NCBI GenBank assembly: GCA_902792985.1
Contig: CADBBT010000001.1
Coordinates: 56,847-120,846 of the forward strand
Source of the DNA: Oscillospiraceae bacterium
GTDB taxonomy: Bacteria; Bacillota; Clostridia; Oscillospirales; Acutalibacteraceae
Length of the DNA: 64,000 bases
Direction of reading: 5' to 3'
The position numbers and the translations under genes are program-made. Under the pieces are notes generated by a model. The model did no database searches. It was not told the DNA's origin and saw nothing but the letters and a program-made list of their open reading frames with translations. The stretch's first letter is position 1. Every line of letters begins with the position of its first letter. This document shows, in pieces, positions 1 through 64,000 of this stretch.

Positions 1-1211
1 TTCGTTCCGCGATCTTTACGGAAAATCAAAATACAGGCCGGGATTCCTGCGCCGTAAAAAAGGTTGGCAGGCAAGCCAATCACGGCGTCAAGGAAATTGA
101 ACTGCTCGATGATTGCCTGACGAATACGCCCTTCGCTTGCTCCACGGAACAGAACGCCATGCGGTAGAATAATCCCCATACGACCGGTGGCATCATCCAG
201 GCTGCTGAGCATATGTAACACAAACGCATAGTCGCCCTTGGAAGAAGGCGGCACGCCAATATCAAATCGATGATAAATATCCAGATCGGCAGACATCTTT
301 GCCTTTTTGCCATTCTCGCTTTCGGTATCAGGAAGGAACCCGCTGTCCCATTTGTCCAGTGAAAACGGAGGGTTTGCAACGATACACTGGAACTTCATCA
401 ACTGATCGTTTTCCACGTTGCCGGGGTTTGAAAGTGTATCTCCCTGCCAGATGGTCGCATCGTCAACGCCATGCAGAAACATATTCATGCGGCAGAGCGC
501 CCAGGTCTGCATATTTTTTTCCTGACCGTAAAGGTGTGTCTTTTTGCTGCCAATCTGCTTGAACGCTTTCAGCAGCAAGCCGCCGCTGCCACAGGTGGCG
601 TCGTAAATACGGTCATTCTCCTTCGGAGCCACAAGCCGTGCCACAAGTTCCGAAACCTTGCTTGGCGTATAAAACTCACCGCCCTTCTTCCCGGCGTCAG
701 AAGCAAAATTGGCGATCATGTATTCATATGAGTCGCCGATAATATCAACGCTGTCAAGCTGCGACGGACGCAGGTCCAAGTCTTTGAAATCTTCAAGAAG
801 GTTTTTTAATATGGCATTCTTTTCTTTGGGTTCGCCGAAATCAACGGAAGAATTGAAATCAATCGCGCGAAACACATTGTGAAGCTTTGCGCTGTTGTTG
901 TTTTCAATAGCTGCAAGGGCCACATTAATCATTTGGCCAATTTCGGAGTCGTTTCGATTTGCATAGAGATATGAAAAAGTGGAGGCCTTATCCATCACAA
1001 ATCGCTCACGACCCATGGCGCGCTCAACGCGCCGCTCATCTCCGTCATACTGTTTGAGATAATTCTCTCGCGTTTCAGCATAAACATCGCTGAGATATTT
1101 TACGAAAAGCATTGAGAGAATATAGTCTTTATAACGAGAACTGTCGATTTTGCCTCGAAAGCTATCGCAGGCATTCCAAAGTGTTTTTTCAATATTCTGT
1201 CTGGTAGTCAT
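1..1211 (-). CDS. hsdM: HsdM, type I restriction-modification adenine methyltransferase (partial, C-terminus beyond left edge)
   Basis: This is the modification subunit of a type I restriction-modification system, which methylates adenine N6 with S-adenosylmethionine. The N-terminal helical domain begins MTTRQNIEKTLWNACDSFRG. The SAM-binding motif DATCGSGG lies near 585-610 and the catalytic NPPF motif near 360-375. About 403 residues are visible, so the usual ~500-residue protein is cut by the window edge. The start at 1211 lies 4 nt after the hsdS stop, so the two are co-transcribed in the order hsdS-hsdM. hsdR is not visible and would be expected to the left. The locus is AT-richer than the genes to its right, as is common for exchanged defence islands. 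Confidence 0.95.
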   Translation of the reverse strand, partial: MTTRQNIEKTLWNACDSFRGKIDSSRYKDYILSMLFVKYLSDVYAETRENYLKQYDGDERRVERAMGRERFVMDKASTFSYLYANRNDSEIGQMINVALAAIENNNSAKLHNVFRAIDFNSSVDFGEPKEKNAILKNLLEDFKDLDLRPSQLDSVDIIGDSYEYMIANFASDAGKKGGEFYTPSKVSELVARLVAPKENDRIYDATCGSGGLLLKAFKQIGSKKTHLYGQEKNMQTWALCRMNMFLHGVDDATIWQGDTLSNPGNVENDQLMKFQCIVANPPFSLDKWDSGFLPDTESENGKKAKMSADLDIYHRFDIGVPPSSKGDYAFVLHMLSSLDDATGRMGIILPHGVLFRGASEGRIRQAIIEQFNFLDAVIGLPANLFYGAGIPACILIFRKDRGT

Positions 1212-1212
1212 T

Positions 1213-1809
1213 TTATTCTTCTCCTTTGAATCTATTAAATAAGTTGTTAAGTACTTCTTTATTAAAGGCGGCTTTTTCTTTTGCTAAACGGAACAGCAAA
1301 TCTTGTTCCTTCTTCGACAATAACATAAGCTGACCAATCAACTGTTGCTTTTCTAATGGAAGAACTCGAATGTTCAACGATCCAATAAAGCCAGAACTAA
1401 TCGTTCCAAATGCAGTGCTGCCGCTGCTGTTTTGAAGAATCTGTTGATAAGTACTATCCTGACGAAGAAACCAAAGCAAATATTCCGGCAAGACCTTTGA
1501 AGAATCTGTTCGTACAATCGCAAAGTGAGAAGGAACCAAGAGTCCACAAGTCTTTTCATCATCGATCAACACTGATGAATATGGGTAACTCAGCCGAATC
1601 AACACATCACCCTTTCGGGTAAGAAAATCGGGATTCAATTGTTCTCTGGCAAAATAGTCCTCTATGTAGTCTAGATTTAAGTTGCCAGTGGTCTCAACGC
1701 ACTTCAGATTCAGCAAATGATATTGGACACAGTCCACCATGTTCCCCTGGGCTTTTTTTCGTCCTGATACCATCCCTGTTCTTATGCACGCAATACTATC
1801 CAACGTCAT
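1213..1809 (-). CDS. hsdS: HsdS, half-size type I specificity subunit
   Basis: This is the target-recognition subunit that selects the DNA site for HsdM. The protein has about 199 residues with one target recognition domain (residues ~1-150) and one C-terminal helical conserved region (from about ILPLEKQQ to the end). Most HsdS proteins have two of each, so this one probably works as a homodimer recognising a palindromic site, or it is a truncated relic. I chose ATG at 1809 because a near-perfect promoter lies just upstream (1846-1874). The longer open frame to 1965 would begin upstream of that promoter. No strong ribosome binding site is visible. hsdM follows immediately. Confidence 0.8.
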   Translation of the reverse strand: MTLDSIACIRTGMVSGRKKAQGNMVDCVQYHLLNLKCVETTGNLNLDYIEDYFAREQLNPDFLTRKGDVLIRLSYPYSSVLIDDEKTCGLLVPSHFAIVRTDSSKVLPEYLLWFLRQDSTYQQILQNSSGSTAFGTISSGFIGSLNIRVLPLEKQQLIGQLMLLSKKEQDLLFRLAKEKAAFNKEVLNNLFNRFKGEE

Positions 1810-1845
1810 TTGAACACCAACTTTTTGTTCTGGAACTTTTGTGAT

Positions 1846-1874
1846 ATTATACACTATTATTCTTGATTTGTCAA
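1846..1874 (-). promoter_or_regulatory. Promoter of hsdS-hsdM
   Basis: The minus strand carries TTGACA (1869-1874), a 17-bp spacer and TATAAT (1846-1851), a full consensus SigA promoter. Transcription would begin near 1839, about 30 nt before the hsdS ATG at 1809. Confidence 0.85.
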
Positions 1875-2257
1875 GAGATAACGTCATGGATTTTTTGTGA
1901 TCAATGCACATAAGAAGCAGAAATATTGAGTAGGTAACGCTTTTAGGCTCCACAAGCCTGCACAAACACTGGTGTTTTCATTACTGTTTTGGCACTGGCA
2001 ATATACTATCATTCCCCGCCATACCCAAAGTCCCTGAGTTCGCTTGGTTGCAGCATTTTTGAAAAAGCCAAAAGCGTTACTCCTTTTGATGACTGCCTGA
2101 AACCTGCGTCGTCTCGATTGCGAAGCTGCCATCCCACGTCGTGATTTTAGGCCTTACGAAGCGCCTATTTACAAGGGGTTTCAAAGCAAAAATCAGCTTC
2201 GGAATGATAATATATTACCAAAACGGTGCAAAAGCCGAATTCTATCACTCCCGGCTA
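1875..2257. other. Intergenic region without a recognisable gene
   Basis: This AT-rich stretch lies between the hsdS promoter and the SOS promoter. Short open frames exist on both strands, but none has a ribosome binding site or a recognisable family. It may hold decayed island sequence. Confidence 0.4.
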
Positions 2258-2286
2258 TTGACAACTGAACTTTTGTTCTGTATAAT
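2258..2286 (+). promoter_or_regulatory. SOS promoter with LexA box between -35 and -10
   Basis: TTGACA (2258-2263) and TATAAT (2281-2286) are separated by exactly 17 bp. The spacer contains GAACTTTTGTTC (2267-2278), a perfect match to the Gram-positive LexA/DinR core GAACNNNNGTTC. A repressor bound here would block RNA polymerase directly. The same 12-mer sits in the same position in the promoter at 16376-16404. Confidence 0.85.
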
Positions 2287-2321
2287 AGAGTTGTAAAAAT
2301 GAAATCCCCACATAAGCGGAG

Positions 2322-2552
2322 GTGATACCCGTAAACACTTTACACACCCTTTGGCAGAGGCTGAAACAGTTTCTCCGGGACACAAGTGCCGTGCTGCAGC
2401 TGCCGAAAAACCTTTTGAAAGAATACGCGATGTTCCTTGTACCAAAGATCAATAAATTCTACAAAAGCGAAGAAGGCAAACAATACTATGCCGAATGGCT
2501 GAAAAAGCACCCGGAGTATCAAACATCAGATGAAACCAAAGCGCAAAACTAA
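2322..2552 (+). CDS. Small SOS-controlled protein of unknown function (start uncertain)
   Basis: The frame encodes about 73-76 residues, basic and helix-rich, with aromatic residues in the second half (FYKSEEGKQYYAEWLKKHPE). No signal peptide or known domain is seen. The only in-frame start near the 5' end is GTG at 2322, but it overlaps the strong Shine-Dalgarno GGAGGTG (2318-2324). The codon at ideal spacing is GTA (2331), which is not a normal start, so initiation is unclear. An 8-codon leader frame (2299-2325) ends in TGA overlapping the GTG, which would allow coupling. The LexA-box promoter 36 nt upstream predicts DNA-damage induction. It could be a small division inhibitor by analogy with YneA, but there is no sequence support for that. 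Confidence 0.55.
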   Translation: MIPVNTLHTLWQRLKQFLRDTSAVLQLPKNLLKEYAMFLVPKINKFYKSEEGKQYYAEWLKKHPEYQTSDETKAQN

Positions 2553-2556
2553 ACGA

Positions 2557-2592
2557 AAAAGCACCGGTACGGATTTACTCCGTATCGGTGCT
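2557..2592 (-). terminator. Intrinsic terminator of ssrA
   Basis: Arms GCACCGGTACGGA (2561-2573) and TCCGTATCGGTGC (2579-2591) pair. On the minus strand the hairpin is followed by TTTTTCGTTT, so it ends the smpB-ssrA transcript. On the plus strand it lacks a U-run but directly follows the small SOS gene. Confidence 0.75.
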
Positions 2593-2664
2593 GATTCGTT
2601 CTCAGAGGAACACCCGCACGGCAAAGCCTGTGCCAAAACAATAGGGGTTCGTCCAAGATGCAGT

Positions 2665-3010
2665 TGGTGGAGACGGCGGGAGTCGAACCCGCGTCCGAAA
2701 ACTCGTCCACATCTGTTTCTCCGGGTGCAGTCGGTCGTTTTACATTCCCTCTGCGCTGCGCCGACAGACAGGCTCAGCGGTTCAGTAGTTTCTGATGCAT
2801 GACAGCGGCCGAAACGCTCCGCTGTGCACGTTCACTGCTCATCGACGCCCGCATCTTTGCCGCAGTCCTCAAAGCGCGGACGGGCTGCGTTAAGCAGCCT
2901 TCAAAACTGTAGTATTGTCAGTTCAATTTAAAGTTGCGCTGTTTCACGTGATCTCGCCTCACGACCCGCTTCAAAGGCTTCAGAATCCCCGTCGAAATCC
3001 TTTCGTCCCC
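2665..3010 (-). ncRNA. ssrA: tmRNA
   Basis: Transfer-messenger RNA rescues stalled ribosomes and tags the nascent chain for proteolysis. The 5' end GGGGACG (from 3010) pairs with the 3' end CGTCTCC followed by ACCA (2665). The T-arm GGGTTCGACTCCC is intact. The tag reading frame lies at 2890-2919 after the typical TTAAAT..AACT context and reads DNTTVLKAA-stop, preceded by the tRNA-supplied Ala. The mature 5' end is only 3 nt beyond the smpB stop, so it must be released from a joint transcript. Confidence 0.95.
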
Positions 3011-3013
3011 GTT

Positions 3014-3475
3014 TCAGTTTTTCATTGCACGTTCCATCGTGCGTTTGGCGTCGCGCTCGGCAGCAGCGTCGCGCTTGTCATAGTTCTTTTTGCCCTTGCA
3101 AAGCCCGACCTCGAGCTTGGCTCTGCCGTTCACGAAATAGATCGACAACGGAATGAGCGTCAGACCCTGCTGCTTGACTTCGGCAAACAGCCGGCGGATC
3201 TCGCGTTTGTGCATGAGCAGCTTCTTCGGCCGCATGGGATCGCGGTTGAAGATGTTGCCCTGCTCATAGGGGCTGATGTGCATCCCGTTGGCAAAAATCT
3301 CGCCGTTTTCAATGTTGCACCACGCGTCTTTCAGATTGACCTTGCCCGCGCGGATGGATTTGACCTCTGTGCCGAACAGCGCGATGCCGGCCTCATAGGT
3401 TTCCAGCACAAAGTAATCGTGATAGGCCTTTTTGTTCTGCGCAACGCGCGGAAGGTCGTTTTTCGGTTTCGCCAC
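3014..3475 (-). CDS. smpB: SmpB, tmRNA-binding protein
   Basis: SmpB binds the tRNA-like domain of tmRNA and delivers it to stalled ribosomes. Family landmarks are visible: [11 protein letters not shown], the G-TEVKSIR segment, NLKDA, the central ISPYEQGN, and a basic tail rich in Lys and Arg. I chose GTG at 3475 (MAKPKND) because AAGGGGTG precedes it at good spacing. The protein then has about 153 residues, the normal length. ssrA begins 3 nt downstream, so RNA and partner protein come from one transcript. Confidence 0.95.
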
Positions 3476-3493
3476 AAAGATCACCCCTTTCAA

Positions 3494-3545
3494 CGAATGT
3501 GGAATGTGGAATGTGAAATTTGGAATGTGAAATTGATGATCATGT
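3494..3545. repeat. Short tandem repeat (GAATGTG-like heptamers)
   Basis: Five imperfect units of the type GGAATGTG/GAAATTT fill the gap between recR and smpB, followed by a small hairpin with arms GATGATC and GATCATC. This resembles other short repeats that sit just after stop codons in this window. Confidence 0.6.
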
Positions 3546-3586
3546 TAGGATCATCTTGGCACATCCGCCTTCATTCCACATTCAGA

Positions 3587-4189
3587 TTACAGCGTTCTTC
3601 TGCCCTCCAGGGCGCGTGTGAGCGTTACCTCGTCGGCATATTCCAGATCTGCGCCGACAGGCACGCCGTAGGCCAGACGGCTGACCTTCACGCCCATCGG
3701 CTTGAGCAGCCGTGAGATATACATCGCCGTCGCTTCGCCCTCCACGGTGGGGTTCGTCGCCATAATGACTTCCTGCACCTTGCCGTCCGCCATGCGCGAA
3801 AGCAGTTCCTTGATCGTGATATCCTCGGGGCCGACGCCGTTCATCGGGGAGATCACCCCGTGCAGCACATGATACAGCCCCTCGTATTCGTGCGTGCGCT
3901 CAAAAGCGATTACGTCACGCGGATCTTCCACCACGCAGATCACGCTTTCGTCTCGGCCGGGATTGCCGCAGATCGGGCACAGCTCCGCTTCCGACAAATT
4001 GCAGCAGCGGCTGCAGCGCCGGATGTTTTGCCGCGCGTCGAGGATCGCTTCTGCAAAGCTCTTTGCTTCCGCGTCCGAAAGATGCAGCACATGAAACGCC
4101 ATGCGCTGGGCGCTTTTGTGTCCAACGCCCGGCATACGTTCAAACTGTTCGATCAAACGCGCGAGCGACGCAACCTGATAGCCCGCCAT
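3587..4189 (-). CDS. recR: RecR, recombination mediator
   Basis: RecR works with RecO and RecF to load RecA on gapped DNA. The 200-residue protein has the standard layout: an N-terminal helix-hairpin-helix (FERMPGVGHKSAQRMAFH), a four-cysteine zinc motif (CSRCCNLSEAELCPIC), and a Toprim domain containing ICVVEDPRDV and the NPTVEGEATA segment. Its ATG overlaps the ybaB stop by one base (TGATG), indicating translational coupling. This dnaX-ybaB-recR order is conserved in Firmicutes. Confidence 0.97.
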   Translation of the reverse strand: MAGYQVASLARLIEQFERMPGVGHKSAQRMAFHVLHLSDAEAKSFAEAILDARQNIRRCSRCCNLSEAELCPICGNPGRDESVICVVEDPRDVIAFERTHEYEGLYHVLHGVISPMNGVGPEDITIKELLSRMADGKVQEVIMATNPTVEGEATAMYISRLLKPMGVKVSRLAYGVPVGADLEYADEVTLTRALEGRRTL

Positions 4190-4530
4190 CAGAACGGCAG
4201 GTTCAGACCCGGAAGACCGCCCTGCAGACCTTCCATGACCTTGCTCATGGCGTCTTCGGCTTTGCGGTTCGCTTCGTTGATCGCAGCAATGATCAGATCG
4301 GAGAGCATCTCCACATCTTCGGGGTCAACGACATCGGGCTGCAGATTGATCTGCTTGACCTCGTGCGCGCCGTTCACAACCACTTCCACGGCACCGCCGC
4401 CTGCGGATGCGGTGAATTCGGTCTGTTCCACTTCCTGCTGTTTTGCTTCCATCTGCGCCTGCATTTCCTCCAGACGCTTCATCATGGCAGCGCGGCCGCC
4501 GCCCTGGTTGCCGGGAATTCGTGCTTTCAT
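4189..4530 (-). CDS. YbaB/EbfC family nucleoid-associated protein
   Basis: This small dimeric DNA-binding protein of 113 residues usually sits between dnaX and recR. It shows the family pattern of an N-terminal methionine-rich coiled coil (MMKRLEEMQAQMEAKQQEVEQ), a central beta region (EFTASAGGGAVEVVVNG) and the DLIIAAINEANRKAEDAM helix near the C-terminus. It starts at 4530 after a GGAG-type site and overlaps recR. Confidence 0.93.
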   Translation of the reverse strand: MKARIPGNQGGGRAAMMKRLEEMQAQMEAKQQEVEQTEFTASAGGGAVEVVVNGAHEVKQINLQPDVVDPEDVEMLSDLIIAAINEANRKAEDAMSKVMEGLQGGLPGLNLPF

Positions 4531-4581
4531 AATTACGTTCTCCTTATCAATATTCTGAATGTTTCAGTGAGTTCTTAACAA

Positions 4582-6270
4582 TTATTCTTCATTCACTTTT
4601 ACGCCGCCGTCCTTCGCCTTTTGCAAAATTGCATCCAGCGGCGACTGTTTCGGTGCGCTCTCCTGCGGCGCTTCGGTCTGCTTCGGCTGGCTGAAGATGC
4701 CCAGGCGATATTTCTTTCCGGTCACGCGCTGCACTGCCTCGCGGATGTCGCGCGCATGGCTGCCGGATTTGATGAACACAGGCAGCGCCGGGTTGTCGCT
4801 TTGCAAAAGTACAAAATCGCCGTGCAGCACTGCGGTGGAATTCATCAGCACGCCCCAGAGCGGTTTGTTCAGCTCTGCAAGCACACCGAGCACCTGCGGC
4901 CAGCGGTCAAACATACGGTCCTCCTGTGCCGCTTCTTCCGCCGGCGGTGTCTGCGGCGGTGCGCTCTGTTGCGCCTTCGGCGGCGTGGCGGGTTCGTCCT
5001 GCGCGTCTGCCGTTGGTTCGGTCACGTCAGGAACCGGCTGCGGCTGCACCGGCGGCGTTGGGCTCGGTGCGGTCGGCTTCTGCGGCGCGGCGGGTGCCGG
5101 CGCAGAAACTGCGTGGGGGCTCACGCCGTTTTGCAGCGATTGTTCCAGTGCAGCAACACGTCTGCGCAAAGCGGAAAGGTCGTCGCCGACCGCAGGCGCA
5201 GTCAGGCGCAGCAGCGTCATTTCCAGCTCCACACGGCGGTTGACGCCTTTTTTGATGTTTGCGCCCGCCGTTTGCAGCGCATCGATGCAGGAAAGGATCG
5301 TTTCCAGCGTGTAGCGTTTGCTCTGTGCACGGTAGTCTTCCAGCTCCTGTGCTGTGCAGACCAGCACGTCTGCGGCCGCTTTCACGGTCTTGACGATCAT
5401 GAGATTTCGAAAATGCAGCGTCAGATCGGCGCAAAGGCGCTCCATATCGCATGAAGCGGCATACAGCCGGTCAAGCAGTTCCATCGCCCCTGCAGCGTCA
5501 CCGGAAGCCACCGCGTCCGAAAGCGCAAACAGATGGTCGCGTCCCGTCATGCCGGCAACCTGCGTCACCAGCGCCGCCGTCACATGGCTGCTTTGCCCGA
5601 TGCACTGGTCCAGTGTGGAAAGCGCGTCGCGCATGCCGCCGTCTGCAAGGCGGGCGATCAGTACCGCCGCGTCGTCGTCGAGCGTGAAGCCCTCCTGTGC
5701 GGCAATAAACTGCATACGTCCGATCATCGCCTGCGGTGCCACACGTTTAAAATCAAAGCGCTGGCAGCGGGAGAGGATCGTCACGGGGAGCTTGTGCACC
5801 TCGGTCGTCGCAAGAATGAATTTGACGTGCGGCGGCGGCTCTTCCAGCGTTTTGAGCAGCGCGTTGAACGCGCCGATGGAAAGCATGTGCACTTCGTCGA
5901 TGATGTATACGCGGAATTTGCACGCCACGGGCGCAAACGAGGATTCCTCGCGGATATCGCGGATGTTGTCCACACCGTTGTTGGAGGCGGCGTCGATCTC
6001 GACCACATCGAGGATCGCGCCGGAATCGATCCCGCGGCAGATCTCACATTCGCCGCAGGGGTTGCCGTCTTTCGGTGAAAGACAGTTGACCGCCTTGGCA
6101 AGGATCTTTGCGCAGGTCGTTTTTCCCGTGCCGCGCGAACCGGTAAAAAGATAGGCATGGGAGAGCTTGCCGCTTTCGATCTCCGAGGCCAGGGTCGTGG
6201 TGATGTGCTCCTGCCCCACAACGTCGGAAAATACCTGCGGACGGTATTTGCGATACAGCACCTGATACAC
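4582..6270 (-). CDS. dnaX: DNA polymerase III subunits gamma/tau
   Basis: DnaX is the clamp-loader ATPase and replisome organiser. The AAA+ domain shows Walker A GSRGTGKTT, a zinc-binding cluster (CLSPKDGNPCGECEIC), Walker B DEVHM and the sensor I stretch LATTEVHKLP. A Pro/Ala/Gln-rich linker (roughly residues 380-455) leads to the C-terminal tau domain. I chose GTG at 6270 (MYQVLYRKYRP), which has AAAGGGGG at good spacing and matches the family start. The longer frame reaching 6351 would run into the SRP RNA. The resulting length is about 562 residues. It heads the dnaX-ybaB-recR operon. Confidence 0.96.
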   Translation of the reverse strand: MYQVLYRKYRPQVFSDVVGQEHITTTLASEIESGKLSHAYLFTGSRGTGKTTCAKILAKAVNCLSPKDGNPCGECEICRGIDSGAILDVVEIDAASNNGVDNIRDIREESSFAPVACKFRVYIIDEVHMLSIGAFNALLKTLEEPPPHVKFILATTEVHKLPVTILSRCQRFDFKRVAPQAMIGRMQFIAAQEGFTLDDDAAVLIARLADGGMRDALSTLDQCIGQSSHVTAALVTQVAGMTGRDHLFALSDAVASGDAAGAMELLDRLYAASCDMERLCADLTLHFRNLMIVKTVKAAADVLVCTAQELEDYRAQSKRYTLETILSCIDALQTAGANIKKGVNRRVELEMTLLRLTAPAVGDDLSALRRRVAALEQSLQNGVSPHAVSAPAPAAPQKPTAPSPTPPVQPQPVPDVTEPTADAQDEPATPPKAQQSAPPQTPPAEEAAQEDRMFDRWPQVLGVLAELNKPLWGVLMNSTAVLHGDFVLLQSDNPALPVFIKSGSHARDIREAVQRVTGKKYRLGIFSQPKQTEAPQESAPKQSPLDAILQKAKDGGVKVNEE

Positions 6271-6329
6271 GGCAAACGCCCCCTTTCCCATAAAAATAGG
6301 GCAAGTCTCTTGCGCTTGATCATGCAACG

Positions 6330-6424
6330 GCAGGCGTGAGCTGTGTCGCACAGACGTTCCTCTTAATGCTGCTCGGTTCCCCGCCTGACATGGTTCGTGG
6401 TGTTCTGTCGCACAGAACCCACCG
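6330..6424 (-). ncRNA. ffs: Signal recognition particle RNA, small bacterial type
   Basis: The minus strand contains the diagnostic SRP domain IV: GAACCATGTCAGG on one side and AGCAGCATTAAG on the other of the apical loop. The flanks pair into a long hairpin (GGTGGG..CTGTGCGACAGA with the complementary run near 6333-6355). The length is about 95 nt, the 4.5S-like form without an Alu domain. The exact ends are estimated. Its position upstream of dnaX is common in Firmicutes. Confidence 0.9.
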
Positions 6425-6476
6425 TCACATGACCAAACTCAAGTTGACTTACCCATATGCTATCGCATACATTGAT

Positions 6477-6505
6477 ATTATACCCGATGTCTAAAAAAAA
6501 ATCAA
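6477..6505 (-). promoter_or_regulatory. Promoter of the SRP RNA / dnaX transcript
   Basis: On the minus strand TTGATT (6500-6505) and TATAAT (6477-6482) are 17 bp apart. The predicted start near 6470 is about 45 nt upstream of the mature SRP RNA, implying 5' processing. Confidence 0.75.
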
Positions 6506-6532
6506 GGGTTTTCCATAATTTTCTGCACAAGA

Positions 6533-6558
6533 GAAAAAAAGAGGGGCTTGCGCCCCTC
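6533..6558 (-). terminator. Terminator after the BspA-like gene
   Basis: GAGGGGC and GCCCCTC pair around a GCAA tetraloop and are followed on the minus strand by seven T. The hairpin overlaps the stop codon of the upstream gene. Confidence 0.85.
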
Positions 6559-7963
6559 AAATGCTATCGCCTGCATGAAACAGATTGCGAATGTTTTCAA
6601 TAAACTCTTTGATGAGATCAATGATGCGCTGCAGCAGTCCACGGAACCCGCCAACGGAAGAACTCTCGTTCTCCTTGGGTTCTTCCTGCGGCGGCGTATA
6701 GGTGCTCAGCGAAGAGAAGGTCACCTTTGAATTCTGCGCGGCTGTCTGTGCGGTTGAGCCGTCTTCTCCGTAAACAGTGATCCACGGCGCAGGCGTCAGT
6801 CCGAGCGGCGCTTCACCGAGGTAGTAAGTCTGCACATCGGCGCTTGCGACCGGCGCAGCGTTTTGCGCAGCGGCTGCTGCGTCTGCCATTTCGTCCAGCT
6901 TTGCCTGGAATGCTGCGGTGAAGGTCATCTGCGCGGCCGTAATCAGGTTGTCCTGCTCGTCAAACACGGCGGGTGTAAAGGTGCCGAGAGCATCCACGGA
7001 ACTGAACGAGACGGCATTCAAGCCGGCGATTTTGCGCAAACGCGCATAAAGCTCCTTGACCGTACCGTCCGCCGTTGCCGACCGTGTGAACAAATAGCGG
7101 GACGCCAGCGCGATCTGCTCGTTTTCCTCCGCCTGGATTTCGGAAAGCAGCGCGGCTTTTTCTCTTTCGTTGGTCAACGCCTGCGCGTCCCGGATACGCT
7201 GATCACGCTGTGCAAGTTCATCGTTCAGCACCAGCAGCACCTTTGCAAGCGTTTCAGCGACCGTCGCGTCATGCTGCAGCGCGATCGCGTTCACGTTCAG
7301 AAGATCGTCCTGTGTCACTGTGGACGGAACGGCGGACGCAAAGCCGGTCAGCGACAGGCTGTGGCCGAGCGCAAGGGCGGGGTTGCGGATGATGATGCGC
7401 TGCGCCAGAGTGCTGTTGATCGCGTCGTTGCTCAAATACATCAACGACGCCGGCAGCGAGATCGTGCGCGGCAGATACGGGATGCCGAGCGTTACGGAAA
7501 ACGCGCCGTCCTGAATGGAGGTGACACCCTCTTCCACAACGATATCGCGGATGATGCCGTAAAGTTCGGTATAGTACGCCTTTGCATCCGGCACACCGTA
7601 GGTCAGCGCGTTGCGCAGCGTGGGATAGGCGTCATAGCCGTATTTTTTTGCAAGCTGATCCTCCAGCGCGGGATACCACGGGAACGAGCGCACATTGTAC
7701 GTCTGCTTGTCGATCTCAAACCGGCCGGTCGATTCGTTCAGGCGCATCGAATCCATCGGATACTGCACGATCTGCTGCTGTAAAATGCCCTGACCGCTGA
7801 CAGTCAGAACGCCTTTTTCATAGCTCCAGTTCATGTTGTCGCCGCAAGGGCCGTAAGCTGCGATCTCGTCTGCTGCAAAAGAAACGGTGCCGAGACAGGC
7901 GACGGTGAGCAGCGCGAGGGTCAGACTCAAAAGCACAGACAAAAGTTTCTTGCTGGTTTTCAT
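6557..7963 (-). CDS. Exported BspA/LRR_5-like protein with amphipathic C-terminal tail
   Basis: The start at 7963 follows GGAGC and gives a signal peptide (residues 1-28: MKTSKK, hydrophobic core, cleavage near SFA-AD). The mature protein opens with YGPCGDNMNWSYEKGVLTVSG, the lead-in of BspA/LRR_5 surface proteins, and contains a short leucine-rich-like stretch (TSIQDGAF..ISLPASLMYL). A long Ala/Gln-rich helical region follows. The last ~25 residues (starting GLLQRIIDLIKEF) form an amphipathic helix without a sortase motif. It is probably cell-surface associated or secreted; the ligand is unknown. It is 469 residues and monocistronic. Confidence 0.7.
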   Translation of the reverse strand: MKTSKKLLSVLLSLTLALLTVACLGTVSFAADEIAAYGPCGDNMNWSYEKGVLTVSGQGILQQQIVQYPMDSMRLNESTGRFEIDKQTYNVRSFPWYPALEDQLAKKYGYDAYPTLRNALTYGVPDAKAYYTELYGIIRDIVVEEGVTSIQDGAFSVTLGIPYLPRTISLPASLMYLSNDAINSTLAQRIIIRNPALALGHSLSLTGFASAVPSTVTQDDLLNVNAIALQHDATVAETLAKVLLVLNDELAQRDQRIRDAQALTNEREKAALLSEIQAEENEQIALASRYLFTRSATADGTVKELYARLRKIAGLNAVSFSSVDALGTFTPAVFDEQDNLITAAQMTFTAAFQAKLDEMADAAAAAQNAAPVASADVQTYYLGEAPLGLTPAPWITVYGEDGSTAQTAAQNSKVTFSSLSTYTPPQEEPKENESSSVGGFRGLLQRIIDLIKEFIENIRNLFHAGDSI

Positions 7964-8013
7964 GGGGGATGCTCCTTTACTGTAAATTTTGTTACCGCTG
8001 ACGAAGCGGAAAA

Positions 8014-9960
<1,947 letters not shown>

Positions 9961-9967
<7 letters not shown>

Positions 9968-10254
9968 GCGATCCTGACCCCCTCTTTCATCAACGTTTCA
10001 TAAAACGGCGTGCCAGGCGTCACTTCGCAGATTTCAAATGCATCCACATTTTTTCCCGTCATCTGGCGCAATTCCTCCGCAAGCGCAAAAACGTTGCTTT
10101 TTTTAAATCCATCACCGCCGAAAACGATCAGATCGATATCGGAATCGGGCGTTGCTTCTCCGCGCGCATAGGAACCGAACAGCAAAGCCGACTGCGCATG
10201 ATAGCGCAGCAACAAGGCTCTGACTGCCTGTTCAATTTCCGCTCTGCTCAGCAT
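9961..10254 (-). CDS. mntA: MntA-like minimal nucleotidyltransferase antitoxin
   Basis: The protein has about 97 residues with the polymerase-beta nucleotidyltransferase signature LFGSYARGEATPDSDIDLIVF (GSxRx..DxD). In this family MntA AMPylates HepT and blocks its toxicity. I chose ATG at 10254 because GAGGTG precedes it by 6 nt. The promoter lies in the second 58-bp repeat (-10 at 10290-10295). Confidence 0.9.
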
Positions 10255-10284
10255 AAAGCACACCTCTTTCCTTTCGTTTCTCCA

Positions 10285-10342
10285 TTTTCATTATACCCGA
10301 CCGCGCAAAAAAAAGCAATCCTTTCGCAAAAAAAGAATGCGG
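10285..10342. repeat. 58-bp direct repeat, copy 2 (carries the mntA-hepT promoter)
   Basis: This is the second copy of the repeat at 9537-9594, with one mismatch. The minus strand holds TTGCTT, 17 bp and TATAAT, positioned to drive mntA-hepT. The two copies bracket the toxin-antitoxin genes in the same orientation. Confidence 0.9.
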
Positions 10343-10376
10343 TGTACGACAGTTTCAATTATTACGGCGAAAGCGG

Positions 10377-10405
10377 TTGACATTCCGCTGAAAATCTTGT
10401 AAGAT
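10377..10405 (+). promoter_or_regulatory. Promoter of eda-kdgK
   Basis: TTGACA (10377-10382), a 17-bp spacer and TAAGAT (10400-10405) lie upstream of the eda ribosome binding site. Confidence 0.75.
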
Positions 10406-10443
10406 AGATTGAATAAAAAATGATACTAAAAGGAGATCTTACC

Positions 10444-11082
10444 ATGAAAGATATCAGTGCATCTGTAGCCGCTTACGGCGTTGTGCCCGTTGTGGTGCTG
10501 AACGACCCCGCCGAAGCGCGTCCGCTTGCAAAAGCACTTATGAACGGCGGCCTGCCTGTGGCGGAAGTCACCTTCCGCACCGACGCGGCAGAGGAGTCCA
10601 TCCGCATCATCAGCAAAGAGTTCCCCGATATGCTTGTCGGCGCAGGCACCGTGCTGACGACGGAACAGGTCGACCGTGCCGTGGCTGCCGGCGCAAAGTT
10701 CATCGTCTGCCCCGGCTTCGACCCGGAGATCGTGGACTACTGCATCGCAAAGGACATCCCCATCTTCCCCGGCTGCACAACGGCGTCCGAAGTCGCCTGG
10801 GGCGTCAAGCGCGGGCTGAAAAACCTCAAGTTCTTCCCGGCGGAGCAGTGCGGCGGCGTGGCAACGATCAAAGCGTTGTGCGCGGCATATGTCGGTGTAA
10901 AATTCATGCCCACCGGCGGCATCGGCCCGAAGAACCTGGAAACCTATCTCTCCTGCGACAAGATCCTTTGCTGCGGCGGAAGCTGGATGGTAAAGGGCGA
11001 TCTGATCCGCGCCGGCAAGTTCGACGAGATCGAACGGCTGACAAAAGAAGCTGTGGAGATGGCAAAATCCATTCGTGGCTGA
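10444..11082 (+). CDS. eda: Bifunctional KDPG / 4-hydroxy-2-oxoglutarate aldolase
   Basis: The enzyme cleaves 2-keto-3-deoxy-6-phosphogluconate to pyruvate and glyceraldehyde-3-phosphate. Class I aldolase landmarks are visible: the catalytic Glu in VAEVTFRT, GAGTVLT, the Schiff-base Lys in LKFFPAE, and the phosphate site MPTGGIG. I chose ATG at 10444 after AAAGGAGATC, giving 213 residues of normal length. kdgK follows on the same strand, and together they take 2-keto-3-deoxygluconate from pectin or uronate breakdown into glycolysis. Confidence 0.95.
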   Translation: MKDISASVAAYGVVPVVVLNDPAEARPLAKALMNGGLPVAEVTFRTDAAEESIRIISKEFPDMLVGAGTVLTTEQVDRAVAAGAKFIVCPGFDPEIVDYCIAKDIPIFPGCTTASEVAWGVKRGLKNLKFFPAEQCGGVATIKALCAAYVGVKFMPTGGIGPKNLETYLSCDKILCCGGSWMVKGDLIRAGKFDEIERLTKEAVEMAKSIRG

Positions 11083-11100
11083 TTCGATCATTGAAGTTTT

Positions 11101-11430
11101 AGGGATTAAGGGGTTAAGGGATTAAGGGATTAAGGTGTTAAGGGATTAAGTCATTTTTAATCAAGCCCTCTTCCCTCATCCCCTCATCCCCTCAGTCCCT
11201 CAGTTCCTCATCCCATCAGTCTCTCATTCCCTCAGTCTCTCATTCCCTCATCCCCTCAACCCCTCATTCCCTCATTCCCTCATCCCCTCATCCCCTCAAC
11301 CCCTCATTCCCTCATTCCCTCATTCCCTCATTCCCACATCCCATCAGTCTCTCATTCCCTCATTCCCTCATTCCCTCAGTCCCTCATTCCCTCATTCCCT
11401 CATTCCCTCATCCCCTCATCCCCTCATTTC
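11101..11430. repeat. Octamer tandem array between eda and kdgK
   Basis: About 330 bp of degenerate 8-bp units. The first ~45 bp use GGGATTAA-type units. From about 11165 the units become CTCATTCC/CTCATCCC, roughly the reverse complement of the same theme. It has no coding potential and lies inside the eda-kdgK transcription unit. A shorter array of the same family is at 19290-19364. Confidence 0.9.
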
Positions 11431-11451
11431 CTACCAAAAGGAGACATTCCC

Positions 11452-12549
11452 ATGAAATTAGACCTCAATCTCAAAGAAAACGCCGCCTTTGACGCCGTGT
11501 CGCTCGGCGAAGTCATGCTGCGCCTTGACCCCGGCGAAGGCCGCATCCGCACCGCCCGCCAGTTCCGTGCATGGGAAGGCGGCGGCGAATACAATGTTGT
11601 GCGCGGACTGCGCCGCTGCTTCGGTCTGAAAACCGCCGTCATCACCGCGTTTGCGGAAAACGAGGTCGGCTATCTGATGGAGGACTTCATCCTGCAGGGC
11701 GGCGTGGACACGTCGCTGATCAAATGGATGCCCACCGACGGCATCGGCCGCATTTGCCGCAACGGTCTGAACTTCACCGAGCGCGGCTTCGGCATCCGCG
11801 GCGCAGTCGGCTGTTCCGACCGCGCGAACACCGCAATTTCCAAAGCGACGCCGGAGGATTTCGACTTCGATTACATCTTCGGCACGCTCGGCGTAAAATG
11901 GCTGCACACCGGCGGCATCTATGCCGCGCTCAGCGAGCAATCGTGTGAAACAGTGCTCGCCGCGATCAAAACAGCCAAAAAATACGGCACTGTCGTCTCC
12001 TACGATCTCAACTACCGCCCCTCCATGTGGAGCGCCATCGGCGGCAAGGAAAAGGCACAGGAGGTCAACAAAGAGATCGCGAAGTATGTGGACGTCATGA
12101 TCGGCAACGAAGAGGACTTCACTGCCTGCCTCGGCTTTGAGATCGAAGGCAACGACGCAAACCTCAAAACGCTCAACCTTGACGGCTATAAAAAGATGAT
12201 CAACAAGGCTGCCGAGACGTATCCGAATTTCAAAGCGGTCGCAACGACCCTGCGCACCGTCAAAACCGCCACGGTCAACGACTGGAGCGCAATTTGCTGG
12301 GCAAACGGCGAAATCTTCAAAGCGAAGGACTACAACGGTCTGGAGATCCTGGACCGCGTGGGCGGCGGCGATTCGTTCGCGAGCGGCCTGATCTATGGGC
12401 TGATGACCACGGGCGACGCGGAAAAGGCCGTGAACTACGGCGCGGCGCACGGCGCACTGGCGATGACCACCCCGGGCGACACGACCATGGCGCGCAAAAA
12501 GGAAGTGGAAGCCCTCATGGGCGGCGCAGGCGCAAGAGTACAGCGGTGA
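11452..12549 (+). CDS. kdgK: 2-Keto-3-deoxygluconate kinase, PfkB family
   Basis: This sugar kinase phosphorylates KDG to KDPG, the substrate of the upstream aldolase. PfkB family features are the N-terminal SLGEVMLRLDP, the EGGGEYNVVRGLRRCFG stretch near residue 45, and the C-terminal anion hole and catalytic Asp in DRVGGGDSFASG. The length of 365 residues is slightly above the family norm. It starts at 11452 after AAAGGAGAC. Substrate assignment rests on the eda neighbour. Confidence 0.85.
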   Translation: MKLDLNLKENAAFDAVSLGEVMLRLDPGEGRIRTARQFRAWEGGGEYNVVRGLRRCFGLKTAVITAFAENEVGYLMEDFILQGGVDTSLIKWMPTDGIGRICRNGLNFTERGFGIRGAVGCSDRANTAISKATPEDFDFDYIFGTLGVKWLHTGGIYAALSEQSCETVLAAIKTAKKYGTVVSYDLNYRPSMWSAIGGKEKAQEVNKEIAKYVDVMIGNEEDFTACLGFEIEGNDANLKTLNLDGYKKMINKAAETYPNFKAVATTLRTVKTATVNDWSAICWANGEIFKAKDYNGLEILDRVGGGDSFASGLIYGLMTTGDAEKAVNYGAAHGALAMTTPGDTTMARKKEVEALMGGAGARVQR

Positions 12550-12610
12550 GAAGCGAACACTATTTATCCTTGCCACCTATATCTACAGCATTTTTTATTA
12601 TTTCAAAGAT

Positions 12611-12652
12611 AAAACTCCTGCAGCCAAACCGGCTTCAGGAGTTTTGTTTATC
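12611..12652 (+). terminator. Terminator of eda-kdgK (probably bidirectional)
   Basis: AAAACTCCTG and CAGGAGTTTT pair across a loop of about 15 nt and are followed by GTTTATCTTT. The A-run on the 5' side also suits the converging Ig-domain gene. Confidence 0.8.
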
Positions 12653-12662
12653 TTTCTACTAT

Positions 12663-14846
12663 TCAGTTCAACCTTGCGTTATATGAAACTGTTTGGTTCC
12701 CTCGCACATATACTTTTTCTTCGTCACGGCAATTGCCGGAGTAAAACTCTAATCGATATGCACCCACGGGCAGCTTGATGGAATATGTTGGCTCATTGTT
12801 TTGAACAAAGCGATATGACCTGGTTTCATCAAAAAGATCATAAGCATAAATCTTTGCAGCATATTCCGGCTCATAGCCGCCGCGATAACCGGAAAGCGTT
12901 GTTACCTTTCCTTTTACTGTACCATAGACTAGTTTGTTAACCGTAACTTTACAAGTATCACTTCCGCCACCACTGTAAGCAGTAATTGTTGCTGTGCCGG
13001 GCGATTTCGCTATAACCTTTCCGTTGGCATTCACGACCGCAACCGCGGTATTACTACTTTTAAACGTCAGGTCGTCTCCCGCATTCTTTACCTTCAGTTT
13101 TTCACTGTTGAACTTTGCCTGATTACACACAAAGACATGAATTCTTTTGTGATTCAAATGAATAGCTCTCGTTTTTACCGTAATCAAGTATTGATATGTG
13201 CTGCCATTCTCCTCCCGTATAATAATTGTACTGCCACCTTGTTTCCCGGACACTTTACCATTTCTATTGACAGACGCAATTGTCGAATCTTCACTGCGCC
13301 AAACAGCGTTGAAGGAATCAGTTTTATTTGCAATATTGATTTCTTGACCCCAATCTATTAAAAAGGATCCATCAAACTTCACTGTAATTTTACACTTGGC
13401 TGTGCACCTGCCAATTTTAGCGGTAACGACCACCGTGCCGTGACGTTTAAGATACACATTACAAGTACGTTTACTTGTGATTTCTAATTCAGCAATTTCT
13501 GAATTAGAAGTCTTCCATGTTAGTTTGTCTGTAGTATTATATGGCTCTATATCTGCGCTGATTTTCACCGATTGCCCCGCGACATCAAGAATAATACGGG
13601 TCTTATTGAGTTCCAAACTTTTTGCCGGGTTAACTACGCTTACTGTACAAGTTGCTTCCTTGTTTCCTTTTTTCGCGGTGATTATAGCAACACCATATCC
13701 TTTTGCCGTAACAATCCCATCTTTGACAGTTGCCACCTTTTTGTTGGAGGTTGACCATTTTAGTTCGTCATTCGAGTTTGCAGGCAAATACTTTACTTTC
13801 AATGTTTCCGTTGTCTTGCCCGACCTGTAATACAAATAAAGAGAAATAGAAGTTTTATCTAAAGAAATTTCTGTAGTTGGAATCTGCTTGGTCAACAAGG
13901 CAGTAACTGAAAAGTCAGAATACTTCTTTTCCCAATTGGCTGTATTTGTTATAACAATTTGATATTGACCTTTTTGCAAACAAACACAAACAGTACCAAA
14001 CTTTATTAGATAAGGAACAACGACTCCGTTTGAATCATAAATTTTCAATAATAAACCGCCATAACGATCATCATAATTAGGATCAACATAATAAGGATCT
14101 GGAATATTATCTAATTCTACTACGGCGTCTTCTGATAACACAAATGGTAGTGTTTCGCTTTCCCCTGCCTTTAATGTACCGGAAATCTTGTTCATCAGTT
14201 TGATTCTCTCAGTGACCTTGGCTACCTTAATGTGGAACAACATTGCGCTCGTATCCGTCTCAGCCAAAACATCTGCAGAACCAACTTTTAAGGCACGTAG
14301 AGTATCATCGCTCCAACTTCTTACAATCTCTTGATTAAGGCTCGTAAAATGAATCGTTTGATTTCCTGAACACTTGACAGAAAGAGTAAAATAAGCATCG
14401 GGCGTCATCGTTATAGTGTCTTTTTCGTATGTGAACACTGAAGGGTTCAACACAACATCTCGCTCCAGTGCAAAGCCAAAGCTGATTTCATTAGAAAAGT
14501 TAGGATTCTTGATGGCAATCTCATAACTTCCTGATTCTAAAAAAACATCTATGCTTTTTACAGCTAAAGCTGAACCGCTATCATAAAGCAATCTATCACT
14601 GGCATCATAAATCTTAACAATGGTGTTTTCTTTTTCAGTATTATGGTAATGAATGGTCATATTGTTTTCTAAACTAAAGCGGTACGACTTCGTCTCGTTA
14701 GCTCGCAAAACGCCACTTTGCTTCATTATTGGTACGGCTACAACACTACTAATATGTCCCGCGTCCTCAGCCGCAGAGAGCATTACAAGGACTACTGAAA
14801 ATAAAACGACAGCAAGTAATATCCAAATTGATTTCATTCGTTTCAT
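12663..14846 (-). CDS. Exported multi-domain protein with bacterial Ig-like (Big2) repeats
   Basis: The 727-residue protein has a signal peptide or N-terminal anchor (MKRMKSIWILLAVVLFSVV). Residues ~45-330 hold two prepeptidase-like beta domains. Residues ~340-650 hold Big2 repeats, recognisable by recurring W-S/T-S-(N/S)-x-x-(V/I)-A-x-V followed by G-x-(A/S)-x-I-(T/I)-A. The last ~85 residues start GTVKGKVTTLSGY and resemble a carboxypeptidase regulatory-like beta fold. No sortase or transmembrane anchor is seen at the C-terminus. The gene is clearly AT-richer than its neighbours, suggesting acquisition. The start at 14846 has GGAGGG upstream. Confidence 0.8.
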   Translation of the reverse strand: MKRMKSIWILLAVVLFSVVLVMLSAAEDAGHISSVVAVPIMKQSGVLRANETKSYRFSLENNMTIHYHNTEKENTIVKIYDASDRLLYDSGSALAVKSIDVFLESGSYEIAIKNPNFSNEISFGFALERDVVLNPSVFTYEKDTITMTPDAYFTLSVKCSGNQTIHFTSLNQEIVRSWSDDTLRALKVGSADVLAETDTSAMLFHIKVAKVTERIKLMNKISGTLKAGESETLPFVLSEDAVVELDNIPDPYYVDPNYDDRYGGLLLKIYDSNGVVVPYLIKFGTVCVCLQKGQYQIVITNTANWEKKYSDFSVTALLTKQIPTTEISLDKTSISLYLYYRSGKTTETLKVKYLPANSNDELKWSTSNKKVATVKDGIVTAKGYGVAIITAKKGNKEATCTVSVVNPAKSLELNKTRIILDVAGQSVKISADIEPYNTTDKLTWKTSNSEIAELEITSKRTCNVYLKRHGTVVVTAKIGRCTAKCKITVKFDGSFLIDWGQEINIANKTDSFNAVWRSEDSTIASVNRNGKVSGKQGGSTIIIREENGSTYQYLITVKTRAIHLNHKRIHVFVCNQAKFNSEKLKVKNAGDDLTFKSSNTAVAVVNANGKVIAKSPGTATITAYSGGGSDTCKVTVNKLVYGTVKGKVTTLSGYRGGYEPEYAAKIYAYDLFDETRSYRFVQNNEPTYSIKLPVGAYRLEFYSGNCRDEEKVYVRGNQTVSYNARLN

Positions 14847-14940
14847 TTATACGCCCTCCATTTTAAGATATAATTATTAAAAATGTAAAATGTAAAAAGA
14901 CCAAATTTAACAACACACAATAAATAATATCACAATAGGC

Positions 14941-14966
14941 AAAAAGCTGTCAACATTAGTTAACAG
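14941..14966 (-). terminator. Terminator after the 3D-domain gene
   Basis: On the minus strand CTGTTAAC and GTTGACAG pair (one G-U) and are followed by CTTTTT. It lies in an AT-rich gap (14847-15035) that otherwise shows no gene. Confidence 0.65.
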
Positions 14967-15035
14967 TTTCCCAAAAAAAGAGTTAATCTCAACAACATAA
15001 TAGTAGCGTCCTTATGAAGCCACATCAACGTCCGC

Positions 15036-16247
15036 CTATTCCAAAACATATATTTCCACATTCCGTCTGCCGAACGCCTCGCAGTCGCTTTCGCGGTGCA
15101 TATACAGATCGACCAGCGTATCGCTGTTATGGATAAAGCCGCCGGTGTCCGTCGCTTCGGCGTAACCGTAAATGTATTTGCCGTCCGTGGAGACGATGAA
15201 CATCTTTGTGCCGTATGGGATCTCGCGCGGGTCCACGGCAACGCGGCCGGGCATGGCGCTTTTGCCGGTCGAAGTGATACCGCCGCCGCTGTAGGCGGTC
15301 GCTTCACCGACGAGCACCTTTTTATAGTTGACGGGTTTGCCGTAAACGTCAACAGCGATGTCAAGCGTCGCCGGCAGCTCCGAGATCGCCGCGCGGTCGG
15401 CAAGTCCGCTCACACCGACGCTCCCCTGCGGGATCAGCCCCGTCTTTGTGCCCACAAACAGCAGCTCCGGCAGCGGATCCTTTGTGACCGATTCGCCGAT
15501 CTTCAGCCGGTCTTTCGGTGCGCCGTCCACCGTTTTTTCCAAATAATAAACCGTGCGTTCCCCGGCCTTTCCTTCCTGCAGCAGCGTTGTTTCGCCGACA
15601 TACAGCGCATCATTCGGCATCTCCTCTGTGGGGTACGGGATCGCCTTTTTCTTTGTTGCTTCGCGGTAGCGCACACGCTGCACACGGATGGAGATCCCGT
15701 CTTCCAGCGTGGCGCAAAGCGGATGATTGACCACATCGTTCGCGCCGAGCGTGATCTTTGCCGCGCCGAGCGCATCCTCCACAGTGCCTTTGACCTTGAG
15801 CGTTTGTTCCTTGCCGTCGCACAAAAGCCTCACCTTGACGATCTGCTGCAACCGCTGCGCTCTGCCCTGTGCGGCCAGCGCTTCGGCTGCCGTTTGCAGT
15901 CGTTCGGACTTTACAAGAGCCACCAGAGAAGCGGTCGGATTTGCGGCGCTGCGGCGCTCGATCACGATGCAGTTTTTCATTTTGGCTTCATCAAAACCGT
16001 CAAGGTTGATCTTGTCAAAAGCGCCGACATTCACATGGGCTTTCGCAACGATCGCCTGCGGGTCCTTCACCAGGGAAAATACCGTTTTTCGCTCGCCGCC
16101 GCAAAACACATCCGTCACACGCGGCAGCACGCCGAACGCCGCGCAAATGCCGCAGGTTGCCGCAAGGACAAAAACCGCGCAAAGCAACACGGCCACTGTG
16201 ATTTTTCGCGGCCGTTTTGTTTTTTCACGTCCAGTCTGCGCGCGCAT
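15036..16247 (-). CDS. YabE-like cell-wall protein with G5 and 3D domains
   Basis: The 403-residue protein has an N-terminal membrane segment (residues ~15-38) and a central G5-type region (about YVGETTLLQEGKAGERTVYYLEKTVDG). The C-terminal 3D domain contains TAYSGGGITSTGKSAMPGRVAVDPREIPYGTKM and ends with EATDTGGFI and LVDLYM. The conserved aspartates of the 3D fold, shared with lytic transglycosylases of the MltA/Rpf-associated type, are present. It is probably involved in peptidoglycan turnover. I chose ATG at 16247 because the promoter lies at 16284-16312, inside the longer open frame. Confidence 0.85.
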   Translation of the reverse strand: MRAQTGREKTKRPRKITVAVLLCAVFVLAATCGICAAFGVLPRVTDVFCGGERKTVFSLVKDPQAIVAKAHVNVGAFDKINLDGFDEAKMKNCIVIERRSAANPTASLVALVKSERLQTAAEALAAQGRAQRLQQIVKVRLLCDGKEQTLKVKGTVEDALGAAKITLGANDVVNHPLCATLEDGISIRVQRVRYREATKKKAIPYPTEEMPNDALYVGETTLLQEGKAGERTVYYLEKTVDGAPKDRLKIGESVTKDPLPELLFVGTKTGLIPQGSVGVSGLADRAAISELPATLDIAVDVYGKPVNYKKVLVGEATAYSGGGITSTGKSAMPGRVAVDPREIPYGTKMFIVSTDGKYIYGYAEATDTGGFIHNSDTLVDLYMHRESDCEAFGRRNVEIYVLE

Positions 16248-16283
16248 ACACGGTTTTCTCCCTTCTTTGTTCGTTAGGGAAAC

Positions 16284-16312
16284 ATTATAACGCATTTTGT
16301 CGTTTTTGTCAA
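16284..16312 (-). promoter_or_regulatory. Promoter of the 3D-domain gene
   Basis: Minus-strand TTGACA (16307-16312), a 17-bp spacer and TATAAT (16284-16289), about 40 bp upstream of the ATG at 16247. A LexA box at 16355-16366 lies roughly 45 bp further upstream. Confidence 0.85.
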
Positions 16313-16354
16313 ATTTTACCAATTTCAGGTGTTGTTTTCGCTTGATTTTTATGC

Positions 16355-16366
16355 GAACAAAAGTTC
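16355..16366. promoter_or_regulatory. LexA box 1 (upstream)
   Basis: GAACAAAAGTTC is a perfect GAACNNNNGTTC palindrome. It sits 32 bp (about three helical turns) upstream of the second box at 16387-16398, an arrangement that allows two repressor dimers on the same DNA face. It lies between the divergent promoters of the 3D-domain gene and the phage-like cassette. Confidence 0.75.
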
Positions 16367-16375
16367 CATTTTTGA

Positions 16376-16404
16376 TTGACAAATCAGAACTTTTGTTCTA
16401 AAAT
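16376..16404 (+). promoter_or_regulatory. SOS promoter of the phage-like cassette with LexA box 2
   Basis: TTGACA (16376-16381), a 17-bp spacer and TAAAAT (16399-16404). The spacer contains GAACTTTTGTTC (16387-16398), identical in sequence and position to the box at 2267-2278. The promoter should be repressed by LexA and opened by DNA damage. Confidence 0.85.
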
Positions 16405-16411
16405 AGAAGAT

Positions 16412-16468
16412 GTACACGGAGAAAACCGCGCAGGTTTTCAAGCCCCGACGTGTATGTTTTCTTTTTTA
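16412..16468 (+). promoter_or_regulatory. Leader hairpin with U-run, possible attenuator
   Basis: The 5' leader contains nested pairing: ACACG (16414-16418) with CGTGT (16449-16453), enclosing GAAAACC (16421-16427) with GGTTTTC (16433-16439). It is followed by TTTTCTTTTTT. This has the form of an intrinsic terminator placed before the first cassette gene. Confidence 0.5.
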
Positions 16469-16491
16469 TTCCAGAATCAAGGAGGACTTTC

Positions 16492-17226
16492 ATGACGACC
16501 ATCCCCATTCAGATCAGCGGAAAGATCGCGTCCTGCGCCAGACACTATATCATCTCGTCGAACAGCGACTATACGCTTTCGTTTGAATTTGACAGCGCAT
16601 GGGACGGCATTTCCGTCAAAACTGCGCGGCTGATCTTTGACGATCAGCGGCTCGATCTCACCTTCACCGGCACAAGCGTCGCTCTGCCGCGCATTCCGGT
16701 GTGCGCGCACCTGTTTGTCGGCGTGTTCTGCGATACCCTCGCCTCCACCGCGACGGAGATCGGCTGCATCTCTTCGGTTGCCGACAGCGACGCCGAACCG
16801 ATTGACGAACTGACGCCCACACAGTATGAGCAGCTCGTTGCCCTGCTCAACGCAGCAAAGCTGCGGCAGATCGATTCCATCTCGCGCAGCGGCAACACCG
16901 TGACCGCCGCCTATACCGACGGCACCGCAGACAGCTTCACCGTCGCCGACGGCGTTTCCGTGCAAAGCGCAGCCGTAGACGCTGCCGGACTGCTCACACT
17001 GACGTTATCCGACGGCAGCACTCTGCCCTGCGGACTTGTCAAAGGCGCAAAGGGCGACCCCTTCGTCTTTGACGACTTCACTCCTGCCCAGCTTGCCGCG
17101 CTCAAGGGCGCAAAGGGCGACAAAGGCGACCCCTTCACCTTTGCGGATTTCACACAGGCACAGCTCGACGGCATTGTGCAAAGCGTCTATGCCATGCTGC
17201 CCGCCGCGGAAGGAGGCGCATACTGA
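16492..17226 (+). CDS. Phage fibre/baseplate-like protein with collagen-like repeats
   Basis: The 244-residue protein starts at 16492 after AAGGAGGAC. Residues ~1-110 form a beta-rich N-terminal domain (IPIQISGKIASCARHYIISS..) like those of Firmicute phage minor structural proteins. Residues ~185-230 carry collagen-like GAKGDP/GAKGDKGDP triplets separated by FDDFTPAQLAAL-type segments, typical of phage tail fibres. It probably binds a cell-surface receptor. It is first in a tight six-gene unit and overlaps the next gene by one base (TGATG). Confidence 0.75.
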   Translation: MTTIPIQISGKIASCARHYIISSNSDYTLSFEFDSAWDGISVKTARLIFDDQRLDLTFTGTSVALPRIPVCAHLFVGVFCDTLASTATEIGCISSVADSDAEPIDELTPTQYEQLVALLNAAKLRQIDSISRSGNTVTAAYTDGTADSFTVADGVSVQSAAVDAAGLLTLTLSDGSTLPCGLVKGAKGDPFVFDDFTPAQLAALKGAKGDKGDPFTFADFTQAQLDGIVQSVYAMLPAAEGGAY

Positions 17227-17699
17227 TGGCCCTGCGCAAAGTGGAAGAAAGCTCGCTGACCGCCGTGGCAGATGCGATCCGCACTGCAGCGGACAGCAAT
17301 GCGCCTTTGACGTTTCCGGCAGACTTCGTGTCCGCCATCGAAGGGCTGTCCGGCGCTTCGGGCGGCGGTACCCCGTTTGTTTGCGGCGCGCAGAACGTGG
17401 AGAGCACATCGAGTTTGACCATCGACGATCTGCCGTTCACACCGACTGACGCGGCGGTGTTCCTCATTCGCCGCTCCACGACCAAGGGCGCTCTTGTCAG
17501 CGCCGTTTCCAATCCGCGTTACACAACGGCCGCTGCCTACGGTTCCTTTACCAACAATTCCAGCGGCTATATCAGCAACATCACAAGCAGCATCATCACA
17601 CTCGGCACAAACAGCGTCACCTTGCAGACACCCGCGACCTATTCAATTGTCGGCGTTTATTTTTATGTGATCTGGCGCAGCGAGGAGGCGGGAACATGA
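17226..17699 (+). CDS. Phage tail-like minor structural protein
   Basis: The 157-residue protein begins ALRKVEESSLTAVADAIRT and continues with LTFPADFVSAIEGL, a pattern common at the start of Firmicute phage minor tail or fibre-adjacent proteins. The remainder is Ser/Thr-rich and beta-prone. It overlaps both neighbours (TGATG before, ATGA after), so it is translated as part of one coupled unit. The precise role is unknown. Confidence 0.65.
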   Translation: MALRKVEESSLTAVADAIRTAADSNAPLTFPADFVSAIEGLSGASGGGTPFVCGAQNVESTSSLTIDDLPFTPTDAAVFLIRRSTTKGALVSAVSNPRYTTAAAYGSFTNNSSGYISNITSSIITLGTNSVTLQTPATYSIVGVYFYVIWRSEEAGT

Positions 17700-17824
17700 A
17701 CGGCGTTCTGTTGCGTGCGCTGCTGTTCACGCTCGGCAACGCGTTTTGCTTTCATGTGCTTTTGCCGTTGTGGTGGGTGCTGATCCGGCTGCAGAAAGAA
17801 GGTTTCTTTTGGACAATTATCTGA
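17696..17824 (+). CDS. Small single-pass membrane protein in the lysis cassette
   Basis: This 42-residue frame is easily missed. It starts at ATG 17696, overlapping the previous stop (ATGA), and ends at 17824, inside the start of the endolysin gene. It has one hydrophobic segment of about 24 residues (LLFTLGNAFCFHVLLPLWWVL) and a short charged tail (RLQKEGFF). Size, topology and position next to an endolysin suggest a small holin, pinholin or spanin-like accessory, but no family is recognised. Confidence 0.55.
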   Translation: MNGVLLRALLFTLGNAFCFHVLLPLWWVLIRLQKEGFFWTII

Positions 17825-18645
17825 CCTATCCGCTCAAGACCATGCGTATCACCCAAAGCTACACCGGCACAACCTCACATTTGCCGCACACGACCGGCAC
17901 GCCGAAAGACTACCCGGTGGACGACGGCGGCAAAAACGGCGGCAAAGACGCGATCTACTGCCCATGCGACAGCGTCAAGGTGTTTCGCGTTTACGGCGTG
18001 GGAAACAAAGGCGTCAACACGCTGTTTTTGCAATCGGCCGAAAAGGTCGATTTTGCCGACGGCACGCGCGATTACTTTTGTGCGCTGCTGACGCACCCGG
18101 ACGACGCCGATCTTTCCGCGCTCGCACTCGGAAAAACCTTCCGACGCGGCGACGTGATCTGCCACGAAGGCAGCGACGGCGGCGTCGGCAACCACATCCA
18201 CCTTTCCGCCGGAAAGGGCAAGGTCACCGGCACCGGATGGCGGCAAAACAGCAAACGCAAATGGGTGCTCACCTGCACCGGCGGCGCCTGCAAGCCGGAG
18301 GAGCTGTTTTTCCTTGACCCGGCGTTCACAACGGTCAAAGACAGCAAAGACCTGCGCTTTCGCACCCTGCCGACTGCCAAGGGCGGCAAACGCGTGTTTG
18401 CGCCCGGCGTGTTCCGTGTCAGCGACGCCGACATCCTCAACGTGCGCTCCGGCCCCGGACTGCAGCACAGCAAACTGACCTTTCCCCTGCTGAGCGCAGA
18501 CGCGCAGCGCAAGGTTTTGCGCCTTGCCGGACACCCGGTGGACGGCTATTGCCGCGGGCTTTGCTTCACCGTTTCGCTTGTAAAGGACAACTGGGGCAAA
18601 ACGCCGAGCGGCTGGGTGTGTTTGGATTACTGTGAACGGATGTGA
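17809..18645 (+). CDS. Phage-type endolysin: M23-like peptidase with C-terminal SH3 domain
   Basis: The protein is about 278 residues starting at TTG 17809, which has AGAAGG at correct spacing; a longer frame begins at 17746. Residues ~1-165 resemble a LytM/M23 metallopeptidase (MRITQSYTGTTSHLPHTTG..YPVDDGG, CDSVKVFRVYG, LLTH, GNHIHLS). The HxH motif GNHIHLSAG is present and the first zinc ligand would be in the HLPHT region. Residues ~205-275 form an SH3-type wall-binding domain (ADILNVRSGPGLQHSKL). It would cut peptidoglycan cross-bridges after release by the holin. It has no signal peptide. Confidence 0.8.
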   Translation: MDNYLTYPLKTMRITQSYTGTTSHLPHTTGTPKDYPVDDGGKNGGKDAIYCPCDSVKVFRVYGVGNKGVNTLFLQSAEKVDFADGTRDYFCALLTHPDDADLSALALGKTFRRGDVICHEGSDGGVGNHIHLSAGKGKVTGTGWRQNSKRKWVLTCTGGACKPEELFFLDPAFTTVKDSKDLRFRTLPTAKGGKRVFAPGVFRVSDADILNVRSGPGLQHSKLTFPLLSADAQRKVLRLAGHPVDGYCRGLCFTVSLVKDNWGKTPSGWVCLDYCERM

Positions 18646-18649
18646 CACG

Positions 18650-18910
18650 ATGAACGACACCATTCTCGTGGCACTCATCTCCCTGCTCGGCACGCTCAGC
18701 GGCACCTTCGCAGGTATCCTGACCGCAAACAAGCTGACCGCCTACCGCATTGAGCAGCTTGAAAAGAAGGTTGAGGCACTTGCGGTGCTTGCCGAGCGCA
18801 CCTGCGTGCTGGAGACACAGACCAAACTGCACGACGAAAAGCTGACCGCCGCGTCCCGCCGGATGGATGCGCTGGAACGAAAAGAGGCCGGCTGCAGGCC
18901 GGTCAGTTGA
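18650..18910 (+). CDS. XhlA/haemolysin-like phage membrane protein
   Basis: The 86-residue protein starts at ATG 18650, five bases after the endolysin stop. An N-terminal membrane segment (ILVALISLLGTLSGTFAGIL) is followed by a coiled coil (YRIEQLEKKVEALAVLAERTCVLE..). This matches small phage proteins placed between endolysin and holin, such as XhlA, which assist lysis. The topology agrees. Confidence 0.75.
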   Translation: MNDTILVALISLLGTLSGTFAGILTANKLTAYRIEQLEKKVEALAVLAERTCVLETQTKLHDEKLTAASRRMDALERKEAGCRPVS

Positions 18911-18923
18911 AAGGAGAATTACG

Positions 18924-19232
18924 ATGAAATTGGATTTGACACTGATCATTGAGGCCGCCCTTGCGCTGTTGAGCGCCGTGCTCACCGCCTTTGTGCTGCC
19001 CGTTTTGAAAAAACGCCTGACCGCCGAACAGACCGAACGGCTGCGCGACTGGGTGCGCGTCGGCGTCGCCGCCGCAGAGCAGCTCTTCGGCAGCAAGACC
19101 GGCCAGCAGAAGAAGGACTATGTGCTCTCGCTCTTGCTGAGCAAGGGACTTGTCGTGGACGTTGACGAAGTGACCGCGCTGATCGAAAGCGAAGTGTATC
19201 GGCTGTCGCAGTCGTTAGTCGGTAGTCGGTAG
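18924..19232 (+). CDS. Phage holin, LL-H-like family
   Basis: The 102-residue protein starts at ATG 18924 after AAGGAGAATT. It has one strongly hydrophobic N-terminal segment (LIIEAALALLSAVLTAFVLPVL) and a charged region containing RVGVAAAEQLFG and KKDYVLSLLLSKG, as in LL-H-type phage holins. It would form membrane lesions that release the endolysin. The last codons (QSLVGSR, then stop) are written by the AGTCGGT heptamer array, so the repeat has supplied the C-terminus. Confidence 0.8.
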   Translation: MKLDLTLIIEAALALLSAVLTAFVLPVLKKRLTAEQTERLRDWVRVGVAAAEQLFGSKTGQQKKDYVLSLLLSKGLVVDVDEVTALIESEVYRLSQSLVGSR

Positions 19233-19241
19233 TCGATAGCA
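19209..19241. repeat. AGTCGGT-type heptamer array at the holin 3' end
   Basis: Four imperfect 7-bp units (AGTCGTT/AGTCGGT/AGTCGAT) overlap the final codons of the holin gene. The same arrangement of heptamers beside a hairpin recurs near 29460, 39790, 56680 and 57870. Confidence 0.8.
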
Positions 19242-19248
19242 GTTTTTA

Positions 19249-19285
19249 GCCCGCCGTGGGATGTAAACCGCGGCGGGCGTTGTTG
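19249..19285 (+). terminator. Terminator of the phage-like cassette
   Basis: GCCCGCCGTGG and CCGCGGCGGGC pair (one G-U) and are followed by GTTGTTGTT. Its core CCCGCCG...CGGCGGG is shared with hairpins at 29508 and 57821. Confidence 0.7.
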
Positions 19286-19289
19286 TTGG

Positions 19290-19364
19290 AGGGGTTAAGG
19301 GATTGAGGGAATGAGGGGTTGAGGGATTGAGGGATTGAGGGATTGAGGGGTTAAGAGAATGAGG
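19290..19364. repeat. GGGATTGA octamer array
   Basis: Nine degenerate 8-bp units (GGGATTGA, GGGAATGA, GGGGTTGA, GGGGTTAA). They are the same family as the array at 11101-11430. Confidence 0.85.
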
Positions 19365-19380
19365 AAGAAAAAACGAAAAT

Positions 19381-19420
19381 GGAAGGCGCCCGCTTTGGGT
19401 GCCTTCCTTTCTCATTTACG
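19381..19420 (+). terminator. Second hairpin terminator
   Basis: GGAAGGC and GCCTTCC pair and are followed by TTTCTCATTT. It precedes a small run of AATTCCG heptamers (about 19491-19525) between the cassette and the converging transporter operon. Confidence 0.6.
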
Positions 19421-19543
19421 GATGATCTGAGTTTCAGCTTGTACCTTCGCGCGGGGCGTTTTTCGTTTGACGCGACATTCCCCGCGACCGCAATTCCGAA
19501 TTCCGCATTCCGAATTCCGAATTGCAAAGCGCCTGCGCTTTGC

Positions 19544-20539
19544 TTATCTGTCCTCGCGGAAATAGGCAAGGCCCAGGCTTGCAGGCGGCTGTGTTTCGCG
19601 CTTTTTGCGCATGCTGATGGCGATCAGCACGATCACAGTCACCACATAGGGCGCCATTTTGATCAGCTCCTGCGTGCTCATATTCATCGGGATCAGATTG
19701 TTCAGGTAGTTGTGAACGATGTACAGTCCGCCGAAGAGGATAGAGCCGAGGATGCCGATGTTCGGACGCCAGACCGTGAAGATGACCAGCGCAATGGCAA
19801 GCCAGCCGCGGTCGCCGAACGCGTCGTTTGACCAAACGCCGCTTGCGTAGTCCATGACGTAATACAGACCGCCCAGACCGGCGATCATGCTGCCGATGCA
19901 GGTCGCAGCATATTTATACTTTGTTACGCTGATGCCCGCCGCGTCCGCAGTTGCGGGGCTTTCGCCCACAGCGCGCAGGTTCAGACCCGTGCGGGTACGT
20001 TTGAGCATAAAGCCGACCACAATGGCCGTGAGGATCGCAAAATACGCAAGAAAGCTGTAGGAGAGGAACACCTCGCCGAACCAGCCGCATTTGTCGGCAA
20101 AGGGCAGCGTTTTTGCAAAATATTTACTCGTCAGGCTCAGCGTGATCGAAGGCACGTCTGTCTTGACCAGCGTGATCAGCGAACCGCCGAAGAAGTTGCC
20201 GAAGCCGATGCCGAACGTGGTCAGCGCAAGACCGGTCACATTCTGATTCGCGCGCAGGGTCGTGGTCAGGAAGGAATAGATCAAACCCATCAAAAGTGAG
20301 CCGAGCAGGCAGGCAAGCAGCGGGATCGCGATGATCAAAAACGCGTTGGGGTTGCTCTTGTCGACCAGCGAGTTCTCATACAGGAACGCGCCGATAACGC
20401 CGGAGATGCCGCCGACATACATAATGCCAGGGATACCGAGGTTGAGGTTGCCGCTCTTTTCGGTGATGATCTCACCTGTGGAGCCAAACAGCAGAGGAAT
20501 GCCCTGCATGACGGCGCGGTGAAGGAAAGATGTGATCAT
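19544..20539 (-). CDS. Nucleoside-type ABC transporter permease (YufQ-like)
   Basis: The 331-residue integral membrane protein of the BMP-type nucleoside/purine uptake system has the conserved GEIITEKSGNLNLGIPGIMYVG near the N-terminus, LRAVGESPATADAAGISVTKYKY in the cytoplasmic coupling loop and about nine hydrophobic segments. It is last in the operon xpt - BMP lipoprotein - ATPase - permease - permease. I chose ATG at 20539, which overlaps the upstream stop (ATGA). Confidence 0.9.
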   Translation of the reverse strand: MITSFLHRAVMQGIPLLFGSTGEIITEKSGNLNLGIPGIMYVGGISGVIGAFLYENSLVDKSNPNAFLIIAIPLLACLLGSLLMGLIYSFLTTTLRANQNVTGLALTTFGIGFGNFFGGSLITLVKTDVPSITLSLTSKYFAKTLPFADKCGWFGEVFLSYSFLAYFAILTAIVVGFMLKRTRTGLNLRAVGESPATADAAGISVTKYKYAATCIGSMIAGLGGLYYVMDYASGVWSNDAFGDRGWLAIALVIFTVWRPNIGILGSILFGGLYIVHNYLNNLIPMNMSTQELIKMAPYVVTVIVLIAISMRKKRETQPPASLGLAYFREDR

Positions 20540-21648
20540 TGCGCAGCCACCTCCTTGGAAGAACGGAAATTCACGGTGTAGTTGATGAAGAACTCGCTGC
20601 CGATGATAAAGAAGATGATGATGCCTGTGATGATATCGGAAAACGAATCGTTCAGTCCGAAGACCGTGGAGATCTCCGTTGCACCCTTTTGCATGAAGAC
20701 GATCAGCAGAGAGGTGAGCACCATAAACAGCGGGTTGAATTTCGCCAGCCACGAGACCATGATCGCCGTAAAGCCGCGGCCTGCCGCCGTGTCGCGCGTG
20801 ATGGTGTGGTCTGTGCCCGAAACAAGCAGTAACCCCGCAACACCGCAGAGCGCACCGGAGAGCAGCATTGTACGGATGATGACCTTTTTGACATTGATGC
20901 CGATATAGCGCGCGGTGTTTTCGCTTTCGCCGACGACCGTCAGCTCATACCCGTGCTTACTGTATTTCAGATAGATATAGACCGCGACGGTCAGCACCGC
21001 AACGATCAGGATGTTCAGCAGATAGCCGTGCTTGCCGAGCGACGGCAGCCAGCCGGCCTGGGTGGCAGCGTTGATGACGCCGATCTTGCCGCTGCCCTTG
21101 GGCACCGACCAGATATAGACGAAATAGGAGACGATCTGCATGGCGATGTAGTTCATCATCAGCGTGAACAGCGTCTCGTTCGTGTTCCAGAACGCCTTGA
21201 AAATGGCGGGAATCACCGCCCAGATCGCGCCCGCAACGATGGACGCGAGGATCACAACGATCATCAGCAGTGCCGGCGGGAGCTTGCTGCCGAACAAAAT
21301 CATGACGCTTGCCGTTGCAAGGCCGCCCATGAGCACCTGTCCCTCCGCGCCGATGTTCCAAAAGCGCATCTTGAACGCGGGCGTCACTGCCAGCGAAACG
21401 CACAGCAGCATTGCCACATTTTGCAGCAGACCCCAGACGCGGCGGGTGGTACCGACAGCGCCTTTGATCATGGTGGCATAGATCTGGATCGGATTGTCGC
21501 CGGTGAACAGCACGATGATGATCGCGCAAAGGATCAGGGAAGCGACGACAGACAAAACCCGGATCAGCCACGATTTCCACATCGGCAGCGCCGCGCGCTT
21601 GCTGATATGCAAGAGCTGTTCATGTTTTGCTTTTTGCGGTTGACTCAT
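20536..21648 (-). CDS. Nucleoside-type ABC transporter permease (YufP-like)
   Basis: The 370-residue permease is the partner of the following gene. It shows the family motif RFWNIGAEGQVLMGG and the coupling loop ELTVVGESENTARYIGINVKK, with about nine to ten membrane spans. I chose ATG at 21648 (MSQPQKAKHEQ), which overlaps the ATPase stop. The two permeases form a heterodimeric channel for purine nucleosides or related ligands, inferred from the family and the adjacent xpt. Confidence 0.9.
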   Translation of the reverse strand: MSQPQKAKHEQLLHISKRAALPMWKSWLIRVLSVVASLILCAIIIVLFTGDNPIQIYATMIKGAVGTTRRVWGLLQNVAMLLCVSLAVTPAFKMRFWNIGAEGQVLMGGLATASVMILFGSKLPPALLMIVVILASIVAGAIWAVIPAIFKAFWNTNETLFTLMMNYIAMQIVSYFVYIWSVPKGSGKIGVINAATQAGWLPSLGKHGYLLNILIVAVLTVAVYIYLKYSKHGYELTVVGESENTARYIGINVKKVIIRTMLLSGALCGVAGLLLVSGTDHTITRDTAAGRGFTAIMVSWLAKFNPLFMVLTSLLIVFMQKGATEISTVFGLNDSFSDIITGIIIFFIIGSEFFINYTVNFRSSKEVAAQ

Positions 21649-23189
21649 TGTGCCGTGCCCTCCTTCTCCGAATGGTGTGCTTTGGTCATCAGCAGACCCA
21701 GCTCTTCCTTGGTTGCGCCGCGGCCGTCCACGATGCCGGTGACCACGCCGCCGCTGATGACGAGGATGCGGTCGCACAGCTCGGTGAGCACGTCGAGGTC
21801 TTCGCCCACGAAGATGACCGCCACGCCGTTTTCTTTTTGCTCGGTGAGCAGATTATAGATCATGTAAGAGGAGTTGATGTCAAGGCCGCGCACGGGATAC
21901 GCCGCCATCAGCACGGTCGGCGACGCGGAAATTTCGCGCCCCACAAGCACCTTTTGCACGTTGCCGCCGGAAAGCCGGCGCACCGGCGTCTGCACGCCCG
22001 GGGTGACGACCTTGAGGTCTTTGACCACGCGCTTTGCAAGGTCCTGCGGCGCTTTGCGGTGCACGAACGCGCCGTTGCCGCTGCGGTAGGAGCGCAGCAT
22101 CATGTTGTCGGTGATGTCCATGGAACCCACAAGGCCCATGCCCAAACGGTCTTCCGGAACGAATGACAAACGCACACCGAGGTTCTTGATCTGCATCGGC
22201 GTTTTGTCGCGCAGGTTCTCCTCCTTGCCGGTGACCGGGTCATAATAGAGGATGCTGCCGCTCTTGAGGTGCTGCAAGCCCGCAATGGCTTCCAGCAGCT
22301 CTTTTTGTCCGCTGCCGGAAATGCCGGCAATGCCGAGAATTTCGCCGGCGTTCGCGGTGAAGTTCACATTTTTCAAAATGCTGCGGCCGTCGTCACTGAG
22401 CACAGTGACGTTCGTCAGCGACAGACGCTTTTTGGCGTTTTTCGGCTCGGTACGCGCAATGTTCAAGCTCACCTTTTCGCCCACCATCATTTCCGTGAGG
22501 ATGCTCTCGTTGGCCTCGCAGGTGTTGACGGTGCCGATGTATTCGCCCTTGCGCAAAACAGACACGCGGTCGGAGATGGAAAGCACCTCGTTGAGCTTGT
22601 GCGTGATGATGATGATCGCCTTGCCGTCGTCGCGCATCCGGCGCATAACGGCAAAGAGCTTGTCGATCTCCTGCGGCGTGAGCACCGCTGTCGGCTCATC
22701 GAGGATCAGAATGTCCGCGCCGCGATAAAGGGTCTTGACGATCTCCACCGTCTGCTTTTCCGAAACGGACATCTGATAGATCTTTTTGTTCAGATCAATC
22801 TCGAAGCCGTACTTTTCGCACGTCTCCTGCACAACCTTTGTCGCCGCTTTCAAATCGTACTTGCCCTCGTTGATGCCGAGCACGATGTTTTCCACCGCCG
22901 TGAACACGTCGATCAGCTTGAAATGCTGATGGATCATGCCGATCTTATAGCGATACGCGTCCTTGGGCGAATGGATGACCGCCTCCTTGCCGCCGATGAA
23001 GATCTGCCCCTCATCCGGATGATAAATGCCGGAAATCATATTCATCAGCGTGGTCTTGCCGCTGCCGTTTTCACCGAGGATCGACAGGATCTCATGGTTA
23101 TACACGGTCAGGGAGACGTTTTTGTTGGCAACGATCTGACCGAACACCTTGGTAATGTTTTTGAGTTCTATGGCTGCCGTTTTTTCCAA
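21645..23189 (-). CDS. Nucleoside-type ABC transporter ATPase (YufO-like, tandem domains)
   Basis: This is a 514-residue double ATPase. The first domain has Walker A GENGSGKTT and Walker B ILILDEPTAVL. The second has a degenerate P-loop GISGSGQKE and the signature LSGGNVQK. Such asymmetric tandem ATPases energise sugar and nucleoside importers of the RbsA/YufO type. It starts at 23189. A hairpin separates it from the upstream lipoprotein gene. Confidence 0.93.
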   Translation of the reverse strand: MEKTAAIELKNITKVFGQIVANKNVSLTVYNHEILSILGENGSGKTTLMNMISGIYHPDEGQIFIGGKEAVIHSPKDAYRYKIGMIHQHFKLIDVFTAVENIVLGINEGKYDLKAATKVVQETCEKYGFEIDLNKKIYQMSVSEKQTVEIVKTLYRGADILILDEPTAVLTPQEIDKLFAVMRRMRDDGKAIIIITHKLNEVLSISDRVSVLRKGEYIGTVNTCEANESILTEMMVGEKVSLNIARTEPKNAKKRLSLTNVTVLSDDGRSILKNVNFTANAGEILGIAGISGSGQKELLEAIAGLQHLKSGSILYYDPVTGKEENLRDKTPMQIKNLGVRLSFVPEDRLGMGLVGSMDITDNMMLRSYRSGNGAFVHRKAPQDLAKRVVKDLKVVTPGVQTPVRRLSGGNVQKVLVGREISASPTVLMAAYPVRGLDINSSYMIYNLLTEQKENGVAVIFVGEDLDVLTELCDRILVISGGVVTGIVDGRGATKEELGLLMTKAHHSEKEGTAQ

Positions 23190-23236
23190 AGTCTTCCCTC
23201 CTATACAAATTCAGAATTCCGTATCAAGAATGGAAT

Positions 23237-23270
23237 CAGCCGGGCACAGATGGCTGTCTGAGCCCGGCTG
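23237..23270. other. Intercistronic hairpin after the binding-protein gene
   Basis: CAGCCGGGC and GCCCGGCTG pair within the BMP-ATPase gap. On the minus strand no U-run follows, so it looks like an mRNA-stabilising or partial-termination structure that would keep the binding protein more abundant than the transporter subunits. Confidence 0.5.
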
Positions 23271-23284
23271 TTTGTCGGTTTGAA

Positions 23285-24475
23285 TTAGTACTCTTCGTTC
23301 AGAAGGGTGATGCCGTCGATGCGCAGATCAAAATAGGGAGCCGAACGGTATTCGGATTCATGGAAGTAACCGTCAGAAACAACCTCGGTGTCCGGGGTGT
23401 AGTCCGCGTCGGAATCCACGTCTGCAAGATAGGAAGTCACTTCCTTACCCTTCAGGGTGAACGCGGCGGTGTCAAACACATGGATGCTGCCATCCGCCAG
23501 ACCGGCCTTGACTTTTTCGATTTCCGCAGCAGTTCCCTCTGCCGCTGCTTTATCGTTGATCTCTGTCAGCGCAACGGAGCCGGTTTCGATCGTGCCGGTC
23601 CAGTCCTTTTTGATCTCTTCGCCGTTCATCGCAGCCTTGATCGCATATTCAAAATACGGCGTCCAGTCGATGCGCGAGGAGATGATGAAGGTGTTCGGGC
23701 AAGCCGCGGCGGTGCTGCCGTTATAGGAGACGTCGGGCACGCCCGCGTTTTCACAGGCGGTCGGAGCGCCCATGGAGTCGGCATGCTGGCTGAGGAGCAC
23801 GCACTTGTTGTTGATGAGCATGGTCGCAGCTTCCTTTTCCGCAGTCTCATCATACCAGGAACCGGTGAACTGCACTTCCATCGTGACGCTCGGGCAAACG
23901 GACTTTGCACCGAGATAGAAGCTGGTGTAGCCGGAGATCACTTCCGCATAGGTGAACGCGCCGACATAACCCATCTTCGCTTCTTCTGCGGTGATCTTGC
24001 CGCTTTCGATCATCTCGTTGAGCTTCAGACCGGCTGCCACACCGGCAAGATAACGGCCCTCATAGATGGACGCGAACGCGTTGGCGAAGTTCGGCAGGTT
24101 CTTCGTGTGCGCCTGGGTGCCGGTTGCGTGGGCAAACTGCACTTCGGGGAACTGCTCGGCAGCCTTGATGAGGAAGTCCTCATGGCCGAAGGAGTCCGCA
24201 AAAATGAAACCGCAGCCCTGGTCGGCGAGGTCGGCAGCCGCTTCGTAGCAATCGTTGGACTCGTCGATGTTGGTCTTCAGGATCGCTTTGATGCCGAGGT
24301 TGTCACAAGCCTGTTTTGCCGCGTTGATGAAGTTGAGGTCATAGGTGGAGTTTTCGTCGTGCAGGAAGATGAAGCCGGCTTTGAAATCGGATTCTTCCCC
24401 GTCCGAGGTGCCGCCGCAAGCAGCAAGCGAGAACAGCAGCAGCGCAGCGAGTGCAAGTGCAATCAGTTTTTTCAT
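23285..24475 (-). CDS. BMP family substrate-binding lipoprotein (PnrA-like)
   Basis: The 396-residue lipoprotein has the lipobox LFSLAAC-GG (Cys near residue 20). The mature part follows the basic membrane protein fold: FIFLHDENSTYDLNFINAAKQA, GCGFIFADSFGHED, EGRYLAGVAAGL, GYVGAFTYAEVISGYTSFYLGA and the C-terminal FDLRIDGITLLNEEY. Members bind purine nucleosides and pass them to the two permeases. I chose ATG at 24475, preceded by GGAGGAAA. Confidence 0.93.
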   Translation of the reverse strand: MKKLIALALAALLLFSLAACGGTSDGEESDFKAGFIFLHDENSTYDLNFINAAKQACDNLGIKAILKTNIDESNDCYEAAADLADQGCGFIFADSFGHEDFLIKAAEQFPEVQFAHATGTQAHTKNLPNFANAFASIYEGRYLAGVAAGLKLNEMIESGKITAEEAKMGYVGAFTYAEVISGYTSFYLGAKSVCPSVTMEVQFTGSWYDETAEKEAATMLINNKCVLLSQHADSMGAPTACENAGVPDVSYNGSTAAACPNTFIISSRIDWTPYFEYAIKAAMNGEEIKKDWTGTIETGSVALTEINDKAAAEGTAAEIEKVKAGLADGSIHVFDTAAFTLKGKEVTSYLADVDSDADYTPDTEVVSDGYFHESEYRSAPYFDLRIDGITLLNEEY

Positions 24476-24522
24476 GTTTTTTTCCTCCATTGGTAAATAT
24501 TTATAAAGCCCGTAACCGGCCT

Positions 24523-25098
24523 TTATTTCCGTTCAAATTTGATCTCGCCGCCGTCCATGGATGTGATCACGGCAAGCGATTCCACACGCACGCCCTTTTC
24601 GCGGATGCGCGACGAGCCGGGCTGAAACGCCTTTTCCACCGCGATGCCGCAGCCGATCACCTCGGCGCCCGCCTGCCGGCAGATGTCGATCAGACCGAGC
24701 AGCGCGTTGCCTTCGGCGAGAAAATCGTCGATGATGAGTATACGGTCGGTCTTGTGCAAAAACTCCTTCGAAACGATCACATCGTAGGTCGTGCCATGGG
24801 TAAAGGATTTGACCTGCGTTTTGAACACGGACGAGGCAATGTTCTTCGTCTTTGTTTTTTTCGCAAACAGCACGGGGCAATTGAAATACTGCGCAGCAAT
24901 GCAGGCAATGCCGATGCCGGAGGATTCGATCGTGAGGATCTTGTTGACGCCGTCATCCGCAAAAAGCCGGTGAAACTCCTTGCCGATCTCGTTGAGCAGA
25001 CCGATATCCATTTGATGATTCAAAAAGGAATCCACTTTCAGGATATTACCCGGAAAAAGCTTTCCGTCCTTCAGGATTCGTTCTTCCAAAAGCTGCAT
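24523..25098 (-). CDS. xpt: Xanthine phosphoribosyltransferase
   Basis: The enzyme converts xanthine and PRPP to XMP for purine salvage. The 191-residue protein shows LLEERILKDG at the N-terminus, FLNHQMD, the ESSGIGIA loop, and the PRPP-binding motif ILIIDDFLAEGNAL. It leads the operon with the BMP transporter, so import and salvage of purines are co-expressed. The leader is only about 30 nt, so no purine riboswitch fits upstream. Confidence 0.95.
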   Translation of the reverse strand: MQLLEERILKDGKLFPGNILKVDSFLNHQMDIGLLNEIGKEFHRLFADDGVNKILTIESSGIGIACIAAQYFNCPVLFAKKTKTKNIASSVFKTQVKSFTHGTTYDVIVSKEFLHKTDRILIIDDFLAEGNALLGLIDICRQAGAEVIGCGIAVEKAFQPGSSRIREKGVRVESLAVITSMDGGEIKFERK

Positions 25099-25137
25099 TG
25101 CAAAAACCGCCTTCCGGTCAGGGAATGAATTTAATTT

Positions 25138-25166
25138 ATTTTATCAAATTTTGTCTATCTTTGCAA
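25138..25166 (-). promoter_or_regulatory. Promoter of the xpt-BMP transporter operon
   Basis: Minus-strand TTGCAA (25161-25166), a 17-bp spacer and TAAAAT (25138-25143), about 40 bp before the xpt ATG. Confidence 0.75.
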
Positions 25167-25227
25167 TACATTCTTTCAAAAAAGTTCACTTTTTCGCAGT
25201 AAAGTCAATTTAAAGCGCTAAAATGTC

Positions 25228-25256
25228 TTGCTTTTTTTCAGGGAATCGTATATAAT
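25228..25256 (+). promoter_or_regulatory. Promoter of iorAB-paaK
   Basis: TTGCTT (25228-25233), a 17-bp spacer and TATAAT (25251-25256), divergent from the xpt promoter. Confidence 0.75.
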
Positions 25257-25311
25257 GTTAAATAATTTCTGATCGCGCTCCGGCGCGGTGAACATTGGAG
25301 GACTCAAAGAA

Positions 25312-27048
25312 TTGAAAAGGCTCATGTTGGGCAACGAAGCCGTTGCCAGAGGACTGTTTGAAGCCGGTGTCAAGCTCGTATCCAGCTACCCCGGCACACC
25401 GTCCACGGAGATCACCGAATTTGCCGCAAAATATGACGAGATCTACTGCGAATGGGCGCCGAACGAAAAGGTCGCCGCAGAGGTCGCTTTCGGCGCGTCG
25501 CTGCGCGGGGTGCGCAGTGCTTGCGCAATGAAGCATGTCGGTCTGAACGTTGCGGCTGACCCGTTGTTTACGCTCTCCTACACCGGCGTGAACGGCGGTC
25601 TTGTGCTGTTTGTTGCCGACGACCCGGCGATGCACTCCTCACAGAACGAACAGGATTCGCGCCATTATGCCATCGCGGCAAAGGTGCCGATGCTGGAACC
25701 CGCCGACGCAGCAGAGGCCAAAGCCTTTGTCAAGCGCGCGTTTGAACTTTCCGAAGAATATGACACGCCGGTCATCGTGCGCATGTGCACGCGCATCGCC
25801 CACTCCCAGAGCGTTGTGGAGCTGCAGGACCGCGTGGAAAAGGAACTTCCGGCCTATGAGAAGCAGCCGCAGAAGTTCATCATGGCGCCCGCAAACGCCG
25901 TGCGCCGTCATCCGTTTGTGGAAGAGCGCACAAAGAAGCTTGCTTTGCTCGCAGAGACAGACACAGCGCTCAACCGCGTAGAGATGGGCGGTACGGAGAT
26001 CGGCATCGTCTGCGCCGGCACGGTGTATCAATATGTGAAGGAAGTGTTCGGCGATTCCGTGTCCGTGCTCAAGCTCGGCATGGTCAATCCCCTGCCCACC
26101 GAACTGTTCCGGACCTTCGCCGCGTCCGTGGATAAGCTCTATGTGATCGAGGAACTCGACGGCGTGATCGAAAGCCACCTGAAAAACCTCGGCATCCCCT
26201 GCATCGGCAAGGAGATGTTCACGCCGCTGGGCGAATACAACCAGACGAGCATCCGCAAGGCGTTCGGTCTGCCGGTGCCGGAGCACCGGGAAGCGCCGCA
26301 GGTGCCCGTGCGTCCGCCGATCATGTGCGCCGGCTGCCCGCACCGCGGTCTGTTTTACACGCTCGCCAAACATAAGATCACCTGCCTTGGCGACATCGGC
26401 TGTTACACGCTCGGCTCCGCCGCTCCGTTGAATGCGCTGGATTCCACGCTTTGCATGGGCGCGTCCGTGTCGGGTCTGCACGGCTTCAACAAAGCCGGCG
26501 GCAGCGACAGCGAGCGCAAAACCGTCTGTGTGATCGGCGATTCCACGTTCATGCATTCCGGCATGACGGGCCTTGTCAACATCGCCTACAACGCGTCGAA
26601 CTCGACCGTTATCATCCTCGATAACTCCATCACCGGCATGACCGGCCACCAGCAGAACCCGACCACCGGTAAAAACATCAAAGGCGATCCTGCGCTGGCG
26701 GTCGACCTTGAAGCGCTTTGCCGCGCCATCGGCATTGAGCGTGTGCGCGTGGTCGATCCCTATGATCTGAAAGCCTGTGAGGACGCGGTGCTTGAAGAGC
26801 TTGCCGCAGACGCGCCGTCGGTCATCATCTCGCGCCGCCCGTGCATGCTGCTCAAGTATGTCAAGGCGAAACCGCCGGTCAAGGTGAACGAAGACAAATG
26901 CGTCGGCTGCCGCCAGTGCATGAAGCTCGGCTGCCCGGCGATCAGCTTCAAAAACAAAAAAGCGCACATCGACCCGACCCAGTGCGTCGGCTGTGATGTG
27001 TGCACTCAGCTTTGCAAACTGAACGCGATTGAGAAAGGAGAGCGCTGA
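25312..27048 (+). CDS. iorA: Indolepyruvate:ferredoxin oxidoreductase, alpha subunit
   Basis: IorA oxidatively decarboxylates aryl pyruvates (from Trp, Phe, Tyr) to aryl-acetyl-CoA and reduces ferredoxin. The N-terminal pyrimidine-type region begins MKRLMLGNEAVARGLFEAG with YPGTPSTEI. The TPP-binding domain contains GCPHRGLFYTL and GDIGCYTLGSAAP..GDSTFMHSG. Two C-terminal [4Fe-4S] motifs are visible (CVGCRQCMKLGC and CVGCDVCTQLC). I chose TTG at 25312, about 10 nt after GGAGG; an ATG at 25324 is an alternative. iorB follows by two bases. Confidence 0.95.
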   Translation: MKRLMLGNEAVARGLFEAGVKLVSSYPGTPSTEITEFAAKYDEIYCEWAPNEKVAAEVAFGASLRGVRSACAMKHVGLNVAADPLFTLSYTGVNGGLVLFVADDPAMHSSQNEQDSRHYAIAAKVPMLEPADAAEAKAFVKRAFELSEEYDTPVIVRMCTRIAHSQSVVELQDRVEKELPAYEKQPQKFIMAPANAVRRHPFVEERTKKLALLAETDTALNRVEMGGTEIGIVCAGTVYQYVKEVFGDSVSVLKLGMVNPLPTELFRTFAASVDKLYVIEELDGVIESHLKNLGIPCIGKEMFTPLGEYNQTSIRKAFGLPVPEHREAPQVPVRPPIMCAGCPHRGLFYTLAKHKITCLGDIGCYTLGSAAPLNALDSTLCMGASVSGLHGFNKAGGSDSERKTVCVIGDSTFMHSGMTGLVNIAYNASNSTVIILDNSITGMTGHQQNPTTGKNIKGDPALAVDLEALCRAIGIERVRVVDPYDLKACEDAVLEELAADAPSVIISRRPCMLLKYVKAKPPVKVNEDKCVGCRQCMKLGCPAISFKNKKAHIDPTQCVGCDVCTQLCKLNAIEKGER

Positions 27049-27050
27049 GG

Positions 27051-27623
27051 ATGGAAACGAAAAATGTAATGATCGTCGGTGTCGGCGGCCAGGGCAGCCT
27101 GCTTGCCAGCAAACTGCTCGGCGCTTTGCTCATCCGCCGCGGCTATGACGTCAAGGTCAGCGAGGTCCACGGCATGAGCCAGCGCGGAGGCAGCGTTGTG
27201 ACCTATGTGCGATTCGGCGACAAGGTCTACTCCCCCGTCATCTCCACAGGCGAGGCGGATTTCATCGTCTCGTTTGAACAGCTTGAAGCCGCCCGCTATC
27301 TCGATTGTTTGAAAAAAGACGGCAAGATCATTGTGAATGCTCAGGCCATCGACCCGATGCCCGTGATCACCGGCGCCGCAGTATATCCCGAAGGCATTCT
27401 GGACACGCTGAAAGCGCAGGGCGTCACTGTGGACGCCATTGACGCGCTTGCGCTCGCACAAAAAGCCGGCAACGCCAAAAGCGTGAACATCGTGCTCATG
27501 GGCCGCCTTGCAAAGTATTTCGACATTCCCTACGACGCGTGGATCGACGAGATTCGTCAGATCGTCAAGCCGCAGTTTGTGGATGTCAACCTGAAGGCGT
27601 TCGAACTGGGTTACAATTTTTGA
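27051..27623 (+). CDS. iorB: Indolepyruvate:ferredoxin oxidoreductase, beta subunit
   Basis: IorB is the CoA-binding gamma-type domain partner of IorA. The 190-residue protein has VGVGGQGSLLASKLLG, HGMSQRGGSVVTYVRFG and ISTGEADFIVSFEQLEAAR, the standard landmarks. It is tightly coupled to iorA and upstream of paaK in the same orientation. Confidence 0.95.
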   Translation: METKNVMIVGVGGQGSLLASKLLGALLIRRGYDVKVSEVHGMSQRGGSVVTYVRFGDKVYSPVISTGEADFIVSFEQLEAARYLDCLKKDGKIIVNAQAIDPMPVITGAAVYPEGILDTLKAQGVTVDAIDALALAQKAGNAKSVNIVLMGRLAKYFDIPYDAWIDEIRQIVKPQFVDVNLKAFELGYNF

Positions 27624-27705
27624 GTTTTCTCAAATTTAAGCTTCTTTTCAGCTTTTTCTGCTAAAAATACATCAATATGTTTCTACGTTGAAAGGAGTGG
27701 TTCCC

Positions 27706-29013
27706 ATGCCCCATTATTATCAGCCCGAAATCGAAACAGCGTCCCGCGAAGAGATCCTCGCCATCCAGAACGAAAAGATCGTCAAACAGGTCAAGCACGT
27801 TTATGAAAACGTGAAGTATTACCGCGACCTCATGGACGCCAAGGGCGTGAAACCCGAAGACATTCAAAGTGTGGACGACATCAAAAAGCTGCCGTTCCTT
27901 TCCAAAGCCGATCTGCGCGAAGCCTATCCCTACGGCTTGCTCGGCACAGATTTGAAAAACTGTGTGCGCATCCATTCCACCTCCGGCACCACCGGCAAGC
28001 GCGTGGTCGCGTTTTACACACAGCACGACGTGGACATCTGGAACGACTGCTGCGCGCGCGCCATTGTTGCCGCCGGCGGCAACAGCGGCGACGTCTGTCA
28101 GGTCGCATACGGCTACGGTCTGTTCACCGGCGGCTTCGGTCTGCACGGCGGCTCGGAAAAAGTCGGCTGCCTGACGCTGCCGATGTCCTCCGGCAACACC
28201 GAACGTCAGATCCAGTTCATGATGGATCTCGGCGCCACCATCATCTGCTGCACCCCGTCCTACGCCGCCTATATCGGCGAGACGCTTGCAGAGCAAGGCT
28301 ACAAGCCGGAAGACAACAAGCTCAAGGCCGGCATCTTCGGCGCAGAGCCGTGGACGGAAGAGATGCGCCGGAGCATTGAAAAGAGCCTCGGCATCAAAGC
28401 CTACGACATCTACGGTCTGACCGAAACCAGCGGCCCGGGCGTTGCATTTGAATGCTGCGCGCAAAGCGGCATGCATATCAACGAGGACCACTTCTATGCC
28501 GAGATCATCGACCCCGACACCGGCGAAGTCCTCCCCGAAGGCAGCAAGGGCGAACTCGTGTTCACCTCGCTGGACAAGGAAGCCTTTCCGCTGCTGCGTT
28601 ACCGCACGCGCGACATCTGCGTGCTCTCGCATGAAAAATGCGCCTGCGGACGCACCCATGTGAAGATGAGCAAGCCCATGGGCCGTTCCGATGACATGAT
28701 GATCATCCGCGGCGTCAACGTGTTCCCGAGCCAGATCGAAACGGTGCTGCTCAATGAGGGCTATACGCCGAACTATCAGATCATCGTGGATCGCGTCAAC
28801 AATTCCGATACACTCGACGTCAACGTGGAGCTGCTGCCCGAACAGTTCTCCGACATCGTTGCCGAAAACCAGAAAAAAGAACGCGCGCTTGAAATCGCCA
28901 TGCGCACCATGCTCGGCATTGGTCCGAGAGTGCACCTGGTGCCGCCGCACTCCATTGTCCGTTCCGAGGGCAAGGCTGTGCGCGTGATCGACAAGCGCAA
29001 ACTGCACGATTGA
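27706..29013 (+). CDS. paaK: Phenylacetate-CoA ligase family protein
   Basis: This acyl-adenylate-forming enzyme activates aryl acetates to CoA thioesters; run in reverse it yields ATP from aryl-acetyl-CoA. The 435-residue protein has the ATP-binding motif HSTSGTTGK, YGYGLFTGGFGLHGG, DIYGLTETSGPG and a C-terminal lid (SDDMMIIRGVNVFPSQIE). I chose ATG at 27706 after AAAGGAGTGG. Next to iorAB it fits the energy-conserving route aryl pyruvate to aryl-acetyl-CoA to aryl acetate plus ATP. Confidence 0.9.
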   Translation: MPHYYQPEIETASREEILAIQNEKIVKQVKHVYENVKYYRDLMDAKGVKPEDIQSVDDIKKLPFLSKADLREAYPYGLLGTDLKNCVRIHSTSGTTGKRVVAFYTQHDVDIWNDCCARAIVAAGGNSGDVCQVAYGYGLFTGGFGLHGGSEKVGCLTLPMSSGNTERQIQFMMDLGATIICCTPSYAAYIGETLAEQGYKPEDNKLKAGIFGAEPWTEEMRRSIEKSLGIKAYDIYGLTETSGPGVAFECCAQSGMHINEDHFYAEIIDPDTGEVLPEGSKGELVFTSLDKEAFPLLRYRTRDICVLSHEKCACGRTHVKMSKPMGRSDDMMIIRGVNVFPSQIETVLLNEGYTPNYQIIVDRVNNSDTLDVNVELLPEQFSDIVAENQKKERALEIAMRTMLGIGPRVHLVPPHSIVRSEGKAVRVIDKRKLHD

Positions 29014-29028
29014 GAAAGGAGCGTTCCC

Positions 29029-29457
29029 ATGGCCATTCAGCAGATTTCCGTTTTTCTTGAAAACAAAGAAGGCAAACTGGCAGAGGCGATCAAGGCCATC
29101 TCCGGCGCAAACGTCAATATCCGCGCGCTGTGCGTGGCAGACACCCGTGATTTCGGCATCCTGCGCCTGATCACCTCCAACAACGCAGACGCAAAGGCCG
29201 CGCTGAGCGACACCGGCGCTGTGCTTGCCACCGACGTCATTGCCGCAAAAATGGACGACACCGCCGGCGCGCTTTCCCGCATTCTGGACATCCTTGCCGA
29301 AGCACAGATCAACATCGAATACATGTACGCTTTCACCGGCGCTGCGGACCTCGGCGCTTATGTGGTGCTGCGGGTCAACAACACTCCCGCCGCCGAAGCG
29401 ATCCTCAAAGCCGCAGGCATTTCGACGCTGTGTGACGACGACGTGAAAGCGATGTGA
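29029..29457 (+). CDS. Tandem ACT-domain protein
   Basis: The 142-residue protein consists of two ACT domains: IQQISVFLENKEGKLAEAIKAISGANVNIRAL (residues 1-70) and a second starting near DDTAGALSRILDILAEAQINIEY. ACT pairs bind amino acids. Such stand-alone ACT proteins often follow paaK with iorAB and probably sense aromatic amino acids or modulate the ligase. It starts 15 nt after paaK. Confidence 0.88.
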   Translation: MAIQQISVFLENKEGKLAEAIKAISGANVNIRALCVADTRDFGILRLITSNNADAKAALSDTGAVLATDVIAAKMDDTAGALSRILDILAEAQINIEYMYAFTGAADLGAYVVLRVNNTPAAEAILKAAGISTLCDDDVKAM

Positions 29458-29580
29458 GTCGTAAGTCATCAGTCATCAGTCGTTAGTCAAAGCTATCAGT
29501 ATAATTGAAGCCCGCCGTGAAACAACCACGGCGGGCTTAACTTTCGACTATCGACGAACGACTATTGACTCACGACTGTT
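29458..29580. repeat. Heptamer arrays flanking a hairpin
   Basis: Imperfect AGTCATC/AGTCGTT units lie on the left (29463-29489) and reverse-complement-type GACTATCGACGAACGACT units on the right (29543-29578). They flank the hairpin at 29508-29538. Confidence 0.7.
29508..29538. terminator. Bidirectional hairpin terminator between converging operons
   Basis: AAGCCCGCCGTG and CACGGCGGGCTT pair across a 7-nt loop, between the ACT gene and the converging ABC exporter genes. Confidence 0.7.
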
Positions 29581-31421
29581 CAGCTCACAAACTGTGCCTC
29601 ATAAAGCTTTGCGTAGGCGCCGCCGGTTTGCAGCAGTTCTTCGTGCGTGCCCTGCTCCATGATGCGGCCGCCCTCGATGACGATGATCGCGTCGGCGTTC
29701 CGGATCGTGGACAGGCGGTGGGCGATCACAAAATTCGTGCGGCCTTGCATGAGATTGTTCATCGCCGCCTGAATCTGCAGCTCCGTGCGCGTGTCGACCG
29801 AGGAGGTCGCCTCATCGAGGATGAGGATGCTCGGGTCGGAGATGATCGCGCGCGCAATCGTCAAAAGCTGCTTTTGTCCGGCGGAAAGGTTCGTGCCGTC
29901 CTCGTCAAGGACCGTGTTGTAACCGTCCGGCAGTGTGTCGATGAATTGATCGACACGCGCAGCCTTCACAGCGCGTCGGAAGGCTTCTTCGTCCACCTCG
30001 TCCTTGCCATAAAGGATGTTTTCACGCACTGTGCCGCGGAACAGCCAGGTGTCCTGCAAAACCATGCCGAAAATGCTGCGCAGATTGCGGCGGGAGATGT
30101 CCATGATGTCCACGCCGTCCACGCGGATGTGGCCGCTTTGGATGTCGTAAAAGCGCATGAGCAAGTTGACCAGCGTCGTTTTGCCAGCGCCGGTCGGACC
30201 GACGATTGCAACGAGCTGCCCCGGGGCGACGTTCAGACTGAAGTCACGGTAAAGGGGCTTGTCAGGCTCATAGGCAAAGTTGACATGGTCAAACTCCACC
30301 GCGCCCTGCGGGTGTGTGAGCTCGGTCTTGACCGTTTCGGCGGTCTCCTCCGGCTCGTCAATGATCTCAAACACACGCTCCGCTGACGCCAGCGAGGATT
30401 GCAGGTTGTTGACGATGTTGGAAAAGTCGATGATCGGCTGCATGATCAGCCGGGCATAGGTGATAAACACCGTCATTGCGCCCACGGAGTAGCCCTTGTG
30501 GAGAATGAGGTAGCCGGTCACGATGCAGATCAGCACAAAGGAGATGTTGTAGGAAAAGTTCACGATCGGGCCGAGCAGACCGGAAAGGAACTGCGCCTTG
30601 CGGCCCGTTTCGTACAGCTCTTCGTTGATTGCGCGGAACTCGTCGATCGCCGCCTGTTCGCGGCCGAACACCTTGACGATGTTGTGGTTCGTGAACATCT
30701 CCTCGATATGGCCGTTGATGTCGCCGGTGCGGCGCCAGACAGCGCGGAAATAACGCTTGGAACGGCCGAGGATCGCAAAGGCGACCGCGGCGCTCAGCGG
30801 CAGCGGCAGGAGCGAGGCGAGCGTCAGCGTCGGGTCATAGGCCAGCATGATCGCAAACACACCCACAAACGTCACCACGGAGGAGATGAGCTGGATGAAG
30901 ATCTGCTGGAAGGTGTTGTTGATGTTGTCGATATCGTTCGTCACACGCGAGAGCAGATCGCCTTTGTTGTGGCTGTCGAAAAACTTCAGCGGCAACCGTG
31001 AAAGCTTTGCGTTGATGCGGCTGCGCAGGCTCGTGATCATCGTCTGCGTCAGCCCCGCCATGGTGAAGTTCAAGAAGAACATGCACACGGCGGATAGGCC
31101 GTAGATCAGAAGGATTGTGCCGAGGATCTCAAAGATCGCGCCGAAATCCATCCGGCCGGTCTGCAGCTTGTTATCCACCTGCGCGTTGATCAGGTCCATG
31201 ATATCGCCGAGGTAGCGCGGTCCGATCACGTTCAGCGCCGCCGAAAGCGCCGCAAGCAGCGTGACGACCGTGATCTGGATGCGATGGCCCTTCAAAAGCG
31301 CAAGCAGCTGCATCGCCGTGCCGCGGAAATTCTTGACCTTTTCCTTTTCGCTCTGCTTCTGATCACGGTAGTCGGCGTATTTATCTTTTTTTCGTTTCAA
31401 GGAAGTCTGATCTCTGTTCAT
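29580..31421 (-). CDS. ABC exporter, transmembrane-ATPase half (subunit 2)
   Basis: This 613-residue half-transporter has six membrane spans (residues ~50-340) and a nucleotide-binding domain with Walker A VGPTGAGKTT, signature LSAGQKQLL and Walker B ILILDEATSSVDTRTE. The catalytic Glu is present, so this is the active partner. It overlaps the upstream half-transporter by ATGA, typical of heterodimeric multidrug or lipid exporters of the BmrCD/TM287-288 type. The substrate is unknown. Confidence 0.92.
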   Translation of the reverse strand: MNRDQTSLKRKKDKYADYRDQKQSEKEKVKNFRGTAMQLLALLKGHRIQITVVTLLAALSAALNVIGPRYLGDIMDLINAQVDNKLQTGRMDFGAIFEILGTILLIYGLSAVCMFFLNFTMAGLTQTMITSLRSRINAKLSRLPLKFFDSHNKGDLLSRVTNDIDNINNTFQQIFIQLISSVVTFVGVFAIMLAYDPTLTLASLLPLPLSAAVAFAILGRSKRYFRAVWRRTGDINGHIEEMFTNHNIVKVFGREQAAIDEFRAINEELYETGRKAQFLSGLLGPIVNFSYNISFVLICIVTGYLILHKGYSVGAMTVFITYARLIMQPIIDFSNIVNNLQSSLASAERVFEIIDEPEETAETVKTELTHPQGAVEFDHVNFAYEPDKPLYRDFSLNVAPGQLVAIVGPTGAGKTTLVNLLMRFYDIQSGHIRVDGVDIMDISRRNLRSIFGMVLQDTWLFRGTVRENILYGKDEVDEEAFRRAVKAARVDQFIDTLPDGYNTVLDEDGTNLSAGQKQLLTIARAIISDPSILILDEATSSVDTRTELQIQAAMNNLMQGRTNFVIAHRLSTIRNADAIIVIEGGRIMEQGTHEELLQTGGAYAKLYEAQFVS

Positions 31422-33163
31422 GCCATCGCCTCCCCCGAAAGCTGTGACGCCACGATCTCCCGATAGACCGGGCAGGACGCCAGCAGGTCTTCGTGCCGGC
31501 CTTCGCCGACGATTTTGCCGCCGTCAAGCACAAGGATCTTGTCCGCGTGCAGGATCGTACCGACCCGCTGCGCGACGATGATCTTTGTTTTTTTCAACTC
31601 TTTTTGCAGCGCAACACGCAGCTTTGCTTCGGTCAAAAAGTCCAGCGCGGAAAAGCTGTCATCAAAAATATACACATCCGCGTCGCGCACAAGCGCGCGG
31701 GCGATCGCCAAACGCTGCTTCTGTCCGCCGGAAAGGTTCGTCACGTTCTGGCTGACAAAGCTCTGCAGCCCGTCGGGCAGTTCATCCACAAAGGCCTTGC
31801 TCTGCGAAAGCTCGACCGCTTTCCAAAGCTGCGCCTCGCTCGCGTTCTCGTCGCCGTAACGCAGGTTTTCTTCGATCGTGCCGCTGAACAGGTTCGCCTT
31901 CTGCATCACATAGCCGATGCGCGCGTGCAGCTCCTGCTGCGGCAGCCGTTTGACATCCACGCCGCTGAACAGCACCTGTCCTTCGGTTGCGTCATAAAAG
32001 CGCGGGATCAGATTCGCCAGCGTGCTCTTGCCGCTGCCGGTGCCGCCGATGATCGCGGTCGTTTTGCCCGCCTCGGCCGTGAAGGATATATCGCTGAGAA
32101 TGGGCTGGGCAGCCTCATTATAGCGGAAGGTCACATGGCGGAACTCCACCTCGCCGCGCTTGCTTTCGTCAAACGTCAGCGGCGCTTCCGGCTCGCAGAT
32201 CGCAGGCTCGATATCGAGCACTTCCTTGATGCGCTTTGCAGAAATGTTGGCGCGCGGCACGATCACAAACATCGCCGCCGCCATGGACAGCGCGAACACG
32301 ATCATGATCATATAGATAACGAACGCCTGCAGGTCGCCGACCGCGTTCTGGATCTTTGCGGGGTCGGTGATCGCGTCGATGCTGCGCGTGGAGACCAGCA
32401 GCAGCGCGTCAAGCGCGAGTGTCGCCAGCACGATCGCCACCGGCAACAGGATCGCCATCGTCCGCTGCAATTTGAGCACCAGCGCAGACAGCGCGTGGTT
32501 TTGTTCTTCAAAACGCGCGTCTTCATAAGGCTCTTTGTTGAACGCGTGGATCACACGGATGCCGCTGAGCTTTTCACGCAGGAAGCGGTTGAGCGCATCC
32601 ACCATTTTTTGGCGCTTGCGAAACAGCGGCAGCACCAGCTTGATGACAAGATACGCCAGTCCCGCGATCACAGGCAGCACGGCAAAGATGATCATCGCCA
32701 GCCGCGCGTTGAGAAAGAACGCCATAAATGTGCCGCCGACGAGCATGATCGGCGCGGAGATGATCATGCGCAGCGATTGCAGGATGAAGTCCTGCATCAC
32801 TTTAACGTCGTTGGTGCAGCGCGTGATGAGCGAGGGCGTGCCGATGCAGTCGATGTCGCTTTGCGAAAGGGATTCCACCTTCAAAAACAGCTCCTCGCGC
32901 AGGATCTTGCCGTAAAGGGTGGACGTGCGGGAGGAGAAATAGCTGTTGACGGAATGGATCACGATCACGGCCAGCGAGACGCCGAGCATCACAAACCCCA
33001 TGCGTTTGATGTATTCCATATCCGCGTTCTTGATTCCGTTGTTGATCAGCATACCCATCAGCATCGGCAAGATCAGCGTGGAAATCTGCGAAAGCACAAC
33101 AAACAGCATGGCCGCCGCAACATCACCCCGGATCTGTTTCAGATATTTTAAAAGTCTGGTCAA
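31418..33163 (-). CDS. ABC exporter, transmembrane-ATPase half (subunit 1, degenerate site)
   Basis: This 581-residue half-transporter has six spans and a nucleotide-binding domain: Walker A GGTGSGKST, signature LSGGQKQRL, and Walker B followed by Asp-Asp (VYIFDDSFSALD) instead of Asp-Glu. The missing catalytic Glu marks the degenerate site of a heterodimeric exporter. It starts at TTG 33163 with GGAGGTC at good spacing. The start at 31421 of its partner overlaps its stop. Confidence 0.92.
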   Translation of the reverse strand: MTRLLKYLKQIRGDVAAAMLFVVLSQISTLILPMLMGMLINNGIKNADMEYIKRMGFVMLGVSLAVIVIHSVNSYFSSRTSTLYGKILREELFLKVESLSQSDIDCIGTPSLITRCTNDVKVMQDFILQSLRMIISAPIMLVGGTFMAFFLNARLAMIIFAVLPVIAGLAYLVIKLVLPLFRKRQKMVDALNRFLREKLSGIRVIHAFNKEPYEDARFEEQNHALSALVLKLQRTMAILLPVAIVLATLALDALLLVSTRSIDAITDPAKIQNAVGDLQAFVIYMIMIVFALSMAAAMFVIVPRANISAKRIKEVLDIEPAICEPEAPLTFDESKRGEVEFRHVTFRYNEAAQPILSDISFTAEAGKTTAIIGGTGSGKSTLANLIPRFYDATEGQVLFSGVDVKRLPQQELHARIGYVMQKANLFSGTIEENLRYGDENASEAQLWKAVELSQSKAFVDELPDGLQSFVSQNVTNLSGGQKQRLAIARALVRDADVYIFDDSFSALDFLTEAKLRVALQKELKKTKIIVAQRVGTILHADKILVLDGGKIVGEGRHEDLLASCPVYREIVASQLSGEAMA

Positions 33164-33287
33164 ATAGATCGACCTCCGTTGTTTCCTGAATTGCCGTATA
33201 TAGCAGCAGTTTATTTTACCATAGGTTTATGAATAAAGTATAAACAGAAAAAAAGCTGAATCATCTTTAATAATCGCCAATCGCCGC

Positions 33288-33318
33288 AAAAAAACAAAGC
33301 CCACCAATGGTGAACTTT
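33288..33318 (-). terminator. Terminator of the 44-residue peptide gene
   Basis: On the minus strand AAAGTTCACC and GGTGGGCTTT pair around a short loop and are followed by GTTTTTTT. Confidence 0.8.
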
Positions 33319-33368
33319 GTTTGGCAGAACAGGACGCCTGCCCCGTTCCGTTCATTGCAGGATCGAAC

Positions 33369-33503
33369 TTATTTATTCTGGTTGAAAATCGCGTCAATAA
33401 AGCCCTGCGCAATTGCCTGAATCATTTCGCCGGCGATCGCCTGCACGATTTTACCGACAACTTCACCGATGACCTCTCCGATCACGTCAAACGGATTCTT
33501 CAC
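33369..33503 (-). CDS. 44-residue amphipathic small protein
   Basis: The start is GTG at 33501-33503 with GGAGG 9 nt upstream; the stop TAA is at 33369-33371. The peptide opens MKNPFDVIGEVIGEVVGKIV and ends FIDAIFNQNK. It is almost entirely an amphipathic helix with Ile/Val/Phe alternating with Gly, Ala, Glu and Gln. It has its own consensus promoter and terminator, so it is a stand-alone gene, not a decayed fragment. It has no signal peptide or known family. Possible roles are a membrane-surface helix, a lantibiotic-like or modulin-like peptide, or an assembly tag. Confidence 0.75.
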   Translation of the reverse strand: MKNPFDVIGEVIGEVVGKIVQAIAGEMIQAIAQGFIDAIFNQNK

Positions 33504-33536
33504 AGAAACACGCCTCCTCTTTTTATTGATATCACC

Positions 33537-33565
33537 ATTTTAGTCCTGCCGTAACGGGATGTCAA
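33537..33565 (-). promoter_or_regulatory. Promoter of the 44-residue peptide gene
   Basis: Minus-strand TTGACA (33560-33565), a 17-bp spacer and TAAAAT (33537-33542). Confidence 0.8.
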
Positions 33566-33642
33566 GAGAAAGAATGCCCAAATATTCACAGAATCTTTTG
33601 TGTTTATTTACAAAAAATTCATGGAATGTCGTCTGTGCGCAG

Positions 33643-34605
33643 TCAGTTGGCCTTTTGCGGCACGAATTTCGCCATCATCTCGTCGAGCTTTGCTTCGTAG
33701 CCCGCAGGATCGGTGACGACCGAACCGGCATGCTGTGCGCCCTCCACCAGCATCAGATCTTTGTAGTCACTGCCGCAGGCGGCATAGACCTGATAGACCA
33801 TCTCGCAGGGCACAAAGCCGTCCGCCGTTCCGTGAATGAACAGCATGGGCACCTTTGCCTTTTTCACTGCGGCAACGGCGTCTGTGTCGGTTTTGAAATC
33901 ATAGCCGGCAACGCGCTTGTTGACCTCGTTGACAAACGGCAGCAGCGGCCAGGTCGGGATCTTCAGCGCCTGCAGCTTTGCTTCAAACTCATCCCACGCG
34001 CTCGTGAACCCGCAATCGGCCACAATGAAACGCACGTTATCCGGAAGCGTTTCAGCGCCGCTCATAAGCATCACGGTTGCGCTGCCCATGGAAACGCCGT
34101 GCACGATGATGGAGATGTCCTTGCCGTAGGTGTCGTTGAGATAATCGAGCCATTGCAGGCTGTCCTGCGACTCATAGTAGCCAAAGCCGATGTAGGTGCC
34201 TTCGCTTTCGCCGGCGGCACGGTGGTCGACCAGCAGCACATTGCAGCCGCGTTTCAGATAATACTGCACAAAGCCGCAGAATTCGCGCTTTGCGTTGCAG
34301 CGGTAGCCGTGCGAACAGAACACATAGATGTCGGACGGTTCCGCCGGGCGCATCAGGTAGCCGGTCAGCTTATGGCCGGCCTTATTCGTCATATAAACGC
34401 GCTCATAGCCGTAGTTTTCAAGCCAGGCAGTCAGATCGTCTGCCATTTCGCGCGTTTCGGACATATCGGTGCCGGAAAACACGGTCTTCAGCGCTTCGGG
34501 CAGCTCAAATTTGCGGTGAACTAGCAGATCGTCAATCAGAACGCCAACGCCGCAGACTGCGCCCGCGCCACAGGCAGCAAGTTTTACAAGAGAAGAAAAT
34601 TTCAT
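33643..34605 (-). CDS. Alpha/beta hydrolase
   Basis: The 320-residue serine hydrolase has an N-terminal hydrophobic segment that could anchor it to the membrane. The nucleophile elbow is GVSMGS, the oxyanion region VFCSHGYRCNAKREF and LVDHRAAGESEG, the acid residue FIHGTADGFVP, and the histidine GAQHAG. It resembles the YqkD/BAAT-type lipase-peptidase group. The substrate is unknown. It follows uraA by 27 nt on the same strand and may be co-transcribed with pyrR-uraA. Confidence 0.85.
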   Translation of the reverse strand: MKFSSLVKLAACGAGAVCGVGVLIDDLLVHRKFELPEALKTVFSGTDMSETREMADDLTAWLENYGYERVYMTNKAGHKLTGYLMRPAEPSDIYVFCSHGYRCNAKREFCGFVQYYLKRGCNVLLVDHRAAGESEGTYIGFGYYESQDSLQWLDYLNDTYGKDISIIVHGVSMGSATVMLMSGAETLPDNVRFIVADCGFTSAWDEFEAKLQALKIPTWPLLPFVNEVNKRVAGYDFKTDTDAVAAVKKAKVPMLFIHGTADGFVPCEMVYQVYAACGSDYKDLMLVEGAQHAGSVVTDPAGYEAKLDEMMAKFVPQKAN

Positions 34606-34632
34606 TGAGCGTTACACTCCTTTTTTCAGCAT

Positions 34633-35979
34633 TCAGGCCGCCGGTGCATCTTCGCTTTTGCGGGAAAGGATCAGGTTCGTGATGATGCCGAGGATCAGCG
34701 CGCAGGCAATCTCGGTGAGCGTCACGGAGAAGATCTTCAGCGTCATGCCGCCGATGCCCGCGATCAGGATGACAGAGACCACAAACAGGTTTTTGTTTGC
34801 GCCGAGGTCGACTTTTTGGATCATCTTCAGACCGCTGACCGCGATGAAGCCGTACAGCGTGATGCAAACGCCGCCCATCACAACGGAGGGGATCGTGGCA
34901 AGGAAGGTCACGAACGGGCCGAAGAAGGAGACAACGATGGCAAGGATCGCCGTTGCGAGGATCGTGACCACGGAAGCGTTGCCGGTGATCGCCACGCAGC
35001 CGACGGATTCACCGTAGGTCGTGTTCGGGCAGCCGCCGAAGAAAGCGCCGACCATGGAACCGACACCGTCGCCGAGCAGGGTGCGATGCAGACCCGGTTC
35101 CTCAAGCAGATCCTGGTCGATGATCGTGGAAAGGTTCTTGTGGTCGGCAATGTGTTCAGCAAACACAACAAAGGCGACCGGAATATAGGCCACGGCGATC
35201 GTGGCAATGTAGTTGCCGTCGATGGCGGACAGACCCTTCGCAGCGTTCAGGAAGGTGAAATCCGGAATCCACTGGATATTCTGGAACAGAGAGAAATCAA
35301 TGATCATCAGATTCTCATTGCCGGTCTTCATGCCGATCAGCGTGAAGCAGGCAGCCACAGCGTAGCCCGCAACGATACCGATGATGAACGGAATGAGCTT
35401 TGCCATCTTCTTGCCGAAGACGGAGCAGATCATGACTGTGAACAGTGTGACGAGCGCGCAGACGAAGCCGACCCAGCCGTGGGTGTTCATCACATAGGCG
35501 CTGCCGTCATTTTCCGCAAAGTGCAGCGCATCGCCGACCGCGTTGCCCGCAAGGGAAAGACCGATGATGGCGACTGTGGGGCCGATCACAACGGCGGGCA
35601 TGAGCTTATTGATCCATGCAACGCCGGCGAATTTGACGATCAGCGCGATGACCACATACACAAGGCCGGCAAAGATGGCGCCGAGGATGATGCCCGCGTA
35701 ACCGGCTTCGGTGGAAACCGCGCCGGCAAACGCCGCAAACATGGAGCCGAGGAAGGCAAAGGACGAACCGAGGAAGACGGGGCTTTTGAATTTTGTGAAC
35801 AGAAGATAGATGATCGTGCCGACACCGGCGCCGAAGAGGGCTGCGGACTGGCTCATGCCGTTGCCGACAATGGCGGGCACCGCGATGGTGGCGGCGAGGA
35901 TGGCGAGCAATTGCTGGAACGCAAACACGAGCAACTGGCCGAATTTGGGTTTGTCTTTGATTCCGTAAACGAGTTTCAT
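34633..35979 (-). CDS. uraA: Uracil permease, NCS2 family
   Basis: The 448-residue transporter has about 14 hydrophobic segments. NCS2 landmarks are QQLLAILAATIAVPAIVG at the start, the substrate-site region VAFVVFAEHIADHKNL, and GCPNTTYGESVGCVAITGNASV. It imports uracil with protons. It sits directly downstream of pyrR, so expression should follow UMP levels through the pyrR attenuator. Confidence 0.93.
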   Translation of the reverse strand: MKLVYGIKDKPKFGQLLVFAFQQLLAILAATIAVPAIVGNGMSQSAALFGAGVGTIIYLLFTKFKSPVFLGSSFAFLGSMFAAFAGAVSTEAGYAGIILGAIFAGLVYVVIALIVKFAGVAWINKLMPAVVIGPTVAIIGLSLAGNAVGDALHFAENDGSAYVMNTHGWVGFVCALVTLFTVMICSVFGKKMAKLIPFIIGIVAGYAVAACFTLIGMKTGNENLMIIDFSLFQNIQWIPDFTFLNAAKGLSAIDGNYIATIAVAYIPVAFVVFAEHIADHKNLSTIIDQDLLEEPGLHRTLLGDGVGSMVGAFFGGCPNTTYGESVGCVAITGNASVVTILATAILAIVVSFFGPFVTFLATIPSVVMGGVCITLYGFIAVSGLKMIQKVDLGANKNLFVVSVILIAGIGGMTLKIFSVTLTEIACALILGIITNLILSRKSEDAPAA

Positions 35980-36022
35980 TTTTTTGACCTCCTGAATATT
36001 CCTGCGTACTCGGTACGCTGAT

Positions 36023-36553
36023 TTACCATTGTTTGTCGATCTTCACGCACGCTGTGTCCTCATAGGGCGGCACACACACGCGCACGCGCTCCTCCAGCGC
36101 CGTGGGGACGTTTTTGCCGACATAATCCGCGCGGATGGGCAGTTCCCGATGGCCGCGGTCGATCAGAACGGCAAGCTGAATCTTGGCGGGTCTGCCGCAG
36201 GCAAGAATGGCGTCGATGGCGGCGCGCGCCGTGCGGCCGGTGAACAAAACATCGTCCACAATGACCACGATCTTGCCGCGCACATTGAAGGGCAGCTCGG
36301 TTTTGTTGAGATGCGCATCCTCCCCGCCCGGCATGCGGTCATCGCGGAAATGGGTGATATCGAGCCGTCCAAGATGGACCGCCGCGCCGAGCGAGTGCAG
36401 GTTTTCCGCAATTCGTTTTGCAAGCACCGCCCCGCGGCGTTCGATACCGACCACGCAGAGATTCTCGGTGGATTCGTTCTTTTCAATGATCTCGTGCGCA
36501 ATGCGCATAAGCACGCGCTCCATTGCGAGCGCATCCATGATGTCCGCACTCAT
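36023..36553 (-). CDS. pyrR: PyrR, pyrimidine regulatory protein / uracil phosphoribosyltransferase
   Basis: PyrR binds leader RNA in the presence of UMP and also makes UMP from uracil and PRPP. The 176-residue protein has the PRPP motif [26 protein letters not shown] and the DITHFRDD region. I chose ATG at 36553 after GGGGAGGG. Leader structure at 36581-36628 supports autoregulation. Confidence 0.94.
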
Positions 36554-36580
36554 CTTCAACCCTCCCCTGCGTGAAAAACA

Positions 36581-36628
36581 GAAAAAGCTCTCCCGTCCGG
36601 GCGCACCGGCGCACAGACGGCAAGAGCT
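36581..36628 (-). promoter_or_regulatory. Transcription attenuator in the pyrR leader
   Basis: The minus-strand leader folds AGCTCTTGCCGTC with GACGGGAGAGCT and continues with TTTTTCTGTTTTT, an intrinsic terminator ending before the pyrR ribosome binding site. Upstream leader sequence (36630-36690, including CCGTGAGACCGACAAG and the hairpin CGGGCG-TT-CGCCCG) could form the PyrR-binding and antiterminator structures. The terminator is clear; PyrR control is inferred from context. Confidence 0.75.
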
Positions 36629-36697
36629 CGGGCGAACGCCCGCATTCATCAGTTCGCATCTTGTCGGTCTCACGGTACCGCCTTAAAGATCAAATAC

Positions 36698-36726
36698 ATT
36701 TTACAATAGAACCATCGAAAAGTAAA
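36698..36726 (-). promoter_or_regulatory. Promoter of pyrR-uraA
   Basis: Minus-strand TTTACT (36721-36726), a 17-bp spacer and TAAAAT (36698-36703). Confidence 0.6.
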
Positions 36727-36799
36727 GCATTGCAACCCGAAAACATTCATTTTGTAACTTCTGTCAAAAACACTCTGCCCCGTTTGGACAAATTATGAT

Positions 36800-36827
36800 A
36801 AAAAAACGAACCGCAAAACGGTCCGTT
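36800..36827 (-). terminator. Terminator of the 38-residue peptide gene
   Basis: AACGGACCG and CGGTTCGTT pair on the minus strand with one mismatch and are followed by TTTTTT. Confidence 0.75.
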
Positions 36828-36841
36828 CATTTTTGTCTGGA

Positions 36842-36958
36842 TTATTTTTTCTTGCCGCCTTTGGGCTCGTCGTCTTCATCCTTCTCGTTCTTTTTAAAGT
36901 AGGACAGAACCTTCATGACGAAGTCAATCAAAACCTGGATATAGATGATATAATCCAT
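36842..36958 (-). CDS. 38-residue small protein with amphipathic helix and charged tail
   Basis: ATG at 36956-36958 has GGAGG 7 nt upstream; the stop is at 36842-36844. The first ~21 residues (MDYIIYIQVLIDFVMKVLSY) form a hydrophobic or amphipathic helix, followed by FKKNEKDEDDEPKGGKKK, acidic then basic. It has its own consensus promoter (37039-37067) and terminator. No family is recognised. Together with 33369-33503 it suggests a class of short membrane-active peptides in this genome. Confidence 0.75.
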   Translation of the reverse strand: MDYIIYIQVLIDFVMKVLSYFKKNEKDEDDEPKGGKKK

Positions 36959-37038
36959 TCAGATGCCTCCTTCGTTCTGTGCAATATGATATGAAAGCAC
37001 CCATAGCACTTTAACATTCATTGCCATAATTCATATTG

Positions 37039-37067
37039 ATTATAACGCATCGTTTTTGATTTGTCAA
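37039..37067 (-). promoter_or_regulatory. Promoter of the 38-residue peptide gene
   Basis: Minus-strand TTGACA (37062-37067), a 17-bp spacer and TATAAT (37039-37044), a perfect consensus. Confidence 0.85.
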
Positions 37068-37129
37068 TGATTTATTCAAAAAAATTTAAAAATTCCAAAT
37101 GATTCTATTTTGCGAACAAATCAAAAGCA

Positions 37130-37164
37130 AAAAACGATCAGAGTGCGCTGCATTCTCTGATCGT
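37130..37164 (-). terminator. Terminator of the first lipid kinase gene
   Basis: ACGATCAGAG and CTCTGATCGT pair on the minus strand and are followed by TTTTTTGC. Confidence 0.85.
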
Positions 37165-37203
37165 ATTATTTCACAGTTTGTTTAAAATATCTTTAAACTG
37201 AAA

Positions 37204-38175
37204 TCAGGAAACCTTTTCCGGATCGGGATCCGCTTGCGTTACCGGTTCCGTTTGCGGCGGGTCAAAGAGCACATTGTCCTCAGACGCGCAGATATCCACC
37301 GCCTTGGAAAGCACATGGACCATCACCGTCTTATGCGCGCCGCCGAACTCGCCGTCCAGCGTCCAGGGGATCTCCGTATCCGCCGTGATCTTCACCTTGC
37401 TTGTCTTTAAAAAGATGATGCGCTCACCGTCATATTCCTTTTTGCGGATCTTGTTGAGCAGCGCCGGCGCTTCGGAAAACTTCGATTTGCGCACAAGCAG
37501 CACTTCAAAATAGCCGTCGTTGAGCTTGACCTCGTTTTTGTTGAAACGGAACAGTCCCGCCACAGAGGTGGAGTTGGAGATTGCACCGAAGGAAAAATCG
37601 CCCTCCAGTTCACCGTCGTCATACTCGATCTTCAAGTGGTTGGAGCTGATGTTCTTCCACTCCTTGAAAAAGCCGTTCATGAGATACGCCGCGTGGCCGA
37701 ACAGGTTTTTCATGCGCTGGCTGGTTGCGTAGGACGCTCTGGTGAACGCGCCGAAGGAGGCTACGTAGGAATAATAGCGGTTATTGAACAGACCGATGTC
37801 GTAGCTTTGGGTCTTGCCGTCAATGATGAGGGCGGTTGCCTTGTTGATGACGGTCGGAATGCCGAGCGTGTTCGCAAGGTCGTTTGTGGACCCGGTCGGG
37901 ATATAGCCGATCGGAATGCGCCGCGGCAGCACCATGACGCCGTTGATCGTCTCGTTGAGCGTGCCGTCGCCGCCGCAGCAGACGACCATGTCCATCCCCT
38001 GCGCGTGGTTTTTCACAATCTCGGTCGCGTCGCCGCGCCCCTTGGTCATGTGGACCGAAAACTCATAATCGTTTTGTGAAAACTGGTTGATGATATCAAA
38101 CGTACCTGCACGGGACTTGGTGCGTCCTGCGCACGGATTCACGATCAGAAGCACTTTTCTCTTTTCGCCTTGCAT
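37204..38175 (-). CDS. Diacylglycerol kinase family lipid kinase (YegS/BmrU-like), paralogue 1
   Basis: The 323-residue kinase of the DagK/YegS fold has the N-terminal VLLIVNPCAGRTKS, the nucleotide-binding CCGGDGTLNETING, and GYIPTGSTNDLANTLGIP. It phosphorylates diacylglycerol or a related lipid. A Pro/Asp-rich tail of about 25 residues is unusual. A close paralogue lies at 56740-57699. It starts at 38175 with GGGGAG upstream and appears monocistronic. Confidence 0.9.
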   Translation of the reverse strand: MQGEKRKVLLIVNPCAGRTKSRAGTFDIINQFSQNDYEFSVHMTKGRGDATEIVKNHAQGMDMVVCCGGDGTLNETINGVMVLPRRIPIGYIPTGSTNDLANTLGIPTVINKATALIIDGKTQSYDIGLFNNRYYSYVASFGAFTRASYATSQRMKNLFGHAAYLMNGFFKEWKNISSNHLKIEYDDGELEGDFSFGAISNSTSVAGLFRFNKNEVKLNDGYFEVLLVRKSKFSEAPALLNKIRKKEYDGERIIFLKTSKVKITADTEIPWTLDGEFGGAHKTVMVHVLSKAVDICASEDNVLFDPPQTEPVTQADPDPEKVS

Positions 38176-38413
38176 GGAACTGACTCCCCTTCTGTGATCC
38201 GGTCTGCCGCCGAAAACGCCTCGAACGACGAACCTGCTTTATTTTACCACAACCGGAAACGCTTGTCAATCAAAGCGGACGTTTCCACACCCGTTTTGCT
38301 TGGCAGAATGCACAAACAGCACCGTGTGCTATTGTCAGTTTCAACAAAATAATCAGCCGGAAGTTATACATTTTAAACAATACGCAGAATCGGAAAAACT
38401 TGGCAAAAAGCAC

Positions 38414-38442
38414 TTGCATTTTTTCAGAATTTGCGGTATTAT
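38414..38442 (+). promoter_or_regulatory. Promoter of the leader RNA / Cys-rich protein gene
   Basis: TTGCAT (38414-38419), a 17-bp spacer and TATTAT (38437-38442). Confidence 0.65.
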
Positions 38443-38448
38443 TTACAC

Positions 38449-38566
38449 GCAGTCAGGTGAGCGGGAGTTTACCGACCGCTTGAATTAGATGGTTTTCGTA
38501 TTGTTTTCTTCGTATTTTCTCCTAAAGTAAAGCGCGCGCGGGGATCCGTGTGCGTTTTACTTTTTC
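38449..38566 (+). ncRNA. Candidate structured leader RNA ending in an intrinsic terminator
   Basis: Transcription from the upstream promoter gives about 118 nt before a hairpin whose arms AAAGTAAAGCGCGC and GTGTGCGTTTTACTTT pair with two wobble-type differences and end in TTTTT (38524-38566). A small 5' stem (AGCGG with CCGCT, 38460-38481) is also possible. The Cys-rich gene follows 31 nt later. This may be a riboswitch-like attenuator or a stand-alone small RNA; it matches no class I recognise. Confidence 0.45.
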
Positions 38567-38596
38567 CGACGTTAGATTTCGAAAGGAGGCGGCGGC

Positions 38597-38770
38597 ATGA
38601 ACGCCTGCGAATTCTGTGCCCATAACCAATATGACGAAGAGGCCGACTGCGACTACTGCGACGTTGCGCTCGACGAGGACGAAATGGAGCGCTGTCTCGG
38701 CGGCAACACCGGCAGTTGCCCGTATTTCAAGCTGTACGACGAGTATAAAATGGTGGAAAAGCAAAACTGA
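38597..38770 (+). CDS. 57-residue Cys-rich small protein (DUF6472-like)
   Basis: ATG at 38597 follows GAAAGGAGGC. The sequence opens MNACEFCAHNQYDEEADCDYC and later contains RCLGG and SCPYFKLYDEYKMV. The cysteines in CxxC and C-x3-C-like spacing suggest metal binding, and the acidic LDEDEM segment is typical of a widespread small Clostridia protein family. It has no signal peptide. Function is unknown. A structured leader precedes it. Confidence 0.75.
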   Translation: MNACEFCAHNQYDEEADCDYCDVALDEDEMERCLGGNTGSCPYFKLYDEYKMVEKQN

Positions 38771-38779
38771 CGCAGCGAT

Positions 38780-39403
38780 TCAGGCGGGGTGCTTTTCCCG
38801 CCAGCGCATTTGCAGCGCTTCCCACTGCTCCACCAGCCAAAAACGCAGCTCCAGCTTCGGGTTTTCCTGCACCAGAACCAGCGCGTTCTCTGAAAGCACA
38901 TCTTCCAGCGCGGCCTTGTCGCTTGCCGCCGGCAGGCACAGCGGCGGAAACATCACGCACCACCAGTTGTGCCCGTTTCCGCTGCCGAGCGTGACCCTCA
39001 CCGCGTCATACATTCCCGCAGGCAGAGTCACATTGCCGTAAGTACGCGTTGGAAATGCGCTTTGCGTCAGCTCTGCGTGCACCGCATAAGGGAACCCCTG
39101 TGCCGCAACAACGTCTTGTGCCGTTTGCTCCAGCGTCGGCAGTGCGTCGTACACCGCCTGTTCCGCCTGCACCTTGTTTTGCGAAGCGGCAAACAGCGCG
39201 CCGCTTTGCTTTAGAATTGCGTCGCGCACCTGCAGTTTCAGCGCCTGATCGGCCGCGGAATCGGAATTTGCGATCACATGCAGCCGCAGCACCGCGCCGC
39301 GCACCTCTTCACAGTTGCCTGAAAAGCCCAGTATGGAAAACAGCACCGTGAGCGCCATCGCCGTCAATGCGGCAAGCGCCGTCAAACGCCCTTCCTGTTT
39401 CAT
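38780..39403 (-). CDS. spoIIR: Stage II sporulation protein R
   Basis: SpoIIR is made in the forespore under SigF and triggers SpoIIGA in the mother cell to process pro-SigE. The 207-residue protein has an N-terminal membrane/signal segment and the family hallmarks LRLHVIANSDSAADQALKLQVRDAIL and HNWWCVMFPPLC. I chose ATG at 39403, six bases after GGAGTG. It is strong evidence that this lineage can sporulate. Confidence 0.95.
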   Translation of the reverse strand: MKQEGRLTALAALTAMALTVLFSILGFSGNCEEVRGAVLRLHVIANSDSAADQALKLQVRDAILKQSGALFAASQNKVQAEQAVYDALPTLEQTAQDVVAAQGFPYAVHAELTQSAFPTRTYGNVTLPAGMYDAVRVTLGSGNGHNWWCVMFPPLCLPAASDKAALEDVLSENALVLVQENPKLELRFWLVEQWEALQMRWREKHPA

Positions 39404-39564
39404 TTGATGCACTCCCTTTCACCCCAAAGTGTTGGACAGTGCAGCAAAGATTATGCAGCCTTAAAAATTTTTGTTCCGCATAATTTTTTTCGTTTTTCCT
39501 ATTGACAAACGGTCGCTTTTGTGAATAATAGTGATATAGTAATACCCTTGAAGGAGGTTTTTGC

Positions 39565-39789
39565 ATGGACACGCTCGAAAAAGTATGCTCCATCGTGAAC
39601 GAACGCTTTGAACTCAGTGATCTCAATTTGACCGAGGACACCACATGGGATGAGATCGGGGCCGATAGCATTGACCTTGTGGATCTGATCTCTGCTGTGG
39701 AAGACAACTTCGGCATCAGCATTCCCGATGAAGCGATCGAAAACCTGAAAACAATCGGCGACGTCGCCGCGTATATTGACAGTTTGTAA
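39565..39789 (+). CDS. acpP: Acyl carrier protein
   Basis: The 74-residue acidic four-helix protein carries the phosphopantetheine attachment serine in GADSIDLVDLI. The start at 39565 follows AAGGAGG, with TTGACA near 39503 as a likely -35. It is not next to other fatty-acid genes, so it may be a specialised carrier. A hairpin terminator follows. Confidence 0.93.
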   Translation: MDTLEKVCSIVNERFELSDLNLTEDTTWDEIGADSIDLVDLISAVEDNFGISIPDEAIENLKTIGDVAAYIDSL

Positions 39790-39822
39790 GTCGGTAGTCG
39801 TTAGCTCTTAGTCGTTAGAAAG

Positions 39823-39857
39823 AACCCGCTGTGGAAATCCACAGCGGGTTTTGTTTT
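39823..39857 (+). terminator. Terminator of acpP
   Basis: AACCCGCTGTGG and CCACAGCGGGTT pair around AAAT and are followed by TTGTTTTT. AGTCGTT-type heptamers (39789-39819) lie between the stop codon and the hairpin. Confidence 0.85.
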
Positions 39858-39954
39858 TGGAAAGAAAAGGAACAAAAAGAAGCCATGGTGAACACTGCAG
39901 GAAAGCTTTTACTGCGAAGAGTCACCGGATATCCGCGTTCTCGGCGATCAAACC

Positions 39955-40608
39955 TCACCCCGTCAGCTTTACGACCGCCTCAAGCTGTTCCGGCCGGTCA
40001 ATGATCATCCAGGCACCGGCCTGTTCCAGCTCTTTGCGCTCGCGAAAGCCCCAGGTCACGCCGACACAACGCAGTCCCGCGTTGTTTGCCGTTTGCACGT
40101 CCACTTCGCTGTCACCTGCATAGAGCGTTTCCTCAGACGAAACGCCGAGCGTTTTCATTGCGCGAAAAACATTCACCGGCGCGGGCTTGCGTTCGCTTTC
40201 CTCGCGTACACCGAACGCAGCGTTGATGCGTGCCCCGAAAAAGTCGGCGCAAAGATCCACCACGCCGTCGTGCAGCTTGTTGGACACCACAGCGGTCTTG
40301 ACACCCTGCGCCTGCAGCGATTCCAGCAGCGGCAAAATGCCGTCATAGGGCACGGTATGATCGGTCAGGTGGGCAAGATAATAGGCGCGAAACTGCGCAA
40401 AGCACGTCTGCCATGCAGCTTCGTCCAAACCCTTCGGCGCGGCGCGGCGCATGAGCTTTACCACGCCGTTGCCGATGAAGCGGCGCACCTCGTCGGTTGT
40501 TCGTTCGGGATAGCCGCAAGTGCGCAGTGCAAAATTGACGGCTGCCGCCAAATCGCTCAGCGTGTTGAGCAGCGTGCCGTCCAAATCAAAAATAACAGCG
40601 TGGATCAT
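39955..40608 (-). CDS. gph: HAD-family phosphatase, phosphoglycolate phosphatase-like
   Basis: The 217-residue HAD hydrolase has motif I VIFDLDGTLLNT, motif II VVSNK, and motif IV region YAGDSEVDVQTANNAG. The cap region suits a small-molecule phosphatase of the Gph/PpaX type; the substrate is not certain. The start at 40608 follows AGGGAG. glgP lies upstream on the same strand, separated by a hairpin (40629-40657). Confidence 0.88.
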   Translation of the reverse strand: MIHAVIFDLDGTLLNTLSDLAAAVNFALRTCGYPERTTDEVRRFIGNGVVKLMRRAAPKGLDEAAWQTCFAQFRAYYLAHLTDHTVPYDGILPLLESLQAQGVKTAVVSNKLHDGVVDLCADFFGARINAAFGVREESERKPAPVNVFRAMKTLGVSSEETLYAGDSEVDVQTANNAGLRCVGVTWGFRERKELEQAGAWMIIDRPEQLEAVVKLTG

Positions 40609-40628
40609 CAGAATCTCCCTTGATTGAA

Positions 40629-40657
40629 CATCAGCCTCCCGGTAAGGAAGGCTGATG
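40629..40657 (-). other. Hairpin between glgP and gph
   Basis: CATCAGCCT and AGGCTGATG pair. On the minus strand only TTCAATC follows, so it would act at most as a partial terminator and allow readthrough into gph. Confidence 0.55.
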
Positions 40658-40672
40658 CTTTCGGTTGCGTGT

Positions 40673-43078
40673 TTATTTTACGGTTTTTGCGTTCCAGATA
40701 TCGCGCGCATAGTCGTTGATCGCACGGTCGGCGGCAAAGCGGCCGGCGCCGGCGGTGTTCAGCAGCGACATCTGATTCCACTTGTCGCGGTCAAGCCAGA
40801 GCGTGTCGAGCTTCTTTTGCGCGTTGCGGTAATCGGCGAAGTCGGCAAGCACCATATACGGGTCGTGGTGGATGATCGTGTTGCCGATCTCCGGGAACGG
40901 CTTTCCGCCGACGCCCATCTGCACAAACTCGATCACGCGGCGCAGCTCCGTGTTGTTATTGAAATAGTTGATCGGCTGATAGCCGTTTCGTTTGAGGTCG
41001 GTCACTTCCGGCGTTGTCATGCCGAACAGCACCATGTTTTCGTCGCCAACCGCCTCGTGGATCTCCACATTCGCGCCGTCAAGCGTGCCAAGGGTGATGG
41101 CGCCGTTGATCATGAGCTTCATATTGCCCGTGCCGCTGGCTTCTGTGCCGGCAAGGGAGATCTGCTCGCTGACGTCGGCGGCAGGCATCAGACGCTCCGC
41201 CATGGTGACGTTGTAGTCCTCAAGATAGATCACCTTCAGCTTGTCGTTGACATCCGGGTCGTTATTGATCACGTCCGCAAGGGCGCAAATGAAGCTGATG
41301 ATCTTTTTGGCAATGAAATAGCCGGAGGCAGCCTTCGCGCCGAAGATATAGGTGTGCGGCACATAGTCGCGCTCGGGGTGTTCCTTGATCTCCAGATACT
41401 TTGCAACGATCTGGAAGGCGTTGAGGTGCTGGCGCTTATATTCATGCAGACGCTTGACCTGCACGTCGAAGATCGAGGTCGGATCAAGCTCAACACCTGT
41501 CGTCTTTTTCACATAAGCGGCAAACTGCTCTTTGTTGTGCAGCTTGATCTCGCCGATGCGGTCAAGCACCTGCTTGTCGTCCTTGAATGCGGCAAGCTTT
41601 TCCAGTGTGGCGGCGTTGAGAATGAAATCCTTGCCGATCGTCTCTTCCAAAAAGGCCGTCAGCGCCGGGTTCGCCTGACACAGCCAGCGGCGGTGTGCGA
41701 TGCCGTTGGTCACGTTGGTGAACTTGTCGGGTGTGAGCTTATAATAGTCGTTAAAGACCGTATCCTTCAAAATCTGGCTGTGCAGCGCGGAAACGCCGTT
41801 GACGCTGTGGCAGGTCGCCACGCACAGGTTCGCCATGCGGATCACGCCGCCGGAGATGACCGCCATGCGCTCCACGGCGCCGGCATCATGCGTCAGGTTC
41901 CAGATATGGGCACGGTAGCGGTTGTCGATCTCTTTGATGATCTGATAAATACGCGGGATCAGTGAACGGATGAGGTCCTCCGACCAGCATTCGAGCGCTT
42001 CCTTCATCACCGTGTGGTTTGTATAGGCGGTCGCCTTGGTCACAATGTTCCATGCGTCGTCCCAGCCGTAGCCGCATTCATCAAGCAAAATGCGCATCAG
42101 CTCGGGGATCGAAAGCGTCGGGTGCGTATCGTTGATATGCACGGCATTCTTTTCCGCAAAGTTTTCCATTGTGGAGTAATGGCGTAAATGGCGCTTGACG
42201 ATATCCTGTACCGAGGCGGAAACCAGGAAGTACTGCTGCTTGAGGCGCAGGCTCTTGCCTTCCGGATGGTTGTCGGAGGGATAGAGCACCTTGCTGATGA
42301 CCTCCGCCATGGCGGCCTGCTCCATCGCTTTCAAATAATTGCCCTGGTCGAACTGGCGCATATCCAGCGCGGGCGCTTTGGATCTCCAAAGGCGCAGGCG
42401 GCTGAAGCCCTTGCCGTTTTTGCCGCTGACAAACATATCGTAGGGCACCGCGTAAACCTTGGTGTCGTTTTTGTATTCGACTGAGTGGTAGTGCTCATCC
42501 CAGTGGTCGACGATCTCGCCGCCAAAGCGCACTTCGATCATCTCCTGCTCACGCGGGGTCAACCAGACTTCGCCGCCGGGCAGCCAGAAATCCGGCATCT
42601 CCGTCTGCCAGCCGTCCACCAGCTTTTGCTTGAAAATGCCTGCCTCATAGAGGATGGAATAACCCATCGAGGAATAGCACTGTGTTGCCAGACCGTCGAG
42701 ATAGCACGCTGCCAGACGTCCCAGACCGCCGTTGCCGAGGCCCGCGTCAGGTTCGCAGTCATACAGTTTTTCCAGATTCACGCCGAAATCACGCAGCGCG
42801 GAAGCGAACACCTTGGTCAGATTCAGGTTGAACAGGTTGTTCTTGAGTGAACGACCCATCAAAAATTCCATGCTCAGATAATAGACGCGCTTGACCTCTG
42901 CGCTGTCGGCCTTTTTGCGGAATTCGCGCAGCCCCTCGTGCATCAGATCGTTGACGATCAACGCAACGGCCTTGTAATACTGCTCGTCGCTCGCCTCTTC
43001 CGGATTGACGCCGAAGAAGTGCGACAGCTTTGCGGTAATGAGCTCCTTTGTTTTCTTCTTAGTCAGTGCGTAATTCAT
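40673..43078 (-). CDS. glgP: Glycogen/alpha-glucan phosphorylase
   Basis: The enzyme releases glucose-1-phosphate from alpha-1,4-glucans using pyridoxal phosphate. The 801-residue GT35 protein has LGNGGLGRLAACYLDGLAT near residue 120, KRLHEYKRQHLN, and the PLP-lysine site EASGTGNMKLMINGAITLGTLDGANVEI near residue 660. Length and motifs are complete. A near-consensus promoter lies at 43134-43162. Confidence 0.97.
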   Translation of the reverse strand: MNYALTKKKTKELITAKLSHFFGVNPEEASDEQYYKAVALIVNDLMHEGLREFRKKADSAEVKRVYYLSMEFLMGRSLKNNLFNLNLTKVFASALRDFGVNLEKLYDCEPDAGLGNGGLGRLAACYLDGLATQCYSSMGYSILYEAGIFKQKLVDGWQTEMPDFWLPGGEVWLTPREQEMIEVRFGGEIVDHWDEHYHSVEYKNDTKVYAVPYDMFVSGKNGKGFSRLRLWRSKAPALDMRQFDQGNYLKAMEQAAMAEVISKVLYPSDNHPEGKSLRLKQQYFLVSASVQDIVKRHLRHYSTMENFAEKNAVHINDTHPTLSIPELMRILLDECGYGWDDAWNIVTKATAYTNHTVMKEALECWSEDLIRSLIPRIYQIIKEIDNRYRAHIWNLTHDAGAVERMAVISGGVIRMANLCVATCHSVNGVSALHSQILKDTVFNDYYKLTPDKFTNVTNGIAHRRWLCQANPALTAFLEETIGKDFILNAATLEKLAAFKDDKQVLDRIGEIKLHNKEQFAAYVKKTTGVELDPTSIFDVQVKRLHEYKRQHLNAFQIVAKYLEIKEHPERDYVPHTYIFGAKAASGYFIAKKIISFICALADVINNDPDVNDKLKVIYLEDYNVTMAERLMPAADVSEQISLAGTEASGTGNMKLMINGAITLGTLDGANVEIHEAVGDENMVLFGMTTPEVTDLKRNGYQPINYFNNNTELRRVIEFVQMGVGGKPFPEIGNTIIHHDPYMVLADFADYRNAQKKLDTLWLDRDKWNQMSLLNTAGAGRFAADRAINDYARDIWNAKTVK

Positions 43079-43133
43079 ATAAATCCCCCAAAATCAATGA
43101 AAAAGAATGCCTATTTCAAATGCTCTATTGTAT

Positions 43134-43162
43134 ATTTTACACTAAAATCATGCAGAATTCAA
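43134..43162 (-). promoter_or_regulatory. Promoter of glgP
   Basis: Minus-strand TTGAAT (43157-43162), a 17-bp spacer and TAAAAT (43134-43139). Confidence 0.7.
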
Positions 43163-43250
43163 GTACTAATAAAAAGTTTTGTGAAATCGGATGGAAACGT
43201 ATGCCGCTTTTCGTCATTTTTCATAACAATCCACGGGAATACGGCATGGT

Positions 43251-43290
43251 GAAAGAGAAAAGAGATGGCGGTGAAGCCACTGCCATCTCT
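43251..43290 (-). terminator. Terminator of the giant surface protein gene
   Basis: AGAGATGGC and GCCATCTCT pair on the minus strand and are followed by TTTCTCTTTC. Confidence 0.8.
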
Positions 43291-43309
43291 TGGAGTGTTT
43301 GTTTTTCGC

Positions 43310-46300
43310 TTATCTGCTGAACAGGAAGAGGATGTTGTGGAAGAACTGAACGATCTTGCCGAAGAAGCCGGTATGCACTTCGCCGCACCATCTGCAGACG
43401 TTGCTCGGCGCGCTCGGCGTCGAAGGCTGGGTGCTGCCGCCGGTGCTGTCGGGATCGACCGCGAAGTCCGCCTTGCGGATCTTCGGCTCGATCACATGCG
43501 TCTGATGGTTCTCATCGGTGTAGAAGGTCATGGTCGAGGTAGCGTAATAGGAGTTCTTCTCGTCCTCATAGTTCACGGTGATCTTGTAGGTGTCCTCGCC
43601 GAATTTCGCGTTCGAGGTAAACTCGCCGAACTTGTCGGTGTTGCCGCCGGCAAAGACGGCGCCCGTCTTATTGCTCGTGATGGTCACGTTCGCGCCCGGG
43701 ATACCTCTGCCGTTCTTGTCACGCAGTGTGACTGTCAGGTTCGCATAGAAGGAACCGCAGCCGCGACCGCAGGAGTAGATGTCCCAGCGGACGCTGCCGT
43801 CCGCGCTCGTGGAGGAGTTGATGTAATCATAGGTGTAATCGCCGTGTCCGGTGGCCGGAATGGACGTGTAGCCTTCGGTGGTCTTGCAGCGCGGGCAGTA
43901 GTTGTACTTCTCCCAACCGGCCTCTGTGCAGGTGGCTGCTTTGCCGGCGCGCTCAACCCAGTTGTGGCCGCGGGCAGCGATCACAACGGCCTCAGCGTTC
44001 GTCTCAAGGGTCGCCTCTTCGTTGAGGAAGTATTTGCCGCAATAGCTGCAGGTCCAGTATTCAAGGGAGCCGCTCGTTGTGCAGCCGGTCTCTCTGGCTT
44101 CGTGGTGCGCAAGCGTATGCGGGATCATCGGCTGAATGATGTCGCGCGCAGCGATCTCATGCGTGCACTCGCTGTCGCTGAAATACTTGCCGCACTGGCT
44201 GCAGTAGTAATGCAGGTAAACGCCCTTTTCAATGCAGGTTGCCGGTGTTGCAGCAATGCGTTCGGTCTTGTGGCCGAGCATCGGAGTTTCAAACGGTTCG
44301 CTCTGAGACTTGGCGATGCCGTACGGGAAGGATGCCTCATACATGGCTTTACCGCCTTCCACGCAGTTGCCGACCTTGATGGGTACGAATTCGGCAACGA
44401 CGGTCACTTCCGTGGTGTGTGCCGGATTCTTTGTGCAGTGAACGACCGCTGTGCAGCGTGTGCTGTCGGGCGACCAGATATAGTCCACAGGTGTTGTTTC
44501 GCCGGTGTAATCCCAGATGTGACCGGTCTTTTCCAGTGTCTGGATCTCAGTGGAAGGCTTGACGTTGTTTTCAAACGTCGCCGTGTAAACCACTTTGCCG
44601 TCCACATCGCAGTCCTGTTCGATCTCGGTTTCCGACGTGATTGTGCCGGTCAGCGTGGTGGTATGGTTCTTGTCGTTCTTGCAGTAGACCGTTGCCGTGC
44701 AGGCGCTGTAATCCGGCTCCCATTCATAGGTCGCCTTGTATGTCGCGCCGGTGTAATCCCAGGCATGACCGGTCGCGAGATCGGCCATTTCTTCCGTTGT
44801 CTGCGTCACAAAGTTCTCGTTTTCAAACGTCGCAGTGAAGGAGCATCTGCCGTCCGCTTCACATGTCACGGGAACAACAACATTCTTCTCACTGTTCGCC
44901 GTCTCGGTCAGCACATGTTCGCTGTTGTTCTTGCAAACCACCGTTGCAGTGCAGGTGCTGTGGTCGCCTGCCCAGACGTAGGTTGCGTGCGCATAATCGT
45001 AATCGTGGCCGGACAGCGGCAGCACGGTCGCGGTTCTGTGGATCTCTTCGGTGCCTTCCGCGTCGGTGAAGTACTTGTCACAGCCGCTGCAGTACCAGTG
45101 ATGCAGCACGCCTGTTGCCTCGCAGGTCGCTGCAACGCCTTCGACCTCCTGCAGGTCTGTGTGGTTTGCGGGATTGATTGCAAGCTCATACTTGGTCTTG
45201 TCGGTGCCGTAGTGATAGTTCTTTTCGGTCAGCGGCTTCTGGACTTCAACCCCGTCCACGGTTGCCGTGTAGGTGTCCTTGCCGTCAATGGAGAAGATCA
45301 GCATACAGCCGGAGCAGTAGGTCACGGCCTTGGTGCCGGCCTCTTCACAAGTCGGCGTCTTGGCTTCCACAGTAACGACCGGGAAGTCGTTTCCGTCAAC
45401 ATCCTTGTGCTCGCTGCTCGGATACAGGATCAGGTTCGTTGCCTCGACCCATTCATCGCCGTCCTGAACAAACTTCTTGCCGCAGTTGTTGCAAACGCGG
45501 TAGCTCTTGAAGCCAGGCGCGGCGCAGGTGCTGTTTGTGCCGGTGTGAATCTCACCGAGCTCATGGCTCAGCTTCGGCAGCACCTGAGATTTGCTCTGCG
45601 TGCCGAACTGGCTGGAGAATTTCGCCTTGTAAACGACCAGACCGGTCTCATCGCAGGTGGCATTGGAGCGCGTCTTCTTGGTGATTCCGCCCTCATCCAG
45701 TGTCACAGTCTCGTTGGTCATGTGATTGTCTTCGGGGTCATTCAGGCAGTGGATGGTGCCGGTGGCGCTGACATACTCGTTGCGTCCCTCATCAAAGGTC
45801 CATTCCACAACCGGTTCCGCCCAGCGGTGACCTGTTGCAAGCACCTCATCCTCGCGGGTCTGCGGCAGGAATTCTTCGTTTGTGAATTCCGCAGTGTAAA
45901 CGGTTCTGCCCTTGGTCGTGCAGGTGGGCGGCGTTGTGACGCCCGCCACAATCACAGCCTCGGTATCCACATGGCTGCTGTCGTTCAGGCAGATCGCTCT
46001 CGCGGTGCAGCGATAGCCGCCGGATACGCGCGTCCAGGCGTATTTTGTATTTGCATAATCGTAATCATGGTGCAGGGCGGGAAGGATCTTGGTTTTCTGC
46101 TGCGATTCGAAGACATCGGCGTTACGGAAGTTTGCCTCCCAGACGATGGAGCCTTCCTCTTCGCAGGTTGCCGGCGTCTCAATGCGTTCCACATCGACTT
46201 CTTCTTCAATGTCATCACCGCAAACCAGGCAGGATGTATAGGCGTCCGTCTTGGTGTAGCCGGCGAGATCGTTGCCGGTCCATCTGTAACTCGGTGCACT

Positions 46301-49300
46301 CCAGGTGTGGCCGGTCGCGGGGATAGAGCCCGGATCGTCCATGTTGTTCTGGTTGTATATATCCTGGAAGGAGCGCTTCGGTGTGGCGAAGGTATCGTAA
46401 TACAGCAGGTTCTGCTCGTCATCTTCAAAGGATGCGCGGTAAATTGCGCTGCCTTCTTCGGTGCAGGACGGCTCAGCGACCATCTGATAGGTGATCTTCG
46501 CGCTCTGGGTCACATTGTGCGAAGCATCGTTCGCGCACTGTGCCGTACCGATGCAGCTGCTGTGATCCGCTGCCCATTCAACTGACACGTTGACCCAGTC
46601 GTGGCCGGTGGCACGCAGCACTTCCGTTGTGTCGACCTGAATCATTTCAAACGGTTCGCCGTTCAGCAGCGCGCCGTTGAACGCCGTTTCGGAGAACGCC
46701 GCCGTACGGGTGACCAGACCGTTTTCTGTGCAGCTCGCCTCTTCGCGCGAAGCAACAACCGGCACGGTTTCAGTCACGGTGTTCTTTGTCTGGATGGGAT
46801 TCATGCTGCCGTCGTCGGCATATTTGCCGCAGTTGGCGTTTTTGCAGGTCACGCTTGCGGTCATTGTGGTGTTGTAGGTATCACCGGTCTTGAACGGCGT
46901 CAGCGTAATGGGCTGACCGCTGTAATCGTGGCCGGTCGCAATCAGGTCGGCGTCGGACGAAGTGTAATGTACGAAGCCGCAATCCTTACAGGTATATTTG
47001 CGCTGACCGTTGACGGTACAGGATGCCGGACGGATCAGTACGCCGTCCTCGGTGTTCACGGTGCCGTCATTGTTGGTGTCAAAATCATGGGACTGTGTGC
47101 CGTTGACCAGAACATCCGAAGTGTCACTGATCACGCCGTACTTGCCGCAGCCATAGGCGCAGGCATAGTAGTGGCCCTGATAATCATTCAGCGCAAAGTC
47201 AGCGTTATAAGCTGTATCCGCGCTCTGGATGCGTTCCGCAGAAGCGGAGAAATCATGATCTGCAAGGCTGCCGAACGGCAGATCGCAATCCTGGCAAACC
47301 GCATAGACCATGCAGGTCGCAGGAGTCTTTACAGTGGTTGAGTCGTTATGCGCGATCACGCCGCCCGGGTTTGTTGCCGTGACGTTGTTGTTCGCGTCAT
47401 ATGCGGTGTTGAGACCAGCGGAATGGCAGGCTTCATAGCGCACGCACTGGTACTGGTGGCCGGTATAGGTGCCGGTTCTGCTGTTGCGTCCGGTGCCCAC
47501 GCAAGTGCCGCGGTAATCGTGGCCGAGCGCCGGAAGGTTCACGATCGCCTTCACCTGGGACGTTTCCACATCCACAGGCGTCGCACCGCTTTCAGGCGGA
47601 GTAATGCGGACGACCGCTGCACCCGCGAGCAGCTGATAGGTTTCGGTGCCCTTGGCGGTGCAGGTCGGATCCTTCACGATCTTTTCGATGCGGACCGTCT
47701 GATCAGCCGCTCTGGTTCTGGTCGACATCGTCGGCGCCTGATTAAGGTAATAGGTAAACGTATGGGTCTTCGCGCTGGCGGGTTCCGTGCAAAGGTCGCC
47801 GTTGGCGCATTCGATCGTGCCGATCACCTGCGTGTAGTCCGGGTTGCCGTCCGTACCGGTGCCCCATGTCCAGCCCTTGAACTCATAGGCGTGACCGGGT
47901 GCCGGGATCAGAGCGTCAGCAATGACCTCTGCCTGTGTCATAGGCGTCACACCGTCAGATTTAAGAAGCTGATACTCATCAGTTGTATCATCTGTTTTCA
48001 GATATGAAAAATACTTTCTGCATCTGCTGCAATAGAAATAGCCATGATTGCCGTCAGCGGAACAGCTTTCCTGTACGGCGGTAGCATTTGACACAGTATA
48101 CTCTGTCAGAACACTGTTCGATCCTATTGTACGGATTTCCGAATATGTTCCTTCTTCAGGTGCCATAGCCCAGTGATGGTGCAGCTGACTGCCGGCATCC
48201 ACCCACAAGTAATCTACACCCTTGCCCAGCGCACCTTCACCTTTTTCAGTGAATTTATGCTCACAGTTAGGATCACTGCAGATTTTATAATACTTTGCGT
48301 CATACAAACAGTCAGCGGCTGAGAAAAGCTCTGTTTTCTTCTGCGCAGGCGTGTGCTTTTCTTTAATAAATACTTCCTGCAGGATCAAATTCTCTTTTGC
48401 CGTTGCATATTTCACTGCCGGTCCACTTGTAATCGGTCCATCGTATTGATTCGCATTATTGATTTTTCTTTCATTGGCATCAAGATTACCGGAATCGTTA
48501 ATCAGCGTGGTCCAACCCTTCCATTTGTAATGGTACATGGAATCATCAGATTTTGCTTTGTTCCGTTCGGCTTCATTATTTGCACCATAATCCAACGGAT
48601 GAAAGCGCGTAGACGGTTCATCAGCAAAGTCGGGGAAAGGCGCATAAACCGTATCACCGTAATAGGTATACTGTATGCCGGTGGAGCTGTTGGTCGCAGT
48701 ATTAAAGCTTGTGCGACCGCTGTTTGTAAGCGCGGGACCGCTCACGGAAGCTGTACCTTTTTTCAGATTACCGTTGCGATCATAGAAAACCGTTGTAAAG
48801 GACTCGTCGGTCACATCCAAAGAATAAGCTTGATTCCTCTTACTTCCCTCGTACTCGAACTCCACATTCATCGTGACCCTTTGCTTGTTGCGGTTTTGTC
48901 CGGCAAGGTGTGCATCCGGCATCAGGGTTGCATTGAATTGGAAATAGGATGTCGTATATGAACCGTCTGTTTCAAAACCGGAACGGTTGACATCGTTGGT
49001 ATTCACGCTTCCGTTGGTACCGTAAACCTCACCGTAAATCTCTGCTTTGGAAGGCTGACCGCCGATGACAACGCCGAAGTTATCCTTCGCATATGCACGA
49101 TAGGTGTATTCTGTGAAGGTTTTTCCATTCAGTTGAACCGCATTTTGAAATCCACTGGTGGTCCAGGAAGTCGCATTCGTCATATTACCGTTGTCGTCCA
49201 ACTCATAGGTGCGCTTTTTGACTTCGGAAATGTTCAGCGAGCCAATACCGACACCGGGCCAGTACCAAGTGCCCGGCTGATTGGTTTCGCCATCGTCACT

Positions 49301-49822
49301 GGTTTTATCATAGGTATTCGTTGCAATATCATACATTGCCGTAACTGTACCTCCGGCAGCATGCTCACATGTGATTGAAGTGTGATCAACCAAACAAGTG
49401 GAATTAGAATAATCTGAGTTCGGCGATACATAAATACGCACACAGATTTCGCCTTTACTGTTGCTATTGAACGGATTCCAGTTACCGCGCGTTGTTGCCC
49501 AAACTGCGGTTGGATATCCATTTAATGCATAGTGATAACCGGTATGCCATGAATGATCGTTTGTAAGCGGCAAGTCCATCACATGTTCTGTTCCGCCCTG
49601 ATCTGTATAATACAGCTTCGCACCAAATGCCTCGCCAGTATCTGTACTATTTCCCCAAGTGTCAATTGTTACATAATACTTGCCCGCCGAAATCTCGTCC
49701 ACAGCGCTTACCTTCTGCTGTGTAAACAGCACCCAGCAAGTAAGCAGCACAAATACAGCCAGCGCCACGATGAGCGCGCCGGTGCAGCGGTGCAAAAAGC
49801 GTTGTTTCAATGTTTTTTCCAT
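43310..49822 (-). CDS. Giant exported repetitive protein (2170 residues) with Cys-pair repeats
   Basis: An N-terminal signal/anchor segment (residues ~15-38, LIVALAVFVLLTCWVLF) is followed by a non-repetitive beta-rich region to about residue 480. The bulk (about 480-1960) is a long series of degenerate ~60-90 residue modules. They recur around GH(D/x)(W/Y), TC(T/E)xxG, Y-x-A-x-F and paired cysteines (CxxC, CG-K-(Y/F)), as in Clostridia surface proteins with zinc-ribbon-like ATCTExG repeats. Near residues 2000-2110 comes a carboxypeptidase-regulatory-like beta domain (GIPGANVTITSNKTG). The C-terminus has a Thr/Ser/Pro linker, CRWCGEVHTGFFGKIVQFFH and a hydrophobic end. It has no sortase motif. 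It is likely an adhesin. Confidence 0.8.
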   Translation of the reverse strand: MEKTLKQRFLHRCTGALIVALAVFVLLTCWVLFTQQKVSAVDEISAGKYYVTIDTWGNSTDTGEAFGAKLYYTDQGGTEHVMDLPLTNDHSWHTGYHYALNGYPTAVWATTRGNWNPFNSNSKGEICVRIYVSPNSDYSNSTCLVDHTSITCEHAAGGTVTAMYDIATNTYDKTSDDGETNQPGTWYWPGVGIGSLNISEVKKRTYELDDNGNMTNATSWTTSGFQNAVQLNGKTFTEYTYRAYAKDNFGVVIGGQPSKAEIYGEVYGTNGSVNTNDVNRSGFETDGSYTTSYFQFNATLMPDAHLAGQNRNKQRVTMNVEFEYEGSKRNQAYSLDVTDESFTTVFYDRNGNLKKGTASVSGPALTNSGRTSFNTATNSSTGIQYTYYGDTVYAPFPDFADEPSTRFHPLDYGANNEAERNKAKSDDSMYHYKWKGWTTLINDSGNLDANERKINNANQYDGPITSGPAVKYATAKENLILQEVFIKEKHTPAQKKTELFSAADCLYDAKYYKICSDPNCEHKFTEKGEGALGKGVDYLWVDAGSQLHHHWAMAPEEGTYSEIRTIGSNSVLTEYTVSNATAVQESCSADGNHGYFYCSRCRKYFSYLKTDDTTDEYQLLKSDGVTPMTQAEVIADALIPAPGHAYEFKGWTWGTGTDGNPDYTQVIGTIECANGDLCTEPASAKTHTFTYYLNQAPTMSTRTRAADQTVRIEKIVKDPTCTAKGTETYQLLAGAAVVRITPPESGATPVDVETSQVKAIVNLPALGHDYRGTCVGTGRNSRTGTYTGHQYQCVRYEACHSAGLNTAYDANNNVTATNPGGVIAHNDSTTVKTPATCMVYAVCQDCDLPFGSLADHDFSASAERIQSADTAYNADFALNDYQGHYYACAYGCGKYGVISDTSDVLVNGTQSHDFDTNNDGTVNTEDGVLIRPASCTVNGQRKYTCKDCGFVHYTSSDADLIATGHDYSGQPITLTPFKTGDTYNTTMTASVTCKNANCGKYADDGSMNPIQTKNTVTETVPVVASREEASCTENGLVTRTAAFSETAFNGALLNGEPFEMIQVDTTEVLRATGHDWVNVSVEWAADHSSCIGTAQCANDASHNVTQSAKITYQMVAEPSCTEEGSAIYRASFEDDEQNLLYYDTFATPKRSFQDIYNQNNMDDPGSIPATGHTWSAPSYRWTGNDLAGYTKTDAYTSCLVCGDDIEEEVDVERIETPATCEEEGSIVWEANFRNADVFESQQKTKILPALHHDYDYANTKYAWTRVSGGYRCTARAICLNDSSHVDTEAVIVAGVTTPPTCTTKGRTVYTAEFTNEEFLPQTREDEVLATGHRWAEPVVEWTFDEGRNEYVSATGTIHCLNDPEDNHMTNETVTLDEGGITKKTRSNATCDETGLVVYKAKFSSQFGTQSKSQVLPKLSHELGEIHTGTNSTCAAPGFKSYRVCNNCGKKFVQDGDEWVEATNLILYPSSEHKDVDGNDFPVVTVEAKTPTCEEAGTKAVTYCSGCMLIFSIDGKDTYTATVDGVEVQKPLTEKNYHYGTDKTKYELAINPANHTDLQEVEGVAATCEATGVLHHWYCSGCDKYFTDAEGTEEIHRTATVLPLSGHDYDYAHATYVWAGDHSTCTATVVCKNNSEHVLTETANSEKNVVVPVTCEADGRCSFTATFENENFVTQTTEEMADLATGHAWDYTGATYKATYEWEPDYSACTATVYCKNDKNHTTTLTGTITSETEIEQDCDVDGKVVYTATFENNVKPSTEIQTLEKTGHIWDYTGETTPVDYIWSPDSTRCTAVVHCTKNPAHTTEVTVVAEFVPIKVGNCVEGGKAMYEASFPYGIAKSQSEPFETPMLGHKTERIAATPATCIEKGVYLHYYCSQCGKYFSDSECTHEIAARDIIQPMIPHTLAHHEARETGCTTSGSLEYWTCSYCGKYFLNEEATLETNAEAVVIAARGHNWVERAGKAATCTEAGWEKYNYCPRCKTTEGYTSIPATGHGDYTYDYINSSTSADGSVRWDIYSCGRGCGSFYANLTVTLRDKNGRGIPGANVTITSNKTGAVFAGGNTDKFGEFTSNAKFGEDTYKITVNYEDEKNSYYATSTMTFYTDENHQTHVIEPKIRKADFAVDPDSTGGSTQPSTPSAPSNVCRWCGEVHTGFFGKIVQFFHNILFLFSR

Positions 49823-50020
49823 AAATATGTCCTCCTTAGAAAAGGTCCTGTGGTTTCAGGGTGAATGCGCGCGGCCGAACGGCGCTGCCGTCAAAAACGG
49901 AAAGCGTCTGCGTTTCAGCAGTCGGCCATGTAAAAGCTTTTGTGCGGTTCCTTGTTCTGACCTGACGGAAGCCGAAAAAGCCTGATGAAAACGGCTATAA
50001 AGCCATTCTTAGTCATAATT

Positions 50021-50049
50021 AGTATAACAGACAAAAAAAAGAAAATCAA
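50021..50049 (-). promoter_or_regulatory. Promoter of the giant surface protein gene
   Basis: Minus-strand TTGATT (50044-50049), a 17-bp spacer and TATACT (50021-50026). The leader to the ATG at 49822 is about 190 nt, in which I see no clear known RNA motif. Confidence 0.65.
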
Positions 50050-50225
50050 GAAAACGAAAAAACTTTTTCCCGTGCGGGCGCATTTTTTACGTTTTCGTGA
50101 ATTTCCGGGGATGTCCATTGTGAAAACTGACGGACAGCAAAAAAGCAGTTGGTTTACATTTGTTGATAAACGCCGGGATGAGAAGCATTGCAAGAAGCTG
50201 CGGCGTAAAAACTTCAGAAAACCCC

Positions 50226-50254
50226 TTGCATTTTTTCACTGCCTGTGCTATACT
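50226..50254 (+). promoter_or_regulatory. Promoter of the tRNA-Gly gene
   Basis: TTGCAT (50226-50231), a 17-bp spacer and TATACT (50249-50254), 13 bp before the tRNA. Confidence 0.75.
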
Positions 50255-50266
50255 ATCGTCACATCT

Positions 50267-50342
50267 GCGGATGTAGCTCATCCGGTAGAGCGCCACCTTC
50301 CCAAGGTGGATGTGGCGGGTTCGAGTCCCGTCATCCGCTCCA
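50267..50342 (+). tRNA. tRNA-Gly (anticodon CCC), CCA encoded
   Basis: The acceptor stem GCGGATG pairs with CATCCGC. The anticodon arm CCACC-TTCCCAA-GGTGG gives anticodon CCC, which reads GGG. The T-arm is GCGGG-TTCGAGT-CCCGT. The discriminator is T and CCA is encoded at 50340-50342. Confidence 0.97.
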
Positions 50343-50345
50343 TTT

Positions 50346-50390
50346 CGAGTGTTCATAACGGACTTCGTATGAACACTCGTTTTTTATTTT
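50346..50390 (+). terminator. Terminator of tRNA-Gly
   Basis: CGAGTGTTCATA and TATGAACACTCG pair and are followed by TTTTTTATTTT. Confidence 0.9.
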
Positions 50391-50398
50391 CGGCAATA

Positions 50399-50489
50399 TG
50401 GCGGGTTCGAGTTCTCGGCTGCCGCCTCGGTCGGCGCTTCTGCTGCGCAGAGGTGTCCACCGGACACCCGCGCCCCGTCATCCGCTCCA
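50399..50489. repeat. Second copy of the tRNA-Gly 3' end, split by a 61-bp insert
   Basis: 50399-50412 is identical to tRNA positions 50313-50326 and 50474-50489 is identical to 50327-50342, together 30 bp ending in CCA. Between them lie 61 bp (50413-50473) containing hairpin-forming GC-rich sequence such as GGTGTCC-ACC-GGACACC. The split falls exactly in the T-loop. Confidence 0.85.
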
Positions 50490-50490
50490 T

Positions 50491-50535
50491 AAAACCTCGC
50501 TGTATTTCAATGCGGCGAGGTTTTTCTTTTTTAAA
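50491..50535 (+). terminator. Hairpin terminator downstream of the tRNA remnant
   Basis: AAACCTCGC and GCGAGGTTT pair and are followed by TTCTTTTTT. Confidence 0.65.
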
Positions 50536-50562
50536 ACACAGTGTGGCGAAACTTAGATAAAA

Positions 50563-50583
50563 GCGGGCGGCCAATGGCCGCCC
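50563..50583. repeat. GGGCGGCC-AAT-GGCCGCCC palindrome
   Basis: A perfect 8-bp inverted repeat in the intergenic space, followed by CCTACGG. It looks like a dispersed intergenic palindrome rather than a terminator because no U-run follows. Confidence 0.5.
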
Positions 50584-50688
50584 CTACGGTTTCTATTAAC
50601 ATATCCACAGTTTCATAGCACGCATTGTTGCAGTATGTCGGGCTTTTCATCACGAAAGCACACATTTAGCCGCCTTGCCTGCTTATTT

Positions 50689-51462
50689 TTACAACGCGAT
50701 ATCGTCGATGATCTCCAGTCCCAGCGCGCGCAGAAACGCTTCGCTTTCATCAAACAGTTCCGTGTCGCGATACGCGTCCGGCGTGTGCGCGTCAATGCCG
50801 ATGATCGTTTTCGCACCATATTCTCCGGCAATGCGCCAGAACGCCGGATGCGGATAGCCGGGCTTCCCGTCGCGCTTTCCGTGGAACATACCGAGGATGT
50901 TGTATTCCAGCGGCGTGCCGGTCTGCATCGCCTTTTCAACGATCTCGCGCGAAAGCTTTTCGCAGTGCGCGTCAAACACGGGATAGCCACGCATGAACAG
51001 ATCCGGGTGTGCAAGGTACGCGAACATCCCCGACTCCATGCCGGCAAGCACCGCTTCCCGGTAGGGCTCCAGCAGCTCCGGGGTCGTCAGATTGCCGTTG
51101 TAGATGCCGCCGGGCTCCGTTGGCGAAAAATGGTGACCGAGAATCAGATAATCCAGCCCGTAAGCCCGCACCTGTTCCTGCATCCACGGCAGGTATTGCG
51201 GGAAATATTCACATTCGAGTCCCAGCAGGATCTCGATCTTTCCGCGGTACTTTTCCTGCAGGGACCGAACAGACTGCACATAGCCCGGAAATTCCGACAC
51301 CGGCATACGCATGCCGGAAACGAAGTCCTTATACGGCCACGGACAATGGTCGGAAAAACCGATGCGGGTAAACCCGCTTTCGATCGCAGCGCGCACATAT
51401 GCCTCGTCTGTGCCGTCGGCGTGCATACAGCGGTAAGTGTGGGTATGAAAATTATGCTTCAT
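50689..51462 (-). CDS. PHP-domain phosphatase, histidinol-phosphatase-like (HisK)
   Basis: The 257-residue PHP-fold metalloenzyme has metal ligands in HNFHTHTYRCMHADG, GFSDHCPW, ILLGLECEYFP, LILGHHFS, YLAHPDLF and GIDAHTPDA. The order fits the monofunctional histidinol-phosphate phosphatase family acting late in histidine synthesis. No other his genes are near, so the substrate could differ. Confidence 0.88.
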   Translation of the reverse strand: MKHNFHTHTYRCMHADGTDEAYVRAAIESGFTRIGFSDHCPWPYKDFVSGMRMPVSEFPGYVQSVRSLQEKYRGKIEILLGLECEYFPQYLPWMQEQVRAYGLDYLILGHHFSPTEPGGIYNGNLTTPELLEPYREAVLAGMESGMFAYLAHPDLFMRGYPVFDAHCEKLSREIVEKAMQTGTPLEYNILGMFHGKRDGKPGYPHPAFWRIAGEYGAKTIIGIDAHTPDAYRDTELFDESEAFLRALGLEIIDDIAL

Positions 51463-51521
51463 GACATTTTTCCTTCTTTCTGCGAATCAGTATAGCACGG
51501 TTTTGAAAAAAAAGAAATAGA

Positions 51522-51550
51522 TTGCAAAAAAAAAGAAAGTATGCTATAAT
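51522..51550 (+). promoter_or_regulatory. Promoter of the Fn3-like gene
   Basis: TTGCAA (51522-51527), a 17-bp A-rich spacer and TATAAT (51545-51550). Confidence 0.8.
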
Positions 51551-51585
51551 CGAAAGCAGGAAACGATTGCCGGGGAGGAATTCAT

Positions 51586-52470
51586 TTGAGCGCAGAAATC
51601 AAAAACAGGATCAAGGGAAAACCGGAGCTTTGGAAAGCTGCCGAAACCGACGACGGCGCCGTTGCGCTGTGTTGGCGGGAGACCCCCGGTGCGCAGGTCT
51701 ATATCATTGAAAAATTCGACGACGCCCAGCAGCGCTTTTTGAAAATTGCGCGCATACCGGAAACAGAAGCGCTGACCTATCTCGATACCGATGTGATCCC
51801 CGGCGGCGTCTACCGTTACCGTGTGATCTCCAAGCGTAAAAACCCGGACGGCGAGATTTTGCTCAAACGCGGCGCCCCTGTGGTCGCAACCGTTTCGGTC
51901 TCCTACAGTGTGGAGCTTTCCAAGGTCACACACCCGCAGTTCGGCGTGGTATATCTGACCTGGGACGCGGACGAGCACGCCGACGGCTATCGCATCAACC
52001 GCCGTCTTGCGGAAACGAAGTCTGCCCTGCCCCTCGCCTATGTGGAGGGGCAAGTGCTGAAATACACCGACAAAACGCCGGTCTCGGGACAGATCTATTT
52101 TTACTGCGTGCAAAGCTATCGCCGCACGACCGAGGATGACGAGCTGCTGTTCAGCCGCCCGGGCAAAGAGCATATGGTCGTCAACCTTGACACCACGGAG
52201 ATCTTGCGCGTCAAGCGTGCGCCCGAACGCAAAGTGACGGTTTTTGTGCGCGTGACCGCCGGCGCAGACAGCTATCTTTTGCTGCGCTCTGAACATGAGG
52301 ACGGCCCGTTCCACGAAGTTGCCCGCAGCAAAGGCAACACCGACCTGACGCTGACCGATCAGGGAAAGCGCGGCCAGAGAGAAGCGTATTACGCGGTCAA
52401 ATGTATGCGCACTTACGGCGGGCAGGAGTATTACAGCGAGATGACAAAAGCCGTGCATGTGAAATATTGA
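51586..52470 (+). CDS. Cytoplasmic protein of three fibronectin type III-like domains
   Basis: It starts at TTG 51586 after GGGGAGGAA and encodes 294 residues. Three beta-sandwich units are suggested by the recurring pattern W/L-x-(pro)-GA-x-x-Y-x-I/L ..F..Y..T D..V..G..Y-x-Y-x-V: residues ~20-95 (ALCWRETPGAQVYIIEK), ~105-195 (VYLTWDADEHADGYRINRR) and ~205-290 (VFVRVTAGADSYLLLRS). There is no signal peptide or membrane segment, which is unusual for Fn3 arrays. Function is unknown. Confidence 0.65.
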   Translation: MSAEIKNRIKGKPELWKAAETDDGAVALCWRETPGAQVYIIEKFDDAQQRFLKIARIPETEALTYLDTDVIPGGVYRYRVISKRKNPDGEILLKRGAPVVATVSVSYSVELSKVTHPQFGVVYLTWDADEHADGYRINRRLAETKSALPLAYVEGQVLKYTDKTPVSGQIYFYCVQSYRRTTEDDELLFSRPGKEHMVVNLDTTEILRVKRAPERKVTVFVRVTAGADSYLLLRSEHEDGPFHEVARSKGNTDLTLTDQGKRGQREAYYAVKCMRTYGGQEYYSEMTKAVHVKY

Positions 52471-52487
52471 ATCTATAGCTGATAAAG

Positions 52488-52520
52488 CGCCCGGCGAAGC
52501 AGATGCTTCGCCGGGCGTTT
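52488..52520 (+). terminator. Terminator of the Fn3-like gene
   Basis: CGCCCGGCGAAGC and GCTTCGCCGGGCG pair around AGAT and are followed by TTTG. Confidence 0.75.
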
Positions 52521-52671
52521 GCCGCGCAGAACCTGCGCGGCACGGCGGCGGGGCGGGACGAACCGCGCTGCGCGCGGTTCAAAGAGGCGCAAAAAGGGTC
52601 GCTTATTCTTCACGCGAATGCCCGGCGCCTCTTTTGCGCGGCGCAGCCGCGCAGTCCCGCCCCGCCGCCGT
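52521..52671. repeat. Nested GC-rich inverted-repeat element (about 150 bp)
   Basis: The outer 18-bp arms (52542-52559 and 52654-52671) are perfectly complementary. Inside lie a second pair (AAAGAGGCGC at 52581-52590 and GCGCCTCTTT at 52625-52634) and a local hairpin GAACCGCGC-TGC-GCGCGGTTC (52560-52580). The whole could fold into one branched structure. It has no coding potential. Confidence 0.8.
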
Positions 52672-52697
52672 TTTTGAAAAGCAGCATGCAAAAGTGC

Positions 52698-52721
52698 CGC
52701 AAGCCAAACGGCTTGCGGCGC
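52698..52721. other. Hairpin GCCGCAAGCC-AAAC-GGCTTGCGGC
   Basis: A perfect 10-bp stem downstream of the small exported-protein gene on the minus strand. The minus-strand flank (ACTTTTGCATG) has a short T-run, so it may terminate that gene. Confidence 0.5.
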
Positions 52722-52747
52722 AATGATCGCACGATAGATTTTTCGGT

Positions 52748-53236
52748 TTAAAACACGTTTTCGAACAGCTCTTTGACGAAGTCGCTGGCGATGCCGATGT
52801 GATCCGTCCAGGTCTTCACCGTGTTGGTTGCGGCTGCAAAGATTTTTGTGATGTTCTGGAAGATGCCCTGCAGGAAGGAGAAAAATGTAACGGTCGTGTC
52901 TTTGGAAGGCTCAAACGTCACATAGAATTCCGCCGTATAGGTCACGTCCGAAGTCGCCGCCGGCAGCGTGTCGGGATAAAAACGCTTTTCGGGGTCGGTC
53001 TCCACAGAGGAGATCCATGCGTGGAATTCGTAAACCTTGCCCTCGGCATCCGTATAAGCGGCGGGTTCTGCGGGCGCTTCCGGCGTTTCACCTTCCGCAA
53101 CGGTCTGGGTGGAGACAGTGGTGCCGTTGACCACAAAAGTCACGGTATAAGTCTGCGCATCCTCAGCCGCGGCAAATACGCCGAACACGGAAAGCAGCAT
53201 CAGTACGGAAAGGAAAAGAGATATTGTTTTTTTCAT
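52748..53236 (-). CDS. Small exported protein with an InlB/Flg_new-type repeat
   Basis: I chose ATG at 53236 after GGAGGTAAT because the promoter lies just upstream, giving 162 residues. A signal peptide (MKKTISLFLSVLMLLSVFGVFA-AAE) is followed by one beta-grasp repeat of the Listeria-Bacteroides type (YTVTFVVNGTTVSTQTVAEGE..YEFHAWISS..TYTAEFYVTFEP). The C-terminal ~50 residues are hydrophobic and amphipathic helices (FFSFLQGIFQNITKIF..) without a sortase motif. Confidence 0.75.
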   Translation of the reverse strand: MKKTISLFLSVLMLLSVFGVFAAAEDAQTYTVTFVVNGTTVSTQTVAEGETPEAPAEPAAYTDAEGKVYEFHAWISSVETDPEKRFYPDTLPAATSDVTYTAEFYVTFEPSKDTTVTFFSFLQGIFQNITKIFAAATNTVKTWTDHIGIASDFVKELFENVF

Positions 53237-53269
53237 AAAATTACCTCCATTGAATTGCTTGTTGCCTTG

Positions 53270-53298
53270 ATTATAGTCTTTTTTGGTCTGTTTGTCAA
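53270..53298 (-). promoter_or_regulatory. Promoter of the small exported-protein gene
   Basis: Minus-strand TTGACA (53293-53298), a 17-bp spacer and TATAAT (53270-53275), a perfect consensus. Confidence 0.85.
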
Positions 53299-53339
53299 TC
53301 AGCGTTTTTTTAAGTTTACAAATCTGTGACATTTGTACA

Positions 53340-54767
53340 TTATTTGGCGTTTTCCGCTGCCGCCCTGCCCTCCGGCGTGTCACGGTAAAACTGTGTTTTC
53401 GGGTGCGGATGCGGCGTGGTGTCCCAAAGCTCCTGCGCCACCGGCGCCCACGCGGCCGCAAACCGGTCGCATTTGCTGCAAAGACTGTCCGCGGTCTCTT
53501 CCCCCTCCAGGTTGGTCGATCTCGCGCCGGTCTCGGCAATGATCTTGCGCAGGCACTGTGGATTTTCAAGCATCGGACAGGGCCGCAGATGGTTGTCGTT
53601 AAACGGCTGGTTGTGGTAATACGCCATGAACAGCTCGCTTTTCAGCCCCTCCAGCAGCGTTTTTTCGCGGATGTTGGAATCGGAAAAATGAATAAACACA
53701 CAGGGCTCCATATCGCCTGCAGCATTGATGTGGAAATAGTTGCGTCCGCCCGCGATGCAGCCGCCAACGAATTCGCCGTCGTCCTGAAAATCCATCACGA
53801 ACAGCGGTTTCCCGGTTGCATTGTTGCGCGTTTTGCGCAGCCAGCGATACATATAGGCGCGCTGCTCCGGCGTCGGGATCAGCTCGGCGGGCGCATTCTG
53901 TCCAACCGGCATATAATTGAAATAAAAGCCGAATTTCACGCCCAGCGCGACCATCTTATCTAAAAACGCGTCGCTGGTGACCATCTCAACATTGTCACGC
54001 GTATAGCAGACCGACATGCCGAAGAGGATCCCCTTGCGCTTGAGCAGCTCCATCGCGCGCACGGCCGCGTCATACATACCCTCGCCGCGGCGGGCATCGG
54101 TCGTTTTCTGCGTGCCCTCAATGCTGAGCGCGAGCGTCATGTTGCCCACACGCAGCAGCTCATCACAGAACGCTTCATCAATGAGCGTTGCGTTGGTGTA
54201 GGCAAGAAAAGCACAGTCCGGATGCGCTTCGCAAAGGCGGAGCAGATCACGCTTGCGCAGCAGCGGTTCGCCGCCCGTAAACATATACACATGGGTGCCC
54301 AGCGTCTTGCCCTGAGTAACGACACTGTTCATCTCGTCAAACGTCAAACTGTTTTTGTGTCCGTATTCCGCCGCCCAGCAGCCCTTGCAATGGCAGTTGC
54401 ACGCGCTGGTCGGATCCATAAGGATCAGAAACGGGATATTGCAGTGATAAACTTCGCGGTTGGCGCGCACGGCTCTGGTGCCGTGCAGTCCGGCCCCGAG
54501 CGCCAGCGCAAGGATCAGCTTGCGCAGATATGTGCGGTCGGTGTCGCGCAGAATGCTCAGTGCAAACTGATAATACGCGCCCTCGCCGGAAGCGACCGTG
54601 CGCTGCATCGCTTCGAGGTTCTTTTTCGGGAAAGTGTTGCCGGACAGCTTTCCGGCAATCTTCAAAACACGCAGAATGTTGCGCTGCGGGTCTTTATCCA
54701 CATAGCGCAGCAGCCGCTGAAGCACAAAGTCCACCGTTTTTCGCTGCAACAGTTCTTTCTTTTTCAT
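53340..54767 (-). CDS. Radical SAM/SPASM protein
   Basis: The 475-residue protein has an N-terminal helical region (residues 1-105), a radical SAM core with C-x3-C-x2-C as CNCHCKGC, the SAM site MFTGGEPLLRKRDL, and a C-terminal SPASM-like cysteine region (GGCIAGGRNYFHINAAGDMEPCVF, RPCPML, SLCSKC). It resembles anaerobic sulfatase-maturase or heme/peptide-modifying subgroups, but no substrate peptide is evident. A minus-strand promoter TAGACT-17-TACAAT (54827-54855) lies upstream, close to tandem operators. Confidence 0.85.
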   Translation of the reverse strand: MKKKELLQRKTVDFVLQRLLRYVDKDPQRNILRVLKIAGKLSGNTFPKKNLEAMQRTVASGEGAYYQFALSILRDTDRTYLRKLILALALGAGLHGTRAVRANREVYHCNIPFLILMDPTSACNCHCKGCWAAEYGHKNSLTFDEMNSVVTQGKTLGTHVYMFTGGEPLLRKRDLLRLCEAHPDCAFLAYTNATLIDEAFCDELLRVGNMTLALSIEGTQKTTDARRGEGMYDAAVRAMELLKRKGILFGMSVCYTRDNVEMVTSDAFLDKMVALGVKFGFYFNYMPVGQNAPAELIPTPEQRAYMYRWLRKTRNNATGKPLFVMDFQDDGEFVGGCIAGGRNYFHINAAGDMEPCVFIHFSDSNIREKTLLEGLKSELFMAYYHNQPFNDNHLRPCPMLENPQCLRKIIAETGARSTNLEGEETADSLCSKCDRFAAAWAPVAQELWDTTPHPHPKTQFYRDTPEGRAAAENAK

Positions 54768-54826
54768 AGACCCACCTCACTTTCATACGATTGTCAATCA
54801 TTACCTTCGATATTCATAACCGAGCT

Positions 54827-54855
54827 ATTGTAACACGAAAGGCGCAAAAAGTCTA
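54827..54855 (-). promoter_or_regulatory. Promoter of the radical SAM gene
   Basis: TAGACT (54850-54855), a 17-bp spacer and TACAAT (54827-54832) on the minus strand. Confidence 0.55.
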
Positions 54856-54874
54856 CCCTTTTTTCACAGCAATC

Positions 54875-54908
54875 TGCGAAAACGTTTTAATTGCGAAAAC
54901 GTTTTAAT
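54875..54908. promoter_or_regulatory. Tandem 17-bp operator-like repeats (LacI/CcpA-type)
   Basis: Two exact copies of TGCGAAAACGTTTTAAT lie head to tail at 54875-54891 and 54892-54908. The core AAAACGTTTT is a CG-centred palindrome as bound by LacI-family regulators. They lie between the divergent promoters of the radical SAM gene and the trpB leader. Confidence 0.65.
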
Positions 54909-54938
54909 AATTTTTTATCGTTTTTTTCCAAAAAGCAC

Positions 54939-54967
54939 TTGACAGTCCTCCCCTTTCGTGCTATAGT
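54939..54967 (+). promoter_or_regulatory. Promoter of the T-box/trpB transcript
   Basis: TTGACA (54939-54944), a 17-bp spacer and TATAGT (54962-54967). Confidence 0.85.
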
Positions 54968-54973
54968 GTGCTA

Positions 54974-55252
54974 AACCGATGAGGAAGAGTGAGTAGACAG
55001 TGCCGCTGTTCTCAAAGCGAGTCGCGGATGGTGAAAGCGCGGCAGAAGATGCACGGTCGAATGGGCTTCTGAGGGCGAGCAGAAAGTGTACGCATGAGTA
55101 TGTGAGTCGGAGATCGACGCTCCGTTAAGAAAGGTCAGCATATCACGTTGTATGCGTAAAGTGGGCGCGAAAGCGTCAAGCCGGGTGGCACCGCAAGAGA
55201 GATTTCTCTCCTGTCCCAGCAAAGCAGCTGAGACAGGAGTTTTTCTTTTCCC
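54974..55252 (+). ncRNA. T-box leader, tryptophan specifier
   Basis: The T-box sequence GGGTGGCACCGC lies at 55183-55194. The distal stem I element GGATGGTGAAAGC is at about 55026-55039. The specifier loop reads GAA-TGG-GCTTC with TGG (Trp) at 55062-55064. The leader ends in an intrinsic terminator (arms CTCCTGTC and GACAGGAG, then TTTTTCTTTT, 55208-55252). Uncharged tRNA-Trp would stabilise the antiterminator and allow trpB transcription. Confidence 0.92.
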
Positions 55253-55309
55253 TGTTTCAGCAAAACGGGGATCCTCGGATCAAAAATTCAACAGAAAGGA
55301 CTGAAAGAC

Positions 55310-56677
55310 ATGAGTAAGATCCCGTACAAAATCTATCTTGAAGAAAAGGAGATGCCCCAGGCATGGTATAACGTCCGTGCCGACATGAAGAACAAACCCG
55401 CACCGCTTCTGAATCCCGGCACCCACGAACCCATGAAGCCCCAAGAGCTTGCGCCCGTATTCTGCGAAGAACTCATTGCACAGGAACTCGACAACACCAC
55501 ACCGTTCATTGAGATCCCGCAGGAGATTCGTGATTTTTACAAAATGTACCGTCCTTCGCCGCTCGTGCGTGCCTATTGTCTGGAAGAAAAGCTCGGCACC
55601 CCGGCAAAGATCTATTACAAATTTGAAGGCAACAACACCTCCGGCTCCCACAAACTGAACTCCGCCATTGCCCAGGCCTACTACGCCAAAAAGCAAGGAC
55701 TCAAAGGCGTTACGACCGAAACCGGCGCAGGTCAATGGGGCACAGCGCTGTCCATGGCATGCTCCTACTTCGACCTCGACTGCAAAGTGTTCATGGTCAA
55801 GGTCAGCTATGAGCAAAAGCCCTTCCGCCGAGAAGTCATGCGCACCTACGGCGCGTCTGTCACGCCGTCGCCGTCCATGTCGACCGAAGTCGGCAAACGC
55901 ATCCTTGCCGCCCATCCCGGCACGACCGGCTCGCTGGGCTGCGCGATCAGTGAAGCGGTCGAAGTTGCAACAAGCACGCCCGGCTACCGCTATGTGCTCG
56001 GTTCCGTGCTCAACCAGGTGCTGCTGCATCAGAGCGTGATCGGTCTGGAGACCAAGGCCGCGCTCGACAAATACGGCATCAAACCCGACATCATCATCGG
56101 CTGCGCAGGCGGCGGCTCCAACCTCGGCGGTCTGATCGCCCCGTTCATGGGTGAAAAGCTGCGCGGCGAGGCGGATTACCGCATCATTGCCGTAGAGCCC
56201 GCGTCCTGCCCGAGCTTCACACGCGGCGTTTACGCCTACGACTTCGCCGACACCGGCATGGTCTGCCCGCTCGCAAAAATGTACACGCTCGGCAGCAACT
56301 TCATTCCCGCGCCGAACCACGCCGGCGGCCTGCGTTATCACGGCATGAGCCCGGTCCTGTCCCAGCTTTATGATGACGGTCTGATGGAAGCGGTCAGCGC
56401 AAAGCAGACCGATGTGTTCGCCGCCGCAGAGCAGTTTGCGCGTGTGGAAGGCATCCTGCCCGCACCGGAAAGCTCCCATGCGATCAAGGTCGCGATCGAC
56501 GAAGCGCTCAAATGCAAAGAGACCGGCGAGGAAAAGACGATCGTCTTCGGCCTGACCGGCACCGGCTATTTCGATATGGTCGCCTATGAGAAATTCCACG
56601 ACGGCAAGATGGAAGACTACATTCCGACCGACGAGGAACTGCAGGCGAGCTTTGCGACGCTGCCGAAGGTCGACTGA
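55310..56677 (+). CDS. trpB: Tryptophan synthase beta chain, TrpB2 type
   Basis: This PLP enzyme joins indole and serine to tryptophan. The 455-residue protein belongs to the longer TrpB2 group: the extended N-terminus (KIPYKIYLEEKEMPQAWYNV), RPSPLVRAYCLEEKLGTPAKIYYKFEGNNTSGSHKLN with the PLP lysine, the ETGAGQWG catalytic segment and the phosphate loop CAGGGSNLGG. No trpA is near, so it probably salvages free indole. The start at 55310 follows AAAGGACTG. A Trp T-box controls it. Confidence 0.95.
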   Translation: MSKIPYKIYLEEKEMPQAWYNVRADMKNKPAPLLNPGTHEPMKPQELAPVFCEELIAQELDNTTPFIEIPQEIRDFYKMYRPSPLVRAYCLEEKLGTPAKIYYKFEGNNTSGSHKLNSAIAQAYYAKKQGLKGVTTETGAGQWGTALSMACSYFDLDCKVFMVKVSYEQKPFRREVMRTYGASVTPSPSMSTEVGKRILAAHPGTTGSLGCAISEAVEVATSTPGYRYVLGSVLNQVLLHQSVIGLETKAALDKYGIKPDIIIGCAGGGSNLGGLIAPFMGEKLRGEADYRIIAVEPASCPSFTRGVYAYDFADTGMVCPLAKMYTLGSNFIPAPNHAGGLRYHGMSPVLSQLYDDGLMEAVSAKQTDVFAAAEQFARVEGILPAPESSHAIKVAIDEALKCKETGEEKTIVFGLTGTGYFDMVAYEKFHDGKMEDYIPTDEELQASFATLPKVD

Positions 56678-56680
56678 GAG

Positions 56681-56705
56681 AGCTGTTAGCTGTTAGCTGT
56701 TAGCT
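56681..56705. repeat. AGCTGTT heptamer array after trpB
   Basis: Three and a half exact 7-bp units AGCTGTT lie between the trpB stop and its terminator. Confidence 0.85.
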
Positions 56706-56708
56706 AAT

Positions 56709-56740
56709 AAAAACCACCGGTTTCACCGGTGGTTTTTATT
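56709..56740. terminator. Bidirectional terminator between trpB and the converging lipid kinase
   Basis: AAAAACCACCGGT and ACCGGTGGTTTTT pair around TTC. A-run and T-run flank both sides, so it serves both strands. Confidence 0.9.
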
Positions 56741-57699
56741 TATGATTGTTGTAGGGCAACTTCTTCGTCCGGCAGGAAACACGGTCCCTTGGGAGAAAAC
56801 AGACGGATCGCAGCGGGCAGCACCTCCAGGTGCACATCCCGCACCTCGCCGCTGCTTTCGCCGTCCAGCGTCCAGACCAGCGGCTCGTCGAACTCAAAAT
56901 GCAGCTTTGACGCATGGAAAAACAGCAGCGTGTCGCCGTCGTAATCGCGTCTGCGCATTTTGGCAAGCATGGAAAACACCTGCAGCGGGCTTTCGAGCCG
57001 GCGCACCAGCATGACCTCGTACCGCCCGTCGTTGAAACAGACGTCGCTTTTGTTGAACTTGAAAATGCCGGAGGCCGTCAGCGCGTTGGAGACCGCGCCG
57101 AAATAGAAGTCGTCCTCGATCACGCCGCCGTCATAGGTGATCTTCACATGGCGCGGCTTGACCTGCTTGAGCGTCGGAATGAGCTGAAAAACAAAGCCGT
57201 TGAGCATATACGCCTTATGGCCGAGCAGGTTTTTCATCTTCTGCGGGGTATTGAACGACACCGACACGCCCGGGCCGAACGCCGCCATATAGGTAAACTT
57301 TTGCTCGTTGAACGCGGCGATATCATAGCTGTTGACATGACCGTCGGCAATCAGCGCGGCAGCGGCACGGTAATCGGACGGGATACCGATATTACTCGCC
57401 ATATCGTTGGTGGAACCCGCCGGAATATAGCCGATGCGCGGCGAAGCGCCGATCTCCAGCAGTCCGTGCACAACTTCGTTGAGCGTGCCGTCGCCGCCGC
57501 AGCACACGACCGTGTCGCAATCGGCGCCGTGCGCGAGCGCAAGCTCATACGCGTGCCCGGGATACTCCGTGCAATGTACCTCCATCACGCCGAGCGAGCG
57601 CTGCAAAAGCGTCAGCAGATCATGCATCGGCGGCCGGTTACGGTCGGTGCCGGCGCACGGGTTATAAATAAACAGACGCTTTCCCTGTTGTTCTGTCAT
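56740..57699 (-). CDS. Diacylglycerol kinase family lipid kinase, paralogue 2
   Basis: The 319-residue DagK/YegS-fold kinase has LFIYNPCAGTDRN, VVCCGGDGTLNEVVHGLLEIG and GYIPAGSTNDMASNIGIPSDY. It aligns along its whole length with 37204-38175, including the MKNLLGHKAYMLNGF and FYFGAVSNALTASGIFKFNKSDV segments, so the two are paralogues. I chose ATG at 57699 after GAGGTGA. Confidence 0.9.
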   Translation of the reverse strand: MTEQQGKRLFIYNPCAGTDRNRPPMHDLLTLLQRSLGVMEVHCTEYPGHAYELALAHGADCDTVVCCGGDGTLNEVVHGLLEIGASPRIGYIPAGSTNDMASNIGIPSDYRAAAALIADGHVNSYDIAAFNEQKFTYMAAFGPGVSVSFNTPQKMKNLLGHKAYMLNGFVFQLIPTLKQVKPRHVKITYDGGVIEDDFYFGAVSNALTASGIFKFNKSDVCFNDGRYEVMLVRRLESPLQVFSMLAKMRRRDYDGDTLLFFHASKLHFEFDEPLVWTLDGESSGEVRDVHLEVLPAAIRLFSPKGPCFLPDEEVALQQS

Positions 57700-57820
57700 C
57701 GAAATCACCTCAATAATAATATCGTAGCAGATTTCGGCAAAAAATGGCAGAGGCATTTTACACAAAAATTGCGCTGTTTTATTGGTGCTGTTCACTGTCA
57801 GCAAGACGTCCCATTGAGAA

Positions 57821-57858
57821 CGCCCGCCGTGAGATGTGCTTTCACGGCGGGCGATTTT
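57821..57858. terminator. Hairpin CGCCCGCCGTG...CACGGCGGGCG with heptamers
   Basis: The stem is perfect and is followed by ATTTTC on the plus strand. GACTAAC/GACTATC and GCTGACG/GCTAACA heptamer-like units follow at 57865-57912, up to the recombinase stop. It matches the hairpin-plus-heptamer units seen at 19249 and 29508. Confidence 0.7.
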
Positions 57859-57920
57859 CACCAATTGACTAACGACTATCGACTAACCGCTGACGGCTAA
57901 CAGCTGACGGCTTCTCGCCG

Positions 57921-60089
57921 TCACTCCTCCATTTGCTTTCCGAGGAAACCCGCCGCCACCTGCACCAGCTTTTCCTCCGTCGCTCCGGGCGGGGTCGGCA
58001 GATCGTCGCCGAGCACCAGCACCGCGCCCATCACGTCGCCCCCGCCGAGGATCGGCACCATGATCGCCGCCGTTTTTTCCGCATCCTCACACACCGGCAG
58101 CATCGTATCGCTGCGCGACGCGACAAATGTGCTGCGCGATTCCATCGCTCTTTCCAGCTCCGGCGAAATGCGCTTGTCCAGCACCTGCTTTTTTGAAACG
58201 CCCGCCGCCGCGATGATGTGGTCGCGGTCGCAGATCACGACCGGCAGCCCCGTCGTACGGTAGAGCACGTCCGCATACTGCTTTGTGTAGGGCTCCAGCT
58301 CCCCGATCGGGCTGTATTTTTTGAAGATCACTTCGCCTTCTGTGTCGGTGTAAATCTCCAGCGGGTCGCCGCTGCTGATAACATTGACGTCATAAACCTT
58401 GTCCTCGCGCTTCTCTGTGCGCTGGACGATGACCGTGTGTAAGCTGTTTATGACGCCTGAATTAAAATTTACGGTGGCCTCCGTTTCTTCGGGCAGTGCG
58501 CCGCTTTGCAGGATGGATTCGATGTCGCTTTTGAGCTTGACATGGATGTGATCTTCAAAGACGAAGATGCGTTCCAACAGGAATTCCAGGTCGTTCCGGT
58601 CAAGCTTGTTCTTGTCAAGAATGTTGTCTAAGATGGCGATCGTCTCTTTGGCGATGCGGTTGACGCGGATGACGGTGTTGTATTTGTCATGGGTCAGCGC
58701 GATCTGATTCTGCAGCCCCTCGATGCGCTTGTCGCAGTCGCCCAGCAGGGTTTCATAGGTCGTTTCGATCAGCGCTTCCTTTTCCGGACTTCGCATGATC
58801 TCCCGCGCCATCTGTCTGGAAAGGATTGCCCGCTCGCCGATGGCGTCTGCCAGCAGATCCTCCAACCGCGCGGCAGCGTCGGTCTGGGCTTTCAGGGTTT
58901 CCTTTTCGTCGGTGATCGACTGTTCCAACTTTTTCATCATCTCTGCGCTGGTTTCGCGCACGCTTTGCAGGTAGCCCTTCAGCAGCACGTCCAGCGTTGC
59001 GACCTTGATGAAGTGGCTGCTGCAGGCCTTGCGCCCCCGGCGGTGATAGGTGCCGCAGCGGTAGGCGTCGTTGCCGCCCGGACGGCTCATGGGGAACATC
59101 GGGCTGCCGCAGTCGCCGCAGACCATGAAGCCGGAATAGATATTGTCATACTTCTTGACGCCGCGGTAATGGTCGGTGGAGCGCTTTTGCAGCATCCCCT
59201 GCGCAATCGCAAACGTGCGGTAGTCGATGATCGGTTCATGGTGGTTTTCAAAAACGATGTGCTCGCTGCTGTCTTTTCGCACATCGTCGCCGTTGATCTT
59301 TTTGCGCGTGTATTTCCCCTGCCGCAGTGTGCCGATATAGAAATCGTTGAAGAGGATCCCTTGAATGGTCACGATGCTCCAGGTGTCCTTCACCTTGCGG
59401 TGATACACGCCGCCGCTCGCTTCGACCCGGGCACGCTCATTCATGCGCGGCGTCGGGATGTGCTGCTCGGTCAGGTAGTTTGCGATCTTCTGATAGCCCC
59501 ATCCGTCGAGATACAGCTTGAATACCTTTTCAACCACGGCGGCCTCGCTTGGCTCAACTGCAAACGCGCCGGTCTTGCTGTTCGTGATGACGTAGCCGTA
59601 AGGCACGGAGCAGATCCATTTGCCCTCCTCCTGCCGCCGCTTGATGACGTTTTTCACCTTTTTGGAGGTGTCGGTCACAGGCATTTCGTTGACGAAGAAA
59701 TAGATCTGGATGCGCATCCAGTCGTCGTTCGTCGGGTAGTCGATGGAATCACCGATGGCGATGATGCGCACCCCGGCGTCACGCAGGGTTTCCAGCTCCA
59801 CCAGTCCGTGGCCGTTCCGCCGCGAAAAGCGGGACAAATCCTTGACGATCAGAATGTCATACCGGCCGGAGAGCAGCTGCGGGCGCATCCGCTGATAGCC
59901 TTCTCGCTGCGCAAAGGTATAGCCGCTGCGGTCGCGGTCCTCAAAAAAGGTCAGCTCCGAGCCGGGAAAGGTGCGCGAAACATAGTCGCTGATGATCGAC
60001 TTCTGGTTTTCAATCGACGTGTTCTCATTCTCTTTCTCATCGTCCACCGAAATACGGCAGTAGGCGGCGATGTTGAATGTTTCGGTCAT
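57921..60089 (-). CDS. Large serine recombinase fused in frame to the C-terminal part of SpoVT
   Basis: The 722-residue product has two origins. Residues 1-573 are a large serine recombinase: catalytic Ser in AYCRISVDDE, IVKDLSRFSR, a recombinase domain (VPYGYVITNSKTGAF..), a zinc ribbon (CGDCGSPMF..CGTYHRRGRKAC) and a coiled coil. Residues 574-722 (from GDPLEIY, junction near 58370) match SpoVT from about its codon 32: GEVIFKKYSPIGEL, VVICDRDHIIAAAGVSKK, ILGGGDVMGAVL, and the end AAGFLGKQMEE. The AbrB DNA-binding half of SpoVT is missing. The start at 60089 overlaps the upstream gene (ATGA). The fusion marks the integration site of the mobile element. Confidence 0.9.
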   Translation of the reverse strand: MTETFNIAAYCRISVDDEKENENTSIENQKSIISDYVSRTFPGSELTFFEDRDRSGYTFAQREGYQRMRPQLLSGRYDILIVKDLSRFSRRNGHGLVELETLRDAGVRIIAIGDSIDYPTNDDWMRIQIYFFVNEMPVTDTSKKVKNVIKRRQEEGKWICSVPYGYVITNSKTGAFAVEPSEAAVVEKVFKLYLDGWGYQKIANYLTEQHIPTPRMNERARVEASGGVYHRKVKDTWSIVTIQGILFNDFYIGTLRQGKYTRKKINGDDVRKDSSEHIVFENHHEPIIDYRTFAIAQGMLQKRSTDHYRGVKKYDNIYSGFMVCGDCGSPMFPMSRPGGNDAYRCGTYHRRGRKACSSHFIKVATLDVLLKGYLQSVRETSAEMMKKLEQSITDEKETLKAQTDAAARLEDLLADAIGERAILSRQMAREIMRSPEKEALIETTYETLLGDCDKRIEGLQNQIALTHDKYNTVIRVNRIAKETIAILDNILDKNKLDRNDLEFLLERIFVFEDHIHVKLKSDIESILQSGALPEETEATVNFNSGVINSLHTVIVQRTEKREDKVYDVNVISSGDPLEIYTDTEGEVIFKKYSPIGELEPYTKQYADVLYRTTGLPVVICDRDHIIAAAGVSKKQVLDKRISPELERAMESRSTFVASRSDTMLPVCEDAEKTAAIMVPILGGGDVMGAVLVLGDDLPTPPGATEEKLVQVAAGFLGKQMEE

Positions 60090-60970
60090 GTGTCCTCCTC
60101 CTTTTTCGGCAGCTCGTTCGCCACGGCTTCGATCAGGTCGCTCATCAAAAGGCCAAGCTGCGATGCGTTCTTCTCCGTGACAACAGGATGCCCGGTTTCG
60201 GCTTCGAGCGCCTGACGTGCGGTGCCTGCAACCTTGCCGCCGCGCTGCGCCACTGTGCGGCTCTCGTCAAAACCGTCCGGTTTCTCCGCTTTGGAAATGT
60301 CACGCGTGGACGCTTCGGCGAGCATGGTCAGCACCAGTTCGGTGTCGGTCATGTTGTCGCGCAGGTTTTCTTTTTTGAGTCCCTTGAGATTCTTGTATTG
60401 CCGCGTGGTCATGCCGGACCACGCTTTTGTGATATCATCGGTCAGAATTGCAAACTCCTTGCCCTTCTCCACGCCGCGTTTCTGCCATTCCTCGGTCAGC
60501 TCGTTGCGGATACGGATCGCCAGCAGCCGCTGATGCACCCACTCCTCGCCGTAGCCCTTTTTGAGATAGGTTTCCAGCGCGCGGTCGATCGCCTGTTCCG
60601 GGTCGATGGTTTCCTCAATGCGCTCGCTGCCGACCCGCGCCAGCCACAGCTTAAACGGCTCCGCCTTTGGCGACGGCACGGACTGAATGATGCGCAAAAG
60701 CTGTTCCGTGTCGGCAACGTCGGTCAAACGTTTTTTTCCGTCTTGCGCTTTCATTTTCAACTGCTTACAATCTGTAAGCAGTTCATCCGCGCCCTCGGAT
60801 TTCAGTCTTTTTTTCAAAACCGCCCAATAAGTGCTCGCGTGACGCGCGTCCGGCTGATCGGTCAACGCACCGACCACGTCCACCACGGAGAAATACCACG
60901 TCTCTTTTTCTTCGTCCCAGGCCATGCGGATCGGCTGGTTTTCAAACTGCTGCAAATTTTTTGGTTCCAT
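60086..60970 (-). CDS. BRO-N domain protein, phage antirepressor-like
   Basis: The 294-residue protein has an N-terminal BRO-N domain (FENQPIRMAWDEEKETWYFSVVDVVGALTD..ARHASTYWAVLKKRLK) followed by KRLTDVADTEQLLRIIQSVPSPKAEPFKLWLARVG, as in BRO/KilA-type antirepressors of mobile elements. The C-terminal part is charged and helical. It is probably the element's regulator. Its promoter overlaps a palindrome (61041-61062). The recombinase start overlaps its stop. Confidence 0.82.
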   Translation of the reverse strand: MEPKNLQQFENQPIRMAWDEEKETWYFSVVDVVGALTDQPDARHASTYWAVLKKRLKSEGADELLTDCKQLKMKAQDGKKRLTDVADTEQLLRIIQSVPSPKAEPFKLWLARVGSERIEETIDPEQAIDRALETYLKKGYGEEWVHQRLLAIRIRNELTEEWQKRGVEKGKEFAILTDDITKAWSGMTTRQYKNLKGLKKENLRDNMTDTELVLTMLAEASTRDISKAEKPDGFDESRTVAQRGGKVAGTARQALEAETGHPVVTEKNASQLGLLMSDLIEAVANELPKKEEDT

Positions 60971-61025
60971 TATTTGTCTCCTGTTCCAAATGTTGTTAAT
61001 TGAAATTTAGATGTTTTCCATCAAC

Positions 61026-61062
61026 ATTGTATCATATGTAAACAGGGATGTCAATCCCTGTT
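61026..61062 (-). promoter_or_regulatory. Promoter with palindromic operator for the BRO-N/recombinase genes
   Basis: Minus-strand TTGACA (61049-61054), a 17-bp spacer and TACAAT (61026-61031). The -35 lies in the centre of the perfect palindrome AACAGGGAT-N4-ATCCCTGTT (61041-61062), so a bound repressor would mask it. Confidence 0.75.
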
Positions 61063-61081
61063 GAAATGTTGTTTGGCTGCG

Positions 61082-61330
61082 TCATCTCGACGCTTCGCGC
61101 TCTTTGCGGCGCTGTTGCTTCATAAGATCGTAGTTATGCTTGAGCAGCAGATACATATCGTCTTCCAGCTTGCTCTCGCCCGATTCAAACACCACCGGCA
61201 AATAGCCCTGCGCTTTCCACTCCTTGTAGCGCGGTTTGAGAGAATCCAGGAGTGCCTGATCCTTGCCCTCTGCGCGCGTCAGCCAGATGCGCACCTGTCG
61301 CAGCGGCTCTTCCACATAGTCAATTTTCAC
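61082..61330 (-). CDS. Small element-encoded protein of unknown function
   Basis: I chose GTG at 61330 (MKIDYVEEPLRQVRIWLTRAE) because GGAGGTGA precedes it by 8 nt; the open frame extends to 61393. The 82-residue product is charged with a basic C-terminus (KQQRRKEREASR). Similar short proteins sit between parB-like and regulator genes in Clostridia mobilizable elements, but I cannot name a function. Confidence 0.6.
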   Translation of the reverse strand: MKIDYVEEPLRQVRIWLTRAEGKDQALLDSLKPRYKEWKAQGYLPVVFESGESKLEDDMYLLLKHNYDLMKQQRRKEREASR

Positions 61331-61459
61331 CGATCGCTTCACCTCCCTTCGCATAGTTTTGGGAATCTTTGGAAAGATTATGCCGGAAGGCAAAGCGATC
61401 TGCGGAAATCATTTTACCATCCGGCGTCCTTCCGTGCAAATGTGCGAATCGTCTGCACA

Positions 61460-62470
61460 TCATCGTTCTCCCCTGTCTTTTTGCCGATCCAGATACCGGC
61501 AGTAGTGCTCCAAGGCTTTCAAAAGAAAAACCTGCACGACCTGCGGCGTCAGCTCCGTTTTGGCGTAGTTTCGGATCTTATCTATCGGCAGCTTCTGATA
61601 CGGCAGCGTGACCTTTTCCTGCTGATTGGGTTTCGGCTTTGTCATCGTATGAAAGACCGCGTCCATGTCCAACTGCCCCTGCGCGGACAGCTTGCGCATC
61701 TGCTGCGCCTGGGAGAGCGACGGTGTGCAGTCTTCGCTCTCGATCGTTTCCAACAGATTGTTCTGCTCATCTTCTGTGAGATAAGAGAGTTCGACGGCAG
61801 GCCGCAATGCGATCTTGCCTTCGTCCACCAAACTGAGCAGCCCCGGTTCCAGTTGGTTCAGACGAATATAACGAAAGATTTGTGCTTGACTTTCGCCCAC
61901 CATTTCGGAAAGCTCTTTGCTTGAATTCAACTTATTATCCAGTGGAGAAAAAGTTAAGTCCGTCCGTTTGCCTTGATGCTTCATCGCGTCCAGTCGCAGC
62001 TTATACGCCTTGGCCTTTTCACTAGGCAGAATATGTTCCCGATGCAGATTGCTGTCCACCACCATGATCGCGGCTTCGTCACGGCTGACATTGCATACAA
62101 TGGCAGGGACAGTTTCAAGTCCCGCCTTCTGTGCGGCATACAGCCGCCTGTGTCCGCTGATGAGTTCAAAGACGTGTGCGTCGTTCTGCTTCGGCATTAC
62201 AATCAAAGGCGTGAGAATCCCGCGTTCTTTGATGCTTTGCACCAGCTCGTCCATTTCTTCGTTGTCGATCACCTGATACGGATTGTCGGCAAACGACAGG
62301 ATCATATCCACAGATATGTTGATGGGATGATGCTCTGCCTTGAGCTTTCGCAGCACTTCGCTTTCGATAAACGCGTGAAGCTCCGGCGTCCGCGCCGCCG
62401 CGTGCTCCGGCGGAACATCTGCCCGGATCTCATCCGGGGTTCGTAAATCTTCTTTCAGTTTTCTCGCCAT
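61460..62470 (-). CDS. ParB/Noc-like partition protein
   Basis: The 336-residue protein has a ParB N-terminal nuclease-like/CTPase domain: INISVDMILSFADNPYQVIDNEEMDELVQSIKERGILTPLIV, then the GHRRLYAAQKAG motif and HREHILPSEKAKAYK. A helix-turn-helix follows (SSKELSEMVGESQAQIFRYIRLNQL). It probably assists stable maintenance or transcription control of the element. It starts at 62470 after AAAGGAGCC. No parA is visible. Confidence 0.9.
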   Translation of the reverse strand: MARKLKEDLRTPDEIRADVPPEHAAARTPELHAFIESEVLRKLKAEHHPINISVDMILSFADNPYQVIDNEEMDELVQSIKERGILTPLIVMPKQNDAHVFELISGHRRLYAAQKAGLETVPAIVCNVSRDEAAIMVVDSNLHREHILPSEKAKAYKLRLDAMKHQGKRTDLTFSPLDNKLNSSKELSEMVGESQAQIFRYIRLNQLEPGLLSLVDEGKIALRPAVELSYLTEDEQNNLLETIESEDCTPSLSQAQQMRKLSAQGQLDMDAVFHTMTKPKPNQQEKVTLPYQKLPIDKIRNYAKTELTPQVVQVFLLKALEHYCRYLDRQKDRGER

Positions 62471-62502
62471 TCATCTGGCTCCTTTCATTTATAATAGTTT
62501 TG

Positions 62503-63957
62503 TTATCTTGCGCCGTCGTCTCTGCGACGGCCTTTGTTTTGCTCCTGTGTGCGGGATGGGAAATACCATTCCCGCATTTGTTCTTTTTCGGCTTCGACCT
62601 TGCCCCGGAGCAGAGGCTGGTCATCGATGATCCGCTGCGCCAGTTTGAGCTTGTTGCGAAGTCCGGCCAGTTCCTCGGTCATGGTGTCGCGCTGTTTTGT
62701 GAGCTCAGTCAGTTTCGTCGGGTCTTTGCAGCCGCGGATCTTGTTGTAGACCTTGCTGCGCTCAAACTTAAGCTGTTCCATGGTCAGCGACGTGTCAGCT
62801 ATGAACCGTTCTACATCGGCATAGTTGTACAGCTTTTCATTGACGGCAAGGTCGATCTGCTCGCGCATAAAAATGATCTTTGGCTGGGAGAAGCGCATCT
62901 CCGGCGTTTTCGGGTGCGGACTCGCATTGCGGGCTTCCAGCAGCGCACCGGCAAACCACAGCGCCAGAAACAGCAGCGAGATCACAGGTGCGCCGACGAT
63001 CACGCCGCCGATGATCGCCTGCACGCAGCGGCCGGTCAGTTCGGCAAAAGCCTGTTCGCTTTTGTAGGTCTGCCACGATTCCTCAAACTCGAAATCCTTG
63101 AACCGATAGACATATACCTCGCTGCGGGCATAACGCTGATCATTGAAATAGCGGATGTTGTTGATGTTGGCCTCGTCCCGATCCTGCGTCCAAATACGGT
63201 TGCGGATCGCTTCCGGCGTATAGTCCGCGCCGAGGTTCGCCATCCGCACACCATGTTCATCCGTCCGGCTCTTGATCGTGGCATAACGGTCGGGGCTGCC
63301 GAAGTTTGCAATCGTGTAGCCCTGTTCGCGCATGATCTGCAGAAAGCGCCGCTGATCCAACGAGCGTGCGATCGCAAAGTCGATGGCGTCCTTCATGTGG
63401 TCATACTTCGTCTTGATGCCCTTCTGCTGCGCCATATACACGTTGTACGGCACACGCTTGCCCTCCGGCTTCAGGATCACAGATAAGCCGTGCTCATAGC
63501 AGATGCGGTCAGCGGTCTCACGGAACCGGTTATACATCGCCTTGTTTTCGTTCATCTTTTTGCCGTCGGTCATGGACACGCTGTTGATGACGATATGGCA
63601 GTGCATACAACGGGCGTTCTGATGGGTGGCAACAACAATCTCGTAATCTTTGCCCCACATCTCTCTGGCAATTTCCATACCGATCTCCTGTGCCTGCTGG
63701 GCTGTCACTTCGTAGAGCTCCTTCGTGTCCGTCATCTGCTGCACCGCATATTCTGGGTCGCAGTTGATGCCTTCGACCAAGAGTTTTCGCTCGGTTTGCA
63801 GCATGGTCTTATCTTTATCCGCGGCATAGTGGATGGAACGCAGCAAAGCGCACTCCCCATCGGAGAAGCGCGCTTCGTCTGTTTTGCGTTTGTCGGCAGC
63901 ATAGGCGATCACGGCACCGATGTGACCCTTGATCGGCCAGATCCGCGTCACTGCCAT
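62503..63957 (-). CDS. Relaxase/mobilisation protein (MobA/VirD2-like)
   Basis: The 484-residue relaxase nicks the transfer origin and pilots the strand. The N-terminal MAVTRIWPIKGHIGAVIAYAADKRKT carries the likely catalytic Tyr. The metal-binding histidines are in ATHQNARCMHCHIVINSV (H-x-H). A hydrophobic stretch (AIIGGVIVGAPVISLLFLALWFAG) near residue 310 and a coiled coil follow. It overlaps the upstream gene by 10 nt. Its presence with a serine recombinase marks an integrative mobilizable or conjugative element. Confidence 0.9.
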   Translation of the reverse strand: MAVTRIWPIKGHIGAVIAYAADKRKTDEARFSDGECALLRSIHYAADKDKTMLQTERKLLVEGINCDPEYAVQQMTDTKELYEVTAQQAQEIGMEIAREMWGKDYEIVVATHQNARCMHCHIVINSVSMTDGKKMNENKAMYNRFRETADRICYEHGLSVILKPEGKRVPYNVYMAQQKGIKTKYDHMKDAIDFAIARSLDQRRFLQIMREQGYTIANFGSPDRYATIKSRTDEHGVRMANLGADYTPEAIRNRIWTQDRDEANINNIRYFNDQRYARSEVYVYRFKDFEFEESWQTYKSEQAFAELTGRCVQAIIGGVIVGAPVISLLFLALWFAGALLEARNASPHPKTPEMRFSQPKIIFMREQIDLAVNEKLYNYADVERFIADTSLTMEQLKFERSKVYNKIRGCKDPTKLTELTKQRDTMTEELAGLRNKLKLAQRIIDDQPLLRGKVEAEKEQMREWYFPSRTQEQNKGRRRDDGAR

Positions 63958-64000
63958 AAGCGTTTTCCTTTGCGCGACTTGAAGTAAGACGCGATCTTGC
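63948..64000 (-). CDS. C-terminal end of an upstream element gene (partial)
   Basis: The frame reads KIASYFKSRKGKRLWQ-stop, overlapping the relaxase start by 10 nt. A gene directly before a relaxase is often a MobC-like relaxosome accessory, and the basic end fits, but too little is visible to name it. Confidence 0.5.
   Translation of the reverse strand, partial: KIASYFKSRKGKRLWQ

Follow-up and report, generated by a model that had tools for sequence, protein, structure and literature searches.

Intervening elements that interrupt sporulation genes lie in sigK, spsM, spoVFB, gerE and yabG, and their excision re-forms the gene, according to the parts of the reports that were consulted (PMC5595907, PMC10747680). 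Like the element described here, which splits spoVT, the elements skin, gin, vfbin, SPbeta and yin (in sigK, gerE, spoVFB, spsM and yabG, respectively) are presented in these accounts as using a serine recombinase and splitting the gene at a short core. As far as the same sources extend, the known targets sigK, gerE and yabG are mother-cell or spore-surface genes, whereas spoVT encodes a forespore regulator. The spoVT element differs further from the skin-type elements in that its attachment site attP lies inside the recombinase gene, with exchange of the C-termini, in the relaxase of the copy studied here and in its occurrence in many gut Clostridia; it is known here from its sequence. The genes spoVFB and spsM presumably also belong to the mother-cell or spore-surface class.

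The gin element in gerE of Bacillus cereus ATCC10987 is likewise a non-phage island in the gene of a sporulation regulator and carries restriction genes. Its serine recombinase GirC and additional factor GirX, as described in the consulted part of the report, can be likened to the components of the spoVT element. It differs by its three recombinase genes and by its site and hosts, and that part of the report mentions no gerE fusion. Another parallel is mycobacteriophage BPs, in which the attachment site is situated inside a phage gene and integration alters the product, as far as the consulted text goes (PMC4557955). In the spoVT element, by contrast, it is the recombinase gene that holds the site, and a host sporulation domain becomes attached. 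The gene holding the attachment site in BPs is reportedly the repressor gene. No report of an element intervening in spoVT was found in the open-access literature (subscription papers and preprints were outside the scope).

The window, i.e. the whole stretch of 64,000 nucleotides that was analysed, forms the final 64 kb of contig C1 of the source genome (2.60 Mb in 90 contigs, 89% complete), and its right edge is the contig end. All features given for the window are located on the minus strand. Positions 57921–60089 hold a single uninterrupted ORF of 722 amino acids with an ATG start, in which a large serine recombinase is joined to the C-terminal, GAF-like domain of SpoVT. The recombinase part (58359–60089, 577 codons to GDPL) is 53–98% identical to five aligned relatives. 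It has the domains of a large serine recombinase, namely Resolvase (residues 7–158), Recombinase (180–303) and Zn_ribbon_recom (318–370) in Pfam, together with a coiled-coil region. The 3' part of spoVT runs from codon 31 (GDPLEIY) to the stop (57921–58370); the GDPL codons occupy 58359–58370 and 149 residues are counted from that glycine. Pfam SpoVT_C is matched at residues 597–721 (138.5 bits, cut-off 27.5). The NCBIfam model TIGR02851 (spore_V_T) is matched over model positions 27–180 only, and the 154 bits obtained fall below the whole-protein cut-off of 235.9. The ORF and the Pfam match agree with the preliminary description, which had read a recombinase in one frame with the last 149 residues of SpoVT from GDPLEIY near 58370. 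It had also stated that the AbrB half is absent; the alignment to TIGR02851 begins at position 27. A complete SpoVT protein contains an AbrB and a GAF-like domain; with the element integrated, the two are encoded by separate ORFs.

The AlphaFold2 model of the fusion, built from 19 aligned fusions, has a mean pLDDT of 69 and a pTM of 0.39. Residues 535–591 are poorly ordered and a confident domain extends from about 593 to 722. Foldseek relates the model to serine integrases, with PDB entries 9dxd, 9rah (phiC31) and 9iu2 (Bxb1) in the top ranks, and to B. subtilis SpoVT (2w1t, 2w1r). The order of the domains is as in these large serine integrases, whereas their native tail is replaced by the poorly ordered linker and the SpoVT GAF-like domain.

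A profile search of the contigs of the source genome matched SpoVT_C once, in the fused ORF. The 5' part of spoVT had been expected at the far end of the element, beyond the right edge of the window. Contig C1 stops there, and the AbrB half was located on contig C6, where a PF04014 search matched C6:22377–22493 (minus strand). This other end of the element (C6:22329–22511, minus strand) is 22.4 kb from the end of C6. Its ORF has a GTG start and encodes SpoVT residues 1–34 (ending in IREGDPL), followed by 27 non-SpoVT residues and a stop. The orientation is consistent: reading from the 5' half covers 22.4 kb before C6 ends, and when the reading continues into C1 at its right edge, the fusion is reached after 5.6 kb. 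The two halves meet at a core of 8–11 bp. The attL core GGCGACCCGCT (58360–58370) is identical to the attR core on C6 and is adjoined by the element-side half-site GTCAATGTTATCAGCAGC (58371–58388), the left arm of a predicted near-palindromic attP. The insertion site is at about codons 31–34 of spoVT, close to the codon 30 estimated for attB in the preliminary description. The portion of the element within the window (58367–64000) ends with C1. If the stretch of C6 from the 5' half to the contig end belongs to the element, the full length is 28 kb or more; C6 and C1 are unjoined in the assembly and intermediate contigs may be missing. As in skin-type elements, the parts of a split sporulation gene flank the element in the same orientation, a short direct repeat (the core) is present at both ends and the element encodes a serine recombinase. 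We regard this anatomy as practically certain.

In a scan of species genomes, 391 sequences related to the recombinase were obtained, and the 80 best were analysed. In 78 of these 80 the frame continues through GDPL (once GDSL, once ADPL) into SpoVT_C; one of the 78, L156, is shortened by a contig end. The two exceptions are L104, with a frameshift at the junction, and L110, whose contig stops in the core. Since the same in-frame junction recurs in nearly all of these relatives, it is not due to chance and the joining of recombinase and SpoVT_C is confirmed. Record titles of the relatives name Oscillospiraceae, Ruminococcaceae, other Clostridia or Bacillota, and once just 'bacterium'. Isolates with the fusion include Butyricicoccus pullicaecorum DSM 23266, Oscillibacter valericigenes An411 and Anaerotruncus massiliensis AT3, and in the latter both halves are 14 kb apart on one contig of 3.03 Mb. 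The genomes of 50 of the 80 loci, mainly those on long contigs, were searched with intact SpoVT. The fused SpoVT_C is the single match in 49 of them, and G056 has an intact gene too. The 5' half is present in 42 of the 50, and in 22 it shares a contig with the fusion and lies upstream on the same strand, 12–87 kb away. In the family of G081, presumably the Oscillospiraceae, SpoVT_C occurs in 116 of 150 genomes. The insertion is sporadic there, because SpoVT_C is part of a frame of at least 580 amino acids in 21 of the 116 (counted by frame size rather than read singly, and including four fusions already known). Some contigs end within the core (L110, L173) or start within about 25 bp of it (L068 on G019:C12, L075 on G011:C4). 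An assembler might make such breaks if integrated, circular or empty junctions coexisted in the sample.

Of 15 elements fetched, 14 were parsed with a relaxed end pattern (the first pattern recognised 3 of the 15), and G062 was left out of the element counts. The parsed elements measure 12.0–24.2 kb. Their 5' halves encode SpoVT residues 1–33 (through GDP) followed by 24–30 in-frame residues, typically (S/L)QTTLT.WE.FCFGMLDLAKR.G(W/I). The resulting AbrB-tail ORF of 57–63 amino acids is open in all 14. The 3' end of the recombinase gene and the first codons of the tail together give a near-perfect dyad, TGTCAATGTTATCAGTGACGG-CGA-CCCGTCACAGATAACATTGACA, written here as a composite of several elements. 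This dyad places attP inside the recombinase gene, so that integration cuts both genes in frame and exchanges their 3' ends. Such a placement with reciprocal exchange of C-termini is new relative to the preliminary description, and it provides a natural case of an integrase in which the C-terminus indicates whether the enzyme's element is integrated. The displaced tail would be the recombinase's own C-terminus in the circle. In tail codons 7–22, beyond the half-site, diversity is 0.43, 0.32 and 0.58 at codon positions 1, 2 and 3, compared to 0.70 after the stop (40 distinct tails, which are not independent). By this lower diversity at the codon positions, the displaced tail is kept as protein. 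Tail sequences outside any spoVT context were observed in L242, L244 and L251 (G524, G416 and G398).

Within the genus (34 genomes), a complete or partial recombinase–SpoVT_C fusion is present in seven (the source genome G000, G029, G006, G015, G024, G011 and G007). In G019 the recombinase is on one contig and a SpoVT_C piece beginning just beyond the core on another. The tailed 5' half was found in G000, G029, G018, G015, G024, G019 and G025 as well as in G011, where it is cut by the contig end; one search for 5' halves covered 14 of the 34 genomes. Intact spoVT genes of 178–180 residues were read in 19 genomes of the genus, including G007. The uninterrupted genes of G002 and G010 span the core and align to the 3' half (G006 and G015) and to the 5' half (G015) with an overlap of 8–9 bp at the core, which defines the empty site. 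The idea that joining the halves restores spoVT holds at the level of sequence: if the halves were connected at the core, the gene would be whole and in frame, and intact relatives match across the core. The empty site is demonstrated with closer relatives because spoVT neighbours are not conserved at the genus level (1 of 19 intact loci shares a flank with the source genome, several flanks being short). G007 combines an intact copy with a split one, and the two share 96.3% identity over 271 bp. This double copy was rejected as proof of excision and is read as two strains in one bin.

Between the recombinase and its promoter, a slot that is variable among elements, the window encodes a Bro-N domain protein (phrog_15286, 60086–60970). 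The sigma-A-like promoter of the recombinase operon (TTGACA, 17 bp, TACAAT, then GTT) is at 61023–61054. At higher coordinates are a companion ORF of 103 amino acids (61082–61393), a ParB-like protein (61460–62470) and a MobA/VirD2-type relaxase (62503–63957), and the element is probably mobilizable by conjugation. The family of this relaxase occurs in 7 of the 14 parsed elements, in which part of the cargo was annotated. Beyond the small ORF, 42 of 69 distinct regions contain a box, CAATGTTATC, when one mismatch is allowed (0.45 expected from shuffles), as do 6 of 700 cargo windows. In the 42 regions the box overlaps the −10 of the sigma-A-like promoter, and 35 of the 42 have a TTG −35; the window's own box diverges (TACAATGTTGAT). 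The promoter is of vegetative type and is probably repressed by the recombinase, because the box is the att half-site sequence.

Besides the recombinase, just the ORF of about 100 amino acids is seen throughout the elements. Its profile, made from 10 of the 14 elements, matches all 14 elements, all 7 genus loci and 45 of the 48 loci that have more than 4.3 kb upstream (overlapping sets, some loci being counted under two names), and 87 of 90 matches are on the recombinase strand. It has no match in Pfam or PHROGs. By this association, the ORF at 61082–61393 is the best candidate for a recombination directionality factor. In 67 regions before the small ORF, no sporulation-sigma motif stood clearly above shuffles in a test of low power that did not recognise sigma-A either. 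The motifs found (expected) were 1 (3.0) for forespore, 0 (0.9) for strict sigma-G, 2 (1.1) for sigma-E, 2 (2.3) for sigma-K and 3 (1.9) for sigma-A. Before spoVT itself, a forespore-type promoter is recognised in 21 of 41 split and 14 of 19 intact copies, with 1.1 and 1.5 expected from shuffles; the pattern misses the spoVT promoter of the source genome. The shuffles used for the box and for these promoter motifs preserve base composition only.

The explanation that we consider probable, if short of firmly established, is that of a family's element which uses codons 31–34 of spoVT and can be removed again by excision. This horizontally moving element takes these codons as its attachment site. 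The integrated chromosome then encodes the AbrB-tail at one end of the element, the recombinase–SpoVT_C fusion at the other and no intact SpoVT. The recombinase and its directionality factor would excise the element as a circle, which would re-form spoVT exactly and return to the recombinase its own tail. The sources consulted in part describe a C. difficile spoVT mutant without heat-resistant spores, an essential role of SpoVT in completing sporulation of B. cereus and continued spore formation of B. subtilis in its absence (the latter two in PMC5061766). Since C. difficile and B. cereus need SpoVT to complete spores, B. subtilis less strictly, excision would probably occur before or during spore formation in lineages that still sporulate. 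Reversibility of the insertion is likely, and timing of the excision by sporulation is possible. Our confidence does not go further because SigG-like matches of at least 368 bits in 29 of the 34 genus genomes are all below the curated cut-off of 457, and because the need for SpoVT is not strict in all species. SpoIVA is present in 33 of the 34 genomes (32 above cut-off); the source genome alone gave no match, possibly due to its incompleteness.

The preliminary description had pointed to skin-type excision in the mother cell. This does not fit SpoVT: according to the partly consulted sources, the forespore is where SpoVT is made in those species for which its expression has been studied, and an excision useful to SpoVT would therefore have to reach the forespore chromosome. 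Excision from mother-cell or spore-surface genes may do no harm, as the mother cell is lost in any case. Repair of spoVT would have to take place in the cell from which the next generation arises, and this forespore location makes the spoVT element more surprising than another skin element.

A distinctly less probable alternative, which we regard as possible, is a simple parasite: the insertion would knock out spoVT permanently, the lineage would be asporogenous and excision would be a rare accident of transfer. The sporadic distribution, horizontal transfer and the lack of a recognised sporulation promoter for the recombination genes are in line with it. So is G027, in which contigs C72, C92 and C146 (L052, L047 and L058) carry a degraded spoVT 5' part together with a stray tail and the genome has no SpoVT_C match, possibly a case of lost spoVT. 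On the other hand, the 3' halves are in frame in almost all of the best 80 relatives and the 5' halves are open in every parsed element (recent insertions would look alike). Other sporulation genes are retained in the genus, the split copies keep the forespore-type promoter and the att architecture is exact. The omega values of split spoVT (119 pairs) are mostly 0.05–0.25 and reach 0.45, with some pairs saturated. They were rejected as proof of function after insertion: transfers are recent relative to host divergence, and, given this and the sporadic distribution, purifying selection on the halves may predate the insertion.

A permanent insertion would also agree with the searches for the excised form, although its absence from assemblies is weak evidence on excision. 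Pattern scans gave no circle (attP) junction in viral contigs or in 226 loci. Within 394 genomes of the order, a composite recombinase–tail peptide matched 26 (22 AbrB-tail attR ends, three stray tails and the unclassified L249), with no circle junction among the loci read. A degenerate attP pattern gave two matches with two mismatches in 77 genomes, which are probably due to chance. Plasmid records had no recombinase match at E 1e-60. Two phage records matched (4.2 and 9.2 kb); one is a spoVT fusion and the other ends before the core. Protein searches of viral contigs led to five loci, i.e. three fusions, one ending in the core and one N-terminal piece.

Returning to reversible insertion, a more far-reaching form, in our opinion improbable, is that the two chimeric proteins record the integration state and switch the recombinase to excision in the forespore. 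The AbrB-tail would exist only while the element is inserted, would be placed behind the forespore-type promoter of spoVT and is about the size of known directionality factors. If so, excision in the forespore, the germ line, would destroy both chimeras and restore spoVT and the integrating form of the recombinase. To avoid loss, the element would have to enter the spore in circular form and integrate again once the spore has germinated. The same arrangement at the identical position of spoVT is found in many other gut bacteria, and as its bearers are numerous gut Clostridia, some of them available as isolates, excision, spore inheritance and re-insertion are testable.

That the recombinase permanently gained a SpoVT-like sensor domain and acts as one protein at any site is very unlikely, even though the frame is widely open and a folded SpoVT_C domain is predicted. 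For 79 fusions (76 of the 80 loci plus G000, G029 and G024; L090 is the G029 locus, and L104, L110 and L156 were omitted), identities of recombinase and SpoVT_C are weakly correlated (r = 0.37, 3081 pairs). Recombinases of 93–94% identity are found beside SpoVT_C domains of 37–41% identity, as in L120/L148 (93% and 37%). The reverse is seen in L114/L147 (SpoVT_C 98%, recombinases 56%). By these identities, SpoVT_C goes with the host and the recombinase goes with an element that moves horizontally, which makes the junction an integration scar. An intact spoVT elsewhere, with the same domain on recombinases at unrelated sites, would have spoken for an ordinary domain fusion; instead, SpoVT_C is nearly always a single copy, the domain follows the host, the AbrB half is at the element's other end and close relatives show empty sites. 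An artefact of assembly or binning that joined unrelated sequence has a negligible probability: the source genome is a fragmented draft with the halves on two contigs, but the same junction is present in dozens of independent assemblies, including the A. massiliensis AT3 contig.

Several loci deviate from the simple arrangement. G029 has two extra attR-side ends of about 210 bp in the same orientation and in other contexts (C6:206515–206722 and 212572–212784, L061/L062). They are 87–89% identical to the end in the source genome and may stem from elements in a tandem or nested arrangement or be scars of secondary insertions. Two spoVT 5' parts per genome are found in G019 (C77:4023–4178 and 5239–5400, L067; the first copy has no start codon), G059 (C25:23235 and 25498) and G040 (C48:520 and C75:4658), and L070 (G015:C13) has partial 5' matches at 7757–7947. 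Elements may carry such captured spoVT fragments. In L015 (G019:C160), the 3' end of the recombinase and the core are followed by different sequence with an early stop instead of SpoVT_C, possibly a secondary insertion site; an ORF further along is presumably NuoE-like.

The cargo of the source genome's element includes LRR_5, cohesin and dockerin proteins, a LytTR response regulator with sensor kinase and an AlbA_2 protein that also matches the PADLOC pAgo model. In the G029 region, LRR_5, peptidase M23, ADP-ribosylglycohydrolase, cytosine methylase and helicases were found among 17 proteins tested. PADLOC, run on ten proteins from three elements, identified type I restriction systems in the G042 and G035 elements and an Orf5/HEC-06-like system in G042. 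The restriction systems in these two relatives point to defence islands that are mobile and linked to a sporulation gene. The element of G049 (L219–L220) contains a single ORF of 5361 amino acids.
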